The position numbers and the translations under genes were made by a program. Source: Branchiostoma floridae (taxonomy: Eukaryota > Chordata > Leptocardii > Amphioxiformes > Branchiostomatidae). From it: a DNA stretch of 64,000 nucleotides. Shown piece after piece: positions 1-64,000 of the stretch (position 1 is the stretch's first letter; each line of letters begins with the position of its first letter). The stretch is taken from the NCBI RefSeq assembly GCF_000003815.2, contig NC_049993.1:5919686-5983685 (forward strand), read 5' to 3'. The notes under the pieces are model-generated. The model was not told the origin of the DNA, made no database searches, and saw only the letters and a list, made by a program, of their open reading frames with translations.

Positions 1-473
1 GAGGAAAACATGTTCGCGCTTGCCACTTTTCAGCTGGAGAGGGGAGAGCTAACCTCCATTCCGAAAGGTAGAGTGGATAGTTTGTAGTATTTTACATACA
101 TACATACATACATATTCATACTCGAGTCATTATCGAGTTCAAGCATTGACAAAGTTCTGCTTCCATTGTGCTCTATCTTTCATCAGTTCAAAAGATAACG
201 AAATTTTCTTTAAAGTATAAATGGAATAGTAGAGTGTTAACATTAAGATAAAATGAGTATTATGAAAGGAAATAAGGGTATTCTGAGATTGAACCATACA
301 CAACAAAACACACACAAAACTCTGAATAGATTGAAAAATAACGAAACAGCATGGTTAAGGGGCAGACTTTTGGAGTGGTAGTGTGAATATTTTGTGGGAG
401 CGCTGATTTGCGGTTTCTAATATGGGCTGAGAGTCTGTATGCTGGGAAAGGGAGTCTGCAAAGGAGGCTACAT

Positions 474-630
474 GGTAACCTCCATAGCAGGCTCTCTATG
501 GCCTTTTTTGGCACTTTTGCTTAGAATGGCCGGCTGTCAGAAAAGGCCAGCAATCAGCGACCCAGTACAAAAAGAAATGACCAGCAAAAGTGCCAAAAAA
601 GGCCATAGAGAGCCTGCTATGGAGGCTAAC
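474..630. mobile_element. Foldback MITE, family 1 copy A
   Basis: Two arms of about 43 bp are near-perfect reverse complements; each contains CTCCATAGCAGGC or its complement followed by a CCTTTTTTGGCAC block. The short centre carries AGTACAAAAAGAAATG. Related copies lie near 54,625 and, more diverged, near 63,699. There is no coding capacity, so this reads as a non-autonomous foldback element. Confidence 0.75.
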
Positions 631-730
631 TACATGGCTTATACATATAGGTTTTTCCTTTGAATTCTGGATCTTGTAGACTGAACAACGCTAACATCGT
701 CATAAGTCCACCGACTATTTTCCCCTGCAG

Positions 731-870
731 AGATGACGGGAAAGCGCCTCGCCTACCTGCGGCTGCACACAGGGGAGTGGAAGAAAACCGGGACATACCG
801 GGTGGAGGCGGAGGAGCTGGACAAGTACATGGAGACCACAGGGTTCGACGGGCTCATCTGGCAGTTCGAG
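731..870 (+). CDS. Orphan internal exon of an unrecognised gene
   Basis: An open frame of 140 nt (two leading bases, then 46 codons from ATG at 733) is flanked by a good acceptor (CCCCTGCAG, ending at 730) and a donor (GAG|GTGACA, after 870). It is much richer in GC than its surroundings and has a charged, protein-like composition including LAYLRLHTGEWKK and VEAEELDKYMETTGF. I recognise no domain. It ends in phase 0, and the first visible phosphatase exon at 6750 starts in phase 0. It could therefore be an upstream exon of that gene, with the minus-strand gene 2553-5709 nested in the intron. It could equally belong to another gene extending past the left edge. Confidence 0.5.
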
Positions 871-981
871 GTGACAAACATTTCTTATATGTTCTCTTGT
901 TACCTTCACCAAGAAGGTTATACTAGTATTCATCTTCATGAAAATGGAGATGTTGTTTTAGGTGTGTCTGTCTTTGTGCCT

Positions 982-983
<2 letters not shown>

Positions 984-1038
<55 letters not shown>
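984..1038. repeat. (TG)n microsatellite
   Basis: About 27 uninterrupted TG dinucleotides lie just downstream of the orphan exon. Confidence 0.95.
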
Positions 1039-1043
<5 letters not shown>

Positions 1044-1099
1044 CCGGGTTTTTGTGGTCAGCATAACTCAAGAACTTCCGTATGGATTATGAGGATATG

Positions 1100-2552
1100 T
1101 AGTATGTGGGTAGGTGTTGGGAAGACAAAGGTCATGGTCAATTCTGGGCCTCCTGGTGTATGACCTTGGTACTGCAGCAGAACTATTTTTTGTATATTTT
1201 GACCTGGACGTGCTATGGCTATGCTCTTTTTTAAGATACTCAAGTGCTATTCTTCCAGTGAATAGCAGACTGAGGTAGACTACTATATATTAGTATATTA
1301 TGGTCCAAGAGGACTGCACAAAGACACACAAAAGGATATTTCATCAAGAGTAACTCTTTAATGAAACAACTCACGCACTTCTGAGCACACAAAAGGGTAA
1401 AATAATATACCTCGCCCACTATTCCCAACTGTCCATGACTAGCAGTATTGATACAGCGATGATACAGCAAAGAGTTGGTTAACAAAATTTTTGGTGACAC
1501 AACAGGATGTGAAGATATAGTCACTACTAGCTTGAATTAGATATATAGAGAGACTACTAGTAGTGCACTAGTAATTACAAGTGCCAAATTGACAACTCCC
1601 TGTCTATAAGCAACGTTAAGTACAGAAACGTGAAGAGTAAGTACGTGTAGTGGCTCATTAGGGTGCGACAATGTTGTCACTGAAATGTTTGAATCAAATA
1701 TGTAGAAATATGCAACAGACAATACAATCTTCATTGGGCATGTGATATACAAATATACAACAATAGTGGTTCATTAATTCCTCAACGGTACAAAAAGCAA
1801 GGCGGTTATATGGAGACCTCCTTGACTAAGTAACAATAAAGATATGGTAAAACAACATTAAGGTTCGGATAAAGGAATGTATATATACATACTGTACATA
1901 TATATTTGACCCAAGAGAATATGTTCACATTGTCCCTGCTAGTATATATGGAATGTACACAGCATACATGTATGTAATTGGCACTAAGCCTCATTAAGCA
2001 TGCAATTTTCACATGCCCAACCCCAGGAATACATTGACATTTCTCATTCTCTATTTCAACAACAATTACAATTTGGTGCCTGTATATTGACAAAGCAGTA
2101 TACCTTGGACAAATATTCAAAAGGGAGGACGCATTGTAGCAGGTAAAGTGACAACATCAAAGAAGATACAATGTTAATGCCCATACCGTGTAAACGTACA
2201 GTTGAGTCTAATACATACTCCCAAACACCTGAAATTGCAGAAAGCGCACTGAGACGAACCCCGAAGATACACCGTGGCATCAGTCTTGTTGGAGGCTCGT
2301 TCGAATAAATTGTCATTCTGTCGACCTTTTTTTCTCATGGGATCCCTTAAAAGATGTCCATGTTTTTTAATCTATATATGATTTTTATATCTTTGGCTTA
2401 GAATGTCCGCCAAATTTTTTTTCACTTTTTCGTACCCGTACACCCTGGTATTGATATTTACCGAAGAGAACTTGACTGACTATTGTAGGAAGAACAGTCC
2501 CGAAGATACACAACGGCATCAGTCCGTCGGGAACTCGTTCGTTTGTGTTTTT
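1100..2552. other. Non-coding interval, no gene seen
   Basis: AT-rich sequence without a convincing exon on either strand. It probably includes the 3' UTR of the minus-strand gene ending at 2553. A short direct repeat (CCGAAGATACAC followed by GGCATCAGT) occurs near 2263 and again near 2502. Confidence 0.5.
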
Positions 2553-5500
2553 TTATAAACTATGTAGTGTCCGTCTGTTCGGTTGTCTCTTTCTAGCGGT
2601 GTACGATAGCCTCATCAGATATATGAGGATTAGGGTATAGATGATATAGGAGACGATACACTCCATGAACCTGAGAACAGACGCGAGGAAGGCCATCAGC
2701 AGCCGTTTTACGTTAGTGTACATCAGATCGAAGCCGACGTAGTGCAACACTAGCAACGCCCTTTTCACAGCGCCCCCTACAGTCACTACAAGTTTGATCA
2801 TCAGGATCCGGACATAACCGTATATGGAGATGATGTATTCCTTGAACTTGACTACATAGGGGATGAAGGCCAACAGCAGCTGTTTTAGGCTGGTGTACAG
2901 GAGGTCGAAGATTGCGTAGTGCAACGCTAACAACGCCCTGGTCAAAGCGCCTCCTATCGACTCTGGGAGCCTGGTCATCAGGATCCGGATGGAGCCATAA
3001 AAAGAGACCATACACTCCTGGATAACGGGCGGGATGAACCGCAGGAGCAGATGTTTGATATTATTGGCCACGGCCTGAAACCTGTCGTACTGGAAACTTG
3101 AAAATGCCCCATTCACAGCGTCTCCTGTCGACGCTGCTACATTGGCCATCACCATCCGGGCGGATCCCACCATGGACACCATGGAATCCTTGAACATCAT
3201 GACGTACGGGACGAGGGGCTGCAGCAGCTGTTTGATTTTATCGGCCACGAGCTGAAACTTGTCGGAGTGGCTCCAGAGAAGTTCCAATGCCCTGTTCACA
3301 GTGCCTCTTACCGACTCTGCTGCACTAGCCACCATCATCCGGGCGGATCCCACCATGGACACCATGGAGTCCTTGAACATCATGACGTAAGGGACGAGGG
3401 GCTGCAGCAGCTGTTTGATTTTATTGGCCACGAGCTGAAACTTGTCGGAGTGGATCCAGAGGAGTGCCAATGCCCTGTTCATAGCGCCTCCTGTCGACTC
3501 AGCTACACTGGTCATCAACATCCAGGTGCACCCGGAGATTGAGAGGATGGAATCCTTGACAACGGACGGGATGAAGGGGAGAATCAGCTGTTTGATCTTA
3601 TCGTAGTGGGGCTGGAGAACAGCAAACACGCTCTGCATGGCGCCTCCCAGCGATTCTGTCACGCTGGACATCAGGATCCGGAAGGAGGCGAAGAACTCCG
3701 TCATGACGAACATGATGAGGGCCATCAGCAGTTGATGAGGCCGCTCCAACTCCTGTACAGGACCGAGCTGCTGTGCCTTGACTGCGGACTGAGGGAGAGC
3801 TCGTAGCGGTACGTCCAGCGCGTCAAAGAACAGGTCTTCAACTTCCATGTCCTCAGCTAGCCACATAGGCGGGTTGGGGTTGTAGAATTCGTCGTACTCT
3901 ACCATCCAGGGAGGCAAACCCGGCACATCGATGTATACCGATCCCTCTTCGGAATGGCGTGAGTTGGTGCTAATTTCATTTAATTCAGCACGCTTGAGAA
4001 ACTCGTCTTCTTTTATCTTCAACAGGGGAAGCCCTGGGGCATCACAATATTCCTCATCTGTCTCCTCAGAGTGGCGTGAGTTGGCGTCAACTACATCTCT
4101 AGCAGCGCGCTTCAGAAACTCTTCTTCTTTCACCTCCCGCCAGGACGGCCCTGAAGCATCATCTTCATCTTTCTCCGCGGAATGGCGTGAGATGTCGCCA
4201 GCTTCAATTTTAATTTTAGCAGCGCGCACACGGCGCAGAAACTCTGCCGACTCTACGCGGTGCACGATGGTATCGGCTGCAGGTTTCTCTCTATGGAAGT
4301 CGCCCATACCAGTGATGTCGGAGAAGAGGCCTTCATCCCCGAAGATCGAATAAGTGCTTCCAATGGCGCCAAGGCCGAACTTACCGGGAGGACGGCGGTC
4401 AGGCTGGCGGGGCCGGGGCTGTGGGGCCGCGGGGCGGTAGGACTGGGCTACCGTGGGCCAGCTCCGGCTTTCCGTCGGGAAGGAACGACGGGAATAGGCT
4501 GTAACACATCAGTTCCGCTTGGTCAGACTTTGTAATACGCAATACTGTCTACGGTGTTGCACGTTGTGCGCTCTTAAGAAAACATTGACATTCAGGGGGG
4601 AAAATAAAAACCAATTTAGAACGACCAAAGTAATCCCGGGACCATTTCACTTAAAAGACTTTCAAGATTGAGATCACGGTATAACGGTGCAAAATGTGTA
4701 CAACAAGATTTCTCTCTGTAGATTAATCATTTGTAAAGCAACGCACTATCAAAAAATAGGGCAATTTCTTTCTATTGTTGTTCTAGAACGCACATGTATT
4801 CAAGAAAAGGCACGGATGACAAAACTCGCACAGTATACACTCATGTCACGTATAACAATACCAAGTATAGAAATGTATCCTTGAGTCTAGCTTTGCTACA
4901 GGTATATATCATCTTCTTCGCACACAAAAAAAGAAATTAAAAGGCATGGATTGCAAACTACACACAGTATCTTCACATGTATAACGTAATTCTAAGTCTA
5001 GAGATATATCTTTGAGTCAAGCTACAATTCTATGTCTTCCTCTTCGCACACAAAAAAAGGAAAGGCATGGATTACAAACTACGCACAGTACATACACGAT
5101 GTATAACAGTCTAACTTTACTACATGTATAAGTACTTGTAACTTACCTGATGAGGGTCCGTCATACTTGTCGACCCACTCCTCCAACACAATGACCTCGT
5201 ATTCACCGTCCTCGCCGTACAAAAACACATCGTTCCTAAAGTCGCGAAACGACAGTTTTGGCAGCATGATCGTCCTTGGTTCCCGCGGACGGTGTGTCTT
5301 CTTCTCGCTCTTCTTCTCTTCGCCCTCTGTGTCTTAAACATGTGGAGAAACGTCATGAATGTTCTGACAACTTCTCTCGTTGTAAGGAACAAATCCAAAC
5401 TGTAGTAATTTTATACTATGGACTCCGGAGTTGAACCAATCATCAGTTTGTTTTGCGACCGCGTGATCAGAAAATGGTCTGTATATTGAAGACGGAAATT

Positions 5501-5709
5501 GTCCTGATATGCTACCAAACTTGACACTAGTGATGCGGATTAAACAAAATTCATGTACAGATTTCAAACATATGATTATATCAGATATATATGGAATACC
5601 TGCAGTACTCACCTTCAGAGAAGAGGAGCCATAGCATTGTCGCCACGGCGGCGACGGATAAGACTGCCGTAGTTACCGGCTGGTTGAAGCCCGGGCCTCT
5701 TAACGGCAT
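2553..5709 (-). CDS. Three-exon membrane protein with charged and hydrophobic tandem repeats (novel)
   Basis: Exons: 5613-5709, 5147-5332 and 2553-4498, all with GT/AG borders and matching phase-1 junctions, giving 742 residues. Exon 1 encodes an N-terminal hydrophobic anchor (about residues 12-30, TTAVLSVAAVATMLWLLF). Exon 2 is acidic and begins with a Lys/Glu-rich stretch. Exon 3 opens with a Pro/Arg-rich linker. About residues 176-298 hold three charged repeats of 35-40 residues sharing EFLKRA, SRHSEE and DxPGLP motifs. About residues 350-713 hold six hydrophobic/amphipathic units of 55-62 residues with the pattern RxLM..V.ES.GGA...AL, D, IKQLLxPxxPxV. The tail is a hydrophobic stretch followed by basic residues. 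The pattern suggests repeated re-entrant or amphipathic helical hairpins on a membrane. I recognise no family and assign no function. The spliced model explains why the 584-codon frame in exon 3 stays open upstream of its first ATG (4307), back to the acceptor. Confidence 0.75.
4798..5110. repeat. Diverged tandem repeat in intron 2 of the repeat-protein gene
   Basis: Two clear copies, and a more diverged third, of a roughly 120-130 bp unit. Shared blocks are CTTCGCACACAAAAAAAG, AAAGGCATGGATT and GTATAACG. Confidence 0.6.
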
Positions 5710-6749
5710 TTTCTTTACTCTTTTACTCGCAACTTAATACCAAAAAGCACGCTCGCTTTCTTGGCTTGGTCGACAAATGTGTCAACCAAAATGTAACCAC
5801 AACGTCTGGTAAAATTCAGAACTTAGAGCACTTTTTCTCGCAGCAAGGCGCGAATCGTGTAAATCAAACACCACGACATCGGTTGCTCTAAAGTTTTGTG
5901 ACGTCATAGTCGCTTGAAAGAACGGAAACACTCTCATTCATAACCGCGCATGCGCTAACGTCATTACCATTCCTGTCCTCAATAAAGATGTACATGTCAT
6001 TATAAGACCCCTCACTCGGTCTGTCACGTATAACGGTCCTTCCTTCGTAAGACATAGAAGATCTGCTGAAATGGCTTTCCATGTGTTGAGATGTGGCTGT
6101 CACGTTATGCTATGTAGTTGTTCGAGAACCTCTTACATATTCGAATTCAATACATGTGCATTAAATACCGGGTAATACGCTCGTATGGCCCACTTTACTT
6201 GTTCTTTTACTTGTACTACACATAGTAGTTGCTGCTGCTATTTCAGAGCTGTGTGACGAACATGTTGCACATTGATATCTTTGCGCGTTGTTTATGGTTT
6301 CTGTTGCTTGGTGTACGTTTTTGTTTGGCAGTTTGAGAGAGCGATCAGGCAGTGTCATCTCAAGTGCTATTTCGGAAACATTTCATCGTCCCTTCATAAT
6401 GCTAATCTCACATTTCCAAACCGGGACCCGGCCAGGCTGTTTGTGAAAATGAACAATAGAAATGTATGTATTGCGTGAAAATATACAGAAATGATGCCTC
6501 TTTACGTGCATGTAGTTTGGTGTCTTTTGTATCATACTTTTTGTTCCCGAAAGTTGTCCGGCCGAGCCCCGGTTTGGAAATGTGGCGTAGGCCTAACTAG
6601 TTTGATTCTTAGTCGCCACTCTACACCAGCTCATTTAATCCCAAATCAGATAATGCCATTGATACTCAACACTTACTTACATAGAGTATCGATCTTTTGT
6701 GAAGCTTTTTGACCAATTTTCTGAACCCCACTGTTTGTCCCTAATCCAG
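5710..6749. promoter_or_regulatory. Upstream region of the minus-strand gene; no exon recognised
   Basis: This lies between the start codon of the minus gene (5709) and the first recognised phosphatase exon (6750). It must hold the minus gene's promoter and may hold phosphatase 5' exons that I could not identify. There is no clear TATA box. Confidence 0.35.
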
Positions 6750-9700
6750 GCATTGCCAGACGAGCTGATTTACAAGTGCAAAGTGGCCAGGCGGCCCGAG
6801 AACACGCCGAAAAACAGATACACAAACTCCATTCCGTGTAAGTACTGAGGATGCGAGAAGGCAATCTAACATAAAGTCGTTATTGACACTGACGCTTAGC
6901 GCATATAACGTTAGATTCGAGAATTGCATACCTTGAGATTGGTCGAAGGGCTTTTATACCCTGAAATACGCGTTCTCTTATTTTCTAAGCCAGCGCTTCA
7001 AACCCCTTATCTTCTGAAAAGAAGCACGATCAAATTCGCATCTAAAGAAAAATGTGTGATAGAGTCTAGGGAGCGAAGCAAGATAAAAGTATAAATATAC
7101 CAAATGTTCCGGGTTTATATTTTGCAGACGACTACTCTCGTGTTGAACTACAGCCTCTGCCAGGCAAACCTACAACTAACTCCGACTACATCAACGCCAG
7201 TTGGGTCAACGTACGTTCGGTTATTCACCTCTTCCTATAGCCTTCAGCACAGCATTTTCTCTATCAGAGCAAATATCTCTTATGTTCCTACAATGTACTG
7301 AATACTTAAATTCTATGCCCCTGTCAGACAGCTGGGAAATAATCTGCGAGCTGTAAGTGACATTTTCGGCACTAGCATGTCCAGCATTCTCTCTCTATCA
7401 TAGATCACCGCTCGACCCCTTCCAATGTGATATAGGCAGAGTTGGCCACACTGAATTAATTGTTAAGGATGACGTCGACACACTCTGGAGACCCAAAAAC
7501 TAATGTGCAAGGACAAAAATCTAGCAATACAATCCTGCTAAACCACAGGACTAAACATCCAGTCCATTCTTTCTCAGGCTTGGTTTGTCTTATGTTCAAC
7601 TCCAGTAAGACTAAGAGACAACCGTCGCCATTGCCATTCTTGTTTAAAGAGGGAACAAGGGCGCTGTGGTCCCGACCATGTGCCTAGATCCTCTGGTAAA
7701 CATTTTCTATTTTGAGAAAAGGTGAAAATGAATGCCGAAACGACTGCTAAAATGTGTCTGTCTTCTCCCCAGGGTTACTCCAAGTCGAAAGCTTTCATCG
7801 CCACGCAGGGCCCATCAGCGGAGACTGTGGACGACTTCTGGCGGATGATATGGGATTACGGACCGAAGTACATCGTCATGTTATCTGACCTGATAGACAA
7901 GTCCAAGGTTAAATATCATAATTCACTATTAAATATCATAAAGAGTGAGTAAACTAATATTGGACTGAGCTGCTTGTAGCTTTAACTTAAGTACATATCT
8001 GACGCTAGCATGCTGAAACTTCGCTGAAACAACGAATCATAATGACTTCCGGGATCCGTTGGAGATCGAACAATTTAATTTTTTTTCAAATATGCTAGAT
8101 TTTGAGATGATTAGACTTTATCTTGAGAAGTTTTGACAAAAATCTTAACATGCTTCGGAAGAATGTCAAGATACTTTGAAAGATGATTTAAAAAGATCTC
8201 AAGATGCTTGCAAAAGATCTCAAAAAGTTATGAATATGAAAAGATTTTTGACAATATCTCTAGATCTTTATAAAAGAAATATAAATCAAAAATAATCATT
8301 AAACATGGAAAAATTCTAAAATTCTGTCGATTCTAATACGATCATAAAGTATTTCATAAATTAGTGTACTTTATATTTACCAGTTCTTTATCTCATTTCC
8401 TCGCGTATTAAGAAAAGTTCCATTTTAAGAAAAAATCTTTTGGGTGGAAAAAAAAGGAGTAGATGTAGAAGGTTTAAGACTTTTTTCCAGACCGCATTGA
8501 ATGTAAGAAAAAGTGTTTTCACTCAACTCAAAGCTAAGATTGTCACAGGTTCCTTGTGCGCAATACTGGCCGGATAAGGAGGCATCGCTCCGGTCTGGTG
8601 ACCTGCTGGTGACCTTGAAGAAAAAGGACGTCATGGCGGACTACATCTTTCGTACATTCACTCTCCAAAAGGTAATAAACTGTCTTCTTTTCCTTTACTT
8701 TTTTTTCGCATAATCATAGTGATATCTTTTGTTGACATTTTTCCTTCCAAAATGACAAAGATTTCCAATATCGTGACTTAAAATATTTCGAGTTTTTCGT
8801 TTGTCTTGTTTCATACGGAAAATCTCTATGAAATCACAGACAGACCAAAAATTAAACCTCCCCCTGAATTAGTAGCCTCATCCATTGACCCCATGACCTG
8901 ACATGTCTGAACCTTCCTGTCACTCCCGCAAGTCTGACCTTTGCGGTGACACTAACATCTCACTCACTTCCTGCCACTCTACTAACAGTTTATTCAAATA
9001 ACCACCTACAGACACAAGAACATAATAAACGACCGAAAACCAAACCTTCAAACACAGAGGTGGCAATTTTCCTATTATACCTGGTAATTGTATTCTGTAG
9101 TGGGGTCTGTGTAGTGCAACGGCTAGAGTGTTGGAGTCGGAATCAGAAGGTCAGGAGTTCGATAGTCGTCATGCCCTACTCTTAAGACCTTGGAAGAGGC
9201 ACTTTACACGATATACCCACCAATAAAAAAAGGCCACCATGACGGTGGAGTGACGCCCAACGAGCCTCACAGCTAATCTGTCAAAAAGGGTGCCCAAAAC
9301 ACTTACGGAAATGGTGCGCCAGTGTGCCAAAATCTACACTATCACCACTAAGAGCCGTAATTTTTTTTCTTATTTTGTATTCTGTAAACTCTGTGTTCAG
9401 GCCGGAGACGACGCATCCCAGTACGAGATCACGCACATTCAGTACACGGGATGGCCGCAGCATCGCGCTGGCACGCCTCCCTACAGCACCTCCCTCCTCA
9501 ACATCATCAGGACCATCAAGCTGACTGACCCTGAGGAGATGGAGACCCCTATCGTCGTTCACTGCGGGTAAGTGAAAAGAACAGTACCGGTAACGGTACG
9601 GTACAGTTTATGCAAAAGCCCAGAACTACAACATGTGGAACATATTCACTTTGCGGGTATATCTACTCACTTTTCATACTTTAAAGAATTTGAACTAGGT

Positions 9701-12700
9701 AAACTTTTAAAAGACGCCATCACGACTACGATCTCAGACACTGTGGATTGCAGCGCCTTAGAATGGCGAAACAATAAATTTCAAGCGAATGTAATGATAA
9801 CTTTATTGCACAACAATTGTACGAGGTACAAAGTATGGCATCTACATAACTACAGTGTTGAGGCTTAAGGCTTATCTAACTAATACAGGAGTTACACAAA
9901 GGGATATGACCTCATAAATCACTGCAGCTGTTCCCTGCCGTAGATCCGGCGTGGACCAGACCGGAGTTTTCATCGCCCTGTACGCCATGACAGACATGCT
10001 GGAGGAGGAGGCCGCCGTCAACATCCGGGAGTTCGTGGTACAGATGCGAGAGTACAGGTGTCTCATGGTGTCGTGCGTGGTACGTAATACAGAAAAGAGA
10101 GAGAGAGCCAGAGACAAGCGGCTAAAGAGGGAGATAGATAGAGAAATAGAGGGAAATTCGAAAGAAAGACAAAAATTCAAAGAGAGAAAAGAAGGTGAGG
10201 AAGAAAGACGTTAGAAGAGGAGAGAAGGTAAGACAAGAAAAGAAAAGAGAAGGGAAGAAAAAGAAGAGAAGTTAGCAAAGGAGAAAGGGAAGTAGATGAA
10301 GCTCACCAGAATGATGGCAAAGGAAAATATGTTGTTTTAATTTTCTCTACATGACTAAGCACACCTTGGCCGATTTCCTGACAAACAGCAATTAACTTAA
10401 TTCAATACGTTTACATGCGATCGTACAATGAAATTTGTTTTTGCCTCCAGGACCACTACTTGTACATCTACGGGTCCGTACTAGAGGCAGAGCGGTGTGG
10501 GAAGACTGTGACACGGACAGACCAGTTCTTAACCTACGCGGAGTCCAAACTGGGGCTGACTGGTTCCAAGCGAGGCGCGCTGTACTGCCAGGAGTTTGCG
10601 GTGTGTTGATTATATATATATATCAGTTATCAGCCCCCATCTCATGGCAGTGGACTACATAACGTTTGGTATCCAGTTCTTAAATGATGTGCTGCAAAGA
10701 GTGTAAGACTGATAAATATGGGATATGAGAAATTCACACAAAGCATTGTTGTTGTTTTTTTTTATTTAAGAAAAATTCATTTATGCGGTACTGTTGTTGG
10801 ATGTCCATCGCACTGCGATGATGACTTCAATGGCGTCTCAGGTGTGATCGTAGCCCAAATGCTGAGGCGCGTGTTCGTCCGCATATCGTGCACACGACGA
10901 CGGTGCTGGGGTTGGGTCTTCTCTCCTTCTCCTTCTCCTTTCTGTCTTACTAATATGCATATATTCCCAACAGAAGCTACAGACGCTGTGTCCCAACCCA
11001 TCGGCGGAGAGAACAGCGACAGGGGCGCTCCCCGTGAATGAGGGCAAGAACAGGTTCTCCAACCTCCTCCCGGGTACGTTTCCACCATTGAATGAGAGAA
11101 TTTAGCATATAATTGCATATGATGTGTTGATAATAGCCATATACATGTACTCAAGAATACAAAGAATAGAAACTTATACTTGAAGTCCGTGATAAAAAAA
11201 TCGTCAAAGCTAGCTAGAACACATATTAAACGCACGTAAAATCAGATAGACGTGTTGTTTTCTTACAAAGTCCCTATAACCTCTTGTTTTTTCGTATCCC
11301 ATCTGTAGATGACAAAAGGCGGGTGACTCTGAGCACGCCTCTATCCGATACGGACAGTAACGACTACATCAATGCCGTCTATCTGGACGTGAGTACTCCA
11401 TTCATGATTTCTTTATAAATTATAATGAATGAACAGACAAAGAAAATATTAGTTACTAGTATACTAGCCCACCGAAGCTCTGAACAGACCAACACACTTT
11501 TTTCCTGTGACTAGGAATTGTATTATATTATTGTCTGCAAAAAATATTCTATCATTTGAAAAAATCTTTAATTTGAGATTTAAACCTCCCATCTTCCAGA
11601 GCTACAAGAGTCAGAAGGGGTACATCGTGACCCAGGCACCCCTGCCGAACACCGTGACTGACTTCTGGTGCATGATCAGTGATACTGGCAGCAACATCAT
11701 CGTCATGCTGAATAGCATCAGCGAGGTAAAACAACTGATCATGTCGTCTTTCATTTGTACTTTGATTTATGTCTATTGTATTTTTATGTCGGGACTAGGG
11801 CTAGTAACTTTTTTAGATGCCACCACCTGTTCCCTCGCCCCTTCCACTTGTGTGGAAAATTTTGATGAGCAAATAAACAAACTCAAGCATATCAGGGGAT
11901 CTGGAAACCCGTGCGAGGGGAAATAGCTTTATGCTTTTCCACTACTTGCATGTTTAGAAAATAAAGCAGACTTCAAGATCTTCTAATTTTCACTACAAAA
12001 GGCAACAAATATTAGACTGTTCGAAATTCGACTCTGGAATGTCTTTATATGAAGCTACTAGTGGTCACTAGTGTGTGTTGTCCGATCCAGTCCTGTCCAA
12101 GGTACTGGCCAGCCCACGCTTCGGCCACCTACGGACCGTTCAACGTGGAGGTGACCAACACGCAGATAGCCCCACACGTCACGGAGAGAGAGTTCCAACT
12201 CACCAACACTGTGAGTACCCAAGTTTACATTTCTTCAGTGATGATATGCTATCCGCGAGTGTGTGTCTTAAGACTTTTAGAATTGACACCTCTGGGGCCG
12301 GAGTGAATTGAATACTGAAAATGTCCTTACGACACATGCTATATATGGATGATGACATTATGTCCACACTGATTCCCAGTTCAATCATAAGAAGACGACA
12401 GTCCGACAGTTCCAGCTCACAAACTACACGGATGACGGCGACTCCGCCCCGCTTACAGCGCCTGAGTACCTGCACCAGCTCTGGGCCGAGGTACACAAAT
12501 GGTTCAAGCAGTCTAACATGGACGGACCAATCACAGTGCACTGCGAGTAAGTCATCTATTGTTTCCTGTAGTGTTTACTTTAGAAAGCTTCGATCCAGCT
12601 ACGTGACTTTCCAAATGGCCATCACCTATGACCTTCTTCAGTACGACTGACCCGTTCCTTTGGACACGTGATCTTGTGGACACGTGACTTCAGTGATGAG

Positions 12701-13340
12701 TCATAGTAGCCTGTAAGTCTCTTTTCTCACGAAATGTCATTTCTTCAATAGCACACTGACATGATAAAACAGACATGAGAGGTATTGAATTATAAAGAAT
12801 GTTTATTTGTTTGTTTGTTAGGAGTGGAGCAGGGTTGTCTGGTGTCTTCTGTACCGTTGATATGACCCTGGATAGATCAGAAGTGGAGCGGGCCGTTGAC
12901 GTGTTCCAGGCGGTGAGGATGCTGCGACATCACCGACCAGAGATGGTCTGCACGGAGGTAATGTCTAAGGGCGCGGTCACATAGGTCGTGCGATCGTCGT
13001 ACGATTTTTAAGAAGGCTATGACAGAACAAACCACTGACATGGATCTAAGACAGCCATTTGTGTTGCATAACAGCTGTACTCTGAAGACCCAAAAGCACC
13101 TATTAAACTAAAGTTAACAACCGTACGACGATCGCACGACCTTTGTGACCACGCCCTAAATCATTATCACATCTTTGATGTTGAGTAGCTCATCGTTCAT
13201 GGTTGTTGATATATAGGAGAAAACGAATATTCAAATTTTCCTGACGTAACTGTGAGATACGTTGTTTCTAGGACCAATACAAGCTGTGCTACCAGGTGGT
13301 ACAGAAGCATCTGCAGACCACAATAACCACCACAGACTAA
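6750..13340 (+). CDS. Tandem-domain protein tyrosine phosphatase (receptor type), both domains degenerate; 5' end not found
   Basis: Fourteen exons join in frame to 559 residues: 6750-6837, 7128-7210, 7773-7907, 8549-8671, 9401-9567, 9944-10079, 10451-10600, 10974-11073, 11309-11388, 11600-11725, 12091-12210, 12380-12546, 12822-12957, 13272-13340 (TAA). Domain 1 shows [29 protein letters not shown], a WP loop and VHCGSGVDQTG. Domain 2 shows [35 protein letters not shown] and VHCESGAGLSG. The P-loop Cys is kept in both domains, but the essential Arg is Gln in domain 1 and Leu in domain 2. The WPD Asp is Gln in domain 1, and domain 2 has no WPD. Matched exon lengths (167 and 136 nt around each P-loop) show an ancient domain duplication. 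The tandem layout is that of receptor PTPs, but no transmembrane or ectodomain exons were found. Both domains are predicted to be inactive or nearly so. Confidence 0.93.
9096..9250 (+). mobile_element. tRNA-derived SINE
   Basis: A tRNA-like head contains an A-box-like segment (GTCTGTGTAGTGCAACGG) and a B-box-like segment (CAGGAGTTCGATAGT), followed by a body with GAGGCACTTTACACGA. It lies in an intron of the phosphatase gene. This is a SINE rather than a tRNA gene: the cloverleaf is degraded and a SINE body follows it. Confidence 0.65.
10081..10300 (+). repeat. Purine-rich low-complexity tract
   Basis: A GA/AGAAA-rich stretch directly follows the donor of the phosphatase exon ending at 10079. 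Its open reading frame is a low-complexity artefact. Confidence 0.7.
12969..13156. mobile_element. MITE with TAA target-site duplication (PIF/Harbinger-like)
   Basis: This 188-bp element starts GGGCGCGGTCACATAGGTCG and ends with the near-complement CGACCTTTGTGACCACGCCC. Inverted repeats are about 37 bp and include GTGCGATCGTCGTACG. It is flanked by TAA at 12966-12968 and 13157-13159. It lies in the last phosphatase intron. Confidence 0.85.
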
Positions 13341-13416
13341 CATCATCCAGGGACAGCACTAACAGCATTGCATGGATCACCGTCATTCCCAGCAGAACGT
13401 TTACTTTTAACATTTA

Positions 13417-13763
13417 GGCCACACCAATTTAATTTCTTGGTTCACGGATTTTTTCATAAAAAATATGGAGCGAGAGGGCGAAATAAAAATGGTTGGGGTA
13501 AAGGTAACGGCTAATCCAAAACATAAAGCAAAAAAGTTTTCAGCTTGAAAAAAGTACAAAAACACTATTTTTGTACAGTAACAGCACCTGTACCCACACT
13601 TTAAGGAGCTTATAATATAAAGGCCAATTTGCTACACCAGAAAGTTGGTGAATGGTTTCATTAATGGTGAAAATTTGCTGAGTGGTAATTTTTATTTTTA
13701 TTTTCTTTCCCAAAAAATAGGAGCGAGCGAATCCGTGAACCAAGAAATTAAATCGGTGTGGCC
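13417..13763. mobile_element. PIF/Harbinger-like MITE, family 2 copy A
   Basis: Terminal inverted repeats of about 32 bp begin GGCCACACCAATTTAATTTC, and the element is flanked by TTA on both sides. It sits just after the phosphatase stop codon, so it is probably in the 3' UTR. Two further copies lie at 31,199 and 53,807. Confidence 0.92.
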
Positions 13764-14223
13764 TTAACAAAGACTATATTTAATTTGTAACTATAGATCT
13801 GTCAAATGAAATGTAAAAGATACATGTAATTAAAGATAATAACTCAATTTTTTTGTAAGATGAAGGTACCTTCTACAATACAAACAGAAACATTATGTTT
13901 AATAGACATGTTGTTTTATCTTTATACGTGTGGCAAAAACAATTTAACAATGTTTATAAAAACATAGAACACACTGATTTCGTGAGCACATATGTAATGC
14001 ATGAAAAAGTGCTATTTGTTTATAACTGCTTGAAGCGAAGGAAAAAGGATGGGCATGTATAAAAATATTCTTATCACAATATACAGAAAGTTGAAGAAAC
14101 AAGTTAATGACAGTGATGACACAGGAAGATGTATAAAATATTCACTATGTGCAACTGCATGCAAGAAAAGAATGTGTCAATAACAATGTGAGCAAACAGA
14201 ATATCTATGCAACTAATGCCTTT

Positions 14224-14229
14224 AATAAA
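14224..14229 (+). terminator. Possible poly(A) signal of the phosphatase gene
   Basis: AATAAA about 880 bp after the stop codon and just before the convergent neighbour's stop at 14,451. It is a candidate only. Confidence 0.3.
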
Positions 14230-14450
14230 ACATTGCATAACATTTTGAACATGGGACACAAGACATTTGCTGCTTATTCCACCTTATTCCTGTTAACAAT
14301 TGATAGGCTGGTTAACTTCAATTGTAATGTAACTGGTTCTAGCAAGCACAACTACTGTTGCTATCAAACTAATGAAAGTGCCATGTATATCAAGGCATGC
14401 AAGATATCTGACTCACTTTTACACAATACACATCAAAACTGGGATGTCAG

Positions 14451-17400
14451 CTAACATTTCCTGTTGTTTTTATCCTCCTTTAGGGTGACACTTCCCTTCA
14501 TAAGTCTCTCCCACACATCATTTGGGTCATCTGTAGGGCGCGGTAACGTCCGAGCAATTTCACCAATCAGAGTCAAAGAATCGTGCGTGATCAGATGCTG
14601 TTCTACCTTGGCATCAATCATCTTTCTCTCTACGTTAGCTGAGCTCCTCTTCAAGAACTCTTCCTGCAGAAGTGCCCCCTTTCTCTTCACACAGGACCTG
14701 CAGGTGCTAGGGTTGTGCACCTTTGCCTTGGCTCCCCTTTTCATGTCTAACATCATGGTGTCAAGCCTTACTCTGTCCACTAAGCCCTGTGGAACTGAAC
14801 TGTCAGCCTCTGCACTGTCTGCTTCCCACCAATGGTCCCTCTTTTCTGAAGGGTCTATACTTGACATTTTATATGTTTTTGTTACCAAATCAACAGAAGA
14901 ATTCACATTGTCCTGTGGAGGTGCAATTTCCACTACTGCCTTATGAACACCTGGCTTGCTACATTCTCTTTCTTCGTGTAACTTTTGTTTTCTTTTGTGC
15001 CTTCTTCTGTCTGTTTTGGCTCCTTCCTGAATGCCTTCTTCTTTCCTCATGCATCTTTTTGCCTGAGAGGCACTTCTGGAGCTTGGCTTGTGACTTCTGT
15101 GAATTTTGCCTTTGGTATGTTTTACTGTGTCTTGCTTCCTTTGATGAGTTCTCTCTGTCCTTTTAGCATCTAAAAGCAAAAGCATATGAAAATAAATGTG
15201 AAGTAATGCAGAAATATCTTTTAGTTCACCATTAAAGTAACATTAGTAATACCAAGCAGATACTACTTACAGCTTCTGGGTGTGATAAATTTGCAACAGA
15301 AAAGAGACAATCTCCAAACCTAAAAATGCCAAAAATATTTTCCAAATACACAGTATAGTTTTGTTCATAGAGGAAGACAATACAGACAATCCCTTTTACC
15401 TGGTCCAGCTTTTTCTTTCAGCAACTGTTGCTTCCTTGAACAGAACTGCAGCAGTTCTCCTGGTGTGACTTCAATGTCTTCTTCATCAAGTTTGGCAGCC
15501 TGCTGCTGGGCGGAACTGCTGGCCAGCGCTTCTGTGTCTAACAAGGCTGTGTTGTTCTGTTTAACCACTTGACATGCTCGGTGCAGGAAGTTTGACATAG
15601 CTTCAGATTCTGGAAAAATTGAACAATGAGGTACAGATTTAATCAATGCAATACATACATGTATATGGTACCATTTTATCACTAATGATTGTTTCTAAAT
15701 AACCAAATAGCCAGTTAGAATGTTGGGGGAAAGTCACCTTTACAGTGTTTAGTAACACTTTCGACAACTTAGCCTTTGATACATTTATTTTGGTATTGTT
15801 TCATATCTCAAAACTAACACCAACTTGTTTGAGATAACATTCAAAACTTACATCATAAATGAATGAACAGGAACAGATCTGTCATAAAAAAATTTTTTAA
15901 ATTTAGTTTTAATCTGGATACTACATAAAAACCTACTTACCCTTTATGGCAGACAGAGATTCTGTTGCTGAACTCTGACCTCCTGAGGACTCAAACTCAT
16001 CACTTGAGTAACCATGGTAACCATCTCCATGGTGATCACTGGCCTCATCCTCCAGCTCCTCTTTCACAGAGGCTGAATCTGTAGAGCTTCTGTCTGACCT
16101 ACATGAGATTAAAAAGAAAACTGATTGCATTGAACAATAGAATCATTATGTCTATATTATCAGTCAAAACATCTCTGAACAAACTACTAAGTGGAATGTT
16201 CTATAAAAGCTTACATTGAAACAGTAACAGAACTTTGCATTGTAGTGTCTAGAAACTAATGATACAGGGTTCACCTTAAGAGATATCTAGGAACTGGGTG
16301 GAGGGTGGAGTAAGGAACTGTCATAAGGGAAGGGGAGGCAGGGTGGCATCTACATGTCACAGGTGTGTATGTCAGCAAGACAACAGGTGTGAATGCACTA
16401 ACAAACATGACTGTCGGACAGAGTTTTCATGTAACCTTTCTGAAATAGGAATCTTCCAAATTGCAGCACTATCAAGCTGTCTTCAACTGCCATAATGTAC
16501 TATATAGTCTAAGTGAATATCTTCTGTAGCATATAATATGTGAAGTTTGTCCACCTCCACCTTTAACACCACTTTTATACACAGACAGGCACACACACAC
16601 ACACCTTACATCCTCCTCAGTAACTGATGTGGCACTAGTGGTGATGAAATCTTCTGAGTAGCTGCCATCTCTGTCCACAGCCGACTCTTCTGGCAACTCT
16701 GAGGAAATATCTAGGAAAAAAAAAAAAAAAAAGTCCATTAGTTACCCTTACTCTGTGTCAGGATACCAATTAGAAACACAGTCATAACAGGAGAAGAACT
16801 TCTTTTATTCTCTTCCCTGAGCTACATACAACAGCATCTAACTATGTCTCCCCCTCTTGTTTGCCACTTGACCTAATCCTTATTTATTTTACTAATTTTA
16901 GAAAATCTATAGGCTGGCTCAAATCCTTGTTACAGGTGACTCTGTCAAACTCTGACTCTTTTGTGTGTTCAATGTGTCTCCATGCTATCCACCAATTTCA
17001 TCAAACAAGTGTCTCACTCTCTAAATCTCCCATACTGTTCAGTTCAGTTCAATTTCATCCTCATCTCCCATACAATGAAGCTTAATTCTACCTTGTGAGT
17101 GAGTAGTTCCAGCAGTTGTGCTACTGTGTGACCATTTCTCCACGATCCTCCCACTGCTGCTGAGCGAGCTACGCGAAGAGCTCTCTCCGATGGACGACAC
17201 ACTGTACACCTGGAGGTGTCTGTCATTCTCCGAGGTTGATGATGTTCTATCAGGTGACTGTGTAACATTTTCTGACCAATGCTCCTGGGACTCTGAAAGA
17301 GAGGGATTGCAATAGTTGTGTCAGATTTCTAAACTGATGACAAATTCCTGTTTAACATATGGTAACTTGTAGACAAGGTTGCTATTCAATAAATGTACCA

Positions 17401-18222
17401 GGCTAACTGATGTTCGTCCATCGGGAGTCAATGAGGACCTTGACTTCAGGGGTGTAGTTCAGTTCAGTCACCCTTGTGGGTCCGGGCGTGGCTTATCAGT
17501 CCGATCCTTGCACGGAAGCACCGGCCGCAGACGTTGCACTGGAGACCAGGTGGCGGTTGTGTGGGTGGATCTGCTTTTCTTGCCTTGCGTGTTTCTCGCC
17601 TGCTGACAGCCAGGGCAGTTCTGCCTGCGCCCTGATGGACTAAGCGGCGCCACTGAGGTCTGTCGGAAGCGGCAAGTTCCCAGCTGTCCACGGGGATGCT
17701 GAAGTCCTTCAGGGTTGCCTTTAAACTGTCCTTGTACTGTTGTAGCGAAGCTTCGGACGTCCAACATGTACCAGGCTAACTACTACAAATTTATCGACTA
17801 CTGGTATACGGGCTTTTAGTGCCCTGTTGGATTAGATTGTACCTCTTTGAAATATGCCAAGATGCTTACATTGCTTTAATAATGCAATGAATTGCCCACC
17901 AACATGGTCAAAGGGCATTCAAAATGATATTGCTATAACATCAATGAAAAGCCTGTTTGCTGGTTATCTATAATAAATGGGGTACATATATTGTTGGAAA
18001 AGAATTGATCATCCACTTGAAAATCTGTCTCATTTAATTTCTTTATGTAGTACTAAGTATCGTTAACAATAACAGTATCTCAAACCCACCTGATGTGTGA
18101 GTTCTTGAAAGTGAGTCATCATGGTCAAGGTCATCTTTTTTTCTACCTTCTTTTTCTACAGAAGCTTGTGTTTGACTGTCGGTTGCCTCCGTAAAGGTGT
18201 CATCTTCATAGGGAGACGACAT
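14451..18222 (-). CDS. Six-exon gene, 508-residue Ser/acidic-rich protein with conserved-looking C-terminus
   Basis: Exons: 18090-18222 (ATG), 17092-17292, 16605-16710, 15941-16098, 15400-15609, 14451-15169 (TGA). All junction phases agree and the total is 1527 nt. The N-terminal 260 or so residues are acidic and Ser/Thr-rich, with runs such as SSSRSSLSSSG and HHGDGYHGYSSDEFE, and look disordered. The middle is a helical Gln/Lys-rich segment. The first part of the last exon is strongly basic (RRRHKRKQK). The last 100 residues look folded, with CRSCVKRKGALLQEEFLKR and DSLTLIGEIARTLPRPTDD. The C-terminus vaguely resembles vertebrate C8orf48-type uncharacterised proteins, but that is from memory and weak. 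Function is unknown. The 5' flank next to the ATG is a short tandem repeat containing ATGGTCTGCTACACCT. Confidence 0.85.
17409..17765 (-). mobile_element. 5'-truncated LINE insertion (3' end with C2H2 finger)
   Basis: On the minus strand an open frame covers about 17,464-17,768. It contains SWELAASDRPQWRRLV and a C-terminal zinc-finger-like CNVCGRCF followed by HARTH, resembling the end of many animal non-LTR retrotransposon ORF2 proteins. A perfect 16-bp direct repeat, ATGTACCAGGCTAACT, flanks it at 17,393-17,408 and 17,766-17,781, which is the target-site duplication. It sits in intron 1 of the 508-residue gene, in the same orientation. Confidence 0.85.
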
Positions 18223-18330
18223 GGTCTGCTACACCTGTCACATATTGATAGGGACATATCACAGTCTGTTACACCTGTCTGTCACATATTCAAAGGGTGA
18301 CAACATGGTCTGCTACACCTTATGCGGTTT
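18223..18330. repeat. Short tandem repeat at the 5' end of the 508-residue gene
   Basis: Three imperfect copies of a roughly 45-bp unit containing TCTGYTACACCTG and CACATATT abut the start codon of the minus-strand gene. Confidence 0.55.
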
Positions 18331-19188
18331 AGAAAGTATATTTCTGGCATTATCGGCGACGTTTTCAGTATTGAGAGAATGCAGAAACACTCCTGGCATT
18401 ATGTAAGGTTAAAGAATACGATGATACTTATTATAAACAGCACAGGAAAAATATTATGAGGTAAAAATCTCAAATTCCAACTAGAGTTAAATATTGGTGG
18501 CAAACCAATATATACAGCTTTGCTTTGAGTGTTAGTTATGTGGGTTAAAATGTAAGTAGTGTAACTCATGTGGGGAGACAAAAATAAAGAAGATAGAAGG
18601 CAATATTAATGTGATAGTATAATGATATTGTATTATTAAGGCTTTGAATGGGTTTTGGACGAGGTAAGTATGTAGAAGATTTCAACTATCTTGATAGTGT
18701 TGCCCTAGGAATAGGTATGGGCATCACAATCAATCTCCCATTAGGTTTACAACCTGTCCTGAATTTACCGGGAAGGGTTACCGTACATGCAGTGTTGTGT
18801 GGAAAAGAGGGTAAAATCAAGGAGCCTGTGTTTTCGGGACAGAACCCGGGAGGTATACAGGTATATCCTTATGTTTTCCACACAACCCTATACAGGTACA
18901 CAGTTTTTTTTTCCACATAGAAGAGGGTACAGGGGCATCCCCATTTTTTTCCAATTCAAGACCGGGCATTACTACCGGCTTCGGGTTAGGAACACCCATG
19001 AAGCCGGGGGGGGGGGGGGGGGGCGTTAGCTCGTCAGGGCCAGGGAATTTCCCATGACTCATGATCATGCAGGTGCATGTTCAGACACAACACCACTGTC
19101 GCCATAGACGTAGATGAATATGTGAGGAGCTATGTTGCAATCCTGAAACATCCCTTACCCTTGCTACTCTACAAATTTGCAATACTAT

Positions 19189-22100
19189 AGCTGCCCCGTG
19201 CAGACCGCACGTAAACAACATACATCAGCTCCTGGCACTTCCTGGTACGTGACTCCATAGTCACAATAGACAAATTTGCCACATGAAAACATCTGTTTAC
19301 ACTTAAAGAAGTCTATTCTACTCTAGCTGCCCCGTGCCGACCGCACGTAAACAACTTACATCAGCTCCTGGCACTTCCTGGTACGAGACTCCATAGTCAC
19401 AATAGACAAATTTGCCAGATCAAAACATCTGTTTACACTTAAAGAAGTCTACTCTACTCTAGCTGCCCCGTGCAGACCGCACGTAAACAACTTACATCAG
19501 CTCCTGACACTTCCTGGTACGTGAATCCATAGTCACAATAGACAAATTTGCCACATGAAAACATCTGTTTACACTTAAAGAAGTCTACTCTACTCTAGCT
19601 GCCCCGTGCAGACCGCACGTAAACAACTTACATCAGCTCCTGGCACTTCCTGGTACGAGACTCCATAGTTACAATAGACAAAGTTACATCTGTTTACACT
19701 CAAAGAAGTCTACTCTACTCTAGCTGCCCGGTGCAGACCGCACGTAAACAACATACATCAGCTCCTGGCACTTCCTGGTACGTGACTCCATAGTCACAAT
19801 AGACAAATTTGCCACATGAAAACATCTGTTTACACTTAAAGAAGTCTACTCTACTCTAGCTGCCCCGTGCAGACCGCACGTAAACAACTTACATCAGCTC
19901 CTGGCACTTCCTGGTACGAGACTCCATAGTCACAATAGGCAAATTTGCCACATGAAAACATCTGTTTACACTTAAAGAAGTCTACTCTACTCTAGCTGCC
20001 CGGTGCAGACCGCACGTAAACAACCTACATCAGCTCCTGGCACTTCCTGGTACGAGACTCCATAGTCACAATAGACAAATTTGCCACATGAAAACATCTG
20101 TTTACACTTAAAGAAGTCTACTCTACTCTAGCTGCCCGGTGCAGACCGCACGTAAACAACTTACATCAGCTCCTGGCACTTCCTGGTACGTGACTCCATA
20201 GTCACAATAGACAAAGTTACATCTGTTTACACTTAAAGAAGTCTACTCTACTCTAGCTGCCCCGTGCAGACCGCACGTAAACAACATACATCAGCTCCTG
20301 GCACTTCCTGGTACGAGACTCCATAGTCACAATAGACAAATTTGCCACATGAAAACAATTCTGTTTACACTTAAAGAAGTCTACTCTACTCTAGCTGCCC
20401 CGTGCAGACCGCACGTAAACAACTTACATCAGCTCCTGGCACTTCCTGGTACGTGACTCCATAGTCACAATAGACAAATTTGCCACATGAAAACATCTGT
20501 TTACACTTAAAGAAGTCTACTCTACTCTAGCTGCCCCGTGCAGACCGCACGTAAACAACATCAGCTCCTGGCACTTCCTGGTACGTGACTCCATAGTCAC
20601 AATAGACAAATTTGCCACATGAAAACATCTGTTTACACTTAAAGAAGTCTACTCTACTCTAGCTGCCCCGTGCAGACCGCACGTAAACAACTTACATCTT
20701 CAGCTCCTGGCACTTCCTGGTACGAGACGCCATAGTCACAATAGACAAATTTGCCACATGAAAACATCTGTTTACACTTAAAGAAGTCTACTCTACTCTA
20801 GCTGCCCCGTGCAGACTGCACGTAAACAACGTACATTAGCTCCTGGCACTTCCTGGTACGAGACTCCATAGTCACAATAGACAAATTTGCCAGATCAAAA
20901 CATCTGTTTACACTTAAAGAAGTCTACTCTACTCTAGCTGGCCCGGGGCGACCGCACGTAAACAACTTACATCAGCTACTGAGACTTCCTGGTACAAGAC
21001 CTCATAGTCACAATAGACAAATTTGCCGCATGAAAACATCTGTTTACACTTAAAGAAGTCTACTCTACTCTTAGCTGCCCCGTGCAGACCGCACGTAAAA
21101 AACTTACATCAGTGCCTGGCACTTCCTGGTACGACACCTCATAGTCACAATTATAGTGTTTACACTAAAAGAAGTCTAGTCTACTCTACCCTTGCTGCCC
21201 CATGCAGACCGCACTTAAACAACTTACGTCAGTGCCTAACACTTCCTGGTACAAGACCTCATAATCACAATAGACAAATTTGCCACATGAAAACATGACT
21301 GTTTACACTAAAGGATTAGACTCTACTCTAGCCGCCCCGTGTAGACCGCACGTAAACAACTTACGTCAGCTCCTGACACATCTTGGTACGATACCTCATA
21401 TTCACAAGAGACAAATTTGTTAGATGAAAACATCTGTTTACACTTAAAGAAGTCTACTCTACTCTAGCTGTCCCGTGCAGACCGCACGTAAACAACTTAC
21501 CTCAGTGCGTGACACTTCCTGGTACAAGACCTCATAGTGACAAGAGACAAATTTGTTAGATGAAAACATCTATTTACACCAAAAGAAGTCATCTAGCTGC
21601 CCCATGCAGACCGCACGTAAACAACTTACGTCAGTGCCTGACACTTCCTGGTACAAGACCTCATAGTCACAACAATCGACAAATTTGCCAGACGAAAACA
21701 TCTGTTTACACTAAAAGAAGTATACTCTACTCTACTCTAGCTGCCTCAGGCAGATCTCACATAAACAAACTAACGTCAGCTCCTGACACTTCCTGGTACA
21801 AGACCTCATAGTCACAAGAGACAAATTTGTCACATGAAAACATCTAATTTACACTAAATGAAGTCTATTCTACTCTACTCTAGCTGGCCGGTGCAGACCG
21901 CACGTTAACAACGTACGTCAGCTCCTGACACTTCCGGGTACGAGACCCCTAGTCACAATAGACAAATTTGTCAGATAAAAACATCTGTTTACACTAAAAG
22001 AAGTCTACTCTAGCTGCCCCTTGCAGACCGCACGTAAACAACTTTTGTCAGTGCCTGACACTTCCTGGTTTGAGACCCCCTAGTCACAATAGACAGATTT

Positions 22101-22430
22101 GCTAGATGAAAACATCAGTGTTTGCACTAAAAGAAGTCTACTCTACTCTACTCTACTCTAGCTGCCCCGTGCAGACCGCACGTAAACAACTTACGTCAGC
22201 TCCTGACACTTCCTGGTACAAGACCTCATAGTCACAATAGATGAATTTGCCAAATGAAAACATCTGTTTACACTAAAAGAAGTCTACTCTACTCTACTCT
22301 AGCTGCGCCATGCAGACCGCACGTCAGCTCCTGGCACTTCCTGGTACAAGACCTCATAGTCACAATAGACAAATTTGCCAGATGAAAACAGCTGTTTACA
22401 CTAAAAGAAGTCTACTCTAATCACCAGTAG
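19189..22430 (+). repeat. Satellite array, about 24 copies of a 136-bp unit
   Basis: Units start AGCTGCCCCGTGCAGACCGC and contain GCTCCTGGCACTTCCTGGTA, ATAGTCACAATAGACAAA and GTTTACACTTAAAGAAGTC. Early units are highly similar. From about 21,070 rightward they diverge and vary in length, mostly in the number of TCTAC repeats at the junction. Short reading frames inside it are repeat artefacts. Confidence 0.97.
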
Positions 22431-22882
22431 ATGGCCAGTAGTAGTACAATAGATATCAGTAGTGATCTGATTGGTCCAACTATCTCAGTAGTAAATCATT
22501 AGAATTTTTTGTTCTGTTCTGACAGCAAGAACAGTAGATAGCGGTGTAAATTTAGTACTTGGCAGTAGCGGCCCAGTAGGACATTAGAAGTTGAATTACT
22601 GAAAAGCTAATAAAAGTTCTACTGTTAGTAGTCTACTAGTACTTAACAGTAGATTTTCTGTACTGATCAGATGCTTTGCCAAGGATATACACCAGGAAGA
22701 TAAAGCCATTCCTCCTTGTTTAAGCACCAGACTACATCGCTGCCTTCAACTGCATGTTATCTAATATTTCCACCATTACTGTAACTTCCCTCTGCCCTCT
22801 GAACATGACTACCCCCCACCCCCAACAAAAACATGAACGTGAGGTTGCAAGTCTGGACGTGTTCCATGCCAGTTGTCCTCAG

Positions 22883-22968
22883 CTGGCTGTCACCTCGTCA
22901 GGGAATTTCCCAGGGAATGTATCAGGGGATGTATCATGAATCATGGGAAATTCCCTGACGAGGTGACA
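22883..22968. repeat. Near-perfect palindrome
   Basis: The arm CTGTCACCTCGTCAGGGAAT (continuing TTCCC) at 22,883-22,909 is answered by its complement at 22,943-22,968 around a short centre rich in ATGTATCA. It matches the terminal sequence of the 19.0-23.2 kb element. Confidence 0.85.
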
Positions 22969-23204
22969 GTTAGACACGACACCACTGTCGCTGTAGATGT
23001 AGAGAAGCGTGTTTTGTGTTGCTTTTCCAAAGGTTTGTGCACATGTGACAATATGATTATTTTACACTAGACGTTACGTCTACGGCGACAGTGGTGGCGT
23101 GTCTGAACATACGCCTGTATGATCATGAGTTATGGAAAATTCCATGGCAAGATAACTGTCAAGTGTCCTTTGAAACTTAACTGTGAAATTAAACTTTTTA
23201 TGTG

Positions 23205-24112
23205 ACCGTGTATATATCTTTGGATTCAAAGGCGTCATTCGGGTGGCATGGAATTGTGCAAATCGCATGCAATACAATGGGAAGCTATTTTTTGTATATG
23301 TGAGAAAAATGATTTTTAAAAATCAGGGCATCTTTATTTTGCGTAAATTTGCCATTTGTTACTAAGCTAGTCTATGTTCCATCTGGCATATCAATCAGTG
23401 AAGGCAACAGTCGGATGCGCAAGTCTTTGCCAGTGCGACTATCACATGATACTAATTCGTCTCTGTGGCTTATAGCATGCCCGCAGTCCCCACCACGGCC
23501 AATGGAATGTTTGGGCATAATGTCCAAGCTTTCAAGTTTGGTGTGATTCTTTTATTTTTTACATGTTGGCCGGTTGTTTAATACATTTCTCCTCTTTCCT
23601 GGCTCCCCCTTTTGCGCTATGGAATAACCCATAGTCGCTGGCCAATGGGCTGCCTAGTATTCATATTGCGTAATGCAGATGAAACGTAAACCAAGCTGAT
23701 TACGAACACAGCAGTCATTTTGCTGCCTGGCAGAGGGGAGACAACACGTGTCTGGGACCGGTCTCTGATGATTAATAACAACTGCCCCCACGAAGTCAAC
23801 GCACTCCCCTGCACTTCGGTAAGAAACTCAGCTTTCACTTCTGCATAGTTAAGAAGATCTTATTTCTTGATCGTGTTCTTTGGTCAGAGCCAGGTATAGT
23901 TAGATTATGAACTTGATTTAATTGTTAGTTTTGGATTTTTGAAATCTATGGGTAAATGCAATTGACCTTTCCTTTTTGGCATTGATGTTGCAGGGGCTCG
24001 TCATAAAGATGTTTAAGAAGTAAAACTATAATACCTGCAGGTAAAAGGAAACATCTCATCATCATGGACTTCATGGACTTATTCTATTTCTTATCACTTT
24101 TATTTCGCAGAA
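23205..24112 (+). repeat. Tandem duplication, copy 1 (possible promoter and first exons)
   Basis: About 0.9 kb is repeated 1.3 kb downstream (24,490-25,495). Both copies keep CCAATGG motifs, a donor in CTTCG|GTAAG (exon end 23,820 here) and an acceptor TTGCAG|GGGCTC (23,993). This suggests a small spliced transcription unit. The downstream ATG at about 24,064 opens a short frame MDFMDLFYFLSLLFRR. No known protein was recognised. Confidence 0.6.
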
Positions 24113-24489
24113 CGCAGGACAGTGAAGAAGTGAAACCTAATGACGGTTGATGATTGACAGGACGCCTGTGAACCTGACATCTTGCTATATTGACGGTTAA
24201 TTGAAAACGTGACAAACCCTGATTTCTCCGATGACCCCGATAACCCGATGACCCCGGGGCAGAGAAAGCTGACATAGCTTGATACAACGTTTGCCGGCTC
24301 CCACGTTGTTGTTTTTTTCAACATTTCCAAAGTTTGTTAAGAGAGATATTTACAAAAACGTAGTTGACGTGTACATCTATAAATTGATAGCACAGTATTA
24401 TTAGTTATCTTTTGGACTCAAGAGATCAACGAGGAAAATATCAAGATTGACGTTGTCTGCGTTTACAGTTTTCATTTTACCATTCGTGA

Positions 24490-25495
24490 CTGTGTATCTT
24501 ACCGTTTAGAAATTGGTTTCAAAGACGTCATTCATGTGGCATGAAATTGCGCAATCGCATGCAATACAATGGGAAGCTTTTTTTGTATATGTGAGAAAAA
24601 TGATTAAAAAATCAGGGCAAGCATCTTTATTTTTCGTAAATTTGCCATGTTTTAGCTCTATTGTGCAGCAACGCAACGGCTGAAAATTTGTTACTACGCT
24701 AGTCTTTGCTCCAACCACCTGGCATATCAATCAGTCAAGGCACAACAACAACAGTCGGGGTTTCATGGAATTGTGCAAGTCTTTGTCAGTGCGACTATGT
24801 AATGGCTATATCTACTAACGTTAGGGTGTTCTTTCTACGTGTGTTTTACACATGATACTAGTATGTCGCTGTGGCTTTAATATAGCATGCCCGCAGTCCC
24901 CGCCACGACCAATGGAATGTTTGGAGAATATGTCCAAGCTTTCAAGTTTGGTGTGATTTTTTTTTACATGTTGGCCTCTCTCCTAGCTCCCCCTTTTCCG
25001 CTATGGAATAACCCATGGTCGCTGGCCAATGGGCTGCCTAGTATTCATATTGCGTAATGCAGATGAAACGTAAACCAAGCTGCTTACGAGAACAACAGTC
25101 ATTTCGCTGCCAGACAGAGGGGAGACAACACGTGTCTGGGACCGGTCTCTGATGATTAATAACAACTGCCCCCACGAAGTCAACGCACTCCCCTGCACTT
25201 CGGTAAGTAACTCAGCTTTTACTTCTGCATAGTCAAGAGGATCTTAGAATAATGGATCGCGTTCTTTGGTCAGAGCCAGGTATAGTTAGATTATGAACTT
25301 GATGTAATTGTTAGTTTGGGATTTTTGAAATTCATACTGCAATTGACCTGTCCTTTTTGGCATTGTTGTTGCAGGGGCTCATCATAAAGATAAACAAGAT
25401 CAAAAGAAGTACAACTATAATACTTGCAGTGGAAAGAAAACATCTCATCATCATGGACTTCTTATTCTATTTCTTATCACTTTTATTATCCTTAT
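24490..25495 (+). repeat. Tandem duplication, copy 2 (possible promoter and first exons)
   Basis: Paralogue of 23,205-24,112. It keeps the donor (GTAAGT after about 25,202) and the acceptor (AG at 25,372-25,373). The downstream ATG at about 25,453 opens a 30-codon hydrophobic frame beginning MDFLFYFLSLLLSLFK, reminiscent of a signal peptide. The copies differ by many substitutions and small indels. Confidence 0.6.
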
Positions 25496-25499
25496 TCAA

Positions 25500-26832
25500 A
25501 AGCGAATCAACATTTTCAAATATTTTCAATATTTCGTTGGGCTAAAGGGTTCAGGTACAGGTTAATATGTGTGGGTCTCTGATCTTTGCACAGATCGGGC
25601 AAATGAGATCCACACGAATTCAAGGGACGTCGGTGGCTTTCACTGAAAGACGAGCTGTATCACTGAAGGGAAGGACATCCGTGTGCAAATTGCTACAAGG
25701 GGATCGAGGCTGAGAGCCATATGCAAAACCCGAAACAACGTCGCCCGAAGGAGCAAGGCCATGAGAGGGAAATGCCAGACCGGCAGCAGAGCCGCGGGCG
25801 GCCAACCGATTGCGCTGCTTTTGAGGGAAAAACTGAGTGCAGTTAGAGAATTCATGGACTGATGTACACGTGCTATCTGCGTTATTTGACTTATACGAAT
25901 ACGTGTTGTCTATTGTATTAGGTCATATTTAGTAATGTAAAAAATAATTCAATTCACCTAGACAACGATGGATATACGAATGGTGGACATCCTAACCAAA
26001 CGTATATGAAAACTTTATTGACACGACAAAAGTACAGCGACTTTCGTGAGGATTATAACAACTATTTACAGTACAGCTAAGCAGACGTATATGCATATTT
26101 ACAGATATGAATAGGTCAACATGCTGTTTCTAGCATGTCATTTACATGATTCGAACATTGCCTGCAAATGTCTTGAGTTACAAACGAACTTTTACCAATC
26201 TAACGTTTGCGGGAGTTTCTCAACGATAAAAATACACGTCCGTGCAGCCGTTTACTTTTGGGTTGTAGCAGTCGTTTACTTTTGGGCTGTAGCAGCCTTT
26301 CACTCCGTCACTTACAAGAAGATACATCGCAACGTTTGCTAGATGTAATTAGTCTGTAGTATTGTACTATGATTGTTATTCTTGAACGGTTATTCGTTTG
26401 ATGACGTGAACTGCAACAGACCGAGATGTACTTAGTCTAGTAACATGAGCGATATTGTGTAGCTGTCTGTCAGGTAAGGCAGAATACAAAGACGAGAGAT
26501 TTCTACGGCAGTTCAGGAGAGCAGACATTTGTCTAAGTACTGAGACAGAATGTGAATACAAGAGATTTCTAAGGTAAGAGAGTTCAGTTCAGGAGAGGCA
26601 ATAGAGAACTTCAGTTAAGGCCAAAGAGAGATAGCATTATTATGAAGTCTATTATATTGTTAAAAGTCTTCTGTACCCAGCGTGCGGAAATTCTTGTCTC
26701 TTCATTGTCATTTCTTTATCCTTCATGTGCTGATCTTCGAATTCCAGTTGGCAACTAAAGGAACCTGTATATATTTGTTACATGTCTAAGCCTCTATCGT
26801 TGGGGATCTCGTCGTAACTTTCTTAACTTTAC
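25500..26832. other. No gene seen
   Basis: AT-rich intergenic sequence. A CCGTTTACTTTTGGG-type short repeat occurs near 26,250-26,290. No exon was recognised. Confidence 0.4.
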
Positions 26833-27415
26833 AACACACTAACCCTTCATGCTTGTGGCTCTTGCCGTCCTGCCGTTTCCGACAAGAGTACAAGATCATA
26901 TTTCCTAACCATCCCATTCAATCCCCTCATACAACAAACTAACCCTTCATGCTTGTGGCTCTTGCCGTCCTGCCGTTTCCGACAAGAGTACAAGATCATA
27001 TTTCCTAACCATCCCATCCAATCCCTTCATACAACACACTAACCCTTCATGCTTGTGGATCTTGCCGTCCTGCCGTTTCCGACAAGAGTACAAGATCATA
27101 TTTACTAACCATCCCATTCAATCCCTTCATACAACAAACTAACCCTTCATGCTTGTGGCTCTTGCCGTCCTGCCGCTTCCGACAAGAGTACAAGATCATA
27201 TTTCCTAACCATCTCATCCAATCCCTTCATACAACACACTAACCCTTCATGCTTGTGTCTCTTGCCGTCCTGCCGTTTCCGACAAGACCACAAGATCACG
27301 TTTCCTATCCCATCCAATTCCTTCATACAACACGCTAAGCCTTCAAGCTTGTGGCTCTTGCCGTCCTGTCGTTTCCGATAAGACCACAAGATCACGTTTC
27401 CTAGTCATCTCATAA
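26833..27415 (+). repeat. 101-bp tandem array, about six copies
   Basis: Units contain AACCCTTCATGCTTGTGGCT, CTTGCCGTCCTGCCG and ACAAGATCATATTTCCTAAC and repeat every 95-101 bp. The last two units are more diverged. The array ends about 420 bp before the ELOF1 first exon. Confidence 0.95.
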
Positions 27416-27829
27416 CTTCATACAACACACCAATCCGTCATATCCAAATGGCGCCAGCGCCACCCTTCCCGTCATACACCGTAAAACAAAATGGCGGCGC
27501 CCATAAAAGCCAACGAAAACAGAACAGGTTTTGCTACCGCAAACCTGTAATTTCCCACCATTTTTGTTGTTGTCGATGAAAATGTATCCCGTCATGCCTC
27601 AGAAGGAATATACCATTGATCACAAAAGGGTATACGCTGATACAAAAATATTTATCAATATTTAAATTAGAAACATAAAGAAACAAATTTATCAAGATAT
27701 GATATGTAAAATGGTATTATAGATGTAACAAATAAAAAAATATCAACTTTGAAATTCTATAAATAGTGAAAACATGGCAACACCCCTTACTGAAAGTAAT
27801 GGACCAGTTCAGTGCCCTCTGACCTTTCA

Positions 27830-27935
27830 GAAAGACGCAGTGCGGCGAGGCTGACAGATTTTTGTGAAGTCGTCAGAATTTTCGGAGATTTCGTCATTTT
27901 CTAGCATATTCCTACCGTATATCGCCCCGGCTTTG
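27830..27935 (+). promoter_or_regulatory. ELOF1: Probable 5' non-coding exon of ELOF1
   Basis: GC-richer sequence ends at a donor CTTTG|GTACGTATAAAC (after 27,935), upstream of both candidate coding exons. No coding frame is needed here. The transcription start is inferred, not seen. Confidence 0.4.
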
Positions 27936-28641
27936 GTACGTATAAACTGTATAGAGTTGTTGGTGAAAATTTGAAGGTAAACTTAACTTAAAACGTGACA
28001 CTATGCCACGAAAATTTGTGTGTTGTTTTCAAGTTCCATTCTACGCCAAACAACATCGTATAAATCAGCTCATCACTCACAAAAAAACAGTTGAGTGACG
28101 CAAGAATCATCCTATATATGATATTTGTGAGCTTTTAGGTTCTTACTTTGTCCCAAGATTAACATGTAGCTTTTCTTTAAGCACGAGTATGACTTGTATA
28201 TCGATTCGTAGAGCTTTGAAATCGGACATGCGTTACTGTTAATTTGAGGAAAATGGCGGAAAACCTTTGTTTGAAAAAATAGCTCTCCAGAAATCGACAA
28301 TACATTCTACATAATTTCTGTAAGATGACAAATTTTATCCAACGAACCTGTATTTTTCTTCAGCTTCAGTTCTCTTTGAAAGTTTGATTTATAATCACAT
28401 CTTCTTATAATCACATTTGATGTTGTTGTTGTGTTGAGGAATGCCAATTTATGAAGTGAGGGAAGTTTATAACGTTATATATGCCCCATCGCATGATTTT
28501 CTGAATTCTGACTTCTAAGACTAACTCACATGTAACTCACCTTGACATGGTGCACTTGGCTTGTATTGCTACCAGGACTCACCAGCGAGATTGTGATGTT
28601 GCATGTTTAGGTGTTGTGCTGTGCCTGCTACACTAACAGAG

Positions 28642-31790
<3,149 letters not shown>

Positions 31791-32426
31791 AAGCAACAAA
31801 AATTAAGAGCTTCCATTGCAAGCTGAGATGTGATTGGACAGTTGCACATCAAGATAAACAATGAACATAAGGCTTTTGGTTTGATACAGAGAATGTGATT
31901 GGATGAGTCCACTACAGAGTACTAATACATGATTGTGGATTGTGTGAAAAACAAAAATGGCTGTTCACTGTTGTAATGTTAATGATTCTCAAATTCTCAA
32001 TCCAATCTTGATACATGTAGATGTTTTATGTTCAAAATTGCACTGTCTGTAGCCATAAGCAGGCCAGTATGTATTTTCATCAAGAATAACTCAAGTCAAC
32101 TGCTCATTCTGATGCAAGCTCTACATAAAATGTTAGGTATAGGTTATGATAGAGAGACGTTAGAAGCCGTATGTAGAATGAAGCATTTTACATAAGATTT
32201 TTGGTGAAAGTTGCTTGTAAAATGTATGCTATTAGTTTTGCAACAGAACAAAAAGTGAGGGTTATAAAAAGTAACAAGAAAGTCCATGAAAAATTATGGC
32301 TGCTGAACAAGTGTCCATATTTTCTATGATGTTACATACCTTCATATGTACAGTTAGTGAAAGCAAATTTTGTTTAGCTTTTGTGAATTGTTCAAGCCTG
32401 AAAAATTTTGCCATGGCACCTTTTTA

Positions 32427-32432
32427 AATAAA
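32427..32432 (+). terminator. ELOF1: Candidate ELOF1 poly(A) signal
   Basis: AATAAA lies about 640 bp after the ELOF1 stop codon. Confidence 0.5.
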
Positions 32433-32483
32433 AGGTTACGAAGTCTTTGAAACAATATGAGGTCCATAAAGGAAACAATTTAT

Positions 32484-32687
32484 TTAGATACATTTTCCAT
32501 CTACATCTGCATCTTGTGCAAGTAGATAAGCCTGGAAGAATGTTCCATCTCTTATTCCATGTACATCAGTGTGAAAAGTAAATACACCATACTGATAAAC
32601 TCCAAGTTCTCTTTGTCCCTTTGTAAGCTGCTGTGGATGATGTGACTGTAAGTTATCCATATTTCTTGTTAGACGGATGTTTTGCAC
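32484..32687 (-). CDS. Unexplained reading frame with its own poly(A) motif
   Basis: An open minus-strand frame includes GVYQYGVFTFHTDVHGIRDG and FFQAYLLAQDADVDGKCI. The stop TAA overlaps an AATAAA on the same strand, so it looks like the end of a transcript. A possible acceptor (AACTTACAG) lies at about 32,648. No upstream exon was found and a stop lies a few codons above. It may be the last exon of a gene convergent with ELOF1, or a decayed retrocopy. Confidence 0.3.
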   Translation of the reverse strand: MQNIRLTRNMDNLQSHHPQQLTKGQRELGVYQYGVFTFHTDVHGIRDGTFFQAYLLAQDADVDGKCI

Positions 32688-33459
32688 AGTTGGGTACAGT
32701 AGCCATTGTTAGAAGGAGCTGAGAGCTCTGACTTCTCAGAACAAATGTTCTAATCATGCAAGGAATATGAAACATCTTTTAGGATATCATACATGTACTT
32801 CTTGTGTACAGTAGGCTGAAGAGATGCTATATGACCCTACTAGTAGTTAGTTAATATTAAACTTGATACGTTAAACATTTACATTTCTTGAGAAAAGAAA
32901 AAACAGAGCAGTTGATAAAGAACTCAATGTAGCGTTTGGAATCCATCTTTAACGCCTTTTTGTCAGAGTTCTTAGCAATTTGTCAGAAATTTTCTATTTT
33001 ATACGAGCGTCGCATACCGGTTCTTTTGAAAAGTGCAGCTAACGACATTACATCATCGCTACCTTTAACCTTCCGTGGAATCAATCCTGTCACATGATCA
33101 AAAATCAGCTGTACGTACGTGGGCGGGGTGATTCGGCTGTGCTCTTACACGTTTTCTTCCTGCTTTGCCTCTCATTCCACTCACCAAAACATTCCACTCA
33201 CCAAGAACCACGACATCGGCACGAGCAGTCATTGTTTCAGCTCACTGATCTCTTGTGACGACCAGCGGCCGTGGATCGCGCCCCGCCGACCAAAACGACC
33301 ACCTGTCTTCAATTCCAGGGTCAGGTTTCGGATCCCGTGGTAGTCAGAGTCGCTTGTTGGTTTTCTAAGTAGGACTAAGTCTACACACACACACGTAGGC
33401 GTATTATTCCAGGCTACCGGCGAAGTGCTGGACTCTGACCACGCGCGAGGCGGGCGACC

Positions 33460-36400
33460 ATGCCGGTGGCAGTGGCAATGTTCAGCGGCAAGTGGAAATA
33501 CGGGAGCGGCGACAACCATGAAGCCTTCATGTCGGCAATAGGTGAGGGAACCTCTGTATTTTACAACCCTACTTCCTGGTGTGACATCGCAGCTAATATG
33601 ATACGCTAATATCAAGCTGAAGATAACCCCTAACCTGGAAATATTCTAGTTGTTACGCAAATCAATTCATAGGACATAAAACCTGCTTTTCAACAAGATC
33701 TCTTCAGTGTCACTGACGAAAGATAACGGATGTTATCTGAAACGGCCGACTGTTTTCAAAACCATATCCAGTTTCTTGAGTAATAGCTATTTGGCGTATC
33801 TTAAGACCTGGATATCCAACCAATCTTCATCGATGTGTCTATTTGTTATTATCATACAGAAACGGTATGAATCAACTAGTACTGTGGTAAAGTCTGATTG
33901 ATAACCCAGTGAATATTTCCAGGAAACTCGCGTACAAGCGGATGAGTCATCAGCTGTACGTGTTTTTAACTGTTCTGACTCTTACTGTATGTCTACCTCC
34001 GCGTTGAAGCTCCATAAGTTCTATTTGCACTGTCTCACTAAAAGTGTTACACTAGTCTTGTAAAGTGATCTTTGATAGCGGCCCTATCATGGCATGAAAG
34101 AAACTGTCAACAACATTTATATACAGCCATCTCGTAACTGTTGACGAAACACAATAAAACAATAGTGCAGGGTTAGAGATTGGATAAGGCAGTACTGTGG
34201 CATTTTTATTGCATCTTGGACAAACAGCTTTTATTTCTAAAGGGTGACCGTACATTTGTACTGAACAAAAAACTCTATATTTGTACTGAATAGCAAGTAG
34301 CACGTTGTAACAGCACTGAGCACTTTAAAATCAATCCCTGTAAGCAAACGTTCGATCGGTGGACTGCACTTTGAACTTGATTGTCGTGTGCAACTGTACC
34401 TGTGTCGAAAGGTTAATCTTTGCATAGTGGAGCATTCACTCCCACACGCCTCGTCATGAGTTCGCTGTGAGAGCAATACAAGCACACGTTGTTTTTTAAG
34501 CTCCCTGCTCATATTAACTATGCTATGTTATTGTTGGGACTAGTACTGTTTGAACAATCTGGCCGTACGTAAAACGTCTGTAGGCGTCTAGACACACGCC
34601 GACAAGGAAGGAAGTTTGGTCCCAACAAGCGCGTTCTGGTTTTTGTCTCACTAGTTGTATTATATCGGCAACATTAGCGAGCACATGCACATAAACCCTG
34701 TGGCACGGCGTTTCTTTAGACTGACATTCCTAGGCTGGATATTCCTGTACTTATATCTCACCCGTACCGCACCGACCGCATGTACAATAGTGATCATGTT
34801 GTTACATTTGTACTGCAGACATTGTCAAAACATCCCCGCTTTGTTAACGTGGTGTACATATTTTATAACATGTACAGTAGCTTTCCCTCGTGCACACACC
34901 CTCCCCCTAGCACACAGTCCGTTCAGAGGTGGTTTGAGGTCGAGCGATGTGACATCAAGGGTACAAAGGCAAAAGTCTCGTCAAATAAATATGTTGTAAT
35001 ATTTAATGCATCTATTATTTAAAACAACAGCAGTTCAATAATTGTAATGCTATGATACAAGATAAAACCAAGACGAAGCTTTAAGCAACGCTGAAAAAAC
35101 AGGTGCGGGAATTTTGAAAATACATCAAGTACGATACATATAACACGTCTTGTGTTCAGTTTGATCATCTCCCGTGTCACCATATCAGGGTATCTGTATG
35201 CTCTGTAACCCTATAGATGACCCCACCACACCCTCTACTGTATCACCCCCTGTCTGTCATTGTTACACTTGTTTGTGAGGTGCTTACAGGTGAAGTCACC
35301 GTTACGTTATGTTGCGTTCTCTTCTTCACGCTTCACTAAACCGCGCAAAAATAGCATGGTGGGAGAAGCTCATTGTCTCTGCTTCAGAGAAAACACCAGA
35401 CTAGAGGGAGAAGGTTTTAAAAAGCTTTCTGAAGCTTGTTGCTAACATTGTGATACACGTACGTACGTGCCAAACGTCCAGAACAATCTGAATATTAGTA
35501 TAATACCTGCGGTATTTAGTATTCCAACAACAAAGTCGTATGACACATAGAATGCTCGCCTTTTCTTCACTTGCGTGCTGTGGCTCGTCGAAAACAAATG
35601 TAACATAGGGCATTAGCAGTCGCATTAGTAGGCAATTACCATTATGTTGATTATCATCACTCAAATCAAGGTTGACTGGAGAAAGCTTAAATCATATTAC
35701 CCTACGATTGCCTGAATAAGAATTCCATTGCCTGAATAAGAATTACACGAGTCATTTGTGAAAATGGTGGCTACAATTTCGTCGTCAGAGAAAAGAATTC
35801 TTATCATGTCGGCTTGTTAAATGTCGCTTGTTAAATTTCAAAACAAGACTCGTGCAGAGGAGACTGAAGAGGGTACGGTATGTAGATATCAAACCAAATT
35901 TTGAGGTAGCTTATCAGCATTTCTTCATACGCAAGTATCCCTGGAATATTGTGCCATCTAATATATTTTTGTGTGTAGACTATTAAAAGATGTGTCTAAC
36001 GTATGGTACAACCTTATTTCAGATATCGATTTATGAATACATATTTTATAATTGCCAGTTTTAAATCCCCGGTAATGTCCAAGCCAGGTGGTTTGTATCG
36101 GACTCCGTAAATATCTGTAGTATTTAGCACACGGTGGTCACAATATATCCGTAGGTGTGATATAATAGCACATGGCAAATTGGATCTCTCTGGCACATAA
36201 CACCGACAGATCCCCTGGGAAATACGGCATGAAAGTACAGAGCCGATTTAATACTGTGGAATGGCGTATAGGGCTAGATCATGGTAGTTATCGTGTGGCG
36301 TCTCTTCGTTTGAAAAAAGAACAGAAACGTTACACTTACTGGTGTTTTTTTTTTAAACGTAAGAATACACAAAAGTCTACTCTAGCTCGTATCTTGAAAT

Positions 36401-38876
36401 TTAGTCGTGAGTGTGTGTACCACTGGGAGAGGATTACGTGTAAAGGAATTCAATATTGTGAGATCATGGAGATATTATTATATTGGAAGGAAAGTGGGTC
36501 GGTCGAGCTTGGTATTTTGTAATTGGAATATAATGGAGATGTTATTATATTGGAGGGAAGGTGGACCGGTCGAGCTTGGTATTTGTAATTGGAATATAAT
36601 GGAGATGTTATTATATTGGAGGGAAGGTGGGCCGGTCGAGCTTGGTATTTGTAATTGGAATATAATGGAGATGTTATTATATTGGAGGGAAGGTGGGCCG
36701 GTCGAGCTTGGTATTTGTAATTGGAATATAAACAGCATTCGTATCATTGCAAACGGGAAAACTTTGAATATAGAATGATGCGAATATAGATTTGATCAAG
36801 GAGGTTATATTCAAATTCTGAATATAACCTCCTTGATTTGATGAACCGCTGTTTTTTTTTAAAGTTGCTGTCATTTAAGTCAAGTTCTTTCTTTGCCCTG
36901 GACTTGTACCTTCCGACAAAGTATGATTTTTAAGCGTGAGACAACTGTTCCAAATTCAGTAACATCAGATCTAGAAACCATTGATACAGTTACCAAGGCC
37001 TAATAACTGTCATCTGCGGGCAGCCAATCAGCGTAGACCTTTTTGCAGACGATAATGGCTGTCTCCATGGAGATCAAACGACATTAGGGCAGAACAAGGC
37101 TGGTCGTTATTAGATAACGCCGTACTACTGGTGTTCCCGGGAATATAATTTGTCTGTGGATATAATCACATAGAAAGCCAGCCCTAGATTCACAATTATC
37201 CAGTTGTCTGGAAAGTTAGACAAAATAAGCATACGATAGAACAGTCGGGGATTGGCTATTTGTAAAAATAAAATAGAAAAAATGACCTTCAATTTGAGAA
37301 ATGACTTTCACAAGATATTCTTAGCTTAATACCTTAAGAATGATCAATGATCAAAAATGAAAAATTGATGTCAGGACTGATTTTCTTTTTTCTTAAAAGA
37401 CCTGCTTGTTTTTGACCATACCTTGCAGAATTATGACGTCATGATCATAGTAAAGGTTGAAATGAGAATGTTCATCTATAATTGATTGACGTGCCCTCTG
37501 ACCTGTGTCCCCTCAGGAGTTCCCAAGGAACTTCACCAGTTCGCGTCAGAGACGGTGTTCTACATTGAATGCCGGGAAGAGGGCGGGGTCATCACCTGGG
37601 CAACGACGCCGGAGTATCTTGGCGCCAAACACGGAACCGTGACGAACGTCTTCCGGATCGGTGAGGAGATAGAGGAGGACACTGGAGACGGCAAGAAGAA
37701 AAAGGTCCATCACTTCTTCTTGTCTGTCCTTTATTTCTTCTCCTTCATTTTGTGCGATACTGAGAACATTTTGCGGGCTATTGAACGACTACTCTGTCTC
37801 TCTCTCAAATCAACTCTCAAAAGTTTTAGGGGCAACCCACCTGTTTTGAGATGAATAAATAAATAAGACAGACAAGACTAGACTTTTCATCATCCTAGAC
37901 GTAATGTGGTTTATCTCTTTAATTCTTTAATTGACCTGTTGACTGTTGTTAGGGTGATATTTCCTTTTTTTATCTTAAAAGAACCCAAATCGTATCATTG
38001 TTTTACTTCTGGTCAACAATCCATTTCTAATCACTTCTTACTACTTCGATGAATGTTAGACATGCAGATAACAAAATGCGCCAAAAAGCAATTACCCAAG
38101 CAACTGGGTATGATTTTGGAAACGGTCAGACGTTTCAGATAACATCCGTTATCTTTCGTTAGTGACACTGTTGAAAGATAAGGAATGTTATCAGAAACGT
38201 CCGACCGTTTCCAAAACCATGACCAGTTGCTTAAGTAATTGCTTTTTGGCACTTTTTCCTTCTATTTATAATTTTTTATTGTCAACGTTTAGAGAGGCAT
38301 TATCTTTCGTTTATCAAGACTCAACTCACAGTCAGTTGTTTTCCATATGCACTTATGTTCATCTGTACCTATATCACTTCTTCATTAATCAAGTGGTAAT
38401 TTCTGGTAGATAGGGCTTGAGCGACACAGTTGGTAGATAGAGTTGACCTTGACTGACCTTCCCCCCCCCCCTCCCCCCACAGTGCGTGTACACCTGGGAC
38501 GGGGACAAGCTGGTCTCCACCTATCCAGACTGGGACGGCAAGGGGTTAAAGGTCACCATGTCCAGGGCACTCGAAGGGGATTCCACCAGCACGGTATTGA
38601 AGGATTTATCATTACCTAAACCATACTTACAATGTGGGTTTTGAAGTAAATTTTGCATTCATCGGGTTTGTCATTAACATTTGTCTATATCTCCCATTAT
38701 ATCATAGACTAATGACACACTTTACAATTACAATCTTTGTGTTTCCGACAATTAGAACTGATGGACCTCTGTATATTTGACTAATGTCATTTGACTTATG
38801 CCTATTGTCCTTGCTTTGAACATAGGTAATGTCGGCGGGTGACGTCACGTGTACCGTGGTTTACCTCAGATGTTAG
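33460..38876 (+). CDS. Fatty-acid-binding protein family gene A (intracellular lipid-binding protein)
   Basis: Cytosolic ten-stranded beta-barrel carrier of fatty acids or retinoids. Exons: 33,460-33,541, 37,517-37,704, 38,483-38,593, 38,826-38,876 (TAG); 432 nt, 143 residues. Four exons with three introns at these places are the family's hallmark. Start MPVAVAMFSGKWKYGSGDN matches the family FxGKW opening. Exon 3 has LVSTYPDWDGKG and MSRALEG, keeping the Arg that corresponds to Arg106. Exon 4 has AGDVTCTVVYLRC, where the usual Arg-x-Tyr fatty-acid anchor reads Val-Val-Tyr. So one of two carboxylate-binding Arg is lost, suggesting altered ligand choice. Intron 1 is large (about 4 kb) and filled with repeats. 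The last 36 bp around the stop codon are duplicated in tandem just downstream. Confidence 0.92.
33705..33850 (+). repeat. Repeat family 3, single copy
   Basis: Contains AGTGTCACTGACGAAAGATA, TATCTGAAACGGCCGACTG and ATCTTCATCGATGTGTCT. Related sequence recurs near 38,040-38,240 (inverted pair) and 56,533-56,690. Confidence 0.6.
33860..36440. other. Intron 1 of FABP gene A, no nested gene seen
   Basis: AT-rich intronic sequence with no convincing coding exon on either strand. Confidence 0.5.
36463..36729 (+). repeat. 65-bp tandem repeat, four copies
   Basis: Units contain TAATGGAGATGTTATTATAT, GGAGGGAAGGTGGGCCGGT and GAGCTTGGTATTTGTAATTG. The first copy is more diverged. Both strands stay open only because the unit is short and regular. 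Confidence 0.95.
36795..36837. repeat. Perfect 19-bp hairpin
   Basis: ATCAAGGAGGTTATATTCA and its exact complement are separated by 5 bp, in FABP A intron 1. Confidence 0.9.
38040..38240. repeat. Repeat family 3, inverted pair
   Basis: Two copies face each other: GCCAAAAAGCAATTAC at about 38,081 and GTAATTGCTTTTTGGC at about 38,235, with GGAAACGGTCAGACGTTTC and its diverged complement inside. It lies in intron 2 of FABP gene A. Confidence 0.8.
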
Positions 38877-39317
38877 TGACGTCACGTGTACCGTGGTTTA
38901 CCTCAGATGTTAGTGACGTCATCTGCTTGTCAGTGGAAACACGGAGAAAAGAACTTATTAACGTACAATATTCATGGTATCGGTAAATCTGCTGGTCAGT
39001 TTTCAGCTTTTGTATTAATTTATCAAGACCGAGTGAGAAAAAGGTACCATGCTTTTATCATAAGTTGTGGGTCTAGAGATTTATGATTATGTGATTAGAA
39101 GCTAACGTCTTGGTAAAAAAAAATGATGGACTTTATTTCCTACCGGGTTAAACGTTGGGTACAACTCACGGACACTGTGACGTAGCTTCGGTCTTCCTCA
39201 GGATTATTGACCAAATCACTTAGGTCACGTGGCCTATCGCCTCACGTGACACATGACAACAATTAATGGGTAAAAGGTGCTTGTAAGCCTGTATCGCCCC
39301 CCGTCTTGGCGGTATCA
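38877..39317. other. 3' flank of FABP gene A
   Basis: Holds the tandem copy of the last exon's end (about 38,875-38,915) and the presumed 3' UTR. No further gene seen. Confidence 0.4.
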
Positions 39318-40021
39318 GGACAGTTCGGCACATGGACACTTCGGCTCGGACATTTCGGCCCCAAGTCCAGGACACTTCGGCCCCAGGCCGAGGACACTTC
39401 GGCCCCAGGCCGAGGACACTTCGGCCCCAGGCCGAGGACACTTCGGCCCTAGGCTGAGGACACTTCGGCCCCAGGCCGAGGACACTTCGGCCCCAGGCCG
39501 AGGACACTTCGGCCCCGCTAGTTCTTATGTGCGTGGGCATGCTATGAACCATCATACTGTCAGGGGTGAAATTGCATCTGAAAACGAAAACAAAAAAATT
39601 AAAGTTTTGAATATTGATTTCGCATCATATCGAGAAATGTTGAAAGAATCGCGACAGCGCCATATTGGACAGCGTGGTCGGAGATGTTCGTTACCGCTCC
39701 CTACCGCTACCGATCTTCCGAAGCGTTGTCGGTCATGGTCGGTAACGTATCGATGATAAACGGGACGCTCGGAACCACTCGGCCGGAGTTCTCGGTCGGC
39801 GGGTACCGGACCACGTGATCTAACGCTTTCCAATATGGCAACCCGGTAGTTGAACAGTAAAAAAACATTTGTAACAGGTCTGTTTAAGACGGCTAACTGC
39901 ACATCGCAGTAGGTAAGACTTGGGGCCGAAGTGTCCTCGGCTTGGGGCCGAAGTGTCCTCGGCTTGGGGCCGAAATGTCCTGATTAGAGGGGGGCCGAAG
40001 TGTCCATGTGCCGAAGTGTCC
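39318..40021. mobile_element. Foldback element with 22-bp tandem repeats in its arms
   Basis: The left arm opens GGACAGTTCGGCACATGGAC and carries about eight copies of GGACACTTCGGCCCCAGGCC plus GA. The right arm carries about three inverted copies and closes with the complementary opening. A direct repeat CCGTCTTGGC lies at 39,301-39,310 and 40,027-40,036, near the ends. The centre is GC-rich, unique and non-coding. Confidence 0.85.
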
Positions 40022-41712
40022 GACATCCGTCTTGGCATGTCGCAGTTTGACATGCAAGTTGTAAAATTCAATCATGTTACGTACAACACAGATGAACATT
40101 AGTCTTGATCAGTAGATTTCTGTCTGCAATATTTCAGGCAGGATGCTCATAGATGATAGGCAGCTGACATGATATGACGTCAAGACGTCGGCACAGTCAT
40201 GAATCGTGTACGTGTTGTTGTTGACAATTAGTCAATTAATGTAGGAGGGAAATGAAAAAAAGGTTTTGAAACCTTGACACACAGTGAACACTGTTGCTTA
40301 TTTCCTTGTTGCTTAGGAAGAATACCGGTGGAAGATACGAGAATGTGATTCTCAAAAGATTTTCTTTCACATGAAAGATGTGCTTTTGTTTCCTTCAAAT
40401 TTTCATGCAGGGGAAAGGATTAAGATAGAAAAAATCTGAGGCAGAAATATATATCCACATTCCCTTTCCTTTTAGATTATTTGACTGAAAGATCATGTCC
40501 AATTTTCTCGGATTTAAAGTATACAACTAAGAGTTCAAATTCCGGGTGTATAGGAATGTACTCACAGTTTTTAAGTTAGGCAGGGAGTATCCTACACAGT
40601 TTTAAAGGAAGTGTGCAGTAATAATAATCATGTGGAAAGCATGTCGTTGGTGCGGTATGCGTACGGAATAAAATGCTTTTATCAAAACTCATGTTTCCTG
40701 TTAATTTTATTGCTGTCTTTTCAAAAATGAATGAGTATAGCATTGTTTCAGTTTAGAATGATCATGCTTAAGATCGTTGCTATATTGCTAGTTGCATCCA
40801 TGTTATAGTTGTGATGAAATGGCCGTAACGTATGGCGCTAGAGGTTTGCAATACGAATAGTGTAATTTCGTATTCAAATACGTATACGTTCTTCGTATCA
40901 ATGTATCTCCGTTTGTTTTATCAAATCAAACCCATTTTTGGAAACTTGAGATGGGGCACCGTGAGTTCGAGCGCATGAAAAAACGTCTCAAGTTAGCAAT
41001 AATTGTGTAAACCCCGGTACCTGTCCTTGGTGCTGAACGCCATCCAAGATAAGGTAATAGCGGCCTCCAGCGGTCCATGTATAAACCGCAGGTGACTTGA
41101 AGGCAAGATATTCGACAAAAATGCAGGATATTTCCCTCCCACTAATAAAGGAGGCATGAAACTACGTCTTTAATTATGCAGAGTAGGTGCTAAGTAGTAC
41201 AACACATATTTATTTGAAGATGCCCTTCGTCAAGCTGCTTATATCCCCAATACGTTCCTACCGTTAAGTCCCTACCGTTCACTACAAAAGACAAATGAAG
41301 TTTCTGCATGCCCCTGACATACGCCTATCGAAATAAGCTCCCCTCTGCTATATTACTTTTGTTTAATGTGATACATTCAATACAATTGTTATATGATCAA
41401 CTTCACATGTACAACATATTATCTAAAGCACATAATGCATCAATGTTGAGTCCTTTTCCTAAAGAAGTTCAAGCGCTTTATACAACAAAGATCACAATGC
41501 ATATAGCATGTAGGCAAAGTTAGGATGTTTCTGTGTGTACCAGACCAAATCTGACAGAAGGAAAAGAAAAAAAGAGGAATCAGACAAGGTGCATAAGCAG
41601 AAGTTTGGGGTAGAAAATTATAATGTTTTCAGAGTATAGGATAGACTTTTACTCCATATAAGATGATGAACAGTTGACTGAATACTCAAACTATCGTAGG
41701 CATTCAAGCTGA
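40022..41712. other. No gene seen
   Basis: AT-rich intergenic sequence without a supported exon on either strand. Confidence 0.4.
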
Positions 41713-44694
41713 TGTCCATATATATCCTTAAAATAGTCATTACATACAAAAAGTGATGTGCACATGAATGTAGGGGGCGCTTCGACGGACGGCCGCGGCG
41801 TTACATGGGCTCCTCGCGCAGCGCCTAAAAATCGATCATTTTCACGTCAACTTGTATCATTGAAAGGCTTAGATCTAATTCTAAATGCGCGAAAACATGT
41901 TTGGATCTGCCTGGGAAAATTGTCACTGGCATCGAGCCCAATGTCTTTCTTATATTCCAATTTTATAATTTGAAACTGTATACCCTATGAGAGCCCAACC
42001 TGCAGTACCGCTCGCGGTCGCGTCCTGAAAAGTGGCTTAGACGACCGCCAAATTGCCAAATTTCGGTCTTTTCGGGAATGGGAAAATGGTGAAAGGCTCG
42101 AATGGGGTTTGAATTCTTCAGGCTTATTTTACTTTGTTTCAACAATATGGCCATCTAAAATCAAGAATGACAAATCTGAAGAGATTTCACAAACCAAACA
42201 GTGGGATATTGGGTAAAAAACTTATTTCCTTCCCATTTTATCAATAGAAGTGGTCGAGTGTACATGTCCTAGGCCTGCAGATTGTTAGTTTATGAAGGGC
42301 AAACACGCCCAAATTTAGATCCTGCCGTGTGAAACAAGAAAACGGAAACATATGCAATTGGGTTTTTGTTTGTTTGTGTTCCAATAGATGCGATTTTCTG
42401 TCAAAATGATGTACGTTATGTGGATTACTTGTGGATGCAATATAACCTTGAGCGTAGGGGGAGCCGTTTGTTGGAATCTGGGCTGAAATAACAAGATTAC
42501 AGTATCCACAAGTGTGGAAGTCAGGACTCTTCTACAACTACCTGCCGATGAAAAAACAGTGATAACGGATGTAGCGTTCATTATACAATGTATTAATTAA
42601 TATCATAACCTTACGTGACAGAAACTGATAACTGATATAATTTTGAGAAAAGTAAGCACAGTGCTAGGTCATTTTCATAATTTATGGATGTGAAGCTGGT
42701 GCTGTCCTTATAGATGCTGGTATTTATCAAATGATGTTAGATGCAGTTCCATGTAAGACACATTTATAGATGTTATGATGTGCTGGTGTAATTTTGCACA
42801 ATCTATTGGCTGTTATTATTAGAATGCTGAATTTCTGTTATTCGGGAAAACCACAAGTAAAACTCTCCGGGTCCATCTCTATACTAAGTGCATATGCCAC
42901 TTTGTTTCATTGTTTCTTCTCCTAAAACAGCAAAGCAATATGTCTAATCACTGACCTGACATTACGATCAGTTGTCATAAATTGGTTGGTCATAAAAATG
43001 GGGACACCATGGACCTCAAATCTCTACGGTCTGAAAAACTTAAGCAAGACAACAATAACAACTCACATGTATCTATAAAGCAAGTACTTTACATCTCTCT
43101 TGTAGTACGATTCATACCATAACTCTATATTTCCTTTATCTCTTTTGAGCCAATTCTAATTCAACGTTTGATGTCAAGTTTGGATATCATTTGTAGTCCA
43201 ACCAAAGTACAAACAATGCAACTAACCATAGTACAAGGTTAGTAAATAGTAGAAGCATTTGTTTCAAGGTAGGAAACGACATTATCGAGATGCTTCATGT
43301 CTTTACAATCAAAGAAGACTCGACGAATTTTACTTGTGGTTTATCAACCTCTCTTAAAAATCGATAAGTTGAAATAGCAGCAGCCAATCTATTGCAAAAA
43401 CTACACAAATACATCATAACATGCGTTTATGTGTCTTACTTAAATTGCCTCGGACGTTGTTTGATAAAAGGTAGCATCTTTAAATGGAAAGCCAAATTCA
43501 CTTGGATGAATTATGATAATGAACAACATTGCAGCCAATTTAGCCAGTTCCTGTCATATAAAATAACATTATTGTTTTCCGCCATTTTGGGTCAAAAACA
43601 GTCTATTGCATTTTGCTGAATATGATTATACAGTCAACATTTGTTTGAAATGTTAAAGAATGCGTGTACTCCCCTACCATGTCATCCTTTTACGCTACAT
43701 TTATTCTGTGTTTCCTGGAGCATTTGCAAATCATTCATTTCACCTTTGGAAACCAAGTAGCACACAAAGCCGCCTGGCTTGATTTAGTAGATCGTATCCA
43801 AAAACGATATCCACGAACTATGTCAGAATACCTGATATACAGAACATGGTATGATAAACCAAACATCATTGATCCAAAGAGGTAGGTTGTATAATTTCAG
43901 GATGCAGGCGACGATGTAAGAAACTAATTAACTTCTAGATAAGTATAAGTATTGTTCTTTCGCAGCCCAGTGCGCATCAAATGTCCGGCGCTCGAGGTAA
44001 AATTGCACAAGACCACACAACTTACATTTTGGAAGGATAATTTGATCTATTGATAAACAAAGAAAGAGAAACATTGTTGCATTTGTTCCATGCTTCCTTG
44101 TTTCAGAAAATAGAAGTGAAATTTGAATGTGGTATAGCCCTTCAGAAAACGACAACAGTATTTACAGGACCTTTCTGTTGGTAGATTTTAAGACACGTGT
44201 AATGTTTTATCTATTATCCCATTTTTGTTAGATATTATAAATTTCGTCATTCTTGATTTTAGATGGTCATATCATCGTCAGTTAAGTTAAATAAGCCTGA
44301 CAAAAATTCAAACCCTTTACGAGCCTTTCGCCATTTCCCCATTCGCGAAAAGACCGAAATTTGGCAATTTGGCGGTCGTCTAAGCCACTTTTCAGGGCGC
44401 GGCCGGGAGCGGTACTGCAGCTTGGGCTCTCATAGGGTATAGAGTCCCGACCTTTATGATGTGAGAAGTACATGAAAATAGGCATCAAGTTGGTGAAAAC
44501 CTTTCAAGATATGTCCAAATATCCCCACACACGTCTAGAATGGCATTAAAGACACTAGTTGACATAAGAAGGGTCGATTTTAGGCACCGCACGAGGAGTC
44601 CCTGTGACACCATGCCCACCTGTCGAAGCGCCACCTACATTCTATGTATATATCATATCTTGTGCGTAATGAGTATTTTAAGGATATATGTGGA
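41713..44694. mobile_element. 3-kb element with long (about 480-bp) inverted repeats
   Basis: Outer arms at about 41,713-42,185 and 44,205-44,694 are diverged complements: GATGTCCATATATATCCTTA, GGCGCTTCGAC, GCCGCCAAATTGCC-type and CTATGAGAGCCC blocks appear on both sides in mirror order. The 2-kb interior is AT-rich. It contains one protein-like stretch at 43,760-43,882 (+) with LDLVDRIQKRYPRTMSEYL, but no transposase I can identify. Confidence 0.75.
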
Positions 44695-45826
44695 CATTTT
44701 CCGAATTCCTTTGAAAGCTTTGACCTTTTACTTGACTGTTGGTATGTTTGTATGGGATTAGAGGCTGTCAAAGAATCCCGGCCGTCGCTCGGAAAACATT
44801 ACAATCTTTCACCTCAACATCTGCTTGGAGACCGTAATCGATGTCTTAAACACATGAATGCGTTCCGTAAAGACCCATATCTTGATCACGAAGAGTCTCT
44901 CATTTCTATATCTGGCCATGGGAAACGAAATTGGTTCTGATGGGAGTTTCACTTCAATTCTTTCCTGCCCTTTCCTGCCCTTGCTTGTTCTTGGCACTGA
45001 GGCTTACCGACTATCTACATATCACAAATCTATTAGGAATGAACCATTTCACTACTGCATTTGGTCATTTGGACACAATTATCTTCAGGACGGCCTAAGC
45101 CTGTACGTACAAGTTCTTTAATAGGGAACTTTACTGTCAATATTCTATACATTTCTGTTGCTACAGAGTCGAATATTCCTAAACAAGGGTATCATTATTA
45201 TACATACTATTAAACCTTTTTATATCCCTGTAACCTTCAATTCAAATAGTTTCATGGTCTATCTAAATATTTTGAGTTGCATATTAGACATTTTGAAGAT
45301 CAAATTCTTCTTTGACTCAGAGGTATTTGATAAACAGACAAAGATTTAAAAAAACAAATATTATGTCAAAGTTCACCAAGTCAGCTGAATTCTCACCTTT
45401 GAACCGCCAATTAGCACCTGATATAAGATTAACGTCGCGATATGTCAGTTATCGAAATCATCGATATCCGCACCTGTCAATGACGCCCCCTAGCGATTTA
45501 TTTCATATTTGCCACTACTGGATACGGCATTACCTGCGGTGATATTTTTGGCCGTTAGGCGGCGCTTTTGAGCCATGTGAGTGAGCTGTATGTTCCATGT
45601 ATAAAGACATTTACCAGGCTAATTGTTCGCTGGCTATAACTAAAACCAAATAATTTCAATGAGGTATTGAGAAATGCGAAACAAGTAAAAAAGATGATAG
45701 ATTGATTGATTAATTAGTCATTTGAGTGTTTGAATTCCGTGGATATAGCGGTTGAGTGGTTCGTTCCAGACGGCCGCTACCTTACTCTACCAAATGAGGT
45801 TTTTAAGGAGTTTTTTAACCTCCTTG

Positions 45827-46015
45827 CTCTACCAGACTCCGAGTCGCTGGAAAAACCGTAGAAATGGAACCAATGGAGGAGTAAGACGGACAGATGAGTA
45901 TAGCCGGCTAGGGAAAGGCGCACGAGTTCCCTTGTCGGCTATACTCCTCTGGTCGGCTTACTCCTCTATTTGTTTCATTTCTACGGTTTTTCCAGCGACC
46001 AGGAGTCTGGTAGAG
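45827..46015. mobile_element. Foldback element, about 85-bp arms
   Basis: CTCTACCAGACTCCGAGTCG, GGAAAAACCGTAGAAATG and GAGTATAGCCG are mirrored by CGGCTATACTC, CATTTCTACGGTTTTTCC and GGAGTCTGGTAGAG. Confidence 0.85.
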
Positions 46016-46801
46016 ACTACGCTACCTTGCCAACAAGACTTGTTGAGTGGTGTGGTGGAATGGTACTGCAATACTTCACTCAGCCGTTAGGCGCCTCTTT
46101 AGTACCGTACAGTGTGGCTTGCCGTCGACCAGAGCTTGTTCTTGAAAAGACCCAATTTCATCACCTAATTTGTCTTTGAACAATGATGAAACGTTCTTTA
46201 TCAGTGTAAACTGTCAACCTGCGCCATGATTCATGATTCATTGTTCAAGAAGTCCAAGAAAATACACAAAGAAGACACATATGCAGAGGTTTTAACATTT
46301 AACGTTAATAATCAATATTTTCCATACATATTGTGTCATGTTCTACCCTGGCTAGATTTTTTTTAAAGAAGAAAAAAAAACACGCACAGCGGGTAGACTA
46401 CTCGCCTCCCGGCATATATTGCTTTCCCGGCGTATATTCCTTTCCCGGCACAAGAAACTTCCCGGCTCAAAATCGAATCGCCCTTCCCGCCACAAATCTA
46501 CCCCAACAACGTTCGCCAATGCCCACAGAGAGGCCGGTGGAAGAGGCTTAAACAAACACCCATGCAAACAGCCACAGCAATAGATTTTCAAGTGCAGAGT
46601 CCGTCAAAATCACGGCTACTCTCTTCAATGATTCTAACTCAAGTAAGTAACTGTCTTCCCAGAACAACAGAAATACATGTAGATTGCACACTGAAAAGTT
46701 GGCCTGTTTTTTTCAAACATGGTAACATCAAATATTGCCCTCTAAAATGTTCCTCGACCATACATGATATTACTGCTGTTTTCCCATTCCTTTGTAGCTG
46801 C

Positions 46802-49285
46802 TCACGATTTCCGGTAAATTCTTTTCAATGTGACGTCACGAAATTTCACTTCCTGTGGACGAAAATGAGAATATCTTAACGAGTACACCAAATAAGATTT
46901 ACCAAAGCAACATACAAAGATATGATTTCGGAGCTTGAAGCTTCAGTACAATAAAGAGCGTTGGCGACTTGAATTATCATTAACTTAGAGTCTTAATTAG
47001 TTAAACAGCTTTGTCTGCGCATCAACTGAACCAATAGAATCATACCTCAAAACGAAATAGAATGAATACGATAAGACACTTGACCATACTGACCGCCATG
47101 ACATTGTGGCCGTCCATCCAGCGCGTGATGGTCAGCGGCGTGCCGGTCCCGTCCCAGTCTTTGAACACAGACACCAGCTGATCATTGTTCCAGAAATACA
47201 CCACCTGCCAAGCAGAGGTAGAAACAAGGATTCAGAAAATTCCAGTCTGCCGGATTAGATTAGAAGCTGAGATCTAGCGAAAGAATCAGGATACTTTTAA
47301 GAGGAGTTAGCCCACCATGTACTAGAAAAGATCCTCTGGTTGAATATCTGACTGCTTTGGCAAATCGTACCTTCTGTTTCCGCAGCTAGCTCAAGTTCTG
47401 CATTTATTCATCCCCAATAACATCAAGACTTGTCTTTCAAAGTAGCAATTAACGTCAGCATTAAGAAGGTGAAATTTCAAAACTCAGATGAATTACAAAC
47501 ATCCCACCAACCTTTCTCTTCTTCCCATCTCCCGTGTCCTCGTAGAATTCGTTGCCGAGCTTGAAGTGGTTGGTGGTCGTCCTGCCATTGGCTGTTGTGG
47601 ACCACGTGATCCAATCGTCATTATGTTCCTTGACGTCGACCTTGGGCTCGAACCCTTTGGAACGAGTGCGCAAGCTTGGCGGGGTACCTGGACATAAGTT
47701 GCATACATCATAAAGCCATTATGACGCAATCTGTCCATCATGAAATATCATCTGCAGCTGGCAAAGAAAATCAGAAGAAGCAAGGGGCTTTTAGCGTTGA
47801 TAAAACTCATTGGTAGAAGTGGTGCATCTGTCATGTGATTTTGGCTAATGTCGTACTGTAGATACATGTTATAACGTTACTTCATCTTACCTTTATTGTT
47901 CCCACATCACTAACAAGTTACATGTCAAGATTAACAGATTAGGAGTTAATTATACGGTGATCCCCAGTTACGGATTAGCTTGTAAAAAAATAGTGGCTTT
48001 ATGAGAGAGACAGCTTATGCCTATAGCTCTATAAGCCTCGTGGGCTCGACTGGAAGATCCTACTTCATCCAGAGTCTTACCTCATAACGTTACTACATGA
48101 CGCAAAAATAGCTATCCCGGTGGACGCTCCCTTCTCAGAAACCATACTCTGGTGTATACTATTACTACTAAACGTAGGTATATGGTATATATACACATTT
48201 GCAAATAACTGCACGTAGTCCTGAACCGTCCTCTTATTTAGCTAGACAAGGGCAGACTATCGGTTCTCCATTTGGGAACACACTGGTGCTACGTGTGCGT
48301 AGTGTCATTGCATCCTAATCTTCAAGCAGATGTGTGGCGTGCCTTCGACTGTTTTCGTCTCTGATTGTTTTTCACTGGACCACAACTCGCCCAGCCAAAT
48401 TTCCCCTGCCTGTTCGCAACTATTAGTTATCAAATCTAATCATAAAGCTGACAACTTGTCCCTTGGTCTATATATAACCCTGCTAGCAGTCAGAAAAGTA
48501 AAATATAACCAGTACGCGATGAGGTTGAAACAAAGCTCAGCGGAGACTACCAACGCTCCCTTCCGTGTGTCTCCCAACAAATGTGAATGCAAGGTTCACA
48601 TGCCAAAAAAAATGTCGCTTGAAACAAGAAGCTTTTAATAAAAACTCCTTGCTTGTAACATACAACGTCACAAAACAAACAATATGGGCAAAAGACGTCC
48701 AAAACAGCCCTCGTACAATCTAACATAGCCCTCGACTAATGCAGTTTAATCATTAAACTACATAAAAATAAGTAGTCAGTTTGATCCGCCCCTTTTTAAC
48801 CCTCGATGAAAAAGATCACATGAGCTAACATTGTAATACAATGGGAAGATGGTCCGGTGGGGACTGTTCGTTATTGTCATAGAATTAGTTGTAGACAAAG
48901 TTTTGTCCTTCTCCCAACGCCCTTCCTCCAAAACCACAATGGACAAGAATAACCGGTTCTGTTGCGTATAAATCATGCTTGGTTACGATGGAATTTTATG
49001 AAACTTTTGCAGCATTTGAGACATAGTTAACGTTATATATAAAGCTTGCTACCCCTTGAGAGAGAACTCCATATAGTATTTCCTACAGTAAAGAGCGATA
49101 TATATATATATATATATAAACACCAGACTCAACAACACACCCGGCCTTGCTTTCTCAGAACGAAGGCGACAAAGCTGGGCGTGTTGTCGGGAGTCGGACT
49201 GACCCAAAGCCGCCATGAACGCTTCCAGGTTCTGGCTGTGTTGGTGTCTCCAGGTCCCGCTGAAGTCCACAGCAGACGCCGCCAT
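46802..49285 (-). CDS. Fatty-acid-binding protein family gene B
   Basis: Exons: 49,204-49,285 (ATG), 47,512-47,687, 47,094-47,204, 46,802-46,852 (TGA); 420 nt, 139 residues. Exon lengths of 82, 111 and 51 nt equal those of gene A. The start MAASAVDFSGTWRHQHSQN carries the family FxGxW opening. Exon 2 has DDWITWSTTANGRTTTNHF and EDTGDGKK. Exon 3 has LVSVFKDWDGTG and ITRWMDG, which keeps the Arg106 equivalent. Exon 4 has FRDVTLKRIYRKS and keeps the Arg-x-Tyr anchor (Arg-Ile-Tyr), while the usual preceding Cys is Leu. Of the three copies it looks most able to bind a fatty-acid carboxylate. Donors of exons 1 to 3 are non-consensus at +3 to +5 (GTCAGT, GTTGGT) but usable. Confidence 0.92.
49095..49120. 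repeat. (TA)n microsatellite
   Basis: A short run of TA dinucleotides just downstream of exon 1 of FABP gene B, inside its first intron. Confidence 0.85.
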
Positions 49286-49564
49286 CTCGAGCTCCCAGTC
49301 AAGGAAAAACGTCGAGCTTTGTCAGTAAAACCAACACAAGAGCACGTAGACAAACCTTCCTTATGTGTTTTTATTGTTGTCAGTTTCAGGTCGCGGGGTC
49401 AGTGTTTACGTGCGCGAACTTTGGACGACTGCTGGGACTGTATAGTCACGTGACACACCACGCCCACTTTCGAGGCTAACCCTGTAGAATTCTGTCATTT
49501 AATTGGTTCAGACTAGTCTTCAATTCTATTAGCATGAAAGCTCATCTGTGTTGATAGAATACAT

Positions 49565-49834
49565 ATTGAAGTTTTTCAACTGTAGTACAACACAAATTAT
49601 TCTCACCTCGAATTTTCAGTCGCTCTTCTCATCCGACACAATCAGTCGACACTCAACAGAGACGGGGGCCGATATCGTCTGCCAGGCATTTATGATTCGT
49701 TACTCGAATCACGTGTCTCTAAGTCACGTGATCAGAGTAACTGAATCGTCACTCCTGAAGAAGGTCGACGGAAGAGCGACTGAAAATTCGAGGTGAGAAT
49801 AATTTGTGTTGTACTACAGTTGAAAAACTTCAAT
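49565..49834. mobile_element. MITE with about 65-bp perfect inverted repeats
   Basis: The left end ATTGAAGTTTTTCAACTGTA continues through CACAAATTATTCTCACCTCG and AATTTTCAGTCGCTCTTC. The right end is its complement with almost no mismatches, indicating a young insertion. It lies upstream of FABP gene B. Confidence 0.92.
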
Positions 49835-50570
49835 AGTCTTCAATTCATCAATAGTGTGGAATCGTCGGCTAGATTGTATTCCAGACGTGGATACACATGT
49901 GATCTGTCTGCCTTTAACTTCAAGTACACTCCTCCATTGTTGTTCTTGTTGTGCATTTATCTAACATTCACCTTGAATTGACCTAACGGCCACTTTTTAT
50001 GGAGGTCAAGGGGTCATGTTCAAAGTACGACGTGCTCAGAATGCGATGATCAACCACCAGATGCCATATCTCGGCGTCCCCCTCTATGTCAGTGATGGAA
50101 TACTGCAGTGTAGTAGCCCCAACCCGAAGTTACACACAGTCACGAACATCGCTAGTTGGACCAAATCCAGAAGATTTGGCAACAAACATACGAGATCGAC
50201 ATGGGCAAAAGTGACAAGGACACACTTGAAATCGTAAACCCACCATACAAGCACAGCGTCAAACAGCAGCGGGAAAAATACAGTTCACAAAACCTCCATC
50301 ACTCATACACATTGAAACGGTTTATTTTGTCATTATAAATTCTCTACAGTTTGATCTAAGTTATACATGTTAAGGTATTTGGAATAACATGTACGTCGAA
50401 ATATTATTTTATTTACATGAATCGTTCAGCATAACGTTACACGATATTCACAACATCAAAATCCATTTATAACACTTTGATATTTGATATATGTAATGTT
50501 TTACATGTGTGCCAAAATGTATCATGTATGTGCAGATAAATACAAGCTTATCGCATCACGACAAAACAGT

Positions 50571-50777
50571 TACTGTAAATGCATTTAAGTTCGCGGGGTT
50601 TTTGATTTCGCGGTAGCGTGAAAATGGACTTTTCGCGGTGGTTTTAATTTCGCGGTAGCACCATGCAGTCTCTTACTGCTAAGGAAAATGTTCGCGTAGG
50701 TTTTAAATTCGCGGTGAAGCGGCCGCCGCGAAAACCGCGAACATTAATCCACCGCGAACATTTCTGCATTTACAGTA
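50571..50777. mobile_element. MITE family 4 copy A (TACTGTAAATGCA ends)
   Basis: Begins TACTGTAAATGCATTTAAG and ends with TGCATTTACAGTA. The interior is rich in TTCGCGGT and its complement. A second copy lies at 54,843. Confidence 0.9.
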
Positions 50778-51247
50778 TGTGCCTGTAGGTATGATGAAAT
50801 ATTTCACTGAATTACTATACACGATTCTGTCTTGCAATGTTCCATCATATTAAACACTTTTGGCACTCAGATAACGCTAGTTCACCTTTATTCGCGGGGT
50901 AACCTATATTCGTTATATTCAAAACAGGGTGCTTAGGGGCATCAATTCGACAGACGGTGGTTTCAAATTGCCGTATTTTCAAAATATTAATGCAGTCTGA
51001 AACTACCATACGTCGACATCTCAAAATACACTACCGTTTTTTAAGAACAATGGATACAGGTTTCCCTTGGATAAAGGTGAACTATCATTAGATCTTTCAT
51101 TTCCTATGTACTTAATTAGGTAAGCCCAGTAATAACGATGTCCGCAGCATGTCTATCATAAAAAGACTTATCCAACATTTGCGATTTCCGTCTTGTCTGT
51201 ATGAACATCTTAACCATGTGAAGTTAACAGCTTTATGATCGGTGTAA

Positions 51248-51248
<1 letters not shown>

Positions 51249-51325
<77 letters not shown>
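51249..51325. repeat. (TA)n microsatellite
   Basis: About 38 uninterrupted TA dinucleotides. Confidence 0.97.
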
Positions 51326-51328
<3 letters not shown>

Positions 51329-51624
51329 ATATGCCAACGTAGCTGGTCACATCGTGCTTAAACTTTTAGTTAAAGTTGGAATGATAGAAACGACAAATTT
51401 ATGATCTCATATCAAGTAGCACAGCTCAAAAAAGAAATGCCTACGTTAGCTCAAAGTTTGTCTTCTATCTAACACCCTGCATTCGATTTTCCCGCCAGTT
51501 TCGAGCGTTTCCATCCTTCTGCGTCCTTGTTTGACATGAACGCTCAGCTGTTGACTGTTGAAAGGCCAGGCCCAGACAGTCACTATATGTGATCTTTGAA
51601 CATGACCCTTGACCCTGTTTGACG

Positions 51625-52940
51625 TCACGACTGATGGTGAAGTGGACCAGGTGTCAGCACCTCACGTACACTCTGTATGTTACATGTGACGTCACCTGCG
51701 GTCATAGTCTGTGAAAGACAAGATGTGCGTGAATTGGTGGTGTCACTGGTGTGTGAAAAAGAAGAGTGAACTTGGCCTTCGAACAGAGTTGTGAAGCTAT
51801 CGATACTGAAATGCACCTGAAATTGTTACAACTGCTCGATATTGATTATGTGCTTAGTGATTATGCATTGATAGCCACAGATTGACTGTATCTACATTCG
51901 AAGGAAAATTCATATGTGGCATCTTTCAACATTGCAAAGATTTAGCCACAGAAAGAGTATTTCCGTGCACAAAGTGAGGTTCTTACCAACAAGCTTTCAT
52001 TTATAGAGTCTTATAGTCCTCTGATCCTTCTCAAGTTGAAATGAGCGGTCAGCAAAAAATCAGAGGACTGATCTGTGCATGTGCGTAATACTAGTAAGTA
52101 GCGGTTGAAATGCTGTACCGTAGAGAGATGTTACCGTAAAAATACTTACCAAGTATAACGTGTCCCCCTGAAGTCGTCTGGATATGGTGACCTTTAACCC
52201 CTTGCCGTCCCAGTCCTGATAGCTGGACACCAGTCTGTCCTCCTCCCATCTGTACAGCACCTAGAGAACACGGATATTAAGCTCATTGTACCCCCACCTG
52301 TTCATTGTCCGTCGGCTTAAGTTTTCATACGATAGCAAACTACAGTATTACAGTGATCAACTATGCAACACCCTAACTCTAGAAAGAAATACTAGTACAC
52401 CGTATGTACAGCTAAGGACATTTAAAAAACCAAGGACGTTGTGGTTCATTTTGTTGCCTTATGTGCTTACTGTAGTTTACGACGATCATAGGACTTCTGC
52501 AAAGGCTTAGATGTTGGGAACATACAGTCAAATTTGAGCGGCTGAAACCACCTGTACATAAGGATCACATGGCCAATGTGATCACCAAGGTTTAGTGTCC
52601 CTTAGATAACTTTCCCATTGACATGGACATTTAGAATCCTCTCTATATTGCCAATCTGTCCACTGAGTGGTCGTCTTGGGCAGTTTTGAATGTGCCTATC
52701 ATTATTTTACGGACTTCGCGGGTGTCTTTCAGTAGCTGCGTTGAGGACTGCAATATAATAGAGGAATCACCTTCTTTTTCCCGCCAAGATGCTCCTCTTC
52801 GAACTCTTCTCCTAACCGGAAGCTGCTCACTGCCTTCTGGGTACCTGTCGTACCTGTCCATGTGATGACGTCACCTTCTTGCGTCACCTCTGCTACTGTT
52901 GTCACGTTCAGCGCATCATCAACGCATTCGTCTGGTATCC
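51625..52940 (-). CDS. Fatty-acid-binding protein family gene C, first exon not found
   Basis: Exons 2-4: 52,771-52,940, 52,150-52,260, 51,625-51,708 (TGA). Exon 2 enters in phase 1 as in genes A and B, so a normal 82-nt-type first exon is expected upstream; none was found to 56,240, and it may lie in the assembly gap or beyond. Exon 2 includes GDVITWTGTTGTQKA and FRLGEEFEEEHLGGKKK. Exon 3 has LVSSYQDWDGKG and ISRRLQG (Arg106 equivalent kept). Exon 4 starts MTAGDVTCNIQSVRE, so the Arg-x-Tyr anchor is lost, and the tail runs about 11 residues longer than in A and B. It may be a diverged working paralogue or a gene losing its first exon. Confidence 0.85.
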
Positions 52941-53806
52941 CTAAGGGGACAGAAATAAAAAAGAAATCTCATAGCTAGAGCACCGTAATATATGTCTAAC
53001 ACACTATATTGTTTCAGTGGTCATTATGAATTTTTCGCTAACTCTGTCTATGCGAGACCAACTCCGAACCCAGGCCAAGCCAACAACCTTCCCATCCTGC
53101 TAGTCTCCAGTTACGTACATCATCTTTCACCTCACATCCTGTCATTTTACAATACTGAAATAACTACGGACACGCACCGGGCAAACAAACACACAAACCG
53201 AAGACAATACCGCAAACCAGTCTGCCATTGTAAACGAGGTTGACCTTATCGGTTCAAACAGGATTTGCCATTTAAGCGACTCCACACACAATGGCACGCC
53301 AGGCTCTGCCATTTATCACCATGTCACGAATGTTTGTATAGCTTTGTGAGCATAAACGGATAACCATCTACCCTCTCAAAAATGTCGAAATCACTTCAAA
53401 TTGAAAGCACGTCGTGAAGAGAGGACAGCTGATAATATTTCCTCAATACTCTAGATCTCTTAGCAACTGTTGCTTTTTTTATTGCCCCGCTTTCTCAGAT
53501 TTTCTAACAGTGGCGTTCAACTTGACATTACAGAGGGTGATGCTATCGGGAAGTAGACATCAGCAATCATCAACCTCTGTCAACCTCTGCTTGGAGAGTA
53601 TAGTTAACAACAAAGAACGTTTGCAACTATCCCGTCAAGCCACGCATTGCCGCGGATTATGGGCTGATTCAGTTATGAACTCTGTAACAGTTAAACAATA
53701 TCCCTGCTAAGTACTGTTTGTTCCATGGCTGAATGATGTATTGGCTTGGATACATTACGAACTTTGCCCGGTGGAGGAAAAAAAGTCTCCAAAAAAGGTA
53801 ACGTTA
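52941..53806. other. Upstream of FABP gene C exon 2; no exon 1 seen
   Basis: Searched on the minus strand for an ATG followed within about ten codons by Phe-x-Gly-Lys/Thr-Trp and a phase-1 donor; not found. Confidence 0.4.
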
Positions 53807-54169
53807 GGCCACAACAATTTAATTTCTTGGTTCACGGATTCGCTCGCTCCTATTTTTTGGAGAAAAAAAATAAAAATAAAAATTACCACTCCGCAAATTT
53901 TCACCATTAATGAAACCATTCACCAACTTTCTGGTGTAGCAAATTGGCCTTTATATTATAAGCTCCTTAAAGTGTGGGTACAGGTGCTGTTACTGTACAA
54001 TAGTAGTGTTTTTGTACTTTTTTTCAAGCTGAAAACTTTTTTTCTTTATGTTTTGGATTAGCCGTTACCTTTACCCCAACCATTTTACAATTTTTATTTT
54101 TATTTCGCCCTCTCGCTCCATATTTTTTATGAAAAAATCTGTGAACCAAGAAATTAAATTGGTGTGGCC
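53807..54169. mobile_element. PIF/Harbinger-like MITE, family 2 copy C
   Basis: Same family as 13,417 and 31,199 but with the interior in opposite orientation. It is flanked by TTA at 53,804-53,806 and 54,170-54,172. Confidence 0.92.
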
Positions 54170-54624
54170 TTAGAAGTCTCACAAAAACTCAGCATGAATA
54201 GCTTCTGCATGAAATTTACGTCTTTGTGAAAACAAGGACAACGTCCTTGGTGAAAAATAGTAGGATTTCAATTTGGAATGGAGTTCAGTTTTAGTGATAG
54301 GTTTCCTTTTCTACTTTCTCTATTTCTTTCTCCTTGCTTTATCTACTGATTTGCTGTTTCCTCACCGTGAGCTCACCCGGGCTACAAAAAAAGTTAATCA
54401 AACGGCAGAGCACAAAAAGCCATCGGAAAACATTACAACGCTTTCACCTGAGTTCACCTGCACAACCACGTGACCTTCACCATGGAAACCGCTGAGGATG
54501 GAATCGATGCCACCGACACGAACTGCTTTCCGAGAAACCAGCGATCGGGCTGGGCTCGAGACCCAAAACAAATCATTCAATACTAGTATTATGAATATAC
54601 TGTGCCTCTGAGTTTACAGCTTTT

Positions 54625-54803
54625 GCCTAGCCTCCATAGCAGGCTTTCTGGAGCCTTTTTATCGGCTCATAATACACTTTTGCTGGCCATGTCTTTTTGT
54701 ACTGGGTCGATTGTACTACGTTCAGTACAAAAAGAAATGGCCAGCAAAAGTGTATTATGGGAAAAAAATGAAAGGCACAAAGAACCTGCCATGGAGGTTA
54801 GCT
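54625..54803. mobile_element. Foldback MITE, family 1 copy B
   Basis: Ends GCCTCCATAGCAGGC and, inverted, GCCATGGAGGTTAGC. The centre has AGTACAAAAAGAAATGGCC, as in the copy at 474. Confidence 0.8.
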
Positions 54804-54842
54804 TTTGTCCCTTTCCAGTATAGATTACTGCCTCTCAGCAGA

Positions 54843-55052
54843 TACTATAAATGCAGAGATGTTCGCGGTGGATTAATGTTCGCGGTTTTCGCGGTGACCA
54901 CTTAACCGCGAACTTAAAACCACCGCGAACATTTTTCCATTATGTATTAGACTGCAGTCCATGGTGTTACCGCAAACTTAAATCCACCGCGAAAAGTCAT
55001 TTTCCCGCTACCGCGAAATTAAATCCCCGCGAAATTAAATGCATTTACAGTA
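54843..55052. mobile_element. MITE family 4 copy B (TACTGTAAATGCA ends)
   Basis: The right end TGCATTTACAGTA is intact; the left end is TACTATAAATGCA. Same TTCGCGG-rich interior as the copy at 50,571. Confidence 0.88.
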
Positions 55053-56239
55053 ACACCCAAGCCTCCCGCTTAGCAATGAATTATGGCTGGGTTATTTTAG
55101 TGCCCTTTCACGTCGTTGTGTTTGTACACCAGCCGGGCTAGCTGTTGTGTTAACTGTGCGCCAGGGAGTCGTGTGTTGTTGTTTTTTTTTTCAGACAAAC
55201 TCTGGCTCTGCAAAGTGCTTTCGATATCCTACTAGGCCACCTCGGTCGTCACTATGGAGAATCTAAGTCCGTAAATGCAAGACCATAAAATGGCACAGTT
55301 CACGACATTGACTTTTGTGTACTGTTTTTTGGTAGTTGTATAAGTTCAAGTCGTTCACCTGTCGTTTTGTTGCCAGTTCTGGTGCCTTTTTCATGGTGCG
55401 TTTTGTAATTTTCTTGTGTTTACCCTTGATTTGTGCTCTCGAATATGAGCCAAGCTAATCTGCTTTTTTAGTGTTTCCTCGGAATCCATAGAGAAATTTG
55501 TGCGTATGTGATGTGACTAATTATAACATTAATAACACATTGTCATACATATATAAATACTTTTCGAACTGTTTCTCACAAAACAAGAAGTTAAAAATGC
55601 CCCCGTATATTTATACAGGACCATGCGAAAACGGATCGGGAAGAAAAAGGTTATTAGAACATTTCCTTTTGTAACTATTTGGTGTACCTTTCTGTAGCAT
55701 ATTTTCGTTTGAAATATTAATTCTTTAAGCTTTAAGTCCCTTGAGCTGTTCATGACAAGAGCACGAACTTTGTCCTAATCTAGCTCATACAGTTTTATGT
55801 AAATAGCATTCGCATTTCGCAACCCTTTTGAACACTAGGTAATGGATAACTTGACATTTTAATGGCCCAACTTGAATGTCACATCTGGTGCACACCGTTC
55901 GGGTTTTCGAACGCTATTCAACATAATCCAGCAAACACAAAGACACACAGATACAATCTTACCAATAAAATACGATGCTTTCGGGGAAACATTACTCTTC
56001 TAAAAAAAAACTAAATCGCTGTAAAAACACGAAATGAAATTTCTACATGTTGGGAAGAGGAAGAAGTTGCACACAGTTGGTAGACATTGCAGCCCATTAA
56101 TTAGGACGGACGCCAGGCACACATTAAGAACGAAGACCCAACAAATCCTGCAGTCAAAACTTAGAATGCCTTACAATACGCTCTTGACTTGTTGTAAGGT
56201 AAACACTCAAAACATGTTAAGACCTCCCGCCTCCTCCAA
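55053..56239. other. No gene seen
   Basis: AT-rich sequence without a supported exon, up to the assembly gap. Confidence 0.4.
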
Positions 56240-56339
56240 NNNNNNNNNNNNNNNNNNNNNNNNNNNNNNNNNNNNNNNNNNNNNNNNNNNNNNNNNNNNN
56301 NNNNNNNNNNNNNNNNNNNNNNNNNNNNNNNNNNNNNNN
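56240..56339. other. Assembly gap (100 N)
   Basis: Exactly 100 N bases; the round number suggests a gap of unknown true size. Confidence 0.99.
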
Positions 56340-56532
56340 CCACAGCAAGATCTGCTTGGAGATTACGTTATAAGCCCCTTGAGTTATTCTCTTTCAATCT
56401 AAGTCTGAAGCAAAATCTGACCTTGAAGTTCAAAAATCCACTAGGAGAGCCAAACTAACATTTACTCTGACCAATAAAAGCTACATACCACTTTAAAGTC
56501 ACCACCATTATAAGTATGTCCAATTTCTCTCC

Positions 56533-56690
56533 AGTGTCACTAACGAACGACATTGTATAGTGTCTGAAACGGCTGACCGTTTCCAAAATCATATCCAGTT
56601 GCTTCTATCATTAACTGCTTTTTGTCGTATCTTATTGTACTTGGATGTCCAACCTTCATCGACGTAGCATGTCTAGAACACAAGAAATAA
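56533..56690 (+). repeat. Repeat family 3, third copy
   Basis: CCAGTGTCACTAACGAACGA, GTCTGAAACGGCTGACCG and CAACCTTCATCGACGTAGC align with the copy at 33,705. Confidence 0.65.
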
Positions 56691-56899
56691 AAGCCTATTT
56701 TATATAAAGGTATGCTTCAGTACCTTTGAAAGCCGTTAGGTGGCTCCAAATCTGATCATATATTATAAAGGTCTCATCTCATCATTTTGACACGCGGACA
56801 CTCCCCAAAACATAACCTTTTTGGCAATGGTAATGATACTATCATAAATTAAGGAGGCAAGTAAAAAAAACAGAAACCATTCTGTCAAGTCATTGCTGT

Positions 56900-59800
56900 A
56901 ATTTATTGAATGTACAGGGTTTTGGTATTTGAAACGAACATACATACATGTATGTAATAAACAATAACTGATAATAAATCTCTTGATAAAACCAGAGTAA
57001 AACACCTACAAACACATAATTTTGGTTTAAGACATACTTAATATATGGAATTATGATAATTGATTATATACACACACAAACGTACATTATCATTTTCACA
57101 TTTATGTTCAGACACTTCCAATTCTTATAGAGACACAATTTACAATAGGACTGATCGGTGCTGTATATAGAATAAAAATTAGTATGTGTAACTCAAAAAC
57201 TAGCAAAAAGCTATCCTCAATATAGCAAGGATAGGCTGCACCTACACTCAAGCAATGAAACAAGGCGTACATTCCCCTACCCACCCACCAAACACCAAGG
57301 AGGCGATGTTAACTGTATGGTCAACTCTCACACTACTATGTCATGGCTAACAGTAAATAGCTGTTTGTTACCACCTCTGTGTTTAGGCTTTGCTTGTTGC
57401 AAATGCACAGTTCAGATGTTGTTGCTTTATTTCCATTTTTTCCATCCAGACCTTGATTGTTTGGAGACCAGTTGCACAATAGGTCTGATAACGAGTAGTG
57501 CTTTGTTATTTGCAACTATCAACAAAATCTATACAGTACTTAGATAAATCCCCTTAAACCGAGATTTTTGGAGTTGTGGTTTTATGCCATATTAGCTCAG
57601 AACAAAATCACAATAAACAAACCCCCACTTTTCTGATGTGAACATTGTGAGTTACTTCTGCAAAATGGTTTGACAAAGTGTCAAGTCGTTATAAGGGCAG
57701 ATATGAACACACTACAGATATAGGACGTCTGAAAAGTGAAAAAAAAAGACATCAATAAAAACCACACTACACACACATTCACTAGCTGCCTATAACTACT
57801 CTCTAATAAGTACACTAAAACTTAAGTTAGATGCAATGACAAGCAAACACAGCCAATGCAACCCTTCGTTTCAAAACACAACCAGCACTTAAAATTCACT
57901 TAACGTGGCTAAAATCAAGGAATTCTGAGTAATAATTGGTCCCTTATAAATGTAAAATCAAGCTAAGATTATGACTATTCTGGACTTTTACATTTTGTGC
58001 ACCTTAATACAATCAAATGCTAAATCAAGATATATCCATTTGAGTAAGAAAATGCCTTTCACTTATCATAATTACTTTCAGGTGCACTGGGCCTCATATT
58101 AAGCACTACAGCATTACTGTACAAACTTACTTGCGTGCCCCCCATACTTTGGTCACTGGTTAGTGTGCACAAGCATCACCATGTTAGAAAACCCCTTATG
58201 AGCCTCACAAGATCCAGACCAAAGTCATCTCTCCAACCAAACATACAACTAAGGGATTTACATTTTTGCCTTCAAATAACAATAATTTAAAATCAAGTTT
58301 TAGAATGGTCCACTAAAAGATTACAACACGTCACCTGTAGTGAACTATTGTCAGTTGCAACACTATTGTTTTTCTTCTTTACAACATGACTTATGTATAA
58401 TTAAGTACAATTAAGTGTCCTACACCTTAATTTTCCAAATTTGTGATTTTTTTTCTATACAAAAATAGACAATATTGTTTTTGTCATTTACATCAGTTTT
58501 TTGTTGTTGTATAAAACAATGGCCTATAATCATGCCATTATCAGATACATACAGATACATACCTTATTGTATGTAATGTTTCATATGTATACAACAGTAT
58601 AGTTTACTCCCCCAAAGTGTTATCAATGTTACGAGTGCATAGATTCCTGCATAGTCTGCAGTCATGGTCTACTCTAGGCCTTAACTTACAAACTCCCAGT
58701 AGAAAATCTTCAGAAATATCTATTTAGTTACAGGTACAGAAATTTGTTTGTACTTTGATAACCAGGGAGGTACCCAGGTTTAATAACTGGGATTTGGATG
58801 AGCAGAATCTGAGAGATTTGCTGTCACGAGCCGATTCTGACATTATGCCCTTATAAGGAGAATGGTAACCATGGAAACCAGGAGTCACCCCCTCTAGAAG
58901 TCTTATCATTGGTTGCTGTACTTGTTTCTGTGAAAATCACTTCCTGTACATGTGAATTCAAACATTTCAGAGCTAGTTTGAAAGTGTCATGTATAAATTG
59001 TATCTAATGTGCTCTACATTCTTACATGTACATACCATGCACCATTCTTATAGATGGATCCTTTTGTTGACATAATTATTGCTTTGTATCATATTTCTCC
59101 TTTTTAAGCTGCTGGGACAAATCCTGGGTTTGCTGACAGAGACTTAAAAGTTACTATGATTTTACATTTTGTAAAAAAGTTTCATTTTCTGTGTAGAAGT
59201 TCTATTTTGGAACCTTGCAATTTTGGGTACTGACATAATAATGTCATCTATCTATCTATCAGTAAAAGGAATTACAGGGTTTTACTGAGATTTTATGAGT
59301 ATTTTTTTTTACAAATTTTCAGGTTTCATACAAATCATTAAACTTTGTTTTTCGTTTCAGTTTCAATAGAAATTTGATTAAAAATCTTTTCCTAAAATTC
59401 TGTATCATTTGCAAACCTTAAGACTGACATTTGTACCGACGAGCAGCTTAAAAATGTACAAACAAGCCCCAGAAGTCATGCTTCTACTTTGTCTTAAGAC
59501 ATGCACAGACAACACTGGATCAAAGTGTGACTTCTCCTTACTGACCACCTAAAATATACAGAAGTTTTGGATCAAAATCTTACTTACAAAGCATGGGATT
59601 GGTGGGCTAAAATGCACTCTCCCCGGTCTTGTTGTTGTTGTTATTGTTGTTGACAGGGAGTGTGTATTTCAACCATTCTAACCCCAACCTTACACTACCT
59701 AAGGCATCGGTTTGGAATTCTTCTTGCTGTTTTACACAATTGCAATAATCATACATCCCCTTTCCCCCTATTTCCAATTTACCCTCAAAGCTTGTGCTCA

Positions 59801-59914
59801 TTTGTTCAGTCATCTTTCTTCCAAAATAGTGCAGTTAACCACCCAGGATGCACTGCTTTACCCACAACCCCCTTTGTCGATGATGATGATGACATCTAAT
59901 GGTGGAGAGAGGCT
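56900..59914 (-). other. Probable long 3' UTR of the minus-strand gene at the right edge
   Basis: About 3 kb of AT-rich sequence directly follows the stop codon at 59,915. Minus-strand AATAAA motifs near 57,427 and 56,902 are possible ends. No other exon was recognised. The extent is inferred. Confidence 0.4.
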
Positions 59915-62900
59915 CTAGTAGTATGTATGCGTTGGCTTGAGCGGCTATGAAGGAAGAAAAAAAATCATGTCAGAAAAATACTATTCATCAAATATCCTAG
60001 TCAGATATTCTGTCAGAATATCAAATATTCAGACATGCAATTACATGCTGTACTCAGTCAAATTAAGCTTCAAACAATAGAATTAGTAGTTATGTGCTAC
60101 TACATCTCTGCAGTCCAAACATTTTTAATCAGATAAATTCCTGTTAGGTTCTAGATAAAACCAGACAAACTCATCAGAAAGGTGGGAACAAAATAAGTAC
60201 ATATGTTTGTAACAAAACACAACAAGCAACTCCTGAAAACGGGTTAATCTCAATGGAAACGGAGAGAAGCAAAGGTTAAAACTTAACACGTGTCTACCAA
60301 AGAAAAGTGGTAAACTTCAGTCCAAATGGTGTGTAAGAACAGAGAGAACAGCACAAGCAGGGTTTTCATTGAAAACTGGGTGGAACCAAATGACATTTGC
60401 GGATTATTTCCTCACACAACATCACAAAAGCAACACAGCAAGTCACGAAACAAGTCACAGTCAAACTGCACAACACACCACACACAAACACAAAGCCGTA
60501 TATTTCAACAAGGGACACTGAAGATTCGCAGGCATTTGAGAAATTCTTTTGGATTTCCGTCAACCAAAACCCTCAGAGGAGGTGGTTTCCTCTTGTTTAG
60601 AAGGTGTACACCCAGGGCTCTAGCCAGCGTCCGTTTTTCCGTCAATTGACGGAAATTTGTTGCGTCTGACGGAAAAATTTTCAAACCAATCCGTCAACCT
60701 TGACGGACAAAAATCCTTGGTGGAACCTTCAGGCGGCTTGGGGACGCCATCCACGGCCGTAAAAGCCATACACTGTTTGTTTTGCTATTGTTATGATTGT
60801 TGACAATGTGTGTCGGTGCCCTTTCGCATACGATAATCTCATTAAAACCCGTTTTTCAAGGTCTCAGTTCAGTCCTTCCAAGGACGTTGGTCCTTCTAAT
60901 TAATTTTCGCGACAATTGGCTGACGGAAAAAAGTTTCGAGCTGGCTAAAGCCCTGTGTACACCATTCATGGTTTGTATGTTGACATTTTCCTCATCATTT
61001 GTAGTTAGAGTCCACTGAACAACCACAACACAACAAGTCAAAACAGTGTTAGAATGAACACACATCTGTGGCAGTGTTCTGACTGAAGTTTTGGAAACTG
61101 TGGGTGTTTTGCTGACTCTGCTTTTGGGCATGTGAAGGCCTGGTTAGAAAAGGTGTTCCTAGGATGATGTGCCCTAGGAATTGAAAACTCCATCCTGCAA
61201 GGCTGTAGGTAGTGTTCTTAAAGTATCCTTCTATTGCATCAAAAGAATTGATCAAGTCAGAACACACGTAACACAGATCAACGGGGAAGGGGAAAACATG
61301 CAGCTTTCCCTGTTTTAGACCCCCCGTGGGATGACCCCTGCACTTCACAGCAAACAGCAAGCAACCGTGCGACACTGGGGGAAGGGAGGGGGTGGAAGCT
61401 GCCCCCTCCCTGAGCACTGCGGATGGTATGGCCCACAGTCCCATCAGCCCCCAGTGCCAGCATCTACACACAGACTTACTGCGTTAGTGCTTCGGGTGTT
61501 ATATTTGATGACGGGCGAGCCACGGAAATCAGCGGCAGTTATATCGGACAGTTTATTGTTCCCCCGGGACAATTCGGCCACTTTGATTTCGTCCGTTTTC
61601 TCCATGGACTTGTGGATTCGGTCTCGGTCTTTTCGCCGGTGATGTATGATGGGTTGGGATGAAGCAAGACGGAGAGAGCTAGAGGGGGGACAGGGTGAGG
61701 AGGGAGGGAAGACACAGTGTTAATGATGTACCCTTACACCTAGACCTGTCACCCTTCACACCCCTGATGGGAATGGACTGTCCCAAACAGCATCCTTTAC
61801 ATTACATGGCACAGTCCATTCCTTTTCCAGGAGGGGGGACAGGAGCAACAGGTCCAGACAATAGGGGACTGCACTAGGTGTTTAGAGGCATACCATGTGC
61901 CACTACTGCTGGGAAGCCATACACTACTGTATAATGGCCAGACATGCACAGCCTTGCACGGGCTACAAGCAAAGAGTGGCTACACTCAGACAAGGACGGA
62001 TTACAAACATATGAAGTAAAGCTTGTGTGAACCACTCCCTTTACAGGTACATGCAACAGTCAACATAAAACACATCACCCTTCCCTTGTATGTGAAGGTA
62101 ACTCTCTTGATGGGTATTAGCACTGTATATTTTCTATCAAAAACACAAACACATGCACACTAGCCCATTCACTCCTGTACGATAGTTCATTCCAGTTACA
62201 CTCTTGATAGACAAGGCAAGAGTTCTGGTAATGCCATCAGCACTTCTAGGGGTGGTTGGTTGCAGTGCATGCGGTAATATGTTACCAGTACTTCTTTGTA
62301 GGATTAGTTCGCTCAAAATATCTACGGTATTCCTTTCTCGCAAACAAAGGAAGAGAGTAGCTTTTCACAGAATGCGAGTTACGAAAGCAAGAAGAATACG
62401 AGCGTGAGGTTTCAGACGGAAGCAGGGAATATTCAGACAAGTGCACATAACCAACTCTGGAAGGGGAGGAGAGGATGGAAACAGAAAGAAGGAAAGAAAA
62501 ACAATATGATGACATGGCAGAAATATCTTCAAAGAAAAAAGACTGTGCAGAAATAAGAACAAGAGACAAGTACAAAAAGTAAATGAGATATTTGCAAGTA
62601 CAGACTGCTATTTTCAGGCTGCAATAGACCATAGCACTGTCACTTTCAAATCCCTGATTTTGAGCTCATTTGAAATTTCTTTAAATCAAGCCACAACAAT
62701 GGACCCTTCCAGCCGAACGCGATATCGAACAAATAGAACCCCCTATTCTATTTCGAATACTCGGTCAAAAACAGCCCTAGTGGGAAAGGAATGGGCAAAG
62801 AAAAATGCTATGCCTTTTTTGTTGAAGACTATACCGACCGAGTATTATTGTTTTGGGAAGGGTAGGCGCTACATAGCATTACTTTCTTCCTCGACAGGAT

Positions 62901-64000
62901 GCGCATGTAAGGCAATGTACGTAGAAGAGACGGGACTCTGCACCAGCGGACTTTGTAGTAGTGTCTTATATTTGACACGTGGTACAAGCTCCCTCTCCGT
63001 TAGTGACCGAGCTGCTTTCTTCTTAATTTGTTTTTTCTCCAAAGCATGTATGCACATGCCATGCATGCAACAAACGCAGTAGAAACCCTGTCACAGATAT
63101 ACGTACCCAGATTTACACCTGCATCTACCGCATATCAGAAACCGGGCACTCCTGCCCACCAACAAGGTAATATTATGGAGCACCTCCCACTTACGCTTTG
63201 ACTGAAATTATATCACCCTTACCGCAACTATATGCGCCCCCTCCTCAAATGACTGTACCTAGTGGATGTAGCATTCCACAAAGAATGCATAGCATTTTTC
63301 TTCCGCCTGTTCTGAGAGGATTTTAAGGCCACAAATTGAAAACCGAAGTCAGCCGGTATTCTCAGCTTGATAGCGGCGGCGGCCATGTTTTTGCAACTCG
63401 CGCCGTTTTTGACCGAGGTTTTGAAATAGAACCCGAGATCGAACAGGGGGCGGGGCTTATGGTGTTCGGCTGGAAGGGTCCATTCATTTCCTTGACTCCT
63501 GAATATTCTAATGTAAGGAACAAGATGCAAACATAGGACTGGAAGGAAAAATCACATCCGACAAGTCATGTAGCCTAATACTTTCCTCTTAGACTCTTCC
63601 TGTATTATCTCCCTATAGCACATAATTTGTCTTAAATCCAAGAAGCAACGAATCAAATTGGTGTGACTTAAAAAGGTGAATCTAAGAAACATTCATCTGG
63701 TTAGCCTCCTTAGCTGGCTCTATGAGACAGGCTTTTGGGGGGCTTTTCTGAAGCCATATGAGCTCTATTGCACTCTGTCTCAGGCAGTCATGCCTCTACA
63801 AGGCAATATATCTTATATGCCATCAAAAGAAGCATATCATAAGCCCCCCAAAAGCTTGAATTTTAAGCCTGATATCAGTGATAAGAAGGCTAGTATCTGG
63901 TGTTTTCTGGTACCTTTTTAACGCTGCGGTGGCGGTACTGGCCGTGCTCCTTGTTGTTCGCTTGATGACGGAGGAACTGGAGCTGACTTTGGAAGACTTG
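59915..64000 (-). CDS. C-terminal exons of an unrecognised gene continuing past the right edge
   Basis: The last exon 59,915-59,944 encodes PLKPTHTYY and a TAG stop after a TTCATAG acceptor. The penultimate exon 61,480-61,678 is 199 nt with donor GCA|GTAAGT. It encodes a basic then polar stretch including HHRRKDRDRIHKSMEKTDE, IKVAELSRGNNKLSDITAA and SPVIKYNTRSTNA. The last two exons join in phase 0. A further candidate exon, from the right edge down to about 63,923, ends at AAAAAG|GTACCA. Read in the frame ending in phase 2, it joins the penultimate exon and is Ser/Thr-rich (SSSSSVIKRTTRSTASTA). Another frame (FRHQANNKEHGQYRHRS-like) is also open, so that exon's frame is unsure. I recognise no family. 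A cytoplasmic, phosphorylatable tail would fit the composition, but that is a guess. Confidence 0.6.
60613..60955. mobile_element. hAT-like non-autonomous element
   Basis: Ends CAGGGCTCTAGCCAGC and, inverted, GCTGGCTAAAGCCCTG. An exact 8-bp duplication TGTACACC flanks it at 60,605-60,612 and 60,956-60,963. The interior has several TTGACGGA motifs. It lies in the intron before the last exon of the right-edge gene. Confidence 0.93.
61700..63690. other. Intron of the right-edge gene, no further exon supported
   Basis: Mixed composition. A small extra exon cannot be excluded, but the splice phases do not require one. Confidence 0.35.
63699..63893. mobile_element. Foldback MITE, distant relative of family 1
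   Basis: GGTTAGCCTCCTTAGCTGGC with GCTTTTGGGGGGCTT is mirrored by AAGCCCCCCAAAAGC and AAGAAGGCTAG. Both the position of AGCCTCC and the layout resemble family 1, with a diverged interior. Confidence 0.6.

Follow-up and report, generated by a model that had tools for sequence, protein, structure and literature searches.

The gene studied here (W) encodes a 742-residue protein which may be an anchored, VAP-binding tether with a C-terminal array lying on a lipid surface or within it; this reading we favour tentatively and rate a little short of an even chance. It is new and specific. The N-terminal helix (residues 12-30) would anchor the protein in a membrane, and the acidic linker would face the cytosol, where its FFAT-type motifs, one good and the other weak, would be available to ER-bound VAP through the MSP domain of the latter. 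The array of seven basic, strongly amphipathic helical units, with a very hydrophobic last helix, would lie on or shallowly in a lipid surface, either a lipid droplet or a second membrane, and the anchor, the ER and that lipid surface would thereby be held together. If this is true, W is a contact-site tether without a family name, made by the simple recipe of anchor, FFAT and amphipathic repeats, and the four gene copies, W included, with their differing motif and unit make-up, would be a natural series for avidity versus ER contact. Furthermore, short motifs and periodicity would then have sufficed to propose a testable role for a gene without a family match.

Gene structure and paralogues

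The window, which is the whole stretch of 64,000 nucleotides analysed (C15:5919686-5983685), comes from an amphioxus genome of 513 Mb in 431 contigs. The first-pass annotation had reconstructed a three-exon gene of 742 residues on the minus strand, and its coordinates proved to be right (Table 1): the frame is open throughout, and the layout and splice phases of the paralogues agree with it. Only two of 12 combinations of the GT/AG sites listed around the proposed junctions reach the stop at 2553, namely 5613/5332/5147/4498 (742 aa) and a variant whose acceptor lies 6 nt beyond (740 aa). All the repeats described earlier do lie in exon 3, and the N-terminal anchor proposed earlier passes an octanol-scale scan in W and B.

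When the repeat block, exon 2 and the first half of exon 3 served as protein queries against the genome, W and at least three further copies (A, B and C) were recovered, these three all on C397, a contig of 108,107 bases. Relatives were sought in the window's own genome, and the term lineage-restricted as used below rests on that scope. With exon 2 as the query, all four candidates scored were W, A, B and C. Exon 1 is readable in two of the three paralogues (about 91% amino acid identity), whereas exon 2 (85%) and exon 3 are readable in all three, and splice sites and phases match those of W wherever they can be read. In copy C an N gap lies inside the repeats, and the C-terminus beyond the gap is open. 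These comparisons lend support to the frame of the presumably transcribed gene W, and the unnamed family, of which the genome yielded four members, is real. No paper recognisable as dealing with it was listed in the part of the literature searched.

The stretches containing W and the paralogues, including introns and upstream and downstream DNA, align at about 74–78% identity; whole gene blocks have therefore been copied. The possibility that the copies on C397 are alleles of W was rejected, dS between W and A, B or C being about 0.3. No second full-length copy of C397:85000-87000 was seen in the genome among the 40 of 1,123 candidates scored, and C397 is therefore not shown to be a duplicate haplotype.

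Upstream of the gene, about 400 bases align in part between W, B and C, and the three have GCGCATGCGC near -246 and TGACGTCA near -197, which we take to be an NRF1-type and a CRE-type element, respectively. The former occurs once in the window (0.01 expected); the latter occurs ten times (1.14 expected) and is over-represented regardless of this gene. NRF1 is linked with mitochondrial and housekeeping genes, and the candidate site may be a weak hint at such a link.

Table 1. Positions of the features discussed (numbering of the window; for copies A to C, of contig C397).
Feature	Position	Strand	Remarks
GCGCATGCGC (presumed NRF1-type core)	5946..5955	.	upstream of start codon; kept in copies B, C
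TGACGTCA (presumed CRE-type)	5899..5906	.	upstream of start codon; kept in copies B, C
Exon 1	5613..5709	-	residues 1-32 plus one base; start codon 5709; 90.6% aa identity in copies B, C
N-terminal hydrophobic anchor (predicted)	5620..5676	-	residues 12-30; octanol-scale scan 8.1 (W), 8.9 (B)
Exon 2	5147..5332	-	together with exon 1 better conserved than any other part; present in four copies in genome
Exon 3	2553..4498	-	both repeat blocks and stop codon
Three charged repeats (EFLRR/EFLKRA ... SRHS)	3912..4250	-	residues 178-290
Acidic linker	3744..4211	-	residues 191-346; net charge -23
Weaker FFAT-like motif SEETDE-EYCDAPG	4032..4070	-	residues 238-250; paralogues SEETDE-VYWDSPG
FFAT-type motif DMEVED-LFFDALD	3813..3851	-	residues 311-323
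U0 (partial, 48 aa)	3600..3743	-	residues 347-394
U1	3423..3599	-	residues 395-453
U2	3240..3422	-	residues 454-514; type 2 head, type 1 tail (hybrid)
U3	3063..3239	-	residues 515-573; complete type 2 unit
U4	2892..3062	-	residues 574-630
U5	2715..2891	-	residues 631-689
U6 (partial, 44 aa)	2583..2714	-	residues 690-733
Last and most hydrophobic stretch	2601..2657	-	residues 709-727; octanol scan 11.6
Possible poly(A) signal ATTAAA	2366..2371	-	sequence only
Copy A	exon 2 48759-48953; exon 3 49622-51597		exon 1 in N gap
Copy B	exon 1 64014-64110; exon 2 64574-64768; exon 3 65420-67467		
Copy C	exon 1 106801-106705; exon 2 106228-106034; exon 3 from 105267	reverse	

An acidic linker with a FFAT-type motif

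Three charged repeats had been described, and they are present, with EFLRR at residue 180, EFLKRA at 221 and 260, and SRHS at 198, 235 and 274; their ungapped autocorrelation is borderline, the best lag (39) giving 0.09 versus 0.11 for the largest of 500 shuffles. The acidic linker has a disorder-like composition. It is more than charged filler, as it carries a FFAT-type motif that the earlier reading had missed.

FFAT motifs are peptides that dock proteins to VAP on the ER. A strict pattern was used, xFF[DE][AC]x[DE] (F or Y at position 2) with a charge of at least 4 in the six-residue flank, and W matches it at residue 317 with a flank charge of 4. Shuffling the linker 20,000 times gave the same pattern and flank once, and 5,000 shuffles of the whole protein never gave it, while a loose, published-style pattern arose in 43 of 20,000 linker shuffles; since a FFAT was sought after reading the sequence, the shuffle figure is that of one motif among several recognisable ones. 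Among the open reading frames of the window (at least 60 aa; 27,995 residues, W included), the motif is the sole strict match with a flank charge of at least 2.5.

The strict core PFFDALD is found twice in each of A, B and C, within a duplicated module and with flank charges of 3 to 4.5, the value of 3 belonging to one of the two cores of copy C. As B and C have a third, broken module, the family comprises one module in W, two in A, and two intact modules plus a broken one in B and C. All four copies combine a tolerated variant of the EFFDAxE core with an acidic upstream flank. Position 1 of the core is L (W) or P (A, B, C) instead of E, a deviation that the published rules tolerate (PMC3261905); such rules put the largest weight on the acidic flank. 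The DNA of the core is nearly identical among the copies, with two variable synonymous positions, and its conservation alone is therefore weak proof of selection. At least three matches to MSP-domain exons over the cut-off were found in the genome, one of them with an internal stop, and one MSP exon is clearly VAP-like by eye.

Binding to VAP would require the linker to be cytosolic. The main hint against this, taken from the sequences of the paralogues, is an N-glycosylation sequon, NIS, common to the linkers of A, B and C (B has two more), as it would fit a luminal linker out of VAP's reach. The protein could then be a secreted or luminal lipid carrier in the style of apolipoproteins, with residues 1-31 as a signal peptide and the array coating lipid particles of the secretory pathway, which would also suit the short N-terminal hydrophobic stretch; moreover, 11/3 helices occur in apolipoproteins too (PMC5889406). 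However, W itself has no sequon, inspection of the sequence following its hydrophobic stretch (LLFSEDTEGEE) made no clear cleavage site evident, and a FFAT-type motif would be useless in the lumen. We regard a luminal carrier as quite improbable.

Units of the C-terminal block

The block had been described as six units of about 60 residues, and while the repeats themselves are borne out, the number is not: there are seven units, U0-U6, of which U1-U5 are complete (57–61 aa) and the outer two partial. Autocorrelation of the block reaches 0.24 and 0.12 at lags 61 and 59, the largest of 500 shuffles being -0.20. The near-identity reported for two adjacent units was confirmed for U2 and U3, over about 120 nt. 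Windows of 30 nt starting at 3150-3240 match the copy 183 nt further on at 28–30 of 30 positions, falling to 25/30 at 3135 and 3285 and to 6–12/30 at or below 3075, and TRF gives a 183-nt period at 3103-3523.

From the same near-identity it had been concluded that the block is still expanding or being homogenised. When 21 units of the copies W, A and B are placed in a tree of their DNA, those at positions 0, 1, 5 and 6 form one group per position, and U4 of W joins the unit that comes fourth in A and B; in the protein tree the branch of unit 6 arises inside unit 5. As most units cluster by position across the paralogues, there is no block-wide homogenisation, and what is left of the earlier claim is change by unit duplication.

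Type 2 units number two in W and one each in A and B, and W is without the unit type A_4/B_4 present in A and B. The tail of U2 is like that of U1 at 62 of 66 nt, compared with 47 of 66 for the type 2 tail of A, whereas the tail of U3 resembles that type 2 tail at 54 of 60 nt and the U1 tail at 47 of 60. The hybrid U2 thus looks like the mark of an unequal crossing-over, by which W would have acquired one unit or A/B would have lost one. At their heads, U2 and U3 match the type 2 units of the paralogues at 86–92 of 93 nt and each other at 89 of 93; being as close to the paralogues as they are mutually, they make gain in W and loss in A/B indistinguishable. A recent, W-specific duplication of U3 was also considered, and is weakened by the equally close type 2 heads of the paralogues.

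A further reading, which we consider doubtful, is that the proteins are lineage-restricted ER contact tethers in which FFAT modules at one end and hydrophobic 11/3 units at the other both change in number by unequal crossing-over. The number of FFAT modules would then set VAP avidity and that of the 11/3 units lipid grip, the strength of the tether being adjusted through copy number.

Helix geometry and hydrophobicity of the block

The periodicity of the block was examined in W, A and B, copy C being left out for its N gap. With 18-residue windows, the mean hydrophobic moment peaks at 97.5 degrees in all three copies, at 0.323–0.329 versus 0.196–0.208 in 40 shuffles each (sd 0.015–0.018). The stripe stays coherent over longer distances. 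The peaks for 36- and 54-residue windows lie at 97.5–98.5 degrees, and in each of the six tests none of 1,000 shuffles reached the observed value. For 54 residues W and B peak at 97.5 degrees and A at 98.0 degrees, with values of 0.262–0.276, compared with shuffled maxima between 80 and 120 degrees of 0.147–0.153 on average and 0.198–0.216 at most; at the heptad angle of 102.9 degrees the value is 0.149–0.171. Taken singly, the units of W lie between 94 and 100 degrees, and since the units are of common ancestry, their shared period does not amount to seven independent observations. An angle of 98.2 degrees corresponds to 11 residues per three turns, as in the 3-11 helices of perilipins, synuclein and apolipoproteins, and 11-mer repeats are described as 3-11 helices that bind lipid droplets (PMC5889406).

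The block has a net charge of +18 to +23 and a hydrophobic fraction of 0.53. Proline and glycine recur in most of its units, with 13 prolines in residues 347-742; these prolines, and a hydrophobicity beyond that described for perilipin helices, weigh against the tether. In the octanol scan of W ten stretches pass, nine of them in the block (1.5 to 11.6), and the strongest block stretches are 351-369 (8.2) and 709-727 (11.6). Ten block stretches pass in each of A and B, several at 8–11; A and B, unlike W, also have one passing stretch in the linker (1.3 and 2.3, respectively). AlphaFold2, run on the block alone as a single sequence, gave only helices with a mean pLDDT of 45.4 and a pTM of 0.24, a model too poor to be evidence for a fold.

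Repeated membrane-embedded hairpins had been proposed, perhaps for shaping or coating a membrane or lipid droplet. In that case W would be an integral membrane protein whose spanning or re-entrant hairpins shape or fill one membrane, with the linker as a spacer and the FFAT as a product of chance. The passing stretches of the three copies, the recurring proline and glycine and the hydrophobic fraction all point this way, and some parts of the block have the hydrophobicity needed to cross a membrane, so that real spanning helices are possible. Yet four of the ten stretches that pass in W have scores below 3, spanning hairpins have no need of the coherent 11/3 stripe that extends over 54 residues in W, A and B, and the strict FFAT is rare in shuffled linkers. 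Of the earlier proposal we therefore retain some span-capable stretches and not their regularity, several being marginal; the wider theme of membranes or lipid droplets is supported. An integral hairpin protein seems to us rather unlikely, and surface-lying or shallow helices, as in the tether proposed above, fit the block at least as well as regular hairpins.

Sequence conservation and selection

When compared with W (copy C only up to its N gap), dN/dS is 0.23–0.30 in exons 1 and 2 of A, B and C, 0.39–0.48 in the head of exon 3, 0.53–0.67 in the linker, 0.48–0.70 in U0-U2 and 1.29–1.40 in U5-U6. For W and B, exons 1 and 2 differ from U5-U6 in this ratio (Fisher test on rounded counts, p 0.0024). 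Positive selection on U5-U6 was rejected, as the ratio there is indistinguishable from neutral (p ~0.4, rounded S and N).

This climb along the protein, together with the varying number of modules between copies, would also be expected of a fast-evolving, lineage-restricted protein that, its conserved N-terminal 94 residues apart, has hardly any defined function and whose repeats drift. However, W, A and B have kept the amphipathic period, the charge and the FFAT core despite differences at about one third of the residues, and exon 3 is open over about 650–680 codons in the same three copies. We hold this explanation to be improbable. For the tether, the low ratio of exons 1 and 2 is an argument in favour and that of U5-U6 one against.

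The values of dS themselves vary, being lowest in the repeat block (0.16–0.19), intermediate in the head of exon 3 (0.22–0.25) and highest in exons 1 and 2 and the linker (0.34–0.52). Gene conversion is marginal between W and the others (p 0.007, 0.014 and 0.034; six pairs tested) and stronger among A, B and C (p 0 to 0.003, 5,000 permutations); the conversion runs among the latter fall where W is very different.

Family searches and comparison with known systems

The first-pass annotation had recognised no family, and neither Pfam nor NCBIfam nor PDB searches returned an acceptable match. The best Pfam hit of the whole protein was DUF7724 (E 0.1; 13.1 bits versus a cut-off of 27), and searches of NCBIfam and of PDB sequences with the whole protein gave nothing at E<=10. 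Of the seven units, a single one had a Pfam match, and a weak one (ABC2_membrane_2, E 0.33); when exon 3 was taken from three copies, one matched Rz1 (E 0.055) and one DUF7724 (E 0.083); an exon 3 profile matched nothing in PDB at E<=1. The profile search with the repeat unit that had been suggested likewise gave no clear match to a known family: two PDB chains, dnHEM1 (E 0.0005) and dTor_6x35L (E 0.0035), were reached by summing weak pieces, none of which passes singly. Judging from their names, both are presumably designed repeat proteins. Pfam holds models of both MIGA and the perilipins. Scanning the whole protein, the seven units and exon 3 from three copies with Pfam gave no MIGA match, and none to perilipins (PAT domain, 4-helix bundle) was found in Pfam or among PDB sequences. 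By sequence comparison, W is neither a MIGA nor a perilipin.

The likeness to known proteins is one of plan. Perilipins, especially Plin4 with its 11-mer or 33-mer amphipathic repeats, share with W a long, net basic amphipathic 11/3 array of tandem repeats (PMC5889406), but W has units of 57–61 residues, is more hydrophobic, has prolines inside the units and carries an N-terminal anchor. The Coxiella effector CbEPF1 resembles W in combining FFAT motifs with a hydrophobic region and an amphipathic helix, which reach lipid droplets (PMC11624262); it is a bacterial effector, and the resemblance is set by description, not by sequence. The nearest parallel to the proposed tether in layout is MIGA2, which, according to PMC9239997, has an N-terminal membrane anchor, a FFAT motif and a C-terminal part binding a lipid surface in the same order as W, whereas it differs in its coiled coil, its phospho-dependent FFAT and its folded lipid-transfer domain with a cavity, in place of which W has repeats and an acidic FFAT-type motif. 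By this analogy, the shared order of anchor, FFAT and lipid array would speak for a tether, whose mode of action would be that of MIGA2 or of further FFAT tethers.

Divergence and genomic surroundings

Synonymous divergence (dS) between the gene studied, W, and its three paralogues A, B and C on contig C397 is 0.16–0.19 in the repeat block (window 2553-3743), as opposed to 0.34–0.52 in exons 1 and 2 and the acidic linker. Despite the low dS of the block, replacement divergence from these copies is high in its last two units, U5–U6. In the window, W is arranged head-to-head with exons resembling a phosphatase. On C397, a single open frame located between copies A and B encodes a GTPase domain of the AIG1/GIMAP family (Pfam E 7.5e-58) together with a Hint module (E 2.8e-23).

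Features in the window and on contig C397
Feature	Position	Strand	Basis
Inverted repeat, 46-nt arms, 61 nt between	window 476-628		
Antisense open frame, 146 codons, across repeats	window 3102-3542	plus	open-frame reading
Antisense open frame, 155 codons, across linker	window 3886-4353	plus	open-frame reading
GEDGEYEVI, residues 72-80 of W	window 5190-5216	minus	LC3-interacting-like stretch
Inverted repeat, 25-nt arms, 126 nt between	window 6409-6584		
Exons resembling protein tyrosine phosphatase domain	window 6748-7910	plus	by eye
Three TGACGTCA sites, 37-base spacing	window 38840-38921		
Open frame, 636 residues	C397:54266-56176 (L010:4266-6176)	minus	Pfam
Element, ~180 bases	C397:85091-85273 (L013:5091-5273)		genome-wide DNA comparison

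Repeated elements

Both inverted repeats are of MITE type. Each of the three C397 copies has DNA similar to the one with the shorter arms on the upstream side of its exon 2; in B and C this DNA falls within intron 1. The ~180-base element, with at least 39 further places genome-wide at 94–98% identity when 40 of 1,123 candidates are scored, is of young SINE type. TGACGTCA occurs 10 times in the window, against 1.14 expected.

Other readings within the gene

The antisense frame across the repeats contains His-Gly-rich repeats; both antisense frames are probably a by-product of codon use. Motifs of the LC3-interacting kind are frequent by chance. The GEDGEYEVI stretch of W, which corresponds to EYETI in the paralogues, resembles such a motif, with YxxI following acidic residues.
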